Below, piece by piece: positions 1 through 64,000 of a DNA stretch of 64,000 bases (its first letter is position 1; each line of letters opens with the position of its first letter). Both the position numbers and the translations under genes were made by a program. The notes below the pieces were generated by a model. The model saw only the letters and a list, made by a program, of their open reading frames with translations. It made no database searches and was not told the origin of the DNA. Source of the DNA: Clavaria fumosa (lineage: Eukaryota; Basidiomycota; Agaricomycetes; Agaricales; Clavariaceae); the NCBI GenBank assembly GCA_951802425.1, contig OX637799.1, forward strand, positions 186,001 to 250,000, given 5' to 3'.

Positions 1-18
1 GGAGTGTGGTGTCCTCCT

Positions 19-1100
19 TCAGTCTTGGGCAAAATCCTGTTCCTGGGCACTACTCTCCTCATCTCCTTCTTCACTAACCGATACTTTCTTGGCATAGGTT
101 TGATTCACAGTCTGCTTCTTGGGGCAATTCTTGGCCAAGTGACCGGTTTCGTGGCATGTAAAGCATCGTCCTTCTTTGAAGTGTCTGATGCATTCTTCTG
201 GATTCATTTGTACTGCTCGGATCTGTCGTCCGATTGGTCTTCGTACCAGACCACCTCTCTCCCTCATGCATGTGAGGATTCTTTCCTCGAACTGCAAAGC
301 TGTGTGCAGTAGGTCGGACATGTTCTCTGGTCGTGTTATATTGACCATCGCATCTTTGATGCTTTCTTTCAGTCCGGCATAGAACTGATGCGTTAATGCG
401 GCTCCATTGTAATCTGTGAGTGGCGCGTCCTTCATGAAGGCCGCATAGTAGTCAGCCACAGTAGTGGTCTGTCGGAGTTTCTTGATTCTCTGCTGTGCTT
501 CAATCCTCATATCCAACGGTCCCCAGAGTCTCCTAGCCTCCCTGACTAGGGTCTCGAAGTTGTCCAAAAGTGGGTCTGCAATGGTTCGTTCAAGGGATTG
601 AAGGATCCCATAGGCCCATGGCTGGACGTTCTCTCCTTCACAGAGTCGCAATAGGTACATTGTCTTGTTTGGTCTGAAGCAAAGTACCCTGGATAGCTCT
701 GGAAGTACACTTGTAGTTGGATTGTGAATGGTCCCCAGTTCTTTCTCTGGCCATTGAAGGGCTTGGGTGCTGGGGGTCTCGGTCCTCTCCCATCGTCCCT
801 CGAGTCCGGATCTGGAGCCGGGGTTGACATGGGGATTCGGGTCGTCCGAATCCTGAATGGGTCTGGGTCGGGCCTCCAGTCTCCCCCTGGGGACTCCATT
901 TCTGGTCTGGGGACTTCTATGCTCCGTTCTTCAATCAGGGATGATGGTACTACCAGTGATCCTTCTCCTCTGGGAGTTGTCGATCCTTCGATCTCTGAGG
1001 GACCTGCGGTCAGTCCCACTCCTGCCGGGTCCATTCTAGCTGGTGTCGCCAGCCCTTTCTTCGTTCCTATTCCAAACTTGGCTAATGTCTCTTTACTCAT
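19..1100 (-). pseudogene. gag of a long-LTR Ty3-type retrotransposon (frameshifted)
   Basis: This is the capsid/nucleocapsid gene of the retroelement whose 5' LTR lies at 1382-3058. The N-terminal part is proline- and serine-rich. A retrotransposon gag domain follows, with the motifs FNGQRKNWGPF and, after the frame change, YLLRLCEGENVQPWA. The C-terminus has a CCHC zinc knuckle (CFTCHETGHLAKNC, roughly 129-168) that would bind element RNA. The reading frame changes by one base near 655-670, so the gag domain is split between two overlapping frames (546-1100 and 19-660). The stop lies at 19-21, and pol would continue upstream of the window. The family assignment is secure from the zinc knuckle and gag motifs. 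Whether the frame break is decay or programmed cannot be told here; since no slippery site is apparent, decay is more likely. Confidence 0.8.
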
Positions 1101-1381
1101 GTCACCGAGTAATTCACGTTGTAGATATAGTCGAAGTTAATGTTCTGGATTCTTCCTAATTGGTCTCATCCAATTATCGGGCTTCCTTGCAGATCTGTTA
1201 ATCATGCCTTTTGGCAATAGTCTCGTGGGTTGCAGTGGATGTGTGGGAGAGTTATTCCATCTCCAAACTTTATTGCAATTCCGTGTGCTTCATCTCTCGA
1301 GGGTGGTAACGGTCAGTCTGGTCTTTCTGGTCTTTCTGACTCTTTGGTTGTCTCCTCTTGTTCCGTAGAGCGTTGTTCAGG
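1101..1381 (-). other. 5' leader and primer-binding site of the long-LTR element
   Basis: This is the non-coding leader between the LTR edge (1382) and gag. Bases 1369-1379 (AGCGTTGTTCA on the + strand) are identical to the reverse complement of LTR bases 1872-1882 (TGAACAACGCT). The expected primer-binding site next to the LTR is therefore complementary, over 11 nt, to a site about 30 nt downstream of the LTR TATA box. There is no obvious tRNA-type TGG start. This fits self-priming of the Tf1 type (inference). Confidence 0.6.
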
Positions 1382-3058
1382 TGTTACAGGAAGCAGGGCC
1401 GAATGCTCAGAGATGCTTTCCATCAAATGATTGGGTGCTGGGACTATGTTAGTCCCAAGTGCCGGAATGAGAGGGTCGAAGGTTGTCTGGTTGATTGGGA
1501 TATTACCCTGTCACTGGGTCTTCCGGGGCCTAGGAAAGAGCGAAGTAGGGTGGCTCTGGCTCTGTACTCAGAGTCATTGGCTTCGATGACTCGCTGTCTG
1601 AGATTGGCTACTCCATGAGCGAATGTGTGTTTGAGCGCTTGGCGGTCTGGGTTATCACGTCCAAGGATATCGACACAAATGGAATGACTGAACTCAGTCA
1701 GGTGGTGTGTGAGTCATGTGATCTGGGTTCGTCGCTGACTCAATGTTGGGTAGATGCGTCCGGAAGTTGGCATTGTCACTACTTTGGGCCAAGAGGAGAT
1801 AGGGTACCTCTCGTTGGTGGTAGGGAAAGCCAGTGTGATTCACCAAAGTACAATAAGGTGATAGGGACAAGTGAACAACGCTAAGGGGTTTCCCATGTCA
1901 CTGCACCCCTTATATACTTCAGGGGTGCTGCGGGTTCCTGCAGTGCAGCCCGTTGTCCGCAGCCCAAGGATGCCATCCATCTGCTGCAGCGTGCCTCCGC
2001 AGGCCTGCTCAGTCCGCAGCTGCCTCTCGCAGCACTCCGCAGACTCGCACAGTCCGCAGCTGCCTGATACTGCTCTTTGATGCGGCTCCCGCACTCTTCC
2101 GTTGCCCCTTATCTTGGATGTCATTGCCTTTCGCTTATCAGCCCATGTGCTACTCTGCAGTCCACCACATGGCGCAGCTTATCTCCACATGCTCCTTCAA
2201 CCGTCATGTGCTCCTGTGTGACAGTTCCTTCCCACTGCCTTGCTTATCTCCTGGCTCTTATCCATCCTTTGTGGTATATAAGGAGGGTTTGTACTGCTTC
2301 TCCCTCCCCATCTCTGCTATGTGCTGGGGACCCCACAAACTTAACTTCCTCCCTGCCTCTCATGTCTTCCAACAAGTCACCCCCCTTGTACTCTCTTGCA
2401 TGGCCTTCCATTGGGCAATTCAGAGGGGAGCCGATGACCTCCTCATTCTTACCATTGCCTGACAATGCTACGCTTGTGGCCATCCTGGCCATTTTGCGTT
2501 GGGATGCCCTCAAGTTGTCTGCCCGGGCAACCTTATCTGTGACCTATTCGAGGACCCCCATAGTATTGTCTTTTCTTCCATTTCTCATTCACTTTACTGA
2601 TTCCTTTCTTGCAGAATGGGACTCCATTCCCCCTACTCAATGGGCCTCCCCCTTTACTCAGGGTGGAACTCTACCCCTCTGCCATCGTCTCCTCCGCCAG
2701 CCCCTGCAATGGCTACAGTGGCTTTGCCAGACGTCGAGGGTGAGTATGTCCAGGTTGGGGAGTCTCCTTCTTGGTCAGTGGATGAGGATAGGCTCTGGGT
2801 CTAGTGGCCCAAACGTCGAAGATTCTGTTTGATGTAATACATAGTTTCTGGTTTCAGATTGGTTCTTGTATTACTTATGTGCTTTGATTCCATAAACCAA
2901 TCCCCAATGGCCATCAACAGCGAGGAGCATCTCCTTGCTCTTGATTGCCATTGGCACTTTGGTTTTCTTGTTTCTAGTATCACAGTTGTCCTAATCGTAT
3001 TGCCTTTGTCATGGTCTGCCTTGTTTACATAATCAACTTCGTCATTCTTCCCATGACA
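1382..3058 (-). repeat. Long LTR (1,677 bp), 5' LTR of the element in minus orientation
   Basis: The boundaries come from comparison with the second copy at 6263-13838. In element orientation the LTR starts TGTCATGGGAAG and ends CCTGTAACA, giving TG...CA ends. A minus-strand TATA box (TATATAAGG, about 1908-1916) is placed to drive the retroelement transcript. A second, plus-strand TATA box (GGTATATAAGG, about 2273-2283) faces the other way. The 5 bp outside its U3 end (3059-3063, ATTAT) is the reverse complement of the 5 bp outside the U5 end of the other copy (13839-13843, ATAAT). The U3 region contains an antisense CCHC open reading frame, listed separately. Confidence 0.85.
2319..2803 (+). 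pseudogene. Antisense zinc-knuckle gene in the long LTR, broken copy
   Basis: This matches the intact 145-codon gene at 6517-7006. It starts at ATG 2319, about 35-45 nt downstream of the plus-strand TATA box, and reads through to the region of the CCHC motif (CYACGHPGHFALGC, about 2466-2507). It has an in-frame TGA at 2460-2462 where the other copy has CGA, and the next codon is CAA where the other has CGA; both changes are CpG transitions. The donor (GTATTG, near 2565) and the TTGCAG acceptor (ending near 2614) of a roughly 50 bp intron are kept. The reading ends at TAG about 2801-2803. Confidence 0.6.
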
Positions 3059-3268
3059 ATTATAGACAGACCACTCAAATTAGTCTACAGCTATGTCTAT
3101 AATGTCATTTACAATCATTCTGCAATCACCCAATTTTTTGCAGATTTTTTACAAATTTTCTGTGATTTTTCAATTCCATTTTTACCCTAACCCTTAAAAC
3201 CCATGACCCCTCATAACCCATACCCTGGACTGTCCACCGAGGGGTATGGGTTATGAGGGAGTCAACTG
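3059..3268 (+). mobile_element. Detached 3' end of the pogo element
   Basis: This is the displaced right end of the pogo element whose main body is at 13839-16581. Joined at the shared ATAAT/ATTAT duplication, the transposase frame ends at a TAG within the first 15 bases here, after the residues TDFFQRL; short C-termini of this style (…FF) are usual in the pogo/Tigger family. The outer end (3242-3268), read inward from 3268, gives CAGTTGACTCCCTCATAACC. That matches the terminal repeat at 16555-16581 (CAGTCAGGTCCCTCCTAACC, read inward). A TA dinucleotide follows at 3269-3270. The segment also contains several TAACCCATA-type subterminal repeats. Confidence 0.7.
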
Positions 3269-6262
3269 TAGTCACAGAACAATACCTGCAACCTGCTGTG
3301 ACCCTACTGTGACCTTCCACAACCTTTTTGCAACCTTTTGCGACCTCTCTGTAGTGTACTCTGGATGTGGCCATGGGCCAAGGATGGGCCCCTGCTGCTG
3401 AGAGACATTGTTTCTGATGCCACCAGACTGGTCATGCTGTCTGATTCTGCTGCCTGATATGTGTCTGCAGGCCCCAAAGGCCCAAACCTGTGCAGTATCA
3501 AGTACCCCCCAAACATGAGAGGAGTATGAGAAAGAGATTGCACTGCTCTGAGCCCAACTGGAGCCATATGAGAGAGAGGAGAGTTCTTGCTGGGGAAAAG
3601 TTGTCCCAGCCCCCATTCCATCCCTGTGATATTGACTGGAAGAAGGCAGAGCTGAGCCTTACCCACTGCCCCCCAGAGTGTTCTCCATCCCTGCAAGCCC
3701 CTGCACTGCTGATAACAAGTACCCTTGCATCTGTGAGTATTCTGGACACCTGTTTTCCCAAACATGGCCCTACCCCTGATTGGCCCAGCCACTACCCCTT
3801 GGTCTTCAGTGAAGCTAAATGGAATGAGCTCCCCCACTCCCACCCAGACTTTGACATTAAAATTGAGTTCAAAAAGGACCCTGGGCATCTTTCCTCTAAG
3901 CTATACTCACTGACATGAGAGGAGATGGTGGAGATGAACCATTGGGGATGAGCAGCTAGCTTCTAGACATATCTGGCCCTCAAAATCCCTGTATGCTAGC
4001 CCCTTCTTCTTCAAACACAAGAAGAACAAGCTGCAGCTGATTATTGACTACTCAAGGCTGAATGCACACCTGATCAAGGACAAGTACCCCCTCCCCTGCA
4101 TCTGAGACACAGTGGATGTGCTCAAGGGAGCTTCAATTTACTCTAAGATTGATGCAAAGGGAGGCTTCCCCTCAATGCAGGTTTGGCCAGAACACCAGCA
4201 CTGCTGTGCCTTCCTAACACCTTGCAGACTCTTCAAACCAGCAGTTATGTGGTTTGGGCTGCAGAATGTGCCTGTGACTTTCCAGCACTTCATGAATCAT
4301 GTGCTAAGGGAGGAGATTGCAGGAGGACATGTCCAGGCCTATGTTGATGATGTGATAGTGTTTGCAGAGGACTTGGCCACTCACTGGTACTGGATGGATT
4401 GAGTCTTGCAGAAGTTTGGAAAGAACAGGTTGTGCCTCAGGCTCAGTAAATGCAAGTTTGAGAAAAGTGAGATCATCCTCCTTGGGATGAAGATCTCTCA
4501 CAACTGCTTGGAACACAATCCAGTGAAGGGTGAAGCAGTGTGGAACTGGCCATGGCCTAGGAATGTGAAGGACATGCAAAAATTTAATGGGATGTTAAAC
4601 TACCTCCATCGCCACATTCTGAACCTCTCAGCTTGAGCTAAACCACTATTCCAGCTTACTGGAAAGGTTCCATGGAAATGGGAGGAGGAGGAGGAAGCAG
4701 CCTTCTGAGATCTTCGCCTAGCACTTGTATTGGCCCTGGTTTTGGCTCTGCCACAGGACAAAGGGAGATGGAAGGTAGAGACAGATGCAAGTAACTTGGC
4801 AACTGGTGGAGTGCTTTTGCAGCAGCAGATGGATGGGACCTGGTATCAGACTCAGTCTCATGCTCACACAACTTAATGTAAGGTCAATGATGATGATACT
4901 AACATAAGGGGAAAAAGTACAACAAAGGAAAAGTCATAGTATATATAGCAGATGGTTTAGGCATTGCTGGCATTCCCATGTGAACCTTCAGTACTTCCAG
5001 AAGCCCCAGAAGTTGAAGCTGAGTTGGGTTGGAGAGCTCCAGTGCTTTGACTTTGAGATCAAGTACCACACTGGGAAGTTGAACATGAAAGCTGATGTGC
5101 TGAGCCTCTCACAGAGGCCTGATTATGGAGAGATGGTGGAGGAGGATGCCCCAGTACAGGTTTTCCTGAGGCAGAGGTCCATGTGTCATTCACATCAGAA
5201 ATGGAGATGCTACTCCAGAAAAACAGTGCAGTGCATGTGCAGAAGCCAGAGGAGCTTGATGATGAGTGGATGAGAGATCAGATGGGACTCTGGTGGAAGG
5301 CCAAAATCACATGAGGCAGTGCTCACCTTTGAGCATGACCTCTCCATCGCAGGGCACCCCAGTCCACAGAAGCTGAGGGCAGCATTGCTGAGGTCCTACT
5401 GGTGGGTGGGCATGGTGAAGGATTCCAATTGGTATGCAGGTGGGTGAGATGTGCCAATGGGTAAAGCCTGACCATACCAAGTGTGCTGCTCTGCTCCATC
5501 CACATCCTGTCCCTGAAAGGTCCTGGGCAGTAATCTCTTGGGACATTGTCAGGCCTTTCCCCCTCTCATGTGGGCACAATGCGATCCTTGTCATTGTTGA
5601 CAAGTTCATGAAACAGACCTTCATCAAGGCAATTGGCCTTGACCTCACTGGACTTTGTGTTGCTCATATCCTTCAAGACCAGGTCTTCCATGACCATGGA
5701 GTCCTGCAGAAAGTTGTGAGTCACTGGGGGACCAATTCATGTCCAGGTTCATGAGAGAGTGCTATGGGATGATTGGGGTTAAGGCAAACCCAAGCACAGC
5801 CTTCCAGATGGATGGACAGACCATCTACAGGATGACTGGGCAGAGTGGCTGTCTACAGCAGAGTTTGTGTGGAATAACCATGAGCACTGTGCCACTGGAT
5901 TCACACCCTTCTACCTGGAGTATGGCCAGCACCCCTGGAATGGTGGAATCCAGCCACCCTCTGAGGTGAACCCTGCAGTGGACAAATGGATGGCCAAGCT
6001 CATGGAATCCTGAAGAGCAATGGGGGAGGCAGCAGATGCAATGAAGGCCAGCTACGATAAAGGGAAGTGCCCAAGCCATGAATACTCTAAAGGGGACTTA
6101 GTCTGGCTGGACACCCAAAACCTAAAAATGGATTGCCCTTCCAAGAAGCTTGACAACAAGCATGCAGACCCCTTTGCCATTGAGGAGAAGGTGGGACCAG
6201 CTGCCTATTGCCTCAAACTCCCCTAGGCCTGGCATATCCATCAGGTGTTCAATGAGTTACTG
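3269..6262 (+). pseudogene. Decayed Ty3/gypsy pol (old copy, displaced)
   Basis: This continues the old gypsy element whose gag and 5' LTR lie at 16582-28791. Visible in order are the gag linker (3285-3380), a few remnants of the protease region, reverse transcriptase (DAKGGFPSMQVWPEHQH near 4153; the AYVDD catalytic box near 4340), RNase H/connection remnants, integrase core (VDKFMKQTFIKAIG near 5600) and the pre-chromodomain segment up to 6262. Many stops replace arginine codons of the young copy, for example TGA at 4102-4104 in the CI*DTVDV block. The zinc knuckle and protease are partly deleted (near 3400-3640). A piece of LTR replaces part of RNase H at about 4849-4978. The sequence stops abruptly at 6262 against a long LTR. 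Confidence 0.85.
4849..4978 (+). repeat. Gypsy LTR fragment replacing RNase H sequence
   Basis: The block beginning TATCAGACTCAGTCTCATG and containing GATACTAACATAAGGGG matches the end of the gypsy-family LTRs (compare 28544 onward), in inverted orientation relative to the surrounding pol. On its left the pol sequence ends at ATGGGACCTGG and on its right it resumes at TGAACCTTCAGTACTTCC. About 150 bp present in the intact copy between these points are missing. It is a replacement, not a clean insertion, because no duplication flanks it. Confidence 0.6.
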
Positions 6263-6516
6263 TGTCATGGGAAGAATGACAAAGTTGATTATGTAAACAA
6301 GGCAGACAATGACAAAGGCAATACGATTAGGACAACTGCAATACTAGAAACAAGAAAACCAAAGTGCCAATGGCAATCAAGAGCGAGGAGATGCTCCTCA
6401 CTGTTGATGGCCATTGGGGATTGGTTTATGGAATCAAAGCACCTAAGTAATACAAGAACCAATCCGAAACCAGAAACTATGTATTACATCAAACAGAATC
6501 TTTGATGTTTGGGCTG

Positions 6517-7006
6517 CTAGACCCAGAGCCTATCCTCGTCCACCGACCAAGAAGGAGACTCCCCAACCTGGACATACTCGCCCTCAATGTCTGGCAAAGC
6601 CACTGTAGCCATTGCAGGGGCTGGAAGAGGAGACAACAGCAGAGGGGTAGAGTTCCACCCTGAGTAAGAGGTGGGGGAGGCCCATTGAGTAGGGGGAATG
6701 GAGTCCCATTCTGCAAGAAAGGAATCAGTAAAGTGAATGAGAAATGGAAGAAAAGACGATACTATGGGGGTCCTCGAGTAGGTCACAGATAAGGTTGCCC
6801 GGGCAGACGACTCGAGGGCATCCCGATGCAAAATGGCCAGGATGGCCGCAAGCATAGCATCGTCGGGCAATGGTAAGAATGAGGAGGTCATCGGCTCCCC
6901 TCTGAATTGCCCAATGGAAGGCCACACAAGAGAGTACAAGGGGGGCAACTTGTTGGAAGACATGAGAGGCAGGGAGGAAGTTAAGTTTATGGAGTCCCCA
7001 GCACAT
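6517..7006 (-). CDS. Antisense CCHC zinc-knuckle protein encoded inside an LTR
   Basis: A 145-residue product is predicted from two exons, 7006-6763 and 6710-6517, around a 52 bp intron. The intron is typical for a fungus: donor GTATCG, ACTGA-like branch site, acceptor TTGCAG. Exon 1 carries a perfect CX2CX4HX4C zinc knuckle, Cys50-Cys53-His58-Cys63 (CYACGHPGHFASGC). Exon 2 is proline- and serine-rich and ends in an acidic tail (LPDIEGEYVQVGE). A minus-strand TATATAAGG lies about 40 nt upstream of the ATG. The gene runs against the retroelement transcript, within U3. The second LTR copy (2319-2803) keeps ATG, TATA, CCHC and splice sites but has one CGA-to-TGA stop. A role in binding nucleic acid is an inference from the zinc knuckle. 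I recognise no named family, and expression is unproven. Confidence 0.5.
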
Positions 7007-7582
7007 AGCAGAAATGGGGAGGGAGAAGTGGTACAAACCCTCCTTATATACCACAACGGATGGATAAGAGCTGGGAGATAAGCAAGGCAGTGGGAAGGAA
7101 CTGTCACACAGGAGCACATGACGGTTGAAGGAGCATGTGGAGATAAGCTGCGCCATGTGGTGGACTGCAGAGTAGCACATGGGCTGATAAGCGAAAGGCA
7201 ATGACGTCCAGGATAAGGGGCAACGGAAGAGTGCAGGAGCCACATCGAAGAGCAGTATCAGGCAGCTGCGGACTGTGCGAGCCTGCGGAGTGCTGCGAGA
7301 GGCAGCTGCGGACTGAGCAGGCCTGTGGAGGGGCACACCGCAGCAGATGGATGGCATCCTTGGGCTGCGGACAACAGGCTGCGCCACAGGAACCTGCAGC
7401 ACCCCTGAAGTATATAAGGGGTGCAGTGACATGGGAAACCCCTTAGCATTGTTCACTTGTCCCTATCACCTTATCATACTTTGGTGAATCACACTGGCTT
7501 TCCCTACTACCGACGAGAGGTACCCTATCTCCTCTTGGCCCGAAGTAGTGACAACGCCAACTTCCGGACGCATCTACCCGAC

Positions 7583-8184
7583 TAGTGTTGCCACAGCTAT
7601 GACTAGTAGCTGACTAATAGCCATAACCTTAGCTGATTGTAGCTGTAGCCTAGCTGGCAATCAGCTATGGCTACAAAGCAGCTATGACTATGGCTATTGA
7701 TATTTCCATAGCTGATAGCTGCAGCTAAGCTATGGCTAGGTTTGATGTAAAGTTTCAAGTGAAATAAGTTGAGAATAGCACTTTATCTTTCAAATATTTC
7801 ACTGTTAAATGCTCTATTATCTTGTTAGCCATGTTGTAACTCACCTTTTTATCCCTGCTGTGCTGACTTTATCATTCTTAGACTTGTTGCATATGAACCA
7901 GCTTATAAACTGACAGTGACAGTGGTTGTAACTGGTGATAGTAGTGGCATTGCATTATTAGTCAAAGTGGCAGTACCACAGTGTCATGACCACCAGGGCA
8001 TTACAGCAGTGAGAATGAACACATAATTATAATATAAGAGTTGGCAGCTAAGCCATGACTATAGTCAGCTAAACTCACCAGCTGCAGCTATGACTACAGC
8101 TAAGACAAATTGAGACCAGCTAGAGTAGTCACGAGCTGCAGCTGGTCTAGCTGGCTTGTGACTAGTCTAGCTGTGGCAACACTA
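7583..8184. mobile_element. hAT-like MITE, 602 bp, TSD TACCCGAC
   Basis: The terminal inverted repeats are TAGTGTTGCCACAGCTA at both ends. Perfect 8 bp target-site duplications, TACCCGAC, occupy 7575-7582 and 8185-8192. The uninterrupted site is visible in the other long LTR near 1745-1760 (reverse complement reads CTACCCAACATTGAGTCAGC). An 8 bp duplication with a TAGnG start is the signature of hAT elements. The interior has no coding capacity and is rich in AGCT/CTAG subterminal repeats, so it is non-autonomous. Confidence 0.9.
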
Positions 8185-8384
8185 TACCCGACATTGAGTC
8201 AGCAACGAACCCAGATCACGCAACTCACACACCACCTGACTGCAGTAGTACTGAATGAAATAATTAACTAGACACAGCAGTTAGGTATAATTCATAGTGT
8301 ACTCTTTGCAGCTACAGCTGGACAAGGAATCCTTATGGTCAGTCAACTTGTCAAGTTAACTTGTCAAAGGTAGTACATGGGGGA

Positions 8385-10250
8385 CTAGTAGACTAGATAC
8401 AGCTGACAGCTGTGGATCTAGTGGACTAGTTACAGCTACTAGGTGTGGACCTGGTGGACTAGTTGTAGGTGCTAGCTATGGGTCTAGTGAACTAGTTACA
8501 GCTGCTAGCTGTGGGTCCAGTGGACTAGTTACAGCTACCAGTTGTGGATCTAGTGGACTAGGTGCAGCAAGTAGGTGTAGGTCTAGTGGACTAGTTGCAG
8601 CTATTAGCTGTAGATGTAGTGAACTAGTTACAGCTAGTAGCTGTGGGCCTAGTGGACTAGTTGCAGCTACTAGCTGTGGGCCTAGTGGACTAGTTGCAGC
8701 TACTAGCTGTAGATGTAGTGAACTAGTTGCAGCTAGTAGGTAAAGGTCTAGTAGACTAGTTGCAGCTATTAGCTGTAGATGTAGTGAACTAGTTACAGCT
8801 AGTAGCTGTGGGCCTAGTGGACTAGTTGCAGCTACTAGCTGTAGATGTAGTGAACTAGTTGCAGCTAGTAGGTAAAGGTCTAGTAGACTAGTTGCAGCTA
8901 TTAGCTGTAGATGTAGTGAACTAGTTACAGCTAGTAGCTGTGGGCCTAGTGGACTAGTTGCAGCTACTAGCTGTGGGCCTAGTGGACTAGTTGCAGCTAC
9001 TAGCTGTCAGCCTAGTGGACTAGTTGCAGCTACTAGCTGTAGATGTAGTGAACTAGTTGCAGCTAGTAGGTGTAGGTCTAGTTGACTAGTTGCAGCTACT
9101 AGTTGTGGGTCTAGTCAATTACTAGCTGTAGATCCGGTGAATTAGTTACAGCTACTAGCTGTGGGCCTAGTGGACTAGTTGCAGCTACTAGCTGTAGATG
9201 TAGTGAACTAGTTACAGCTATTAGTTGTAGATGTAGTGAACTAGTTGCAGCTAGTAGGTGTAGGTCTAGTGGACTAGTTGCAGCTATTAGCTGTAGATGT
9301 AGTGAACTAGTTACAGCTAGTAGCTGTGGGCCTAGTGGACTAGTTACAACTAGTAGCTGTGGGCCTAGTGGACTAGTTACAGCTAGTAGCTGTGGGCCTA
9401 GTGGACTAGTTGCAGCTACTAGCTGTAGATGTAGTGAACTAGTTACAGCTATTAGTTGTAGATGTAGTGAACTAGTTGCAGCTAGTAGGTGTAGGTCTAG
9501 TAGACTAGTTGCAGCTATTAGCTGTAGATGTAGTGAACTAGTTACAGCTAGTAGCTGTGGACCTAGTGGACTAGTTGCAGCTACTAGCTGTAGATCTAGT
9601 GAACTAGTTACAGCTATTAGTTGTAGATGTAGTGAACTAGTTGCAGCTAGTAGGTGTAGGTCTAGTGGACTAGTTGCAGCTATTAGCTGTAGATGTAGTG
9701 AACTAGTTACAGCCAGTAGCTGTGGGCCTAGTGGACTAGTTACAACTAGTAGCTGTGGGCCTAGTGGACTAGTTACAGCTAGTAGCTGTGGGCCTAGTGG
9801 ACTAGTTGCAGCTACTAGCTGTAGATGTAGTGAACTAGTTACAGCTATTAGTTGTAGATGTAGTGAACTAGTTGCAGCTAGTAGGTGTAGGTCTAGTAGA
9901 CTATTTGCAGCTAGTAGTTGTGGACCTAGTGGACTAGTGGCAGCTACCAGCTGTGGGTCTAGTGGACTAGTTACAGCCATTAGCTGTGGATCTAGTGAAC
10001 TAGTTGCAGCTAGTTGCTGTAGATCTAGTGAACTAGTTACAGCTATTAGTTGTAGATGTAGTGAACTAGTTGCAGCTAGTAGCTGTGGACCTAGTGGACT
10101 AGTTGCAGCTACTGGCTGTGGGTCTAGTCAATTACTAGCTGTAGATCTGGTGAATTAGTTACAGCTACTAGCTGTGGATCTAGTGGACTAGTTGCTGCTA
10201 GTTGCTGTGGGTCTGGTAGACTAGTTACAGCTATTAGCTGTGGATCTAGT
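8385..10250. repeat. 33 bp satellite array, left arm of fold-back element
   Basis: There are about 56 degenerate copies of a 33 bp unit whose core reads CTAGTGGACTAGTTGCAGCT then ACTAGCTGTGGGC. Frequent sub-types are GTAGATGTAGTGAACTAG and GTGGGCCTAGTGGACTAG, arranged in higher-order blocks; for example the succession around 8620-8800 recurs near 8800-8960. The unit is rich in the palindromes ACTAGT, AGCT and CTAG. Because 33 is a multiple of three, long open frames with an 11-residue period arise on both strands; these are not genes. Confidence 0.9.
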
Positions 10251-10251
10251 C

Positions 10252-11900
10252 AGTCAATGATGTAGATTCCTTGCAATAAACTATTGTAATTACAATAGGT
10301 GGCCATTGCGAGAATGACTGAACAAACAATGGCAAACAAAATATGCTAAAAATAAAAACAAAACTCAAAATTGAGCAGCCCTGTGCCTGGTCTCTCAGGT
10401 ACAGGTTACCAATCAAGCATAGCTGCTTTTGGTAAGCTGCTATGACTGTGGGAAATTTTTTGCATGGCTTGCAAAATATGACTTTTTATACACCAAAAAA
10501 TCGGCAAAAATCAGGAGATTCCAGATCCGGACACCCCACATTTGTATCTGCCTTGGCTCAGTGTCAATTTGCAAAATACACAGAAAATATTCATTTTTCT
10601 ACAGTTCTGCAGTACTCTGGCTTAAAAATGGATAGGAGAGGATACACACACATACACACACTACCTGTGGACATATGGGGAGGGTGTGGATTAGTTTAAC
10701 AACTCACCCACCATCTCTGTCACCTCCCTGGAATCCATTACTAGGAATTAGGGTGTTATTGGCCTGGAAGCATGGCTATTTGTTATATTGCAAATTCCAG
10801 CCATCAGACTACACCTTATGACATCTAATACAATCATACAAAGGCCCATAATATTTGGTGCAGAATTACAGATTCCCCATGTCTATTTTCCCAAAATTCT
10901 CAAAATCTCTCCCCAGACAGTCCCCTTTGTCAAATCACATATTCCTGTGGTCTGATAGCTGACAAGGTATGCATGAAAACATGTTCAAAGTTTGGTGAAG
11001 TTAGGCCAAGTTCTCAGGAAGATAGCCCAGAATGTGTCTTTTAGAGGACAGTCTAAAGTGAGAGCAAAGATGAAGGCAAGGATAAGGAAGACCTTGACTG
11101 TCCTCCAAAAGACTCATTCTGAGCTATCTTCTTGAGAACTTGGCCTAACTTCACCAAACTTTGAGCATGTATTCATGCATACCTTGTCAGCTATCAGACC
11201 ACAGGAATATGTGATTTGACAAAGGGGACTGTCTGGGGAGAGATTTTGAGAATTTTGGGAAAATAGACATGGGGAATCTGTAATTCTGCACCAAATATTA
11301 TGGGCCTTTGTATGATTGTATTAGATGTCATAAGGTGTAGTCTGATGGCTGGAATTTGCAATATAACAAATAGCCATGCTTCCAGGCCAATAACACCCTA
11401 ATTCCTAGTAATGGATTCCAGGGAGGTGACAGAGATGGTGGGTGAGTTGTTAAACTAATCCACACCCTCCCCATATGTCCACAGGTAGTGTGTGTATGTG
11501 TGTGTATCCTCTCCTATCCATTTTTAAGCCAGAGTACTGCAGAACTGTAGAAAAATGAATATTTTCTGTGTATTTTGCAAATTGACACTGAGCCAAGGCA
11601 GATACAAATGTGGGGTGTCCGGATCTGGAATCTCCTGATTTTTGCCGATTTTTTGGTGTATAAAAAGTCATATTTTGCAAGCCATGCAAAAAATTTCCCA
11701 CAGTCATAGCAGCTTACCAAAAGCAGCTATGCTTGATTGGTAACCTGTACCTGAGAGACCAGGCACAGGGCTGCTCAATTTTGAGTTTTGTTTTTATTTT
11801 TAGCATATTTTGTTTGCCATTGTTTGTTCAGTCATTCTCGCAATGGCCACCTATTGTAATTACAATAGTTTATTGCAAGGAATCTACATCATTGACTGAC
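10252..11900. repeat. Central palindrome of the fold-back element
   Basis: Bases 10252-11053 and 11096-11900 are almost perfect reverse complements over about 800 bp, separated by a 42 bp unique spacer (11054-11095). The left arm starts GTCAATGATGTAGATTCC and the right arm ends with its complement. The arms contain twin small open frames (68 and 85 codons, 10429-10699 and 11450-11720) that are mirror copies of each other and resemble nothing I know. I treat them as chance frames. Confidence 0.9.
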
Positions 11901-11904
11901 TAGA

Positions 11905-13365
11905 TCCACAGCTAGTAGCTGTAACTAATTCACCAGATCTACAGCTAGTAATTGACTAGACCCACAGCTAGTAGCTGCAACTAGTCAACTAGGTCCACAG
12001 CTAGTAGCTGCAACTAGTCAACTAGGTCCACAGCTACTAGCTGTAACTAGTTCACTACAGCTAATAGCTGCAACTAGTCCACTAGACCTACACCTACTAG
12101 CTGCAACTAGTTCACTACATCTACAACTAATAGCTGTAACTAGTTCACTACATCTACAGCTAGTAGCTGCAACTAGTCCACTAGGCCCACAGCTAGTAGC
12201 TGTAACTAATTCACCAGATCTACAGCTAGTAATTGACTAGACCCACAGCTAGTAGCTGCAACTAGTCAACTAGGTCCACAGCTAGTAGCTGCAACTAGTC
12301 CACTAGGTCCACAGCTACTAGCTGCAACTAGTTCACTAGATCCACAGCTAATGGCTGTAACTAGTCCAATAGACCCACAGCTGGTAGCTGCCACTAGTCC
12401 ACTAGGTCCACAACTACTAGCTGCAACTAGTCAACTAGACCTACACCTACTAGCTGCAACTAGTTCACTACATCTACAACTAATAGCTGTAACTAGTTCA
12501 CTACATCTACAGCTAGTAGCTGCAACTAGTCCACTAGGCCCACAGCTAGTAGCTGCAACTAGTCCACTAGGCCCACAGCTACTAGCTGTAACTAGTTCAC
12601 TAGACCCACAGCTGGTAGCTGCCACTAGTCCACTAGGTCCACAACTACTAAGTAGCTGCAACTAGTCCACTAGGTCCACAGCTACTAGCTGTAACTGGTT
12701 CACTACATCTACAGCTAATAGCTGCAACTAGTCCACTAGACCTACACCCACTAGCTGCAACTAGTTCACTACATCTACAACTAATAGCTGTAACTAGTTC
12801 ACTAGATCTACAGCTAGTAGCTGCAACTAGTCCACTAGGTCTACAGCTACTAGCTGTAACTAGTTCACTACATCTACAGCTAATAGCTGCAACTAGTCTA
12901 CTAGACCTACACCTACTAGCTGCAACTAGTTCACTACATCTACAACTAATAGCTGTAACTAGTTCACTACATCTACAGCTAGTAGCTGCAACTAGTCCAC
13001 TAGGCTGACAGCTAGTAGCTGCAACTAGTCCACTAGGCCCACAGCTAGTAGCTGCAACTAGTCCACTAGGCCCACAGCTAGTAGCTGCAACTAGTCCACT
13101 AGGCCCACAGCTACTAGCTGTAACTAGTTCACTACATCTACAGCTAATAGCTGCAACTAGTCCACTAGACCTACACCTACTTGCTGCACCTAGTCCACTA
13201 GATCCACAACTGGTAGCTGTAACTAGTCCACTGGACCCACAGCTAGCAGCTGTAACTAGTTCACTAGACCCATAGCTAGCACCTGCAACTAGTCCACCAG
13301 GTCCACACCTAGTAGCTGTAACTAGTCCACTAGATCCACAGCTGTCAGCTGTATCTAGTCTACTA
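11905..13365. repeat. 33 bp satellite array, right arm of fold-back element
   Basis: This is the reverse-oriented counterpart of the left array, with about 44 units. It is roughly 400 bp, or a dozen units, shorter than the left arm, so array length has changed in one arm since the arms were made alike. Several local blocks include an altered spacing, for example the AACTACTAAGTAGCTG variant near 12645. Confidence 0.85.
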
Positions 13366-13838
13366 GTCCCCCATGTACTACCTTTGACAAGTTAACTTGA
13401 CAAGTTGACTGACCATAAGGATTCCTTGTCCAGCTGTAGCTGCAAAGAGTACACTATGAATTATACCTAACTGCTGTGTCTAGTTAATTATTTCATTCAG
13501 TACTACTGCTGACTGAGTTCAGTCATTCTATTTGTGTCGATATCCTTGGATGCAATAACCCAGACCGCCAAGTGCTCGAACACGCATTTGCTTGCGGAGT
13601 AGCCAATCTCAGACAGCGAGTCATAGAAGCCAACGACTCTGAGTACAGAGCCAGAGCCACCCTACTTCGCTCTTTCCTAGGCCCTGGAAGACCCAGTGAC
13701 AGGGTAATATCCCAATTCGACCCAATCGACCAGACAGCCTTCGACCCTCTCATTCCGGCACTCAGGACTAACATAGTCCTGGCACCCAATCATTTGAGGG
13801 AAAGCATCTCCAAGCATTCAGCCCTGCTTCCCATAACA

Positions 13839-16387
13839 ATAATCTCTGGAAGAAGTCAGTTAAAATTGTGGCCTTCATGCTCCTCATTTCATCAAGGCGG
13901 AGCTGCCTGTTGAATGAGCCCAAAACACCTTCAACTTTGTGTGCAATGAGGTCATTTAATTCATCAATGTATTTGCTGATGGTTGATACTGCCTTCAGAA
14001 CATCACGCCAAGTTGGGCGACACTCAATGGGCATATTGTCCAAGTCATCCACATCGTCCCCACCGTTTGCTTCAATGTTCTCATGTGCCACCATGGAATT
14101 GATAACCGCCTCATAGATCTCCTTGTCTGATGCCTCGGGCGAGATGCGGGATTTGCCATCAGGGTTGAGAAGAGATTCAAGGTCTATTTGATTCTTTGCC
14201 TGGAGTGCCCCTGTAGCAACCAAATCATTGAGTGCAGCCTCGATCTCCTTCTCTGCATGAGCAACTGGATCGGTTTGAGACTCGGAGGGATCTTGAAGCA
14301 ACGAAGTGATGGGGATCAAAGGCTGGGGCAAAGGAGGGTCTATTTCAGGTAAGATTCCTGTCTTGCACCAGTAATTTCGAATGGTTGTTGTGTCAACATG
14401 GCAATCTGCTATCTGCATGGCTTGCAACTGATTGATATCATAGATTTGAGCTGGTGTTATTCCTTCATCGTAATGATCGATGGCTCGTTGGATGAATCTT
14501 GCATGGTAGTGGGCTTTGAAGCACTGGATGATGCCTTGGTCTTGCGGTTGGACATGTGCAGTAAGATTCAGCTCGAAGTTTTCAACTCAGATATTTTGAA
14601 GATTGGGAGGAACAATATGGCCAGAAAAGTTATCTTGAAGGAGAAGTATCTTTTGATTCTGAGTGCCAAGCTCGTGGTCCCACTGCTGAATCCAGTCTTG
14701 GTAGAGTTGAGCAGTCATCCAAGCCTTCGCATTATGTCAGTAGTAAAATCCCAGTTGGGCACCTGTCTTTTTGTTGAATGCATGTGGTTGTGCTGCTTTC
14801 CTGATGACAAAAGCTGGGAGTTTCTCAGAACCATCTGCATTTGTTGTGAATGTGCATGTCAATCTGAGCTTTTTGCCTTTCACTCCTGATTGTTTATGAT
14901 CTGACAGGCCTAGAACACAGGAAGTAGATAAGTACACACCCCCAAAAAAGACCTGTTTCATCCATATTAAAAATATCATGAAGCTGGTATCTGTACTTCT
15001 TGATGAGCTCTTGAATACGCTTTCTCTCCCTCTCCACAGTGTCCGCATTTGCCAATGCAGCATCCCCGTGATGCCTCAACTCCTTTAACCCATTCCTGCT
15101 CTTAAACCATGACAACTAGGGAATGGCACAGATTATCTGCGGATCCTCCACGGATTTTGAGTAAGCAGGGTTGTAGCCCTTCATTTCTCAATGAAAATAA
15201 TTAAAAAAGCATTCAAAATAATCCAGAATTGACTGAGATATGGACAGTACAAGTTTTATGGCTGAAGCTTTCAAACTGATACTTCCTCACCTCAATCTTT
15301 GCAAGAGAGTCATCAAAATGCGAGGTTTTTGACATTTTGATGACTCTCTTGCAAAGATTGAGGTGAGGAAGTATCAGTTTGAAAGCTTCAGCCATAAAAC
15401 TTGTACTGTCCATATCTCAGTCAATTCTGGATCATTTTGAATGCTTTTTAATTATTTTCATCAAGAAATAAAGGGCTACAACCCTGCTTACTCAAAATCC
15501 GTGGAGGATCCGCGGATAATCCGTGCCATTCCCTAGCGACAACCAACCACTGCTCAGACTCAGCCTCTTGTCTTCAGGGATACCAACCAAATCAGCAAAG
15601 TGATTCCATTTCTGGCGAAGAACTTCCCCAGTGAGCAGAATCCCATGACTCATGGCCTTCGAAACCCATAAGTCCATCATTTCAGAAACCTCCGGATGCT
15701 CGGTCTGTCGAGCTCGTTTGGCGGTTTGTCTGTTCCCAGAGGTCACACCATTTAGGTTCTTCTTCAACCCATGCAGACACTAATGGCTGCTTGATTTTAA
15801 GGTTTGGATAGATTGAATTGAAATGTCAAGCTGTATTTGATTGGTTTTGACCATTTTCATGATGCCAATCGAGGATTTCAATGCGCTGAGCGAGCGTAGC
15901 ATTTTCTTTCCATGTAAAAGTGGGAGCAGCTGGCTTATCTGATTTTTCCTTTGGTGGTTTAGGCTCTTTCTCATATGTGGAACCTTGATGCGAGTCATCA
16001 GTGATTCTCTCTCAGGCAAAAAAAAGTTGTATGTTTCTGTTTGTTTCCTGCAACCATTGCTAAGTCACCAGCCCACTCCCTCAACTTCTTTACAATTGCC
16101 TTTCCATCTTCGTCCAAGTGTCCAAGCCCTTGCTCGTAGTCTGAGGCTGACTCCAAGGCATAAAGAACACATTCCTCATCAATGGTGTTCGCTTCATTGT
16201 CCAACCAGTGCTCGTCTGATGATGAAATGGTTTCTGCCCTAGCTAGCTTTGCACTGAGTTCTTTTTTACAAGTCTTGATTGTTTCTTTAAATCTGGCAAG
16301 CCCTTTTCTAAGGACTTCGAGTGGTTTGAGAGCCATATTAAAGATAAAAAACTCAAAAACTTTATTCTGAGGCTCTTCAGTTGGCAC
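13839..16387 (-). pseudogene. pogo/Tigger-type transposase (DDE_1), decayed
   Basis: Domains in order are an upstream acidic leucine-rich segment (16387-15998), a psq-type helix-turn-helix (LAQRIEILDWHHENGQ, about 15900), a CENP-B-type helix-turn-helix (15800-15545 and 15110-15060), and a DDE catalytic core: NMDETGLFWG near 14960, LLLQDNFSGH near 14635, PQDQGIIQCFKAHYH near 14535. The C-terminal tail runs to the LTR junction at 13839. The enzyme would cut and paste the element at TA sites in the nucleus. It cannot be functional: a 419 bp MITE splits it after GWLS; TGA stops occur at TA*HF, YY*HNAKAW and NI*VENF where CGA is expected; and its last codons were separated by the LTR insertion. 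The assignment of the first 130 residues to the same protein is uncertain. Confidence 0.85.
15117..15535. mobile_element. Palindromic MITE, 419 bp, in the pogo transposase
   Basis: Two arms of about 200 bp pair almost perfectly around a roughly 10 bp loop (CGAGGTTTTT near 15321). The ends read TAGGGAATGGCACAGATTATC. The flanks ATGACAAC (15109-15116) and GCGACAAC (15536-15543) look like an 8 bp duplication with two mismatches, suggesting a hAT-like origin. Removing the element and one flank restores the transposase frame at GWLSWFKSRNG, which confirms the insertion point. Confidence 0.85.
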
Positions 16388-16581
16388 AGTGGCACAGTAA
16401 ATTATTGTTATGTAAGCAAAACCTATGGGTTTTGTGCAAAGAGGGGTATGAGTTATGGGTTATTGCAGACCTATGGGTTATGGTGTGCAATTCCCTGCAA
16501 ACCAAGTTGGTGGACAGGTCAGGCTATGGGATATAAGGGGTTATGGGTTATCAGGAGTATGGGTTAGGAGGGACCTGACTG

Positions 16582-16976
16582 TATCACATCAAGTCACCTT
16601 TGCTGGGCATCAAGTCTTTCTGCCAGCACTTTCCATCCTCCATATGTCTCTGGCATTGGGGAGACACCATAGATCTTCCCCACCAACCTCCTACTCAGGT
16701 TCAACTCCAGTCAATGGACTAGGATTCCTGAGTCCTTCTCTTCACACATCTCTGCCCATCAGAACAGTGTCTCAAACTTCATGAAGAACTCTGGTGCCAT
16801 CATGGCACCCTGTTTCAACCCTGCAATGTCTGCAAGGGCTGTTGCACAGTCATTCAGGTCATCAAATGCCCACTTCATCTCCTCCACTAACTCTGCCCAG
16901 GTTCCAGCCTCACCATTACCCAGGATCTCTTCCACCTTCATATTCACCCATTCTGCAGTGAATCCTTCTCCAGTAA
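16582..16976 (-). pseudogene. Old gypsy gag fragment 1
   Basis: This piece of capsid matches the young copy (motifs YGVSPMPETYGG, LADIAGLKQGAMMAPEFF, AEWVNMKVEEILGNGEAGTW). It ends at CTCCAGTAA, where the middle-aged gypsy element begins; the sequence resumes at 22508 with the duplicated AGTAA. Its other side, after TA, lies at 3269 because of the inversion. Confidence 0.85.
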
Positions 16977-17265
16977 TGTTAGGATTGCTTACATAAGCCA
17001 TCCCAAAGAGGAGTTATGGAGAAACTGGGGAGGGTTGTTGGAAGGTCACATGACCTGTGGCTGTGGTCAGATTACATAATCATAAGATCACATGACCTGG
17101 GCCTGGGCGCATCACGTGACCCAAGGGTCCGAGTGTGGGAACATTGGCAAGTGCCAGGGCTCTCACTATAAGTACTTTGTTGTTTCCCTTTTTGTACTCT
17201 TTTCCCCTTATCTTAGTATTGTCATCATGACCTTACACTTAAGTTGTGTGAGACCCAGTCTGATA
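16977..17265 (+). repeat. 5' LTR of the middle-aged gypsy element
   Basis: 289 bp. The TATA box is TATAAG at 17167-17172. The motif ATCTTAGTATT at 17210-17220, 43 bp downstream of the TATA box, is complementary to AATACTAAGAT at 17267-17277 directly after the LTR. This is a likely self-priming pair. Confidence 0.85.
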
Positions 17266-17441
17266 TAATACTAAGATCCGCCTGTCCACCCTAGCCCCGT
17301 GTCCTAACCCAGCTAGCCTGGACCCTTAATCTCAGACTGTGACATGTTGTCACAGCTCAGCCCCTATCATCCTCTTCTTCTTTACCCTGCCCGCAGTGTG
17401 TAACAGAACCACACGAAATTTTTACTGTGTGTAGATACACA

Positions 17442-17526
17442 TGACCAGACCTGGAGGAAGTCTACTGGTGACCAGACCTGGAGGAAGTCTACTGGTGACC
17501 AGACCTGGAGGAAGTCTACTGGTGAC
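17442..17526 (+). repeat. 27 bp tandem triplication in gypsy leader
   Basis: Three near-identical copies of GACCAGACCTGGAGGAAGTC followed by TACTGGT stand in a row in the untranslated leader. The young copy has a single copy at the matching place (27776-27802). The array therefore arose within this element. Confidence 0.8.
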
Positions 17527-17891
17527 CCTCCCCAAGTGATACCGAGTGCCCAAGGCCTGGAACCTTGTTTTACAGCCACCGTACCAGTAAATTATGTAGT
17601 GTACAGGGCACAGAAAGGCCCTCTACATAGTCTTTCTATAGTTTCCTGGTCCAGTGGACAGGGCCCTTGCTCTGTGACCATTGTCAGAAGGGCACACAGG
17701 CAACTCATTAGGAGTTGTGGAGTGACCACCTGGGACACCATTTGGGCCCCACATTAGCAATAGTTTCATAGAATAAGAGTTCTATAGGTACATAAGTACT
17801 AGAAGAGCAGCCTGAGAGGACAGGACTGTTAAGAGATCGAAGAAGTCCTGAGTGCCCAAGGCCTGGAAACTTTATTTTACAGTGCCCTAAA

Positions 17892-20800
17892 ATGATGCTG
17901 GACCTAGCTGTTGCCCCCTTCGATGGGCAGAAAAGGAACTTTCGTATGTTCCTCCAATTGCTTCACCTCCGATTTATGGCAAACCCTACTGTCTATGCCA
18001 TGGACCTGGCAAAGGTCCTCTTTGCACTGAGCAAACTTGGAGATGGATTTGCTGCTGAATGGGCAAATGTGAAGGTGGAAGAGATCCTGGGTAATGGTGC
18101 AACTGGAACCTGGGTGGAGTTTGTGGAAGAGTTAAAGCAGGTGTTTGGCAACCTGAACAACTGAGTGACAGCCCTTGCAGATATTGCAGGGTTGAAACAG
18201 GGCTCCATGACAGCCCCGGAATTCTTTACAAGGTTCGAAACACTGTTCTGCCAGGTGGGAATGACTGAGGTGGCCAATTTGGATGTCCTGGTCCATTGGC
18301 TGCAGCTGAACCTGAGTAGGAGGTTGGTGGAGAGAATCTATGGTGTCTCCCCGATGCCAGAGACATATGGAGGATGGAAAGTGCTGGCAGAAAGACTTGA
18401 TGCCCAGCAAAGGCAACTTGTTGCAATAGTTGCGGAACAAGACCCGCGACCCACCGCAACCTTTCTGCAACCTCTTGCGACCCCTCCGCAGTGTACTCCG
18501 GATGTAACCATGGGCTGAGGTTGGGCCCCTGCCAAGAGACATTGTTTCCGATGCCACCAGACAGGGCATGCTGTCCGTTTCTGCCCCCTGCCTGACATGC
18601 GTCCACAGGTCCCAAGAGCCTGAACCTGTGGAGTGCCAGGTACCCCCCGAACAATGGAGGATTACCAGAGAGATTGCATTGCTCCAAGCAAAACTGGAGC
18701 CACTTGAGAGAGAAAGGAGGACTCTGGCTGGAGAGAAGAGTTGTTCCAGCCCCCATTCTGTCCCTGTGCCTGCAGCAAGTATACTGAAGTATACTATCTT
18801 GCAGCGGAGACATACCCGAATTGGGGCTGAGGTGAAAGAGGAAGTGAGACTAGCAGAGCACCCAACCAAGGTGCAGCCAGAGGTGGAGAAATGTGTGCCA
18901 CAAGAGCTAGCCATCCAGGTGCACTTGAAGGCCCTCAGCACTGGCAAGTGGGCTATGACAAAGGCCCTTGTCGACTCAGGATGCACCAACTGTTTCATGG
19001 ATTTGGAGTGGGCAAAAAGAGTGGGCCTGGAGCCATCTCCCTTGCTGAACCCGATCATGATGTACAATGTGGATGGGTCACAGAACAGAGAGGGTAAAAT
19101 CTGGTTTGGAAGTGAGCTGCTGGTGAAGGTGGGCAACCATCATGAACGGGTCCATTTCCTGCTGGGAAAGATCCAATCCCACAAGGCCATCCTTGGGCAT
19201 GACTGGCTCAAGTGACATAACCCTGACATTGACTGGAAGAAGGCAGAGCTGAGACTTACACATTGCCCCACACAGTGCTCTCCATCCCCATGAGCCCCTG
19301 CACCCCTGAAAACGAGTACCCTCGCATCTGTGAGTATTCCGGACACCCGTTTTCCCAACTCTGGCCCCACCCCTGATTGGCCCAGCTGCTACCCTTCGGT
19401 TTTTAGTGAAGTGAAGTGGGATGAGCTTCCCCACTCCTGACTGGACTTCAATATCAAGATCGAGTTCAAAAAGGACCCTGAGCACCTCTCCACCAAGCTA
19501 TACTCTTTGACACAAGATGAGATGGTGGAGATGAACCATTGGGTGGATGAGCAGCTGGCTTCTGGACATATCCAGCCCTTGAAATTCCTGTATGCTAGCC
19601 CTTTCCTCTTCAAACACAAGAAGAACAAACTGTGGCTGATTATCAACTACTCGAGGCTGAATGCACATCTGATCAAGGACAAGTACCCCCTCCTGCACAT
19701 CTGAGACACAGTGGATGTGCTTAAAGGAGTGTCAATCTACTCTAAGATTGATGCAAAGGGAGGTTTCCCATCCATGCAGGTCTGGCCCAAGCACCAGCAC
19801 CGCTGCGCCTTCCTGACACCCCATGGACTCTTCGAACCAGCTGTCATGTGGTTTGGACTGCAGAACACACCTGCCACCTTCCAGCATTTCATGAACCATG
19901 TGCTGAGGGAGGAGATTGCAGGAGGGCATATCCAAGCATATGTGGATGATGTCATTGTGTTTGCAGAGGATTTGGCTACACACTGGTATTGGATGGATTG
20001 GGTCTTGAAGAAGTTCAGAGAGAATGGGTTGTGTCTCAAGCTCAGTAAATGCGAGTTTGAGAAGAGTGAGATCATCTTCCTGGGGATGAAGATCTCTCAC
20101 AACCATCTGGAGCACGACCCAGCTAAAGGCATGGCGATCTGTAACTGGCCACGACCAAGGAATGTGAAAGAGGTCCAGAGGTTTAATGGGATGCTAAACT
20201 ACCTCCATCGGCACATCCCAAATCTTTCTGCCTGGGCAAAGCCACTCTTCCGGCTGACTGGGAATGTTCCATGGAAATGGGAGGAGGAGGAGGAAGTGGC
20301 CTTCCAAGATCTCTGCCTGGCACTTGTATAGGCCCCTGTCCTGGCTCTACCACAGGATAAAGGGAGATGGAAGGTAGAGACAGATGCAAGTAACCTGGCA
20401 ACTGGTGGAGTGCTCTCGCAGCAGCAGATGGACGGAACCTGGAGAGTTGTGGACTATATCTCCAGCGCCCTCACTGCAGCTGAGAAGAACTACAACATGT
20501 ATGACAAGGAGTTCTTAGTTGTGATTTGGGCACTTTGCAAGTGGCAGGCATACCTCATTGGAGTGGATGAGACAATTGAGATCTGGACGGACCATGTGAA
20601 CCTCCAGTACTTCCGGAAGCCCCAGAAGTTGAAACCAAGACAGGTCCACTGGGTTGGGGAGCTCCAGTGCTTTGACTTTGAGATAAAGTATTGCACTGGC
20701 AAGTCAAACACAAAGGCAGATGCACTCTCCCGGAGACCAGACTATGGAGAGATGGTGGAGGAGGATGCACCGGTGCAGGTTTTCCTGGATACAGAAGTCT

Positions 20801-22207
20801 GTGTGTCATTCACATCAGAAATGGAGATGCTACTCCAGAAAAATAACACAGTACACATACAGAAGCCAGAGGAGCTTGATGACGAGTGGATGTGAGATCG
20901 TGCTGGACTCTGGCAAAAGGGGATAGTCACTTGGGTCCCCCTAGGAGCTTGTGAGGCCGTCCTTGAGTTTGAGCATGACCTCCCTGCTGCTGGACACCCT
21001 GGGCCCTGGAAGTTGAGAGCGGCACTAGTGAAGGGTTATTGGTGGCCGGACATGGTGAAAGATGCGGATCGATATGCCCAGGGGTGTGAGACCTGCCAGC
21101 GGACGAAGCCCAACCATACCAAGCATGCTGCCCCACTGCACCCCCACCCTGTTCCCGATGGCGGTCCCCTCCCCCTCTCCTGTGGACATAATGCCATCCT
21201 TGTCATTGTTGACAAGTTCACAAAACAGACACTGCTCAAGGCAATCGGACTTGACCTCATGGGACTTGGAGTGGTGCATCTCCTCTGAGATTGAGTGTTT
21301 CAGGACCATGGAGTCCCTCATAAGGTTGTGGGTGACCGAGGCTCCCAGTTTGTGTCTTGGTTCATGAAGGAGTTCTACTCTATGATCCAAGTAAAGGCAA
21401 ACCTGAGTATGGCCTTCCACCCACAGACTGATGGGCAGATGGAGTGGGCAAATCAGGAGATGGAGATCTATCTCTGGGCCTATGTGGACCACCTCCAGGA
21501 CGATTGGGCCGAGTGGTTGTTGACTGCTGAGTTTGCTCTTAACAATTGTGAGCACTCCACAACAGGACAGATGCCTTTCTTCCTTGACTATGGCTGGCAC
21601 CCATGGAATGGGGGACTCCGCCCACCTTCTGAGGTGAACCCAGCAGCGGATGAGTGGATGGCTAAGCTCATGGAGTCCCGAAGAGCAGCCAAGGAGGTGA
21701 TGGAGAAAGCAGCGGCAGTGATGAAGAAGAGCTACGATAAGGGGAAATGCCCAAGTCGGGAGTACTCTGAGGGAGATCTGGTTCAGCTGGATACTAGAAA
21801 CTTGAAGATGGACCGGCCCTCTAAAAAGCTTGACAACAAGAGAGCAGGCCCCTTTGCAGTTGAGGAGAAGGTGGGACCTGCTGGGTATCGCCTCAAGCTC
21901 CCGGGCCTGGCGCATCCATTGGGTCTTCAATGAGTTGCTGTTGATGCCATACCATCCCCCTTCCTTCCCTTCTCAGAACCTGCCTATGATTGATGATGAC
22001 CACCTGGAGTATGATGTGGAGGCAATCCTTGATGTTAAGAAGGTGGGGCATGGGGTGAAGTACTTGGTGAAGTGGTTGGGATATCCAGTGGAGGAAAACA
22101 CTTGGGAGCCCTGTAGGAACCTCACTAATGTAATGTTGCTTCTCCGGGACTTCTTCCTCTCCCACCCTGACAAGGCCAAGTTAGCTGGTCAGGATGCCCA
22201 GCCTTAA
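17892..22207 (+). pseudogene. gag-pol of the middle-aged gypsy element, with stops
   Basis: Layout: gag (17892-18480), zinc knuckle (CFRCHQTGHAV, about 18547), aspartic protease (VDSGCTNCFM, 18970), reverse transcriptase (AYVDDVIVFAED, 19935), RNase H (TDASNLATGG, 20380), integrase HHCC (ETCQRTKPNH, 21090) and DDE core (VDKFTKQTLLKAIG; HPQTDGQMEWANQE, 21420), chromodomain (LEYDVEAILDVKKVG; VKWLGYPVEENTWEP, 22080). Stops at 19213, 19439, 19702, 20893, 21287 and 21293 mostly stand where the young copy has an Arg codon. Gag and zinc knuckle are in one frame without the intervening stop seen in the young copy. Confidence 0.9.
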
Positions 22208-22218
22208 GAGGGGGGTGA

Positions 22219-22507
22219 TGTTAGGATTGCTTACATAAGCCATCCCAAAGAGGAGTTATGGAGAAACTGGGGAGGGTTGTTGGAAGGTCACATGACCTGT
22301 GGCTGTGGTCAGATTACATAATCATAAGATCACATGACCTGGGCCTGGGCATGTCATGTGACCCGAGGGTCCAAGCGTGGGAACATTGGCAAGTGCCGGG
22401 GCTCTTGCTATAAGTACTTTGTTGTTTCCCTTTTTGTACTCTTTTCCCCTTATCTTAGTATTGTTGTCATGACCTTATGCTTAAGTTGTGTGAGACCCAG
22501 TCTGATA
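22219..22507 (+). repeat. 3' LTR of the middle-aged gypsy element
   Basis: 289 bp, the same length and ends as the 5' LTR. It is followed by the duplicated AGTAA (22508-22512), then old gag sequence. Confidence 0.9.
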
Positions 22508-22512
22508 AGTAA

Positions 22513-22649
22513 TTTTGCTCAGGGCAAAAAGGATCTTCACCAGGTCCATAGCATAGACAGTCAGGTTTGCCATAAACAGGAGGCAAAGTGATTGGAGGAA
22601 CATACAGAAGTTCCTTTTCTGCCCATTGAAGGGGGCAACAGCTAGGTCC
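22513..22649 (-). pseudogene. Old gypsy gag fragment 2
   Basis: A 137 bp bridge between two inserted elements. It contains the gag stretch around FDGQKRNF and MANLTVYAMDLVK. It ends in GGTCC, which is repeated at 28266-28270 as the duplication of the young gypsy element. Confidence 0.85.
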
Positions 22650-22940
22650 TATCAGACTGGGTCTCACACAACTTAAGCGTAAGGTCATGACGACAATACT
22701 AAGATAAGGGGAAAAGAGTACAAAAATGGAAAAGCGAAAGTACTTATAGCGAACGCTTCGGCACTTGCCGGCGTTCCCACGCTCGGACCCTCGGATCACG
22801 TGATGCGCCCAGGCCCCAGGTCATGTGATCTTACATGATTACATAATCCGACCCAGCCACAGGTCATGTGACCTTCCAACAACCCTCCCCAGTTTCTCCA
22901 CAACTGCACTTTGGGATGGCTTACATAAGCGATCCTAACA
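22650..22940 (-). repeat. 3' LTR of the young gypsy element
   Basis: In element orientation it starts TGTTAGGATCGC, just after the polypurine tract AAGAGGGGGGTGA (22941-22953), and ends CAGTCTGATA. Compared with the 5' LTR it keeps CG at three sites where the 5' LTR has changed. Confidence 0.9.
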
Positions 22941-22951
22941 TCACCCCCCTC

Positions 22952-25900
22952 TTAAGGCTGGGCGTCCCGACCAGCTAGCTTGGCCTTGTCAGGGTGAGCA
23001 AGGAAGAAGTCCTGGAGAAGCAGTGCCACATTGGTGAGGTTCTGTCGTGGCTCCCAAGTGTTCTCCTCTACAGGGTATCCCAACCACTTCACCAGGTATC
23101 TCACTCCACGCCCCACCTTCTTAACATCAAGGATCGCCTCCACATCATACTCCAGGTGGTCATCATCAATCGTAGGGGGCGGAGGGGGAGGCAGGTTCTG
23201 GGAAGGGAAGGAAGGGGGGTGGTATGGTGTCAACAGCAACTCATTGAAGACCCGATGGATGCGCCAGGCCCGAGGGAGCTTGAGGCGATACCCAGCAGGT
23301 CCCACCTTCTCCTCAACTGCAAAGGGGCCTGCTCTCTTGTTGTCAAGCTTTTTACAGGGCCGGTCCATCTTCAAGTTTCTAGTATCCAGCCAGACCAGAT
23401 CTCCCTCAGAGTACTCCCGACTTGGGCGTTTCCCCTTATTGTAGCTCTTCTTCATCGCTGCCACTGCTTTCTCCATTGCCTCCTTGGCTGCTCTTCGGGA
23501 CTCCGTGAGCTTAGCCATCCACTCGTCCGCCGCCGGGTTCACCTCAGAAGGTGGCCGGAGCCCCCCATTCCATGGGTGTCATCCATAATCGAGGAAGAAA
23601 GGTGTCTGTCCTGTTGCTGAGTGCTCACGATTATTAAGAGCAAACTCCGCAGTGGACAACCATTCAGCCCAGTCATCCTGGAGATGGTCCACGTAAGCCC
23701 GGAGATAGATCTCCATCTCCTGGTTCGCCCGTTCCGTCTGTCCATCAGTCTGCGGATGAAAGGCAGTACTTGGATTTGCCTTTACCCGGATCATGGAGTA
23801 GAACTCCTTCATGAAGCGGGACACGAACTGGGACCCCCGGTCACTCACAACCTTGTGAGGGACTCCATGGTCACGAAACACTCGATCCCGGAGGAGACGC
23901 GCCGCTCCAAGTCCTGTGAGGTCGAGCCCGATCGCTTCGAGCAGTGTCCGTTTCGTGAATTTGTCGACAATAACAAGGATGGCATTATGTCCATGGGAGA
24001 GGGGGAGGGGACCGACTATGTCCCATGAGATCACCGACCAGGGACCATCGGGCACCAGATGGGGGTGCAGTGGGGCAGCACGCTTGGTACGGTCGGGCTT
24101 CGTCCACTGGCATGTCTCACACCCCTGGGCATACCGATCCGCATCTTTTACCATGTCCAGCCACCAATAACCCTTCACTAGTGCTGCTCTCAACTTCCAG
24201 GGCCCAGGGTGTCCAGCAGCGGGGAGGTCATGCTCAAACTCGACAACGGCCTCACGAGCTCCTAGGGGGACCCAGGTGACTATCCCCTTTCGCCAGAGTC
24301 CAGCACGATCTCGTGTCCACTCATCATCAAGCTCCTCTGGCTTCTGTATGTGTACCGCGCTATTTTTCTGGAGTAGCGTCTCCATTTCCGATGTGAATGA
24401 CACACGGACTTCCGTTTCCGGGAAAACCTGCACTGGTGCATCCTCCTCCACCATCTCTCCATAGTCTGGTCTCCGGGAGAGTGCATCTGCCTTTGTGTTC
24501 GACTTGCCAGTGCGATACTTTATCTCAAAGTCAAAGCACTGGAGCTCTCCAACCCAACGAACCTGCCTCGGCTTCAACCTCTGGGGCTTCCGGAAGTACT
24601 GGAGGTTTGCATGGTCCGTCCAGATCTCGATCATCTCCTCTGCTCCAATGAGGTATGCTCGCCACTTGCGAAGTGCCCGAATCACAGCCAAGAACTCCTT
24701 GTTGTACACATCGTAGTTCTTCTCAGCTGCAGTGAGGGCCTTGGAGATATAGTCAACAACTCTCCAGGTTCCATCCGTCTGCTGCTGCGAGAGCACTCCA
24801 CCAGTTGCCAGGTTGCTTGCATCTGTCTCTACCTTCCATCTCCCTTTGTCCTGAGGCAGAGCCAAGACCGGGGCTGATACGAGTGCCTGGCGGAGATCTC
24901 GGAAGGCTGCTTCCTCCTCCTCCTCCCATTTCCACGGAACATTCCCAGTCAGCCGGAAGAGTGGCTTTGCCCGGGCAGAAAGATTTGGGATGTGCCGGCG
25001 GAGGTAGTTCAACATCCCATTGAACCTCTGGACATCCTTCACATTCTTAGGACGTGGCCAATCTCGGACTGCCGCACCCTTGGCCGGGTCATGCTCTAGT
25101 CTGTTGTGGGAGATCTTCATCCCCAGGAAGATGATCTCACTCTTCTCAAACTCGCATTTACTGAGTTTGAGACACAACCCATTCTCTCCAAACTTCCTCA
25201 AGACCTGATCCATCCAGTACCGGTGTGTAGCCAAGTCCTCTGCAAACACAATGACATCATCCACATAGGCCCTCACATGTCCTCCTGCAATCTCCTCCCT
25301 CAACACATGGTTCATGAAGCGTTGGAAGGTGGCAGGGGCATTCTGCAGTCCAAACCACATGACAGCTGGTTCGAAGAGTCCACGGGGTGTCAGGAAGGCG
25401 CAGCGGTGCTGGTGCTCGGGCCAGACCTGCATAGATGGGAAACCTCCCTTTGCATCAATCTTAGAGTAGATCGATGCTCCTTTAAGCACATCCACTGTGT
25501 CTCGGATGTGGGGGAGGGGGTACTTGTCCTTGATCAGGTGTGCATTCAGCCTCGAGTAGTCGATGATTGGCCGCAGTTTGTCCTTCTCATGTTTGAAGAA
25601 GAAGGGGCTGGCATACGGGGATTTCGAGGGCCGGATTCGTCCAGAAGCAAGCTGCTCATCCACCCAACGGTTCATCTCCACCATCTCCTGCCGTGTCAAA
25701 GAATACAGCTTGGAGGAGAGGTGCTCAGGGTCCTTTTTGAACTCGATCTTAATATCGAAGTCTGGTCGGGAGCGGGGAAGTTCATCCCACTTTGCTTCAC
25801 TAAACACCAAAGGGTAGCGGCTGGGCCAATCGGGGGTAGGGCCAGAGTTGGGAAAATGGGTGTCCAGAATACTCGTGGATGCGAGGGTACTCGTTTTCAG

Positions 25901-27403
25901 GGGTGCAGGGGCTCGAGGGGATGGGGAACACTGTGGGGGGCAGCGGGTAAGGCTCACCTCTGCCTTCTGCCAGTCGATATCTGGGTTATGCCGCTTGAGC
26001 CAGTCATGCCCAAGGATGACCTTGTGGGACTGGGTCTTTCCCAGCAGAAAGTGGATCCGCTCCTGGTGGTCACCAACTCTCACCAGCACCTCTATCCCAT
26101 ATCGGACCTTTCCATCCCTGTTCTGTGTCCCATCCACATTATACATGGTGATTGGGTTCAGCAGGAGAGATGGCTCCAGTCCCACTCCTTTCGCCCACTC
26201 CAAATCCATGAAGCAGTTGGTGCACCCTGAGTCGACAAGGGCCTTCATTGTGGTCCCTTTGCCAGTGCTGAAAGCCTCCAAGTGCACCTGGATGGCTAGC
26301 TCTCGTGGCACATGTTTCCGCACTTCTGGCAGCACTCTGGTTAGGCGCTCTGCCAGTCTCACTTCCTCCTTCACCTCAGCCCCAATTCGGGTATGTCTCC
26401 GCTGCAAGATAGTATATCGGGGTATACTTGCAGCAGGCACAGGGACGGAAAGGGGGCTGGCACACTTCTTCTCCCCAGTGGGAGTCCTCCTCTCTCTCTC
26501 ACACAGCTCTATGCAGGCTCGGAGCCGTGCAATCTCTTTCTCATATCTCTCCGCCATTTGGGGGGCACATGGTGCTGCCCGGGTTTGGGCCCTTGGGACC
26601 TGCAGACACGTATCAGGCAGGGGGCAGAAACGGACAGCATGGCCAGTCTGGTGGCATCGGAAACAACATCTCTCATCAGCAGGGGCCCATCCTCGGGCCA
26701 TGGCCACATCTGGAGTACACAGCAGAGGGGTCACAAGAGGTCGCGAAACGGTCACGGCAGGTCACGGTAGGGTCGCGGTGGGTCGCGCGGGGGTCACAGT
26801 GGGTCGCGGTGTCCGTTCCGTGAGTATCCCATCCAGTCGCCTTTGCTGGGCATCAAGCCTCTCAGCCAGCACCTTCCATTCTCCATATGTCTCTGGCATC
26901 GGGGAGACACCATAGATTCTCTCCACCAACCTCCTACTCAGGTTCAACTCCAGCCAATGGACTAGGATTCCTGAGTCCTTCTCTGCACTCAACTTCGCCC
27001 GTCGGGACAGCGTCTCGAATTTCGCGAAGAACTCTGGTGCTGTCATGGCACCCTGTTTCAGCCCTGCAATATCGGCAAGGGCAGTCGCACAGTCATTTGG
27101 GTCATCGAATGCGCGCTTCATCTCCTCCACAAGCTCTGCCCAGGTTCCGGCCTCGCCACTACCCAGGATCTCTTCCGCCTTCATATTCGCCCACTCTGCA
27201 GCGAATCCTTCTCCAGTAATTTTGCTCAGAGCAAAAAGGACCTTCACCAGGTCCACAGCATAGACAGTCGGGTTCGCCATAAACAGGAGGCGAAGGGATC
27301 GGAGGAACGTACAGAAGTTCCTTTTCTGCCCATCAAAGGGGGCAACAGATAGGTCAAGCCTCATAGGTTGGGCTACAGGCGGGGCGACATGGTCTGCCAT
27401 CAC
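22952..27403 (-). CDS. gag-pol polyprotein of the young gypsy element (two in-frame TGA)
   Basis: One frame of about 1,484 codons. Gag is at 27403-26762 (starts MMADHVAPPVAQ). Then come a CCHC zinc knuckle (CFRCHQTGHAVRFC, 26660), protease (VDSGCTNCFMDLEW, 26230), reverse transcriptase (LRPIIDYSRLNAHL, AYVDDVIVFAED), RNase H (TDASNLATGGVLSQQQ, 24820), integrase zinc finger (YAQGCETCQWTK), catalytic core (SDRGSQFVSRFMKEF; HPQTDGQTERANQE) and a C-terminal chromodomain (LEYDVEAILDVKKVG, 23150-23010) that would steer integration to modified chromatin. In-frame TGA codons lie at 26762-26764, between gag and zinc knuckle, and 23579-23581, where the middle-aged copy has TGG. No frameshift is seen. 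The first TGA could be a readthrough point or a CGA mutation; the second is most simply a mutation. Activity is uncertain. Confidence 0.9.
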
Positions 27404-27974
27404 AGGCCCTGGATGCTGTAAATAAAGTTCCAGGCCTTGGGCACTCAGGATTTCTTCGATCTCTTAACAGTCCTGTCCTCTTAGGCTGCTCTTCTGTGTA
27501 CTTATGTACCTATAGAACTCTTATTCTATGAAACTTTTGTTAACGTGGGGCCCAAATGGTGTCCCAGGTGGTCGCTCCACAACTCCTAATGAGTTGCCCG
27601 TGCGCCCTTCTGACAATGGTCACAGAGCAAGGGCCCTGTCCACTGGACCAGGAAACTACAGAAAGACTATGTAGGGGCCTTTCCTTGCCCTGTACACTAC
27701 ATGATTCACTGGTACGTAGCTGTAAAACAAAGTTCCGGGCCTTGGGCACTCGGTATCACTTGGGGAGGGTCACAGTTGACTTCCTCCTGGTCTGGTCACG
27801 TGTATCTACACACAGTAAAAATTTCGCGCGGTTCTGTTACACACCGCGGGCAGGGTAAAGGAGAAGAGGATGATAGGGGCTGAGCTGTGACAACGTGTCA
27901 CAGTTTGAAATTAAGGGTCCAGGCTAGCCAGGTTAGGACACGGGGCTAGGGCGGACAGGCGGATCTTAGTATTA
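27404..27974 (-). other. 5' leader and primer-binding site of the young gypsy element
   Basis: An untranslated leader of about 570 nt. Bases 27963-27973 (ATCTTAGTATT on the + strand), one base from the LTR edge, are the reverse complement of 28020-28030 (AATACTAAGAT) inside the LTR. That gives an 11-nt intramolecular pairing in the transcript instead of a tRNA site. A short inverted repeat, TGACAACGTGTCA, lies near 27888-27900. Confidence 0.65.
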
Positions 27975-28265
27975 TATCAGACTGGGTCTCACACAACTTA
28001 AGCGTAAGGTCATGACAACAATACTAAGATAAGGGGAAAAGAGTACAAAAATGGAAAAGCGAAAGTACTTATAGCGAATGCTTCGGCACTTGCCGGCATT
28101 CCCACGCTCGGACCCTCGGATCACGTGATGCGCCCAGGCCCCAGGTCATGTGATCTTACATGATTACATAATCCGACCCAGCCACAGGTCATGTGACCTT
28201 CCAACAACCCTCCCCAGTTTCTCCACAACTGCACTTTGGGATGGCTTACATAAGCGATCCTAACA
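27975..28265 (-). repeat. 5' LTR of the young gypsy element
   Basis: 291 bp. The TATA-like CTATAAGTAC lies about 28067-28076 (minus strand), about 40 bp upstream of the self-complementary start motif. It contains CACGTGA- and TCACATGACC-type palindromic boxes that recur in all LTRs of this family. Confidence 0.9.
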
Positions 28266-28270
28266 GGTCC

Positions 28271-28543
28271 AGCATCATTCTCTGGCATGGTAAAAATAAG
28301 GTTCCAGGCCTTGGGCACTCAGTATCACTCACAGAGGGTCACAGTAGTTGTCCTCCAGGTCTGGTCACATGTATCTACACACATAAAAAAAATTGTGTGG
28401 TTCTGTTACACACCATGGGCAAGGGAAAGGAGAAGAGGATGATAGGGGCTGAGCTGTGACAATGTGTCACAGTTTGAAATTAAGGGTCCAGGCTAGCCAG
28501 GTTAGGACATGGGGCTAGGGCAGACAGGTGGATGTTAGTATTG
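28271..28543 (-). pseudogene. Old gypsy gag start and leader (fragment 3)
   Basis: This holds the leader of the old element, with GGGCACTCAGTATCACTC and the TGACAATGTGTCA inverted repeat, leading up to its LTR. Its primer-binding site candidate ATGTTAGTATT (28532-28542) differs by one base from the younger elements, and the LTR partner differs in step. Confidence 0.8.
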
Positions 28544-28791
28544 TATCAGACTCAGTCTCACACACTTAATTGTAAGGTCAATGATGACAATACTAACATA
28601 ATGTGCATTCCCACACTCAGACCCCATGCATCACGTGATGTGCCAGAGGCCTGGGTCATGTGACCTGCCATTACATAATCTGTCAGCCACTTGGATCACA
28701 TGACTTGCCTGCAATCTTCCCACAACTCTGTTGTGACCCTCTCTAGAGTCTCTTGGCCTTTCTTGCAACACTTATGTAAGCAATCCTGACA
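28544..28791 (-). repeat. 5' LTR of the old gypsy element
   Basis: A divergent 248 bp member of the same LTR family, starting TGTCAGGATTGC in element orientation and ending CTGAGTCTGATA. It contains AATACTAACAT (28589-28599), the partner of 28532-28542. Confidence 0.8.
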
Positions 28792-29032
28792 CATTGACAC
28801 GACGTGCAAACAGCTGTCCATATACGTGGAAAAGTGTCATGTCAATATATCCGCCAGTTATCTGACCACTCACTTGGTTGTCATGCGCTACTCGGCAAGT
28901 GACAGCCAACTTCGGCAAGCCGCTGGCCGTGAGTGACCTTGTCACAAATGTGACGATTTCAGTTTGTTGGCGGTTTTGTGCTCGGTGTGGGTGATTTTCT
29001 GTAACATTGTGTGTTTGGAAAGGTGGTGAGGG

Positions 29033-32000
29033 GTGGATGGGGTGTCTAGTCATTACAGCCCAGGTAGACATGTACATAGAATGTTTGAGTTCACAGATGG
29101 TGCAGATGTGCACCTGTGCTGGTGGCCACTACTGCCACTCACTCCGCTGTCATCAGGACTTCCGATGGCCAATCGAGCACCATCAACTACTGCACAGTCA
29201 TCGCAAGCTGGAGTCCGAGTTGTCTGCACATGTTGGGCATCTGGATGTGACCTGAATAGCTTCATCAATGAGCATGGTCATTGGCAGCCTGGCCGTCTTG
29301 TTGCTCCATCAACTCGCTCTAAGCATCGCAGAAAGGAGAAGAGCTTGATTCCCAGTGCTTCGTCATTGCCAGTATGTCAAATCTAGCTTGTGTATTCATG
29401 GGATAATGACTGCTAATGACCACACATTGGCTTGCTCACTTCTAGATGGAACTGACAGATGACCTATCACTTGGGGTCACTGAGGAGATGTCATTGCATC
29501 CTCCATCATCACCGGTATGTCAAATCTAACAAGTGTATTCATAGGTTAGTGACTTGCTGCCTTATGCTCACTTCTAGATGGAACCTATGGATGATCTACC
29601 ACCTGTGGTCACTGAAGAGACAAGGTTGCATCATCAAGAGCACAGACTTGACTACCAGGGTATGAGTGATTCTGAAAGTGTGTGCCATTCTTCACCAAAC
29701 AGCTTCATGTATGAATGCTAAACTCATACAAGGTATCAGTGGCAGCAAGAAATCATTATTTGCTCTAGTATGCATACTAGCAGCTTGGCTTCATCTTGTC
29801 TGTGGCCTCAGTCACAGCATGACAACTCAATTCATGAAGATGCTGAAAGCTATTGTCCTTATGGCTATCAATTTTGGGCATCTACTTGCCCAAGCTGGAG
29901 TTGTTGACTCTGAGAGTGCTAATCTCACATTACCACATGATGTCCGCACCGCCATGACTGCTCTCTTTGTTGAACCCCAAATCATTCGCTCAATCTGTTG
30001 TCCAAAATGTTATAAGAAATATGCCCTCAATTCTCTTCCTCAAGTTTGCCTTTGTCGTGAGACACCTCGAAGTAAACCTTGTGGGGCAACTCTTTGGACC
30101 ACTCGGTCAACCCAGAAAGGTCCATGTCTTGTGCCCCAACGTCTATACAGCACACAAGACTTTGAGTCTTGGCTTCAATTCTTCCTATCTCGTCCTGGCA
30201 TTGAAGAACTCATTGACAAATCATATGCTCACTGTCCATCATCTGATGTTATGGATTCCATCTGGGACAGCCCTGCATGGCACAGTCTTGGTGCATTCAC
30301 AACAACTCATGGCAATCTGACATTTAGCTTTTACATTGACTGGTTCAATCCTTTGACAAACAAGATTGCTGGGAAATCTGTTTCATGTGGAGCAATTATG
30401 CTCTTCTGTCTCAATTTGCCATATGAACTTCAGCACCTCCCTGAAAATACATTCTTTGCTGGCATCACACCTGGACCTAAGGAGCCAACTGTTACCACAA
30501 TCAATGCCACAACTGATCCAATTATCAGCCAGCTTGATTCAATGTGGCATGGAAAAATTATCCCAACACATTGTTGTCCAGAGGGAAGAATGATTCGGAT
30601 TGGTGTGCTTCCAGCTATTGGTGATCTGTTAGCTCTCCGCAAGGTTCTTGGCTTTGCTGGAGTGGCATCACACAATTTCTGCTCCTTCTGCAAACTTCAG
30701 CATGCAGATATAGATAATCTTGACATTGGTTCATGGAAGGCACACTCAGGAGTTGAGGTCCGAGCAGCTGCTGAACAGTGGAGGAAAGCAAATACAAAAA
30801 CAAAACGCAATGAACTATTTTCTGAGCATGGAGTACGTTGGTCAGCACTTCATCGACTGCTCTATCGTGATCCTGTCTGCCACACTGTTCTAGGTGTGAT
30901 GCACAATTGGATTGAAGGAATCCTTCAACATCATTCACGTAACAAATGGGGAATTGGAATACCATCAACAGATGACTCAAAGACTCAGAGAGAGGATTTT
31001 GTTATCCCAGATTCCTGCTTTGACATGGATATGGATGTTGATATGCTTGATGATGAGCTCAATCATCTATATGCTGAAAGTCAGCAATACAAGGACACAC
31101 CTCAACATTTGAAACGCCTTCATTCTGAGGCATCTTTCTCAGTACTGGAAGTGGCAGACACAGTGGATTGTGATAATGATGATGGCCTTGATGAAAACTT
31201 TCAGCCTGATTCAGATTCAGATGATGACAGTGAGAAAGGCACAGAAGAAGGCACCAAGCAATCAAAGTGTATCTTTGATGCTGATGCCATGTCAAAGATC
31301 CATGCATGCCTTTCTGATGTGGTAGTACCAAGCTGGATAGAGCGACCACCAACAAATCTGGGTGAGAAGTCACATGGAAAGTTAAAAGCTGATCACTGGC
31401 TAAAGCTGTTTACCATCTTCCTACCTCTGGTTCTGCCTGAAATATGGCTTTCATCAACCAATGAACACCACACAGCACTGTTGGATAACTTCTATGACCT
31501 TGTGATCTGCACAAACATCATCTGCTCATATACTGCATCAAATGCATCAGCAGATAAATATCTTAACCACTACATAAAGTATCGCATGTCCTCAAAACTC
31601 CTTTTTCCAAATGTGAACAGTCGACCAAATCACCACTATGCCATGCACAATGCTGATCTGACAAAATTCTGGGGTCCTCTGATCAAGATCAGTGAATTTG
31701 CATATGAGCGACATAATGGTGCTTTGCAAAAGATCAAAACCAATGGACATATCTGGGAGCTAGACTTCACAATGCTGCGTCAAATCTGCCGCCATGGCCG
31801 TTTGACTGCTCTCATTCAAGATATGGAAAACCCACTGAGCAAAGTCTTACAAGTGCTTTCCCAGAAGAGTTGCACTCAGGCTGATGAAACACCAGCAACA
31901 ATGTCCTCTCTTGCTGAAGCACAATACAACAGTGAAGGCAAAACTCTTTCCATTGGGATCTATGACTTGATTCTGGCACACATGAACATGCACACCATCT

Positions 32001-32468
32001 CCTCTTCGCCATTTCAAGGATGTGCCCCATCCAATGGATGCATATATCTTACCTCGAATGGCAGTTCCTCTGCACAACTTGAGGCACAAGGGACATGAAT
32101 ACTCAACATTCTCTGTGCACCCTGGCAACAGTTCCATCAGCTATAAGTCAAAAGATGGTGTCATTAATGCAGGATTTATTGTGTCAATGTGGAGCCAGGT
32201 GCTGATGGGAAAATCACACAAATTTATCATTGTGTCTCCCCATAAACACCTCTCAGTGGATGACAGTCAGAAGAGCCCTTATTCTTCCAGGCCAGATTTC
32301 CTGTGTACTCTTGTTTACAGCCAGCAGTTGGAGTCCTGCAAGCAAGTTATTGTAGAGCCAGAGCAGATAGTAGCTCATGTTGCCTACTATATTCGCTCAC
32401 CTGGTACATTTGGCATTAAAGAAGGAACAATGGTTTTAATAGACAGTCTGCACCATAACCGATGGTGA
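29033..32468 (+). CDS. tnp2-type transposase of the Plavaka-like element
   Basis: The N-terminal exon (29033-29370) has a cysteine-rich segment (VVCTCWASGCDLNSFINEHG) and a basic patch (RSKHRRKEK). Two short exons follow, with near-duplicate introns (GTATGTCAAATCTA...CTTCTAG), then the main exon from 29657. The catalytic region shows FYIDWFNPLTNK (about 30333), LPAIGDLLALRKVLGF (about 30610), a CX2C pair in HNFCSFCKL, MHNWIEGILQHH (about 30900) and HWLKLFTIFLPLVLPEIW (about 31400). An acidic stretch rich in Asp lies near 31150-31230. The frame shifts near 32020-32090: the main frame stops at 32098, while the C-terminal part (FSVHPGNSSISYKSKDG) continues in another frame to 32468. That is either an undetected intron or a one-base lesion. 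Few stops suggest a fairly recent element. Confidence 0.85.
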
Positions 32469-32508
32469 CATATTCAGTATATACGTATCTGTACCCAGTT
32501 TACATGAC

Positions 32509-34530
32509 CTAAGACAAATGTGTGACAAGCTCCTGCTGCTTTTCAGCCATGTCCTCATCAAACCAGTCATCATCATCATAAGCACCCAGTCCTTCCTCGT
32601 TGTCTGTGATCATCCAGTCATCTTCATTGGAGCCATCGAGCTCACCCTCATCTACGAGATGGTACTTGACCAAAATGGATTCCTGATATTTATCCATAAA
32701 CTTCGCATCACTGATTCTCTCATCTGGATGGCCACTGAAAGAGCAAGATACATCAGGCAAGAGAGCGACTTTCCCTGTGGTGAGGGAATGTCGGAGACAC
32801 GGTTGCAAACTGTTGAAAAAGGAAGGGTCAAAATAATCAACAGGCATTCCTGTTGGAAGGACGAGGAATTCCGAGTTCTTCTGGTCATCAGGAACTATTC
32901 GCAAACATTCGCGCCACCTTCTGGAAGGGTCTCGGCGAGCATCTTCCTCCCTTTTCTTGTCTAGCAGCCGAATCCAAGTCTCAAACTCTGCTGAACGCTC
33001 TTGCCGCTTCTTGATGTGATACTCCTTTGGACCTTTCACCGCAACACCTGAAGGAGCTAGTTCATCATCTGAAGTTGCTTTTGCATCAATAAGATCCCGG
33101 TATTGCTGCGGATAGTTGTTTTCTTTGAGAAAGGTGAGACGAGCTGAAGCAAGCTGACAATCCACAGGTTAATCATTGTACAGAAATATGCAAAAAGGGA
33201 CAGACCCGCGCACGTCCACGGTACTGGGGACTTGCTTTATCCGCAGCAGTGACACATCCAGGGTTCCGGCTGTCCCTCCTATACCGCAAATACATGTAGT
33301 GGTGAATGATGTGGTCGTATAAACGAATGAGCAATTCCATCTCCCGCGCATAGGTTGTGTTCGGTTTCAGATGAGCATACGTATGAGAAACAAGTGCTTG
33401 CTTAAAGGTATCAAGTGCTATGACTCGGCATGCCGCATTGTATAATGCATAGGGAGTCTGGCGAAGGTCTGGGCACCATGATATCAGTCCGAACCTTGCA
33501 AGACAGGCTTGCATATACTCTAACATATGCTCTTCAACCTGTAGAATTTGAGTCGCAATCTGTCCGCGATCTGTAATAGACACTGAGGATCCAATTTGAA
33601 CAAGAGTTGGAGCGATACGCATCGGCCCTTCCCGACACTCGTAAAGGGCCGCTTCTGTCGAGAAACAGCTTGCAAAGGTCTTGAGGATTTGATCCGAAGG
33701 GTCCTGAGGCACTTGCTTTGGGTCAACAAGGCCCCAAAGGATGCGGAGATGGAGGGTCATCGCTTTCTATCGGTATATGTTAGCAAGTCCTTTTGACGAT
33801 GATAAAGCGGTTAAAAACATACCTGGAGACCTCCCGTATCATCTGGTAACTCTGAAGGCAAGAGGCGATGGATATGAGAGGCGGGTTTTGTAGTTGGCTT
33901 ATCCTTCTTTGAGTTCTTCTTGACAGCGGTACGGTTTATCTGCGGGGGATTGGAAGGTAAAATCGCTAGGGCTGTAGATTCGCCAGCAGCGGCGGCAGGG
34001 TTGCGCTTTGATGAACGAAGATTCCGTGAGGGGGCAGAATCAGGTACGTGTGTAGGCCGTTGATGAGGAGGTTGGCATGGAGGCTCAGAAAGACGAGACT
34101 CCGCAGGCTCGGAGGGACTTGGAGACAAAGAATGAGTTTGTTGGGGGTGAGAAGGGTGAGTATCTGTTGACTTGGAGTGACGAGAAGGGATGGCTGTCAA
34201 ATTCCCATGATTCCTAGTACTAGATGAAATTCTGCTCGGCATGACAGTGAACAACAAAACTTACCCTGTTCGCATCTTCACTGCGACGAGTTCACTCGCT
34301 AACTCCTGCAGCTGAGCCTGCAAAGCAGCCTCTCGCACCTGCCTCTCTTGTTCGTGTCTCTGTAAAGCCTCATCGCGAGCCTGTATCTCTAGACGATAGG
34401 TTCGCTCTGTCTCATCCATCTTCGCCCGCACGACATCCTCAAGAGTTGCTAGAAGCTGGGGGTCCATGGTTTTAAGAGCTTCATTCAGAGAAGGTGGATG
34501 GGTGTGTTTATCACCAGCACTCATGGTCAT
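32509..34530 (-). CDS. Second gene of the Plavaka-like element, unknown function
   Basis: It is spliced from about four exons. Exon 1 is 34530-34262 (starts MTMSAGDKHTHPP, with a coiled-coil-like Glu/Gln/Arg segment RHEQERQVREAALQAQ). A Ser/Pro-rich, Arg/Lys-tailed exon runs to about 33824 (RNLRSSKRNPAAAAG; KKNSKKDKPTTK). After a 58 bp intron (GTATGT...GATAG) comes a helical exon (about 33765-33225: ILWGLVDPKQVPQDPSDQ; LRIRYRRDSRNPG-like end). The last exon (about 33150-32509) is charged and ends in an acidic tail (DDDDWFDEDMAEKQQ). The splice between the last two exons is uncertain. It is convergent with the transposase. Such companion genes may bind DNA or help excision, but I recognise no named domain and claim no function. 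Confidence 0.65.
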
Positions 34531-34757
34531 AGAAGGGAGTCAAGGGACAGTAGCAAGTTAGCGAGTTGACAAGTTGAGGACCGGCCATGCACCAGCCATG
34601 CGTATCCAGCGCGGCATGTCACACAATGTCACATATGTACAGGACTAAATCTAAGTTTTGGCAGCGTGCCGTGTGACAGGGCTGTCACGGTGAATGGACA
34701 GGTGAATGGACATGACACTTCGCCGTGTATATGGACAGTTGTTTGCACGTCGTGTGC

Positions 34758-34893
34758 ATCAGGAAAAACCTCCCAAATAATCAGTGATAATCAGTGATAA
34801 TCAATGATAATCAGTGATAATTAGTGATAATTAGTGGTAATTAGTGATAATAATGATAATTAGACCCAATTAGCAAAAGAGGTTTTTCCTGAT
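34758..34893. repeat. 136 bp inverted repeat with decamer array
   Basis: The ends ATCAGGAAAAACCTC and GAGGTTTTTCCTGAT are perfect inverted repeats. The interior (about 34779-34858) holds about eight copies of the 10 bp unit CAGTGATAAT/TAGTGATAAT. It abuts the Plavaka-like element directly. If the ends are CAGG...CCTG, an AT dinucleotide flanks both sides. It could be a small MITE whose interior is a minisatellite. No coding potential. Confidence 0.6.
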
Positions 34894-35305
34894 GTGAGTG
34901 AGATATGGCAAGTCAGACTTTTTCAACAACTTTGTCAATTATTGGCCAAAATGTTTCTTTCTTTTTCCCAGGCCCTCAGACATGGTCTTGCCTGTACAAC
35001 ACATGTTTTACTATTCAGATTCATTGAGAATAGACTGAGAAATAATTGTTTTAGTTTATGCCTCTGAAGTGTGGTTGACATCAGCAAATGAGTGTTCAAA
35101 TTTTCTTGGGAACAATTCATGCATGAAAATGAAATTATACTGGGCCATGAATTTTCTGCATCTAATTCAATGTAAGTAAAAGAAGAGAAGGGCATGATGA
35201 AGATCAAAACTAACAAGTAAGACACCAAGACACAAAGTCCAATCATCATCACATGACACAACACATAAGCAAATCCTGACCCTTCTGGATACCATTATAT
35301 CCTCA
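34894..35305. other. Intergenic region upstream of RAD4
   Basis: About 410 bp, AT-rich, with no convincing gene. It would contain the RAD4 promoter; I see no clear TATA box. Confidence 0.5.
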
Positions 35306-38300
35306 ATGCCCAATGCACGATCTGCCTCAGTCCTAGAGACGAGGCACTCCCAAGAGCTAGATACAGAAGACGAAGGTGCTTGGGAAGAAGTAGCCGTCCC
35401 GCACGAACAACCTAGACTAGAAATTACCCTTCAGACACGCGCCAGATCAAAGTCTGGTTCTCGTACTCCTTCTAAGTGCGTGTTCCAGATTGCTGCATAA
35501 TTCCCGGTTTCAGCGTTAAACGCTTGCTTGTTTACCAGAAAGGCGGCGGTTGCTCAGCGCCTAATTCGCATCGAGTGCCATAAGTTGCACACTATCTGCC
35601 TCCTTGCAAATGCGCATGTTCGCAACCAATGGATAAATGATGATTTATTGCAAGTATGTTTTACTATCTGTGTGGGATTTCGACGGTTCTTACAAGATGG
35701 TTTGCATAGGCGAGATTGATGTCGCTCACTCCCCTTTCCCTCCAAAATTCCTTTACGGTGATCCAGAAGTATCGTATCCCAGACCAAAATAAGCGAGGTC
35801 GGATGTTCGAGTCAGCCATGAATCGACTAACGGAGTGGTGGTCAAGACTGTGCTTCGAGGTTCTACCTGTGGGCCACCTTCGAAGCCGGACGTTTGAGGA
35901 GGTTCAGGCGCTGCTCGATGCTGGATTGGAGCCTAAAGAAGAGTGCGAGGTTATCAGGGGCCCAGAAAGTCTGATGAAGCACGCTCTTATGAGACGGGGC
36001 TCTAGAGATGTCAGCGCACAACTATTCACTGCCCTTTGCCGAGCACTCGGTATCCCAGCGAGGTTGGTCGTCAGTTTGCAGAGCGTACCATGGCAGGCAA
36101 ACGTTAGCAAGCCGAGCGGCGGTGGGCGCGGGCATGGAAAAGAGTCTTCTGGAGCTGACATACAAACGACTGGGAGCAACTCAGAGACGGATGATACCGA
36201 TAACACTGGGGGGTCGGCGGAGCATGGGGTTCGACTTCGCAGATCGAAAAGGAAAGGACAAAAACTTGGCTCCACGATCACCCGATCAGGTTCGTATGTT
36301 ACCCTTTCGATTACTCCATGACTCAAATCGGTCGGACTTGAAGATCCCCTCCCCCTGCCCCCGGTGTTTTGGACAGAAGTTTTCTCAAGGCCGGACACGC
36401 GTTGGATCCCTGTGGATCCCGTCCGCTGTATTGTCAATAAACGTAAAACTTTCGATCCATCACTTACTTCCTCTACGTCCCCCGAAAACAAGATGGTCTA
36501 TGTGCTTGCGTTTGAGGAAGATGGTTTTGTAAGGGAGGTCACTCCTAGATACGCCAAACAATATGGAGCAAAGGTTGCGAAAGTGCAACTCGGTGGCGGA
36601 GCTGGTAAAAGAGGCGGGAAGGCGAAAGATATTTGGTGGCAGGGCGTGCTAGGCGCTGTGGCTCGGCCCTATCGTTTGGTGAACTCATTCGCTTGCATAG
36701 TCTCATGGTGTCGTATCTGACAGCACTTTCACATCAGCATCGAGACGAGGTTGAAGATGAGGAACTTGATGCCATCCAGTTGTCGGAGGCTATGCCGACA
36801 ACCATCGCTGGCTTCAAAGACCATCCTCTGTTTGTGGTTTATTACTCCAGAGGGTGGAAGTCTTACTGGAACCGATGTAGATATATCCTGGAGCGTCACA
36901 TACACGCGAATGAGGTGATACACCCCTTGACGCTCGTAGGAAGTTTCCGTGGCGAGCCTGTGTATCCCCGATCATCACTTGTCTCATTGAAGACGGCAGA
37001 GAACTGGATGAGAACAGGACGCGTGGTCAAGGAAGGCTTGCAACCAATGAAGATGGGGAAAGTGCGCGCGTCTACTATCGGTCGGTTACGGGCTCTCGAA
37101 GTCGCGGGCCACGCGGCAGGAAGGGAAGGCGAAGATCCGGAATCTGCCATGCAGGGGCTCTATGCTGAGCACCAGACAGAATTGTACATCCCCCGTCCTG
37201 TTGTCGACGTGAGTTCTAGGCATTTTGTTTCGACCTAGACGTCTTCACGACATCTGTGCGCTCAGGGCAAAGTTCCCAAGAACGACTATGGAAATCTGGA
37301 CCTCTATGTTCCCAGCATGCTTCCGCGGGGGGCTGCCCATATTCCTTGTGAGTCCATGTCCTACCAAGCCGATCGTTGATGCAGAAACGTCTTCTCCTGC
37401 AGTCAAAGGAGTCGCAAAAGTTGCACGGCAGCTCGGGTTCGATTACGCTGAGGCTGTGGTCAGATTGCTCAAAATCTCTGACCCTTTTCACATCTTGAAT
37501 CTAACGCTACTCAAAAGACAGGGTTCGAATTTAAGAAGCGGCGGGCCTTCCCGGTTATTGAAGGCATAGTGGTGGCGGCTGAGAATCAGGCTACTTTACT
37601 TGAGGTCTGCGTAGCCTTTTTCAGAGGATGCGCAGACATTTCCAACTCACTATGTGTAGGCGTATTGGGAAGCTGAGCAGCACGCCTCTCAGAAAGCACG
37701 CGCGAAACTCCAGGAGCGCGTCATCAAACGATGGGTCAAGCTTGTACAGGGTCTGCGCATACGGCAAAGACTGCTTGAACAGTACAAAGCGAAGGGCTAC
37801 GCGGTAGAGGAACTGACAACCACACCCGTGGAGGCGAAAGCGCAGGTTTGTCTAGCTGTTGCCATGAACTGAACCTTGCTTGAGTTAGCGCTTTTGTCCT
37901 TATAGGATATAGAACCCACAGAACCGGGCGGGTTCTTAATTGACGCTGATCGCGTAGTACAAGCATTCACGCTGCCCAAGGAAAAACATTACACTCCAGC
38001 AATTGCCCAGACTCGCCTCGTGGCCCCGACAATCTCTTATTCGCTACCTGAGCCGCTTGCGGACACCACGTCGTTTGGAGAAGATCACGAGGCCGAGCGC
38101 ATACTCGACTTGGTCGACTTGGAAGAAGACATGATAGCTGACGATAACGTAGATGGGACTGCCGAAGCCTTTCTCCAAGGCCGTATGGCGCCTGAAACGA
38201 TCGGCACCCCGATATCCATGCGTGCGCTCGCTGAGGCGTCCACATTCATGGAGAGCGACTCGCCAGCCACGGCTGCGCTTACGCCAGATCTTTCCAGCTG

Positions 38301-38598
38301 CCAGATCGGCCCGCCCAAGAATGCGAATAACGGGAAAATAGGGAACGAAAAGAAGCGAGCACAGATGGCCAACCGGACTTCTACGTCTGGCAACTCGTCG
38401 GATCATGACGACAGCAAGCATCATCCATCGCCATCCAAACGGATTCGCTTGGAGCTCAAAATGAGCCTAGATGACCCAGGGACACCCACGAGTAATAGGA
38501 CGCTTCGCCCACGCGTTCCTAAGAGCCCAGCGAAAATAGAACAGGAAAAATTAGCAGAAGAGGCGTATCGGAGAGCTGTTGCACGACAATTTGTTTGA
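35306..38598 (+). CDS. RAD4: DNA damage recognition protein Rad4/XPC
   Basis: This nuclear nucleotide-excision-repair protein, with Rad23, finds helix-distorting lesions. About nine introns were inferred from frame and GT-AG signals: 35476-35538, 35654-35709, 36290-36343, 36679-36737, then near 37211-37265, 37349-37401, 37458-37516, 37604-37660 and 37847-37906. A transglutaminase-like fold spans about 35710-36670 ([53 protein letters not shown]). The beta-hairpin domains follow: BHD1 ([14 protein letters not shown]...[14 protein letters not shown]), BHD2 ([16 protein letters not shown]) and BHD3 ([40 protein letters not shown]). The C-terminal tail is acidic and low-complexity. Around 36837-36880 the frame stays open through a stretch absent from the family consensus, possibly a missed intron. 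The stop at 38596-38598 is 5 bp from the convergent TRM61 stop. Confidence 0.92.
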
Positions 38599-38603
38599 TT
38601 TCG

Positions 38604-40536
<1,933 letters not shown>

Positions 40537-41015
40537 GGCAGAGCGAAAGCGAAGAACGAGGGGGAGCTAACTGTGTTATCTCGGGCGAGATGAGGGGAGA
40601 TAGAGACGAGCGAGAAACCGGACACAGATCTGGGCGTGGACGAGGTTGGGATCTTGAGCCAGGCCAATTTTGGGGTGGCCGCCGCACTGCCGCAGGATAG
40701 CGTCGTGTGGTGTGAGTAGGTTGATGGTAAATGATGGCCGCGCGGGGAGGTCAGCAGATGTGCCTTCGTGGGCAGCTGCAATCCACACACCACACCCCGG
40801 TCCTCGTCTTGCCTTGGTCAGCTCTGTCAGGGATCTTTCTCGCTCCCTTCAGCAACAGGGGTGCCAGTACAAGGGTATCCGCTAACGGCAGCCCCACGGT
40901 TATGCAACAGCTTTCTCGGTTGCACGTCTACTCATCATCTCCTGCCCCTCCTCGCTGATTTAAACCCTGCCTCTCCCTTCGCTCCCCTTGCCCTCGTCTG
41001 CAGTTCCATTGACCA
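40537..41015. promoter_or_regulatory. Divergent promoter region TRM61 / PAS gene
   Basis: About 480 bp between two opposite start codons. Open frames here overlap both strands without family resemblance. Pyrimidine-rich tracts near 40930-40990 are typical of basidiomycete promoters upstream of the plus-strand gene. No clear TATA box. Confidence 0.4.
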
Positions 41016-42550
41016 ATGGACAAGTATCATCCATGTGTATCTTTCAGTGTGTCTGCGTGGTTTATTGTTCCTTGCGATGATTCTCTTACTCGGCTCCCAT
41101 CACAGTCGGCATTGTCGATTTCTCCCAAGAGGTTTGACCCCCTGCGTAGAACCTGAATGATCCCTTAACACTATAACTCGTTTTTCAGGCCCGCTGGCTG
41201 TTCCTGACCGACTCTGTCTCTGATCTCCTAGGCGAGCGCACTTCCAAGTCCTGCCTTACACGGATTTGAATTTTCCTCCCAAGGTTTTGAACCTCATGAA
41301 CTGGTCGGCCGCTCATCACTGGAACTCGTGCACCCAGACGAGTTCATTCGCGTGAAAAAAATGCACTAGTACGCGAATTTGGTATCCCCCCTTGTATTGT
41401 CTCTTGTTCAACGCGTGTGGATCAATCTAGCGAAACCATTAACCAGGACAAAGCTGCTGTTCTTGCCTATCTGCGCTTAAAGCACAAAGATCCCTACAAG
41501 GGGTATATTCTATGTGGTGTCGTGAGTGTTAGATTTTACCTTATCCTGATTCTATCACTAAGTTCGGAACAAACTCAGTCACGCACTGTAGTCCATGATG
41601 TGCTCGTAGGGAGCGTGTCATTCGCGTCGCCTGGTCCCAAAGCTATGCATAATGCCTCTACAGCGCAAGAAATTGAGGTGGTTACGCCCAGCGCCAAGAA
41701 CTTTGAACTCAGAGTGAGCTACACATTCGTTATCAATCTGAAGCTCGGACTCAGGCCCAAAACCTATGACACCAGAGATGGGCTGACTCTTCGCCCATGC
41801 CACCAAGCCCGGTCCCTAAACCTTTGTCACCAGCGTCCTCGAGCTCGAGCGACCACACTCCCTCACCAACATCGAGCGCCGCGCGCTCCGAAAGCTCACG
41901 CACGAGCTCAGAGAAGTCGAAGCCACAGGCTATCACATTCGACCCGCTGCCGAAACAGTCTATCCGCACCGCGCTTATCCTGGACCGCTTCACGGTGAAC
42001 AGCACCATCATCTACGTGACCAACGATAATTTTGTGTCGACGACGCTTGCGCTGAGCCGCAGTTTCTTTGATTTTGTCTCCAAGAAGGATGAGGACATCG
42101 TCCGTAGCTGGATAGACGTCGTCAAAGGGTGGGGCGTCAACGAGCGTGGCCAACCAAGCGACGGCGGTTTCGGCTTTGGCAAGTTTGCGTTCTGTCCCAA
42201 AGGCCGAGATTCTTCGTGAGGCGCATTTTCTCTTGTCTATTTGTAGTAATCCCTTCAAATTCATATTTCTTCTTTTAAACAAAAACCTACATGTTACATG
42301 CTTACTCGGATGGGACAGCTCTCGCATGGCAGAGCCTGCAGCACGGCGCCACCGCCCAGGATCGTCTGCTTCGAGGTTTTCCAAGAGCAACGCGGTCAAG
42401 GCACAGCAGACCTCAGCATCCGGGCGCCCGCGGCCTCGCGTGGTCCCGCCGTGCGACGTCCAACCCGAGGGCGAACTCATCATCGTGGATGCAATTTTTT
42501 CCGCTCATTCCGATGGCGTCATGGTCATCCTTCGAAAATCCGCGTCATAG
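41016..42550 (+). CDS. PAS-domain protein
   Basis: A PAS sensor fold is readable in pieces. A first PAS-like repeat has ARWLFLTDSVSDLL (41189 on), FEPHELVGRSSLELVHPDEF (about 41270) and DKAAVLAYLRLKHKDPYKGY (about 41450). After a serine-rich linker (about 41815-41930) a second follows: ALILDRFTVNSTIIYVTND, SRSFFDFVSKKDEDIVRSWI and VNERGQPSDGGFGFGKF (to about 42219). The last exon has a basic Ser/Arg-rich segment and ends VDAIFSAHSDGVMVILRKSAS. Such proteins sense light, redox or ligands; I see no flavin-binding cysteine motif and no zinc finger, so the signal is unknown. The first exon (ATG 41016) and its splice phase to 41189 do not fit cleanly, so the true start may differ. Introns lie near 41230, 41370, 41522-41578, 41715-41795 and 42219-42300. 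Confidence 0.7.
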
Positions 42551-43914
42551 TCTCCGCCGAGCATATTTTGTCCATCACGACCAAGATCGCGTAATCCTGC
42601 CTGTGCACTTGATTACCAGACTTCCCATGTCTGTCGACTCCGCATCGATGCTAGATAGATGAAGTGAAGGGACGGATTGGCTGTGCCGTCCTCAATGTAT
42701 GCATGAAGTTTTTCTCAACTTTCCAAATACCCCTTGCTTGTTCTTGCCTTTTTTGTAAGGTAATGGACACATACGAGTCCAACGTCACGGAAGAAGTATG
42801 CCCAGATTTGACTTGTGCAAACTTGGATCTGATTCGAGATCCAAAGATGAGGTCGTCCATTCATCCTGTCATCTGTATTTTGTCGAGCGTAAAAATAAAC
42901 TCCGAAGTCAATTAGCGCCCATCAGGGCACGTGGAGCATTGCGACCCTGCTTGTGGTGGTGGCGCAACTGCCAGGAACTCTTCGGCTCTGCTGTGGCAGC
43001 CACAAGAGGAACAAGCACGAAGGTGGCAAAGGTAGGACGCTCTGGCCGGTACGGTGCATGATGTGCCTATGTGATTTCACATTCGCCCTGGGGCCACATG
43101 GCACAACCCCTCAGAGTGTGTCAAAGTTATGCACACCCCTTGGAGATAGTAAATTAATATTTAACTACGGTTTTTTTATGCGGAAATGAATCTAGCATCC
43201 AGCTTCAGTTACGGCGTGGAGCATGCGTGACTGACCGGTCTTAGTTCACATTGGAGAAGCTGCGACGGAAGCCTGAATGGTGTTATGAATGCAGAAGGAA
43301 ACAATGCAGCCCCAGCGGAAGCGAGCTATTCCACCACATTGGCCCGGGATCCATTGGAATGTAAACCGAACCTACTCTGCAACACGTCACATTTGAGAAA
43401 ATGCCACAGAGGATGTCAGACTTGAGCTGCAGAGATAGGACACATGTCACCTTCATTCTTGCTTGCAAGGGTTCATTAATGTTCATTTATTATGTAACTG
43501 GGCTGTTTGTATTTACTTTTGCCACCTATACAAATGTTGTAGGCTTCACAGGCACTTTGAGGCTTGGCTTCAGTGAAATAAAATGATTACAGAATGTTGA
43601 AGATCAAGTGGAGCATGAAAACTTTATTTTATTTTCACAGCCATGCATGTCACATGATGCTGCTCAGTATGGATTACCAACTGAGCAGTAAGTAAAACTT
43701 TTATACAACTTTGTGAGCACACTATTGACATGGACACTCATAGATAAATCTACATGTCAGGTAGCCATCTAACCTCTCAGTACAGATTACCAACTGGGCA
43801 ATAAATCTATGTGTCAAGCATATTCTTCTTTAGATTATGAGACCTGCACCCCAACACAAAGACTCTTTCACCTCACAAAGCTCTCCATTTGCAATAATAA
43901 AACTTTGCAACAAT
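42551..43914. other. Gene-poor stretch, border of the second repeat zone
   Basis: No convincing gene. The open frames at 42664-42915 and 42953-43189 show no family motif. Between about 43570 and 43840 related blocks recur (CAGTATGGATTACCAACTGAGCAGTAAG and CAGTACAGATTACCAACTGG style), which looks like decayed repeat sequence. Confidence 0.45.
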
Positions 43915-44815
43915 GGATCAAATTGGCCCAACTATGAGTTGAAAGCCAAAACTGCTATAGGAGCAAAGGGTTGATCAGACACATCGAAGGGACTGCAAGG
44001 AGGCCATTACCTTTTGATATTGAAAATGGCTGACTTGTCTCAGAACCCAGAAAACTCACCATGTGCCTTGAAATCCAAGACTCGGAATGAGCCATGGACA
44101 AATATGAGCAGAAAGAGTACACAGCACAGCATATTATGCTTACCATGGTGTCACCTCACCTCTCCACCATGCTCAGGGTGAATATGTCCACTGCAGAGAT
44201 GTGGCAGGCAATTGTCACAGACACTACGAAGAAAAGCAAAATTCACAAGGTCCACACACAACACCATTTGCAGGAGCTTCACTGCCCAGAAGGTGGTGAT
44301 GTACGCACTCACCTTAACACAATGACAAACCTCCAAAATGAGCTAGCAGGAATTGGAGCACTGGTCAATGATGAGGACTTTGCAATGATGATACACATCA
44401 GCCTACCTCTCAGTTACTGCCCACTCCTGCAGTTGGTCCTACACACCACAGACATGAACAAAAAGCCTGTTGACCTAATGTACTTGATCAGAATAATCCT
44501 TGAAGAAAACCATCAGCATGAAATCACCCACAGATTATCAAAGTCTGGTCAAAACCAATAAAAGTCATTGAAGAGGCAAAGGGAATAAAGTGGCAGGTCA
44601 ACCAAAATCCTGTGACAACTGTAAACAAACCAATCATAACATCAAGGATTGCTTTGCGAAAGGAGGACCCAAGGAGGGCCAATGCCCTCCCTGGGCCAAG
44701 GGCAAGCAAAGCAGAGTAAATGCTGCAACAACAAGTGGGAAGAAAGAAGAGATGGATGAATGTGTCAGCCCAGGTCCCTCACAAAAGTGTAAGGGGGGAG
44801 GAACTCGATTTCAAT
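43915..44815 (+). pseudogene. Decayed copia-type gag
   Basis: This shows the gag domain of Ty1/copia elements. The best stretch (44094-44561) has AEMWQAIVTDTTKKSKIHKV, LQNELAGIGALVNDEDFAMM and LLQLVLHTTDMNKKP. It is followed at about 44605-44650 by a CCHC knuckle (CDNCKQTNHNIKDC). The frame is interrupted at 44561 before the knuckle, and no protease, integrase or RT follows. A purine run (AAGGGGGGAGGAA, 44791-44803) resembles a polypurine tract. Confidence 0.7.
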
Positions 44816-44839
44816 GTAAAGAACTACATCTATTACATG

Positions 44840-45304
44840 CATGGTATATATACTAGTGGACGAGGCAGCACAAAGCATGAGTCATGTGGATGGAAATGAG
44901 GCTACATGCTCTGAGTTGTGAGGAGTCAGGGTGATGGGACAGGGCAAAGGGAATACTAAATAGGGAAGGGAGTGGTAAGGTATGAACAGCAGATGATAAC
45001 AGGAGTAATGCTTGGCACAGTCTTGGTTGCCCAAGGGGAGATCTCAATTAGTCCTGATCAGGTTAGATTACTTGATGGGATCTGTCGGTACCACTATCCT
45101 GGATCCACCTCTATCATGAATTCCAAAGTGTGAGAAAAGCTTCAAGTCATGGGTGGGGTCACATGACAGGTAATGCTATTAACACCCTTGCAAGGCTGTG
45201 AACAGGTGCTAAAGGTCACTGTCAGTCATGTGACTTCACTATTTGCTATTGGTCTTCAGAATATGTTTGGGTTCTGACAGTGGCTTGGGTAAGCAATCCT
45301 GACA
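44840..45304 (-). repeat. LTR-like sequence adjoining the deleted gypsy copy
   Basis: In minus orientation it begins TGTCAGGATTGCTTACCC (45304 downward), directly after the chromodomain stop and a purine-rich tract. It shares several blocks with 61085-61611 (TCCACCTCTATCATGAATTC; GCACAGTCTTGG; TTTCACTATTTG). A TATATATA-like sequence lies near 44846. Its body is unlike the LTR at the other end (48608-48897), so the two do not form a simple pair. The left boundary is approximate. Confidence 0.5.
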
Positions 45305-45871
45305 TGGCCCCATCCTCAAGGCTGGGCATCATGACTGGCTAGTTTCACTTTGTCCAGATGCTTGAGGAAGAAGTTGCAGAGGAGTAGTGAGACATTGGTG
45401 GGGTTCTGGCAGGGTTCCCAGGTGTTTTCTTTGACTGGGTAGCCTAGCCATTTCACCAGGTACTTCACCCCACATCCCACTTTCTTTACATCCAGGATCT
45501 CTTCAATGTCATATTCCAGGTGGTCATCATCAATGGTGGGGGGAGGAGGAGGAGGTTGGGACTGGGAGGCAAAAGAAGGGGGAGTGAATGGAGTCAGTAA
45601 TGTTTCATTGAACACATCATGAATATGCCAGGCTGGTGGTAGTTTGAGGCAGTATCCTGCTGGCCCACTTTCTCCATGACAGCAAAAGGCCTGGTGGGCT
45701 TGTTATCAAGTTTTTTATTGGGGCAATCCATCTTTAAGTTCTTTGTGTCAAGCCACACAAGGTTCCCCTTTTGATACTCACAGTTGGGTCACTTCCCACT
45801 ATTGTAATTCTTCTTCATGGCCAATGCAGCCTTCTCCATAGCCTCCTTAGCAGCCCATCACAACTCTTCAA

Positions 45872-46217
45872 TAGTGAATGGCAGGGGTTTTGGTAAACCT
45901 GGGGTATTAGATATAGGGCATTGGGGGTAGGGGTAGGGTTTTGAAAATAGAAACCCCTCATACCCCCAGGGTTGAAAGGGTTATGACTAAGCAGGCCGGG
46001 GAATATAATTGAAAAATAATGTAACATGTTGGGAGAACAGAAATTGTAATGATGTGAAAAATGGTAACCAAGCATAATACACCATGTTAAATTAGTAAAA
46101 TTACTGCTTATGTAATAACCCTTTCAACCCCCACCCCTGGGAAAAGGGGTAGGGTTTTTGAGGGTGAGGGTAGGGGTTGATGGATTCAAACCCCTTTCCA
46201 ACCCCTGCCATTCACTA
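45872..46217. mobile_element. hAT-like MITE, 346 bp, TSD CTCTTCAA
   Basis: The terminal inverted repeats are TAGTGAATGGCAGGGGTT at the left and the complement at the right. Perfect 8 bp duplications CTCTTCAA are at 45864-45871 and 46218-46225. The interior has GGGTAGGGGT-type G-rich repeats and no coding potential. It shares its first ten bases (TAGTGAATGG) with the element at 48000, so both belong to one family. Confidence 0.9.
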
Positions 46218-47999
46218 CTCTTCAAGCTTGGCCATCCACTCATCAGCTGCTGGATTTACCTCAGTCTGGGGATGGATCCCTCCATTCCAGGGGTGTTGTC
46301 CATAGTCCAAGAAGAAAGGGGTGTAGCCTATAGCAGAGTGTTCCCAGTTGTTTAGTGCAAATTCTGCAGTGCTTAGCCACTCTACCCAGTTGTCTTGGAG
46401 ATGGTCTAAATACCCCCATAGATACCCCCATAGGTAGGTTTTGATCTCCTGGTTCACTGGGGGGCAGTGGGTAAGGCTCAGCTCTGCCTTCTTCCAGTTG
46501 GTGTCAGGGTTGTGTTGCTTGAGCCAGTCATGCCCAAGGATGACCTTGTGGGATTGGATCTTCCCTAGCAGGAAGTGGATCCATTCACAATGGTCACCCA
46601 TCATCACCAGCAGCTTGATTCCATACCAGATTTTACCCTCTCTGTTCTGTGACCCATCCACATTGTACATCGTGATTGAGTTCTGCAGGGGAGATAGCTC
46701 CAGTCCCACTTTTTTCACCCACTCCAAGTCCATGAAGCAGGTTGGTGCATCCTGAGTCAACAAGGGCCTTCATCATAGCCCACTTGCCAGTGCTGAGAGC
46801 CTCCAAGTGCACCTGGATGGCTAGCTCTTGTGGCACATGTTTCCCCACTTCTGGCTGCACCATGGTTGGGTGCTCTGCCAGCCTCACTTCTTCCTTCACC
46901 TCAGCCCCAATTTGGGTATGTCTCTGCTGCAAGATAGTATACTTGGGTATACTCACTGTGGGCACAGGGATGGAATGGGGGCTGGAACAACTTTTCTCTC
47001 CAGCAGGGGCCCTCCTCTCTATATGGCTCCAGCTGGGCTTGGAGCAGTGCAATCTCTCTCTGGTAGTCCTCCACAGTCTGGGGGTACCTGATACTGCACA
47101 GGTTTGGGCTCTTGGGACCTGCAGATGCATATTGGGCAGGGGGCAGAAACAGACAGCATGCCCCGTCTGGTGGCATTGGAAGCAACATCTCTCAGCAGCA
47201 GGGGCCCATCCTTGGCCCATGGCCACATCCAGACCACATCCAGAGTATGCTGTGGGAGGGTTGCAAAAGGTTGCAAAGGGGTTGCAGGAGGTCATGAAAA
47301 GGTCGTGGCAGGTCGCGGTAGGGTTGCAGTAGGTTGTGTATTTCATTCCACAACTATCCCATCAAGTCTTTCTGCCAGCACTTTCCATCCTCCATATGTC
47401 TCTGGCATTGGGGAGACACCATAGATCCTCTCCACCAGCCTCCTACTCAGGTTCAACTCCAGCCAATGGACTAGGATTCCTGAGTCCTTCTCTTCACTCA
47501 TCTCTGCCCATCAGAACAGCATCTCAAACTTCATAAAGAACTCCAGTGCCATCATGGCACCCTGTTTCAACCCTGCACTATCTGCAGGGGCAGTCACACA
47601 GTCATTCAGGTCATCAAATGCCTACTTCATCTCATCCACACTCTGCCCAGGTTCTGGCCTTGCCATTACCCAGGATCTCTTCTGCCTTCATATTCACCCA
47701 TTCCATGGCAAATCCTTCTCCAGAAATTTTGCTCAGAGCAAAGAGGACCTTCACCAGGTCCATAGTATAGGTAGTCAGGTTTGCCATAAACAGGAGGTGA
47801 AGGGATTGGAGGAACATATGAAAGTTCCTTTTCTGCCCATCAAAGGGGGCAACAGCTAGGTCCAGCATCATTCTATAGCACTGTAAAATAAAGTTCTGGG
47901 CCTTGGGCACTTGGTATCACTCAGAGAGGGTCACAGTAGTTGTCCTCCAGGTTGGGTCACATGTATCTACACACAGTAAAAATTTTGCTTGGTTCTGTT

Positions 48000-48463
48000 T
48001 AGTGAATGGCATGGGTTACCCACAGGTAAATTTGACTGTACCCATACCCACATCTGACAGTACCCATACCCATGGGTGCGGGTCCACTAAACTGCCAGGT
48101 ACAGGTATGGGTTTGTACCTCTAACTATACTATGCACAAATACTAGACTACAATGGTGTCCCACCCATCTGCCATCTCCACCTCATCTCCTTCAACTTCA
48201 GCCAGTACTGTGACACCCATAACATCATTGTCCTTCACTAGACTTAACTTACTCCACATACCAATGCAAATCAATGCCCAAGTTGACTGAGCTGACAGCC
48301 AATTCTGGACATGCAACAATAGGATCCACCCATGACTGGCTACCCATGTACCCCTATGAAGGGTACAGGTTTTGGAAGGGTCCAGAATCCATTACCCATA
48401 CCTGCACCTCACCATACCTGTGAAGCAAACCCATGCAGGTACCAATACCCATGCAATTCACTA
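48000..48463. mobile_element. hAT-like MITE, 464 bp, TSD GTTCTGTT
   Basis: The ends are TAGTGAATGGCATGGGT and its near-complement (…ACCCATGCAATTCACTA). Perfect 8 bp duplications GTTCTGTT are at 47992-47999 and 48464-48471. The undisturbed target TGGTTCTGTTACACACCATGG is present in the old gypsy copy near 28400. The subterminal repeats are variants of ACCCATACC. Confidence 0.9.
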
Positions 48464-48607
48464 GTTCTGTTACACACCATGGGCAAGGGAAAGGACAAGA
48501 GGATGATAGGGGCTGAGCTGTGACAATGTGTCACAGTTTGAAATTAAGGGTCCAGGCTAGCTGGGTTAAGACATGGGGCTAGGGTGGACAGGTGGATGTT
48601 AGTATTA

Positions 48608-48897
48608 TATCAGACTGGGTCTCACATGACTTAAATGTAAGGTCATGATGACAATACTAATATGGGGGGAAAGGAGTACAAAATAGGAAAAAGCAAAGTA
48701 CTTATAGCAAATGCTTTGTCACTTGCCAGCGTTCCCACACTCAGACCCCTCACATCACATGATGCACCCAGGCCACAGGTCAGGTGATCTTATGATTATG
48801 TAATCTGACCCCAGCACAGGTCATGTGACCTTCCAACAACCCTCCCCAGTTTCTCCACAACTCCTCTTTGGGATGGCTTATGTAAGCAATCCTAACA
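48608..48897 (-). repeat. 5' LTR of the deleted gypsy copy
   Basis: 290 bp, the same family as 22650-22940, starting TGTTAGGATTGC in element orientation. The self-priming pair is kept with one mismatch: ATGTTAGTATT (48596-48606) against AATACTAATAT (48653-48663). Confidence 0.85.
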
Positions 48898-50030
48898 CAA
48901 TTCCACTTCAAGGATGACACAATGCATATCGAATGTTTCTACATTACCCAACTCCACTCAGATGCAAAGGTTGTACTTGGACTGTTGTGGCTTCAGAAAC
49001 ACAACCTGGACATCAATTGGCCAACCCTCTCAATGTGATTCCACAATTCTGACACCTTACCACTGATGATGAAGCCCTTGCCTGCCATGGCCACTGATGC
49101 AGCAAGGCCTATGGGGTCTCATGACCCAACCACTGATGAACTCAGGGTCCTGAAGGAGCTTGCTCCCAAGGACTGGTCAACACTGAGCTGAGGACTACCC
49201 ATGGGGACCACTGGAAATCAACCATTGGAGTTAAACCCCACCACACCTGATAGCAATTCCACTACATCAGGAACTTTGAACTCCACCACATGGGATTGGG
49301 AAAACCCACCTGAGGAGCCTTTGTCACCTCTTCCCACCATTGTTGTTGCTGATAAGACTTTTCCCAATTTGAATTTATGGTTGACAGGATCACAGGAAAA
49401 TTCCACCATTCCCCCACCTGAGACAGCACCCACTGACATTTGGATTTTGGATCCTGCCATTTCACCAACCACCTAATGGGTGAAGATATAACCCTCCACA
49501 CTGTTTACCACTTTTTCCCTGCCCCCAAAGATTCACTCTGAGCTAATGCTGCACTGACCAATTCTGAACTCTCAGAAGCAGGGGCAAATCTGCCACCACA
49601 ATACATGGACTTTATCAACATTTTCTCTGAGGAAGAGGCTTGTGCCCTTCTTCCTCATCAGACTTATGACTATGCAATACAGCTTGAACTGGACACCAAA
49701 GCCCCTTGGGGTCTGTGGTACAACATGTCTGAGCTGGAATTGAAGGTTTTACATGACTATATTGACAACATGCTCCAGAAGGGCTTTATCCACCCTTCCA
49801 AATCCCCTGTGGGAGCCCCTGTCATGTTCACAAAAAAGAAGGACAGTTCACTCTGTCTTTGTGTTGACTATTGAGGCTTAAATAGGGTTATGATCAAAAA
49901 CTGATACCCAATCCTGCTAATCAACAACATGCTACAGAATATATACCTTTGCTTTTCCTTTCTTGTACTCTTTTCCCCTCATGTTATTATCATCCTTACA
50001 TTTAGTTGTGTGAGACTGAGTCTGAGAAAA
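48898..50030 (+). pseudogene. Fragments of a different Ty3/gypsy family
   Basis: At 49605-49910 there is the start of a reverse transcriptase: FINIFSEEEACALLPHQTYD, LHDYIDNMLQKGFIHPSKSP, GAPVMFTKKKDSSLCLCVDY, then a TGA where Arg is expected (VDY*GLNRV). Upstream (48960-49476) are threonine/serine-rich pieces typical of the protease-RT linker. The fragment ends in LTR-like sequence (TTGTACTCTTTTCCCCTCATG, about 49963; TGTGTGAGACTGAGTCTGA, about 50004) related to the gypsy LTRs above. Confidence 0.75.
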
Positions 50031-50378
50031 TGATAGAATAGATGGAATAGATGGAGTCTGTCTCATATGTGAAAGCTGGCCCACAATCACATTTCCTTCA
50101 TTTCTGGATTAGAATGGTGGGGCTACCTGGCCCTCATCAAGCAGATTCAGATAATGGTAGTAATGTCATTCTGATATCTGCAATATTTATTTAGATATTC
50201 ATCTCACAAGTTGAAGCCTGTCCTGTGTCAATTTGAGCAGATTTCAAGCTCCATCAAGTGCACTGAAAATAGCAATATGTGTCTTGTGCAAGCAAGGATT
50301 CTGCTAGCACAAGACAGCACTTCCCTAGTAGAAGTCAGTTGGGAAAAAGTCAGCCCACAACTGCATGCCAAGTGCCTT
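50031..50378. other. Downstream region of SNF8
   Basis: About 350 bp without a recognised gene. It contains a short ATAGAATAGATGGAATAGATGG repeat-like run near 50035 and would hold the SNF8 transcript end. Confidence 0.4.
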
Positions 50379-51131
50379 TCATCCATCCCAATTGGCCACA
50401 GACATCACCCAGTATGCCTTACCCGCCTTTTCATCCTGTTCATCCAACCAACAGAGACCGTCACGGAGCAACATGTTATCAAGAGCCGTCCTCGCTCGCT
50501 CTCCGGTCCATCCTTTCCTGCAGACAAGAATGTCCTCCACAATCCGGCCATTTTCTTCCTGAGCAATGGCAAGAACGGCAGCCTGGTCTTCGTCCAGCTG
50601 CTTTACTACGCTTCTCACCATTTTCCTACCGCCGATTTCGATGACCTCGTAACCTGCTCCGAGGGGCTCGAGTGTCTTGATGCTCCGCACTACGTCGTCT
50701 TCAGTGATCGCACCCCCACCGACGCCGCGTAACTTGCTCACGAGCCGCAGGAGCTCGCTCATCTCGATGAGGCCGCCGTTACGCTCGCGCGTGCTCACGC
50801 ATATGTCCACGATCTGTACGCCAAGCTCGTATTGCCAGTCGCCCAACCCGAGCAACTCGGCCCACCACCCGCCTTTGCGCGGGCCAGCGAGTGGATCAAC
50901 GCCGATCGATGAACACATCTGCTGGAAAGCATGCCGGAAAGTTGGTTCGCGCACGATGTCATCACGGTGATTCGTGGCAAAACGAGCGAGCGCCGAGCGG
51001 AACTGTGCGAGCTGGGAATGCAGTTGGTCCACCTGGGTTTCAGAGAGAGCTGACGAGAGTTCGGCAAAGGATCGTTGAGACTGCTGTTGTCGCTCGAAAG
51101 CAGCGAGGCCGACTCCTCCAAGACGATGCAT
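50379..51131 (-). CDS. SNF8: ESCRT-II subunit Snf8/Vps22 (EAP30)
   Basis: A single exon of 250 codons, the usual size. With Vps25 and Vps36, this subunit builds ESCRT-II on endosomes and sorts ubiquitinated membrane proteins into multivesicular bodies. It starts MHRLGGVGLAAFERQQ, the conserved N-terminus; an N-terminal helical hairpin follows (FRSALARFATNHRDDI). The signature is FQQMCSSIGVDPLAG with WAELLGLGDWQYELGVQIVD. Two winged-helix domains complete it (GGLIEMSELLRLVSKLRG; VLAIAQEENGRIVEDILV; DNMLLRDGLCWLDEQDEKAG). The frame is clean. It is transcribed away from GCN1. Its 3' end is about 350 bp from transposon remains, yet the gene is intact. Confidence 0.95.
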   Translation of the reverse strand: MHRLGGVGLAAFERQQQSQRSFAELSSALSETQVDQLHSQLAQFRSALARFATNHRDDIVREPTFRHAFQQMCSSIGVDPLAGPRKGGWWAELLGLGDWQYELGVQIVDICVSTRERNGGLIEMSELLRLVSKLRGVGGGAITEDDVVRSIKTLEPLGAGYEVIEIGGRKMVRSVVKQLDEDQAAVLAIAQEENGRIVEDILVCRKGWTGERARTALDNMLLRDGLCWLDEQDEKAGKAYWVMSVANWDG

Positions 51132-51381
51132 CAAAGAAACGGCTGACTATGTTCAATCTCGATGTCACGTTGAATCCTAACAGGACAGTAGTTTAGTAAC
51201 TCGTGAGCGACGCCTAAGCCCGGTGCAACCGCGCGCGAGTTTGTGGTCACTGACTCACGTTGGGTTGTAGCTTAAAAAGTTGAGTTGGGATCCTGGCACT
51301 GAGCTTTGAGATATAAATACAAGCTTGCCTGTGACGACTGTCAGGCGCTGTGACCGTCAAATACGTTGTAGCACGACCGAG
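51132..51381. promoter_or_regulatory. Bidirectional promoter SNF8 / GCN1
   Basis: 250 bp between the two start codons. On the GCN1 side, GATATAAATA (51309-51318) is a plausible TATA box about 65 bp before the ATG. TCACTGACTCACG (51248-51260) includes a TGACTCA-like core on the + strand, which in fungi can bind Gcn4-type bZIP factors; this is suggestive only. Confidence 0.45.
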
Positions 51382-54300
51382 ATGGACTTGGACAAGATGC
51401 CCGACGTGCTCACGCTCCTGGCACAAACTTATAATCGCTATCGCGATAGACCCTCTCGGATTGCTGTGGAACTTGTTCTGGCAGATGTGGTTCAGCAGTC
51501 ATCTCCCGCCACGTTGACAGATTCTTCAAACTCCACATCTCTTTCTCTGCTCGTCTTGGAGTGGCTCGCTGCGGAAGTCGGTCGGCTCCTTAAGCACGGT
51601 TCCGAGAGGTTCGCCATATGCAGGATTCGTGACTTTAGCTGACAACAATTGCCTAGCTCCGTCGCTCCTAACAACGTCTACCTTCTTCTAAGCTGGCACT
51701 GTGTACTTTACAAGAACTGGGACATCAGCCGTTTGCCAGCTTTCCAACGCGCCAGACTATTAGAGACACTTGCTGCTCTTTTCGCCCATATTCTTGCCCT
51801 ATCGAATCTCGCGAAAGCGAAGTGGGAAAAGAATGCATTGCGAAAGATCCGTCAGGCCCTAGATTCGGTGGGCCGTCCTGACATCGTCCTCAAATAATGG
51901 TTAACCGAGGATCACATAAGTCACCACAGTCGTTGGTGACTACAATTACAACACTGTTGGCCATATCGAATGGAAGTGCAACACCTCTTGTAACATTTCC
52001 ATTACTCGGAATGGCGCTTGATGCATCGATACGATTGGACGCCGTCCAAGGCATTCGGAGACTGTCGGATTCGATCAAAGTGAGCACCTGTTACCTGTCG
52101 TTGACTTTCAACTGATCTCCTGGTCCAAGGAAACCATACTATCCCTGTATGTGAAAGAATTTTTGGCTCCTAAGACACCAGTACCAATGCATGTTGCCGT
52201 ATGTATGGCTCTTGTAATGTTTTTACCTGTCCTGATTCCCTTTGTCAGCCTGCTTTCCAAGGTTTTATCCACAATTACTGTTTGCCCGAGGATCTGTCTA
52301 CTACAATATTGCCCGTCGCAGAGAAGGTTCTCCTCCGCTCACCCGAACACTCATTAAGCGGTGATTTTTCTTTATTCCTCAAGCGAAAGCCCATCTAATC
52401 CGTTTTAGTCCTGAAAAACTTCTTCACTGCGTATGCTCACCCTCTCGATGAAACCTCCTTCGGCCGACTGTTTTCGCCTATCCTTGCCTGTGCAAAATCG
52501 ACAAGTTCTAGCATTCGCAAGGGCTCGGTGGATGTTCTTGTTGCTATATTATCTCATCGTCCCGCCTTGGCAATCCAAATTCGAACTGTCACGGAGTTAC
52601 TAAGCTTGCCGAAAAGAGGCAAATCCAGCTCTGCTGATCACCGAACTGCACTCTATTCTATGCTTGCATCCGTGGATCTCTCACCATCTGCCTCGACGAT
52701 GATTGTTGAGACCGCCATTCCACTATTAGTGAAGGAAGTGCACGAAGCTGCAACCTCAGCGTTATCATCCGTACTGCCGACACACATCAACTTCTTGCTC
52801 GATTCTGACACACAAATTCCTGAAGTGGTCGCGTTGATCATTCCCAAGGAGATGATTAGTGCTAAAGTTGGGTCACGTGCCTTATACTCTACACTCGGTT
52901 CTGCTCTATTGCTGAGTTCTGACCTAAAAAATGGCTCATACGTCGCATTTGCTCGTGCGATCTTGCCTTGTGTCGAGAAAACTCTCTTAACGTCTCACTC
53001 GACTTCGCTCAGCGAGATTCGTCTCCTCGAGACATACGTTGCAATTGCATTATTACTCGGCCCACTTCACCGTTCTGGGAAGTTTGGTAAACCACAATCT
53101 AGCATAAATCATAGTCCGACCTCGTATATTGATGTATGCCAATTCCCGCAGATGACGCTGTCGCCCGAAATTCTACCATACAAGCTCTGCAGGACCCCTC
53201 GATAAAGCCTCACTTCTTTATGTGGGACAAGGTTTACAAGAAGCTGTCTGGAGAAGAGGACGAACTTTGGCTCTTGAGGGCGGTAGAAGCAACGTTCTTT
53301 TTCTTGGCTGATGATCTTCTGAAGAATGATTCACTGCGGTCAGCATCCTTCCCGCATTTTGTCGATTTTCAAATTGATTTTTCTGCCAGGCATGAATTAG
53401 GCATGATACTACTTCAGCTCGCAATCCAAGGGCGCACGTTCAGGGTCAAACAGGCTGTATCGGTTACCCTGCAGGGTGCCGTCTGTCGGCTACCTGTCCT
53501 CGCAAGCTCCCTCATACGAGAAGCCCTGACGTATCATGTTTCACAAGGACCTATCACCACTGCCCTGCCTAATCTATCTGGGGAGCAAAGCAAGAAACTC
53601 AGCGGCGGCGGCGGTTACCCAGGTTTTCTTCTTTGCAGCGCTGCCTTCGACGCAAGGCTTGATATGTCGACGAGAGAACAGTTGGTGGCAGAATTAATTG
53701 TGCTGGGTCACCATTGTTGCATCTGTGTGTGACAACCTTTTGGTATCCTTTTGGTTATCTGAAAATTTGCTTGGAAGCTCCGTTATCTCGTCAGATTTGG
53801 ATTGATCTTTGCCAAAAAGCTGGGGTTAATCCGCACAACCTTGTTGATCAACATCTCGAGACACTGTGCAGTGTTGTGTTCAAATACTTGACGTCCAACT
53901 TTCAGGCAGGTGTTGACCACATTTTTTCTGCCCCCCTCGCTTATGCTCCTTACTTTAGCAATTTGTAGATGCTTGCCAAAATGCTGTGAAGACAATCGCA
54001 TTTGTGTCTCCTCAACGGGCTATCCCTGAACTCGTTGAGCTTTTATGCGCTGACATCCACCCTACCGCAATCAATAGCTTGTCTGAGAGATCATTAAGTA
54101 TCTGGTCTACTCCTCCCGGAACCCTTTACATTAACCGTAATTCATGTCCATCTCATGGATCATTGGTTTCTTCTCATTGATCTGTAATAGCACCCAAATC
54201 CGACGGCAACATCTCTCGCAAGGACAAAGATTCTGAAGAGGAGAACTGGAACGAAAAGCATCAGAAGCCGCTGACAAAACGGGGAGCCTCCAATCCCAAG

Positions 54301-57300
54301 CAAGATCAGAACCTGATGCGGATGCAGCTCGACGAACAGTCACGCATTCGTGAACAGATTGCTCTACTGGTTTCCCGCACTAGGCGAGGCATTGCTTTAC
54401 TACGTGGACTCATCGCCGCTCACATGAGCGAGTTTGGTTCATACATGACTCGTGTCATCTCAATTTTGATGGATGGCATCTTGGGTGCGAACGGTCGAGT
54501 TCTCTTTAGGAACTTAGGATATGAAATTTACATGGTGAGATTCTCGCATGGTCCTCGGACAACAGGTCATGACATCCCTAGGAACTTTCTATTTGCTGCT
54601 CTGAGCGGTTGGGCTCACTCCGGAAATTCATCGGAGTTGCTATTCTTCGTAGCCTTCAGAATATCCCAGTTCCGGAAGAGCTCCAGGCTGAGCCAATTTC
54701 TTGTATGCTGGAATTCATTTGATAGTGATTGCAGCGCACTCACGGCACCTCAGCACTTTTCCTGCGAGTGCTCTATGAACTTCGCTCGCTGGCAGAACAA
54801 TTGCCTTTCGACCTCGCTACTTTCTCATATTCATTCCCTTTGCTCCAACAAGTCCTGATGAAAGAGGGGAGCGAAGACAATGCTGAATTGGAGCCAATTG
54901 CACTTGCTTTGGATATCATCAATTTTCATCGTGTTGAATGTGCGACGGTGCCCAAGTCATCAATGCTCTCGCTCATCCTTTTTGGCAATAGTTGAGGATC
55001 TTTCATTCCCGAGGTCAAAAATAATGGAATGTGTCCTCCACGTTCTTCGACGACAGCCTCAAGTTATGAATAGCGCGTCTTCCCTGCTCATCGGCATTGC
55101 GGGATCAGTGTGCACAAATGCGGCTCCCACCGAGATCAGCCCCCTGATACGTGGGACGCTCGCACAAGAAACGCAGGTTAGAAAAACATGTCTACAGACG
55201 TTACAGGTGTGTTCTCAGTAACCCTGCGCGCGCGATCTCATTCCACGACCAAGCCGTTCGATTTGGTTGACTTGGGCTGGTCGCCCGAGCTCTGGGTTGC
55301 AATGCATGATGAGGATGATCAAAATGCAGCGCTTGCCTTGCGCTTGTGGGGGGACAATGACTTAGAGGTTCCAGAGAATTTCTTTCATGGACTCGTTGGT
55401 TTTCTCGGTGGGTCCAGTACTCGTGACACCGTTAGTGGTCGGCACCAACTTCACTCTGTAAGACCACCCGATCGCCTATGTCCGGACCAGCTCGTCTGCA
55501 GCCATTGCCAACGCGGCAACGCTTTGGTCCCAAGTAATACCAGCGATACACGAAACTCTGCAGGAAATCTATCGCGCTAAGGTAAGCCATTCAACTTCGG
55601 CAACCGCGAATGACGTTTATGACGCGACAACTTAGGCTAAGGCCTCGGTGCCTGAGTTTGATGAATATGTGAGCTTCCCTAGATTTCAAAATTCAGGCTT
55701 CTGATCACCTGCCAGGGTCTACTCGTAGAGGGCACACCCGATGGTACAGATCCTCGATTAGCAAGGTTCTCGGTCGCTCGAGTATTGCGCTTGCTTGCCC
55801 CGCATTTGAGCGTGGGTGAAGTCGAACTCTTCTTCGACTTTCTGCTGCAGAGTGGGGCACTCGGCGATGATGCTGCTGATGTCAGGGCGGAGATGCTCGC
55901 GGCTGGGACTGCGATGATCAGCGGTCTTGGCCCTGAGCCACTCGCCAAGCTTATTGGATTGCTCGAAGAACATCTCGGCGCTGCAATACCCGCTTCTGCT
56001 GCCGATCACATTAAAGAGGGCGTGGTCGTTCTTCTGGGCAGTGCTGCAAGCCACTTGTCTCCTGCAGATCCTCGCATTCCTAGCATCGTTGCTCGACTCG
56101 TTCGTACGCTCGAAACACCTTCGGAACAAGTGCAGATCGCTCTCTCTGAATGTCTTGCCTCTTTGATCAAGCCAATGGGTTCCGACGTCCACTCCCTGGC
56201 GGACCAACTGTTCGACCAAGTTTTCAGGGCACCGAAGTATGCCGCTCGTCGAGGCGCTGCGCACGGTTTGTCAGGATTCATCAAGGGAAGAGGTGTCTCA
56301 GGCATGAAGGGATTTAATGTTATGTCACGTTTACAGATAGCTATTGAAGACAAGAAGAACTACGAATCTCGACAGGGCTCCATGTTCCTCGCTGAGGCGT
56401 TATGCAGCAGCCTTGGTCGGCTTTTCGAACCCTTCGTTCCCCATGTCCTGCCTTTGTTACTAGCCTGCTTCGGAGACTCTGTTGCCGATGTTCGGGACGC
56501 TGCCCATGATGCTACTCGGGTCATCATGGCCCATATGTCTCGTTACGGCGTCAAGTTAATGTTGCCCCCCCTCCTTCTCAGCTTGGAGGAGAAGCAGTGG
56601 CGTACAAAGAAAGGTTCTATAGAACTGCTTGGCATGATGGCCTACTGTTCTCCGAGACAACTCTCACTTTCACTTCCGATCGTCATCCCTCGTCTAAATA
56701 AAGTTCTAACCGAACCTCACGCGCAAGTCCGAAGCTCTGCGAAAAGAAGTTTGGAACAATTTGGTGCAGTCATTTCTAATCCTGAAGTCCGATTCTTGGC
56801 CCCGGTTCTAATGAAGGCATTGGCGGATCCGGCCAAAATACCGGATGCCTTGAATTCTTTACTGAAAACATCTTTCACGCACTATATCGACCAGTCATCG
56901 TTGGCTCTCGTACGGATTTGTTTCGTTGCACCTCGTTCATACCCGATGTCTGATGAATCGCTCTAGCTAATTCCCATTGTTGACCGAGGGTTGCGTGAGC
57001 GAAGCGCTGATACAAAAAAGAAGGCGACCCAAATTGTCGGTAACCTTGCATCACTTGCTATCACGAAAGACTTCGTGCCATACCTGTTTGGACTACTTCC
57101 ATTGGTGCATACCGTGCTCGTAGATCCAGTCCCGGAAGCCAGGGCGACTGCCGCCAAAGCGTTAGGAACCCTGGTTGAAAGGCTTGGAGAAAACCATTTC
57201 CCGAATCTCGTGCCTGACCTGCTCAAGAACCTAAAGACTAGCACATCTGGGGTCGATAGACTGGGAGCTGCCCAGGGTCTGAGTGAAGTACTGTCGGGCC

Positions 57301-60201
57301 TTGGCATGGAAAGGCTGGAGCAACTACTGCCTGATATTATCAACAGCACACAATCATTGCGGAGCACTGTGCGAGAGGGTTTCATGTGGCTCCTTGTTTA
57401 TCTTCCTGCCACTTTCGGATCCCGCTTCCATGTGGTTCTACCCAAAATTATAAGTCCAATTATTAGCGGCCTCGCAGACGCAGAGGAACCTGTCCGAGAG
57501 GCGGCTATGCGCGCAGGACGCACGGTTGTGACAGACTTTTCCTCGCAGGCTGTGGACGTACTACTTCCCGAACTTGAGGCTGGTGTTTTTGATTCTAACT
57601 GGCGAATCCGGGTAAGTTTTGACCCCTGCAACACCTTCCACACCACTCTCATATGTACCTAGCAATCTTCCGTAACGCTTGTTGGAGAGCTGCTCTTCAA
57701 GATCTCTGGCATCAGCAGCAACGCCCAGGTGGAGGAGCATGATGAAACGTCGGAGGCCTCTGGACGGGCCTTGAGCGAAATATTGGGATCAAAGCGCAGA
57801 AATCGCATTCTTTCTGCATTGTTTGTGATCCGACAGGACGATGTCAGCACCGTCCGACAGGCTTCTATTCATGTCTGGCAGGTTTTGGTTCATAATACTA
57901 ACACTCGAAGAACAGGTAAGTCTATTTTTGCTTCCATTCAACACAAAGCTCATATCCACCTTGTTGCGTAGTGCGCGAGTTACTCCCCGAATTGATGGAC
58001 CATGTTGTCTCCTTGATTTCTAGTGACGAAGTGGAGCAACAAGAGGTGGTTCAAATTTACTAGCGAATTTCTGTCGGGTATCTGAGTGGCAATCTCTAGA
58101 TGGCTGGGCGCACAGTGACTGAACTCTCCCAGAAATTCGGCGTCAAATCGTTTATGGAGGTCGTGCGCATACTCAGGCAGCTTCTCGAATCCCTCAATCC
58201 GCGACTACGCGAAGGGTGCTGTCTTACGATATGCCAGCTTATGTCAGTCACGACCGTCGTGCTGGAACTCGTCAACACTAACGATGGGATTCTCATATGC
58301 AGGGAAAGTTCTACTGAGTCTCAACGTGAGGGTAGCGAGGACGATATCGTCGACGTTGTTCGCGCGTCGCTCGTGGATGGTGAGATGAGAGTCCGCTCTG
58401 CAGCAGCAAAGGCATTCGATGTTCTCCAGGAGCAGATTGGGGAAAGGGCGATAGATCGGATAATACCGACACTTTTAGAGACACTCCGTCAGCCAGGAGA
58501 GGGCTCTGGTACGGCGTTGCAAGCTTTGAAAGAAGTCATGGCAGTGAGTCACATCAACCCTTTGTATGTAGTATTTACTCACGCGTCGCTTAAGGTCCGG
58601 GCATCTACCATTTTCCCAATACTGATTCCGACACTTATATCACCTCCAATAACTGAATTTGATGCCCACGCTCTAGGTTCTCTTGTCACTGTCGCAGGCA
58701 ACACTCTCAATGCGGAACTGCCCAAAATCTTGACGTCACTTACCGGGGAGTTGGAGAATGACGGACTGCAGGCCCAGCTCAGAAGAGCCTTAATCGAAGC
58801 ATTGTATGCTGTATTCACCTCTATCAATGACCCAGAGACCCTGGATATTCTGATGCTGTCATTGCTTGATTGGTATTTTTTTGTATTGATCTGTTTGGTT
58901 CCTGAGCTCACCATTGTCCTCAGGATGGAGCATGGTACGGACCTTCGTCGGGCCAACACTTGCAAATATTTCGCTCGGTTCTGCGAGACGTCGCAGCTAG
59001 ATTTATCAATCTACCAAGCAGATTGGATTCGGCAACTGCTTACTCTGTTCATGCATCGGGACCTTCCCCTCCGTACTGCGGCCTGTGATGCGCTAGATGT
59101 ATTTGTGAACTCTTTTCCGAAGGAAAAGCACGAGTTGTTGGTCGTCCCTCTCAGGCGCGCAATTGAATCCATCGGTAGCCCGAATCAAGTTATTCACGGT
59201 TTCAGTCTCCGGAATGGCATTTCATCTATCGCACCGATAATCATTGCAGGCCTCACCGTCGGTACTAGCGAGCAGCGAGAGCAGGCGGCATATGCCATCA
59301 GCGACTTGGTAGAGCGGGCCGAAGACAAAGCCATCAAACCTTTCGTCGTACCTTTCACAGGGCCTCTAATCCGCGTGGCGACGCAATCGACGACGTACAC
59401 GCCAGCTGTGAAAGTTGCGATTCTCACTGCCTTGATGACGATGTTGACGAAGATTCCCGACTTTGTCCGACCCTTTTTTCCCCAGCTGCAACGCACATTT
59501 TTAAGAAGCGCAAGCGATCCAACCAGCTTTCTGATACGCTCCAGGGCAGCCAAGGCTCTTGATGTGCTGATGCAGCGACAACCGAGAATTGAACCTGTGA
59601 TCAACGAGTTGGTAGCGCTTGTGCGAAGCAGTGATGATGAAGTCGCTCGTTCTCTGATTATATCTATATCAAATGTGATCAAAAGTGCAGGAGCGGGGTT
59701 TGGCGAGAAGGGAAAATCAAAATGCCTCGAACTCATTTCAGATGCATTCGCAAGAAATCCAGAAGGCATGCCATGCCTTTGCTCTCCATTGTCCCTCGTT
59801 GACATCTCACTTTAGAAAATTATTCGCAAGCAATTGCTCTCCTTACCGTGTCCCTGGCACAATTCCCTGAGCTTCTTGAACCTGTATTGCAGTGAGTCTC
59901 ATGAGATTATGTCAGGTTGTCTAGGAATAATGTCGTTGGCACTGTCAGCTCGCATCTAAGCGCGCAAGTTACACCCACGGTTCTCTCCTCACGTGTGCTT
60001 TTGGCACTCCTTTCGCCCTCCTTGGAGTCGAGCTCTTGTGCAGCAGCCAGATTTTCGAAAGATTTCCTGCTGGGAGATATCACCAATGAGGTGTTGGCAG
60101 GAGTTACCAGCAAAAATTCATTGGTAGCAGAGTCAGCTAGAGAAGCCAATGAGCTGTTGCATAAGCTAGTTAGTGAGGGTCTGCAGAGCACAGTGGTGTA
60201 A
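51382..60201 (+). CDS. GCN1: Gcn1, HEAT-repeat activator of the eIF2-alpha kinase Gcn2
   Basis: A very large protein of about 2,500 residues on many exons, the usual size. On ribosomes it relays amino-acid starvation to Gcn2. The start is MDLDKMPDVLTLLAQTYN; the stop is at 60199-60201. Almost the whole protein is HEAT repeats. The conserved eEF3-like core lies at about 56230-57000 (KYAARRGAAHGLSGFIKGRG; SMFLAEALCSSLGRLFEPFV; WRTKKGSIELLGMMAYCSPR; PHAQVRSSAKRSLEQFG) and continues at 56991-57610 (LVERLGENHFPNLVPDLLKN; VREGFMWLLVYLPATFG). The region expected to bind the Gcn2 RWD domain follows at about 58100-59815 (GRTVTELSQKFGVKSFMEVV; VVPLRRAIESIGSPNQVIHG). Introns are short, many with GTAAG/GTGAG donors (near 51645, 52080, 54530, 57612, 57913, 58880 and 59815). 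I did not verify every junction, but no break looks like damage. Confidence 0.93.
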
Positions 60202-61084
60202 CACTTTTTGCAGTTGTATGAAATCCCAATGAACACCTGATGTGATACTACTACACCTCTGACATAAGTGCAAAAGATTCCAAAGATCAGAAACTAGGCA
60301 AAAGAATAATAATACATACAACCATCTCCCCAGAGCTCCTTACAACTACTCAAACTAATCACATTCTTTCTCTGCTTGATTCTAGGCACTCTGCCCATCA
60401 AATATTCTCTGACTGGAGTCCACACCAACACTATCTCCATACTTCACTCCAACAATTGTTCTTCCCTTTCCAAGTCCCTTAGTGGTAGTTCAGTTCTGAA
60501 TTTTGGTTTGAACCTGAACTGGTTGAACCAAATCCCTGGTTCAATTCAAGATTCAGGGGGTTGCCTGATCCAAACCCTAAATCAAGCTCACATGTCCAAA
60601 TTCAAGTGAACCATTACTAAATATAGTAGTTACATCAGCACTTTTACAAATGTCTTGTTGCCTTTTTAACCTTTTTCATGACTTTTCAACCTTTTTAATG
60701 ACTTGTCTGCCTTGAACAAGTAAGTCCCATTTCTTGTACAAGGTAATCAAGGTGATGGGACCACCAAAAGTAGCATAAAAGTTCTCAACAAGGCAACAAG
60801 TCCTCAACAAGTCAATCCACAAGACACTTGTACAAGTACTGATGTATTCAAAAGTCTGGGTTGTTCTTGTGCCTGTTGTGCATGGTAACCATGGCCTGGA
60901 TGTCATAATTCCCTGAGACCTTTGCCCCACCCAGTTTCTTGTCAACTGGATATGCAACAGGATCTTTGGCCTTGGGATGAACCACAGAAATTCCACTGAC
61001 TACATAGACTGTATAGACTGTTGTAGCATATGTAATGAGAAAAATTGCAATACATAGATGGTAGGTTCAAAAAAGTTGTAATGA
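60202..61084. other. Gene-poor stretch with repeat-like sequence
   Basis: No gene is supported. On the minus strand, about 60990-60835 gives an open stretch (VHPKAKDPVAYPVDKKLGG) followed by a stop. It looks coding in composition but I recognise no family; it may be a transposon remnant. CTTTTTAATGACTT-type repeats lie near 60660-60710. Confidence 0.4.
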
Positions 61085-61611
61085 GACTTATCCCTCAAGA
61101 GAACCAGACTCAACAGTATATTGATAGTTCTATGTAGAGAGATCTGCCCTCTGTGTACAGTTGCAATGCAGTATATATAGGCAAGTGGCCCTCCAGAGGG
61201 CCACTGACATAAGCATAGCCAAGCAGCTGACTAAATAGGGTATATAGATTATGTAATCAAGTAACACAGAAGGCCTATGGCCTTACACAGTAGCAGTATG
61301 GGATAAAGGGGAGACTGAAACAGGAAGGGAGCAGCAAGGGGAGGGAAGACAGTGATGAACAGGAGAGGTCTGGGCATAGTCTTGGCAAAGTGAGGGGAAG
61401 ACTTGTTAGGTAGCTTATTTGATGGGGGCTGTCAATGATGCTTTCTCAGATCCACCTCCATCATGAATTCCAAAGCATGCAAATCCCACTGAGTTTCAGG
61501 TGAAAGTCACATGATCATTACTGTAACACAGGCAACATTGTTAACAACATGATCTTGACACTCAGTCAGTTTCACTATTTGTTGTGGAGGCTTACCTAAG
61601 CAATCCTGACA
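61085..61611 (-). repeat. LTR-like sequence related to 44840-45304
   Basis: In minus orientation it begins TGTCAGGATTGCTTAGGTAAG and shares blocks with 44840-45304 (TCCACCTCCATCATGAATTC; GGCATAGTCTTGG; TTTCACTATTTG). A TATATATAGG lies near 61172. It could be a solo LTR; no duplication was identified and the left boundary is approximate. Confidence 0.5.
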
Positions 61612-62067
61612 GATGTCAGACACCCATACCATAACAAATTTCACTTGTTGTTTCTATCTTGACTATCTTGAATTCTCAAATCAAGACAGATCAAGGCAAA
61701 TTCTTGATATAAGTACACCTATTTTTTTGATGAACTTGATCTTTTGCAGTCATTACTATCAAGACAGAATCAAGACAAATTAGTTTCCTGAACAATCACA
61801 GTGGCTAGCCACTGCTTCAATCCCCCTCTTCATCCAGCCTGGTGCCACCCTCCCTATATGCAACTTGCTACCTGGCACCACCTGTGCCCTGGGTGCTGCT
61901 CACAGGGCATGCACCCCACCCACATTGCCTGGTGGCCCCTGACTTGCCCATGCTATCTGTGTCCTCAAAAGAAGTCATTTCATTGAAAAGGACATACAGG
62001 GTCCTAGTTATTGAACAGAGGAGCAATAGTCCGATAATCAAGACAAAGAAACTTGAACACCCTCGAT
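61612..62067. other. Intergenic region, no gene seen
   Basis: AT-rich sequence with repeated TCAAGACA/ATCAAGGC motifs near 61660-61770, then a GC-rich stretch. No supported gene. Confidence 0.4.
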
Positions 62068-64000
62068 TCACGTTGCTCGTGGGTCGACTGTTCCTTTCGG
62101 ATGGGCAGGAGCTGATGAGGGAGGTGTGAAAAACCCAGCAACTGTGACGCCCATTGCCTCCACACCTGCGCCACTCGACTTGCTCGTTGTGCCTCGGCCC
62201 ACAGTAATCGAGCCCCTCCTAGTACCACCCGAGCCAAATGGCCCAGCATTGTCGATGCTGATGATGGACCTAGCCTTCCTGACGGTGTGCCCACCAGCGC
62301 CTGCGCTCTCACCGTGGTGGGGTCGCACACCTCCGGCGGCTGCCGGCGTCGGATCTCCAGAGGGGATCCTTCGATGCTTGATTTGGAGCGTCGAGCCGCT
62401 ACTGCCGCCAGCGGCATTCATACCAATAGGCATTACGAGCATCGCATCGTCGATGTCCTCCTCTTCGTCGCCGTCGTGCTGGCGGAGAGGTAGCGCTTCG
62501 CTCCGGTCGACTACCTCGTCGAACACCTCGTAGTATCGCTGTATGCATAGCTTAATAACCGCGCCGAGAGTCGTCTGGCCTTCAGTTGAGGAAGCCGGAA
62601 GGGGCAGTGATTGGGGCTGGGTCTGGGATTGCAGGAATGGCGGGGTGGGGCCACCAGAGACAGAACACATGAAGACATCGCGCGTCGGGTTCGACGACGC
62701 GACGAGATTGGGGCAGAGGACGACGGCTAGGTTGTGAGCATCCATGCGATTCGACTGTGAATGCAGAGTCATTTCATGCAGGAGATCTTAGAGGAGCGGA
62801 TCACATAAGCGCATGTTGTATATTCGTTGAACTGACTTACGCAAGACGTGACTGAGGAGGATGTAAGCACATGGAGGCACCTCAGTTAGGATGCTCTCCC
62901 GAATGTAGGTTATGCTTGACATATCGTTGGGGACATTTGTGATAGGAGGACATCGGCGTATCACAGAGTAAAGTTGTTCAGGGAAAAGAGGCGTCGGCAA
63001 GTCTCGCAGATATTTCTTGAGCAGAACGGCGGCTAGGTGTGCATCGCCAAACGTTTCCAGCGAGACTACGTGTCCTACAAATTAGAGAAATGAGTGTACT
63101 ACACAACCATAATCACGAGTCGGTTACCCCACCTCGATCGTAGGCATCCTTGGCTTGTTTGAGCAGGACAGAGTTGGGTGATCGCCGAAAGATGCCCTCC
63201 TCATCCATTCCTGTGCGCAACCCAGTCAAGATATGAAACTGGTCAGATGGGCGTCGCGCACATACCGGTCTCCCGAACATATTGGATGCAGTCTTTGACG
63301 ACTCTAGGCACGCCACCTTTCTCGCCGTTATAACCCATCAGGTCCTCCAGGGGGACGCCGAACACAGTCGAACGCGTTGGACTGGGTAGCGTAATCTGAT
63401 CTTCATATTTGAGGTTCTCTCTGTTACATTTAGGCCACGTCAATACATTTAATGGACCTGATCCACTGACTGGTAGACAGCGGGAGGTATGTCGATCTGA
63501 GTTATTGGCACTTGGTATGCCAGATCAGAAAGGGTGTTGATATGGGTCAATTTGCGGAAAAATTTCGGACTGCGAGTAACACGGTTAGACAAGTGTAGAG
63601 CGAAGAAGGATTAGTCGTGACCTAATGATAGCTCCAGCCAGGGAGAAAAGCACTGATGACAAACTCAGAAAGCGAATCAATGAAGAAAAGAGAGTGCACT
63701 TTTGGAGAAAAAGCTAGAATGCACGATGTACTACCGTGGCTTGAGTTGTGCAGAGGATTGAGAGTAGATAGACTAACCAGTTGCTTCAAATTCTTGCGGT
63801 ACTTGCGATTCAAGGAGCGGTATGCCTTCCAGATCCAGCTCCAAGCTGGCGTATGTCGCGAGCCGGCGGCGAAGTACACGACAGAGTAATCAGACTCCAC
63901 TGTGGATAACGCTCGGAGGACATGCTACGGTGGAATGTGGTACAGAACCACTCACCATAAAGGTTCAGATACGAGAGGATGCGGCTTTGGTGGATGTTGG
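62068..64000 (-). CDS. SEC14-like / RhoGAP protein (p50RhoGAP/ARHGAP1 type), 5' end outside window
   Basis: A GTPase-activating protein for Rho-family GTPases with an N-terminal CRAL-TRIO (SEC14-like) lipid-binding module. Visible order: YSVVYFAAGSRHTPAWSWIW and NRKYRKNLKQL (63893-63779), YIVHSSFFSK (63735-63706), a 31 nt exon (63652-63622, LFSLAGAII), SPKFFRKLTHINTLSDLAYQ (about 63570), then the RhoGAP domain. That contains VFGVPLEDL (about 63360), GVPRVVKDCIQYVRETG, the arginine finger region GMDEEGIFRRSPNSVLLKQA (about 63210), a YLRDLPTPLFPEQLY stretch (about 63000) and NRMDAHNLAVVLCPNLVAS (about 62740). The C-terminal tail (62600-62068) is low-complexity with an acidic patch and many Gly/Ser. 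Exons are short, with introns of about 45-60 bp. It continues beyond 64000. Role in polarity or cytoskeleton is inferred from the family. Confidence 0.9.

Follow-up and report, generated by a model that had tools for sequence, protein, structure and literature searches.

Fold-back transposons with internally repeated inverted arms have been described in several animals. Tetris of Drosophila virilis is a non-autonomous example whose TIRs consist of a flanking domain, an outer domain of tandem repeats and an inner domain; the repeat, of approximately 220 bp, resembles part of the flanking domain, many copies of the repeat occur outside the element in satellite-like arrays, the middle domain varies in size, target duplications measure 8-10 bp, and no autonomous partner is reported to have been found (PMC4079207). 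Galileo, also from Drosophila, combines 7-bp duplications with long TIRs (up to approximately 1.25 kb) that contain variable numbers of tandem repeats, and its transposase, of the P superfamily, is known; some copies have non-matching 7-bp flanks, and conversion has been proposed (PMC3573991). Tm1 of root-knot nematodes has composite TIRs that include short tandem repeats and are on average 93% identical within an element, together with mostly 9-bp duplications and a Mutator-type transposase (PMC3169594).

Among fungal elements, the Kyakuja (KDZ) transposons of Agaricomycetes have 7-bp duplications and CA..TG termini, and those described encode proteins and are without TIRs (PMC12730594). KDZ1-3 of Cryptococcus neoformans are DNA transposons of approximately 9-11 kb with a transposase gene, TIRs of 139-241 bp and duplications of 8 bp or 4-8 bp (PMC12810828). 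Searches of open-licence full texts for fold-back elements in fungi or basidiomycetes returned no paper beyond one on Mutator elements.

The present analysis concerns 64,000 nt of Clavaria fumosa DNA (assembly GCA_951802425.1, contig OX637799.1, 186,001-250,000), hereafter the window, to which all positions refer. A preliminary description, made from the letters of the window, had noticed a 5,266-bp inverted repeat with a 7-bp duplication and labelled it a fold-back transposon with satellite arms. The element at 8243-13508 is genuine mobile DNA and one member of a multi-copy family in the C. fumosa genome; the family is a non-autonomous fold-back DNA transposon with the architecture of Drosophila Tetris.

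Results

The window element is 5266 bp long (8243-13508) and is flanked by CTGACTG on both sides (8236-8242 and 13509-13515), with the boundaries first noted. A 142-bp terminal domain on the left (8243-8384, forward strand), matched without a difference over its full length by 40 of the 58 ends fetched, is followed by 57.2 units of a 33-bp tandem repeat (8385-10250, forward), a palindromic core of two arms around a 42-nt apex (10251-11898, with the apex at 11054-11095), 45.2 units in the opposite orientation (11899-13366, reverse) and a terminal domain identical to the left one (13367-13508, reverse). The outer inverted arms (8242-9100 and 12651-13509) share 92% identity and the inner arms (10199-11053 and 11096-11950), with 42 nt between them, 98%. 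The nested arm design proposed at the outset holds for the end and the array, and its long inner arm can now be defined as one half of the palindromic core. The claim of a clean empty site is likewise borne out by a paralog of the host repeat in inverted orientation (1382-1752, reverse strand), which is 89% identical through the joined flanks and contains a single CTGACTG.

The preliminary description had named the lack of any other genomic copy as one sign of an assembly artefact, and this does not hold: a genome-wide search with a 29-bp end pattern returned 81 sites, against 0 for the reversed control. We fetched 58 ends and 27 paired copies. Exact 7-bp target duplications flank 18 of the 27, all 18 with different sequences, and two more have a duplication with one mismatch; seven have none, so some of these may be recombinants or false pairs; copies whose flanks do not match are known from Galileo as well. 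Cross-matching of flanks for recombinants yielded one 7-mer match (left flank of L032 with left flank of the window element), about the chance level, and was not used. Multiple copies, 7-bp duplications and an empty site agree with the earlier view that this is an insertion, not a local rearrangement.

The general anatomy is a 142-bp end, a 33-bp array and a palindromic core of approximately 1.65 kb, and the window core matches all 27 paired copies at least partly. Of the 27, 21, here termed uninterrupted, consist of end, array, core, array and end and contain nothing more; these copies measure 1,990-7,698 bp, and their two arrays are oppositely oriented without exception (21/21). The family has the features of fold-back (FB-like) elements, namely long inverted arms occupying most of the element's length, variable numbers of tandem repeats within these arms (14-115 units per arm), and discrete insertions with target duplications and an empty site. 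Compared with Tetris, the unit is shorter (33 bp), the target duplications measure 7 bp and the palindrome of the core extends nearly to its centre; compared with Galileo, the arms are longer, exceeding 2 kb. The architecture, which had been thought not standard in basidiomycetes, is already described in animals (Tetris, Galileo and Tm1). Beyond this known architecture we add two observations, an array unit related to subterminal sequence and arms that evolve in concert.

The ends carry the terminal motif CAG..CTG, with CAGTA as the first five bases. Across the same 21 copies, divergence between copies averages 0.46% at end positions 30-142 and is 3.1% in the core arms, as selection on the ends would predict. 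Among the 81 ends, six are without positions 43-69 yet retain positions 16-43 (one of the six with 2 mismatches), and for three of these, on C2, there was no array 16-mer nearby among the matches listed. The six are located at C1:2025255, C2:1236720, C2:1312570, C2:1379941, C2:3062421 and C12:2137723. The 11-mer CAGTAGTACTG alone gave 106 sites versus 383 for its reversed control, and its sites outside the 81 formed no new inward-facing close pair among the matches listed (100 of 106).

The 33-bp unit contains two dyad motifs and resembles subterminal sequence of the element itself, in the terminal domain (none of 1000 shuffles matched as well), and the array may therefore consist of amplified putative transposase-binding sites. 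Of the earlier wording, the arrays themselves remain, but an independent satellite does not, since 648 of 753 genome-wide matches to a 16-mer of the unit lie within fetched family loci and the unit has this subterminal likeness. The two arrays of a copy differ in length in 19 of 21 uninterrupted copies. Folding of the array as a DNA hairpin was not supported, with 2 compensatory double changes versus 0.6 expected at pair 21-23, whereas the remaining five pairs of the second dyad had none; Rfam gave 0 matches.

Across the outer 640 core columns of 21 copies, the two arms differ by 0.14% within copies versus 2.5% when mates are shuffled (none of 10,000 shuffles gave so low a value). The values rise to 1.5% versus 5.3% in columns 640-770, and in the 33 apex columns reach 10.5% versus 9.0%, with no homogenisation. 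Minor states occur in both arms 220 times and in one arm 19 times (17 copies), and arrays share 57% of their 66-mers with their own mate versus 26% with other arrays (0 of 20,000 shuffles). Of the 42 core arms, only 31 have their own mate as closest or joint-closest arm, and only 17 of 42 arrays are most similar to their mate; recent sister copies account for part of this. L024, whose two arrays are the most clearly equalised, has no target duplication and could be a recombinant. Statistically, the two arms of each copy evolve in concert, the outer arms being alike far beyond other copies and the apex not. Such outer likeness beside an un-homogenised apex is the pattern that arm-to-arm gene conversion would leave, and from this sequence pattern we infer conversion as its source.

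No transposase was recognised in the family copies, as the preliminary description had stated for its element, and a search for an autonomous partner with the same ends found none. Six-frame translations of the core gave 0 Pfam matches. Inserts were examined in four long copies of 11.8, 12.7, 25 and 12.6 kb. Those of the 11.8- and 12.7-kb copies are Ty3/gypsy elements with gag and pol; the 25-kb copy contains DNA related to the gypsy element of the 12.7-kb copy; and the 12.6-kb copy contains extra palindrome sequence and other DNA, and two of its frames, of 619 and 229 codons, gave no Pfam match. Neither did the 2-kb centre of L038 in six frames, and the insert of L020 is a Tc1-type element. 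The genome has 132 profile matches to CxC2 and at least 185 to KDZ, none of them between paired ends among the matches listed (150 for KDZ; by eye). Five unpaired ends close to chromosome ends have KDZ matches at a distance of approximately 17.35 kb; a link was rejected, as these ends are one 70-bp fragment inside a block that occurs five times and is 99.5-99.8% identical over approximately 9.9 kb, including the outer flank.

Discussion

Leaving the identity of the enzyme aside, it is highly probable that this is a family of non-autonomous cut-and-paste fold-back transposons that use a supplied transposase and convert their arms. A transposase supplied in trans would bind the 142-bp ends, and perhaps also the array units, and would move the whole palindrome; array length would change through slippage or unequal exchange, and arm-to-arm gene conversion would keep the arms alike.

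As the mobilising enzyme, a KDZ transposase of the Kyakuja type is the most likely candidate, with about an even chance of being correct, because the 7-bp duplications (18/27 exact) and the CA..TG ends (here CAG..CTG) fit and KDZ genes are abundant in the genome. The 142-bp end is near the TIR lengths of KDZ1-3. However, absence of TIRs is described for the Laccaria families of Kyakuja, whereas kilobase inverted arms and no protein are found here, and because of these arms we do not file the family as Kyakuja but only as possibly moved by one. We tentatively put forward, at somewhat less than an even prospect, a fuller reading of a KDZ-driven fold-back family with self-correcting palindromes, in which arms and candidate binding-site arrays would repair each other, the two ends would remain matched and able to transpose, and the apex alone would escape.

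A hAT transposase with 7-bp duplications (hAT7-like) could mobilise the family instead, which we regard as unlikely. The genome contains 79 matches to the hAT dimerisation domain, but none lies between paired ends by eye. The usual terminal start of hAT elements is YARNG, which the bases CAGTA do not fit. Families of hAT7 with 7-bp duplications exist, and the account cited reports them from rust fungi (PMC12730594). That the enzyme is another one, or has been lost, is similarly unlikely.

The likeness of the arms might also arise without conversion, if each jump created the palindrome anew, for instance through hairpin or snap-back synthesis. Arms alike within copies would follow, and L029, L030 and L039 are without any arm differences. 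However, the same differences next to the apex recur in most copies, and the apex columns differ within copies as much as between copies, all of which re-formation would erase. The arrays are also mostly unequal in length; we consider re-formation improbable and retain gene conversion.

That the family is a fold-back element of Mutator type (FB-NOF, Tm1) or P type (Galileo) is quite improbable. Galileo shares the 7-bp duplications and has long TIRs with internal repeats (PMC3573991), but the P-type profile PF21787 gave 0 matches here, a result without a positive control, as the profile is equally silent in control genomes. Tm1 duplications are mostly 9 bp (PMC3169594), against 7 bp in this family, and the genome has only 7 MULE matches.

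The multiple-of-three unit length, noted at first, comes with no coding signal, and arrays that code for repeats of 11 residues are hardly credible: the consensus unit has one open frame per strand and one array a 929-codon stretch without a stop, but in the two frames that contain no fixed stop, the number of stop codons is close to that predicted from independence of positions (7 seen versus 6.3 expected and 17 versus 20.7, in 1514 units), and every frame of the window arrays contains dozens of stops. Palindromic sequence is easily misassembled, but an artefact of assembly, or a palindromic rearrangement arising locally, is extremely improbable in view of the empty site and of the 27 paired copies, which differ in flanks and length and of which 18 have their own exact duplication.

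Likeness that is strong in the outer arms and fades to nothing at the apex offers a clear natural record of how conversion weakens towards the centre of a palindrome. In addition, having 27 paired copies in one assembly makes it testable whether the internal repeats of fold-back elements are transposase-binding sites, and whether fold-back arms stay alike through gene conversion.

The insertion and its genomic family

The fold-back element (window 8243-13508) is bordered on each side by CTGACTG and carries one 33-bp array of 57 units and another of 45. The inverted repeat with its 7-bp duplication, the inverted arms and the 33-bp arrays put forward in the preliminary description were all recovered on re-analysis. 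An inverted host-repeat paralog at window 1382-1752, 89% identical, holds an empty site with a single CTGACTG, and this uninterrupted site identifies the element as an insertion, as had been claimed. A separate 602-bp element lies 58 bp away (window 7583-8184) with ends TAGTGTTGCCACAGCTA..TAGCTGTGGCAACACTA, an 8-bp duplication TACCCGAC and AGCT-rich sequence close to its ends, which is missing from the inverted paralog near 1745-1752; from its ends, we take it to be hAT-like. The window also contains a Ty3/gypsy pol frame (23582-26755, minus strand) and exons with GCN1 and HEAT-repeat domains (53136-59812, plus strand).

The window corresponds to G000:C6:186001-250000 in a genome of 48.76 Mb and 17 contigs. 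The end of the element, named earlier as a probe for further copies, was searched genome-wide as a 29-bp pattern with up to three mismatches and gave 81 sites (43 forward, 38 reverse) against 0 for the reversed control. Fifty-four of these ends form 27 inward-facing candidate pairs; the 26 pairs outside the window and 9 of the 27 unpaired ends were fetched for examination. Exact 7-bp duplications flank 18 of the 27 paired copies, all 18 differing in sequence from each other; two more copies (L039 and a 25-kb copy) have a one-mismatch duplication, and none was found at the other seven.

Among the nine unpaired ends, four have the complete 142-bp end followed by the array, two of them with core as well, and five are one 70-bp end fragment within a block duplicated with its flank near chromosome ends. 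This block of at least 9.9 kb lies near the ends of contigs C1, C4, C5, C11 and C12 (L040, L043, L044, L047, L048) in copies 99.5-99.8% identical; a Ty3-type gag adjoins the fragment, and a KDZ match lies about 17.35 kb inward of it. Same-strand ends at C2:1236720, C2:1312570 and C2:1379941 keep the terminal 43 bp and miss positions 43-69, with no array 16-mer nearby among the matches listed. A long reverse-oriented run of that 16-mer at G000:C2:2377097-2382100, whose end is diverged (three mismatches in a 28-base pattern, no 29-base end match), appears to be a derelict or rearranged copy.

For the 31 loci formed by the paired copies and the four unpaired ends that have the complete 142-bp end, five neighbour gaps are ≤50 kb against 0.94 expected under uniform placement, TE-rich compartments being ignored (p = 0.002). 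On C3, the cores of the adjacent copies L022-L024 are nearly identical but sit in different flanks, which suggests that these copies arose by local jumps.

Anatomy of the copies

End, array, core, array and end, without other content, make up 21 of the 27 paired copies (1,990-7,698 bp). The 142-bp end is identical along its full length in 40 of 58 fetched ends. Arrays range from 14 to 115 units per arm; they run in opposite orientations in the two arms of all 21 uninterrupted copies and are unequal in length in 19 of these. Between the arrays lies a palindromic core of about 1.65 kb, shortened in some copies; in the window 42 nt separate its arms. Copies of 11.8 and 12.7 kb each contain a Ty3/gypsy element with gag and pol, and the 25-kb copy holds DNA related to the element of the 12.7-kb copy; L020 carries a Tc1-type insert, and the centre of L038 gave no Pfam match in six frames. 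The 12.6-kb copy (L011 and L012, C3:691233-703869) has an extended palindrome plus other DNA: its core lies between two inverted segments of 1,473 bp that match each other at 99.3%, and one such segment occurs in L020 at 92.5% identity. A 619-codon frame of this 12.6-kb copy had no Pfam match.

Likeness of the two arms

Statistically, the evidence is clear that a copy's two arms are kept alike. The alignment took in the two core arms from each of 21 copies and excluded L019, L036, L038 and the 11.8-, 12.6- and 12.7-kb copies, whose cores are deleted or interrupted. The outer 640 columns differ by 0.14% within a copy versus a mean of 2.5% for shuffled mates, and columns 640-770 by 1.5% versus 5.3%, with 0 of 10,000 shuffles as low in either case. 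The 33 apex columns differ by 10.5% versus 9.0%; 9,163 of 10,000 shuffles were at or below the observed value, indicating no homogenisation there. In the 17 copies left once four recent sister copies are removed, a minor state is shared by the two arms in 220 cases and confined to one of them in 19. An array has 57% of its 66-mers in common with its mate versus 26% with other arrays (21 copies; 0 of 20,000 shuffles).

The simplest cause would be arm-to-arm gene conversion, homogenising the arms of each copy and failing close to the apex. In its favour, L024 has a 2,883-bp array in each arm, 99.97% identical, while the arrays of L022 and L023, the nearly identical copies beside it, are unequal in length. 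Against conversion, only 31 of 42 core arms have their mate as the nearest or co-nearest arm, and the mate ranks first for only 17 of 42 arrays, low ranks that are partly due to sister copies. L024, moreover, lacks a target duplication, so that it could be a recombinant, and polishing may also contribute to the observed likeness. Re-formation of the arms at each jump is improbable: the same apex-adjacent differences recur in most copies, which indicates that the two arms are old and that the palindrome is not remade per jump.

Ends and the 33-bp unit

Since only the first 29 bp of the end served to select copies, positions 30-142 are a fair sample. These differ between copies by a mean of 0.46%, compared with 3.1% for the core arms of the same 21 copies. 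The greater likeness of the ends fits selection, as needed for transposition, perhaps reinforced by conversion among copies.

The 33-bp unit (consensus CTAGTGGACTAGTTGCAGCTAGTAGCTGTAGAT; 1514 units, 166 distinct) holds two dyads, CTAGT-NN-ACTAG and CAGCTA-N-TAGCTG. Anchored on the second, the first dyad carries 1.6-2 bits except at position 1 (1.0) and its free centre; anchored on the first, the second carries 1.6-2 bits except at position 26 (0.74) and its nearly free axis (position 22, 0.31). Because compensatory changes are without clear excess over expectation, the dyads would more probably be a protein-binding motif than a hairpin. No coding signal was found in the arrays, and 648 of 753 genome matches to the unit 16-mer fall inside fetched loci of the family. 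Terminal-domain positions 25-78 align with 1.6 units (score 22 versus a shuffled mean of 9.8, equalled by 0 of 1000 shuffles), also without the 22 bases adjoining the array. By this alignment the array looks like amplified subterminal sequence, similar to what has been proposed for the repeats of Tetris (PMC4079207).

Candidate transposase

No transposase assignable to the fold-back ends was recognised in the frames scanned, namely one left-arm frame and six core frames in the window, eight frames (among ten proteins) of the three 11.8-12.7-kb copies or their flanks, L038 and L020. Genome matches number 132 for CxC2, 79 for hAT, 7 for MULE and at least 185 for KDZ, of which 150 were listed; P-type gave 0 in a search without a positive control. 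On inspection by eye, no match among those listed falls between paired ends. The abundance of KDZ agrees with a basidiomycete host, as the preliminary description assumed. Kyakuja (KDZ) of Laccaria is described with 7-bp duplications, CA..TG termini and no TIRs, and hAT7 of rusts with 7-bp duplications (PMC12730594), while Cryptococcus KDZ elements have TIRs of 139-241 bp and 8-bp or 4-8-bp duplications (PMC12810828). A KDZ enzyme is our best guess for what moves the family, held with evenly balanced confidence.

In summary, the fold-back transposons to which the window element belongs are a real family in a fungal host, multi-copy and non-autonomous, and a new member of an architecture that is already known.
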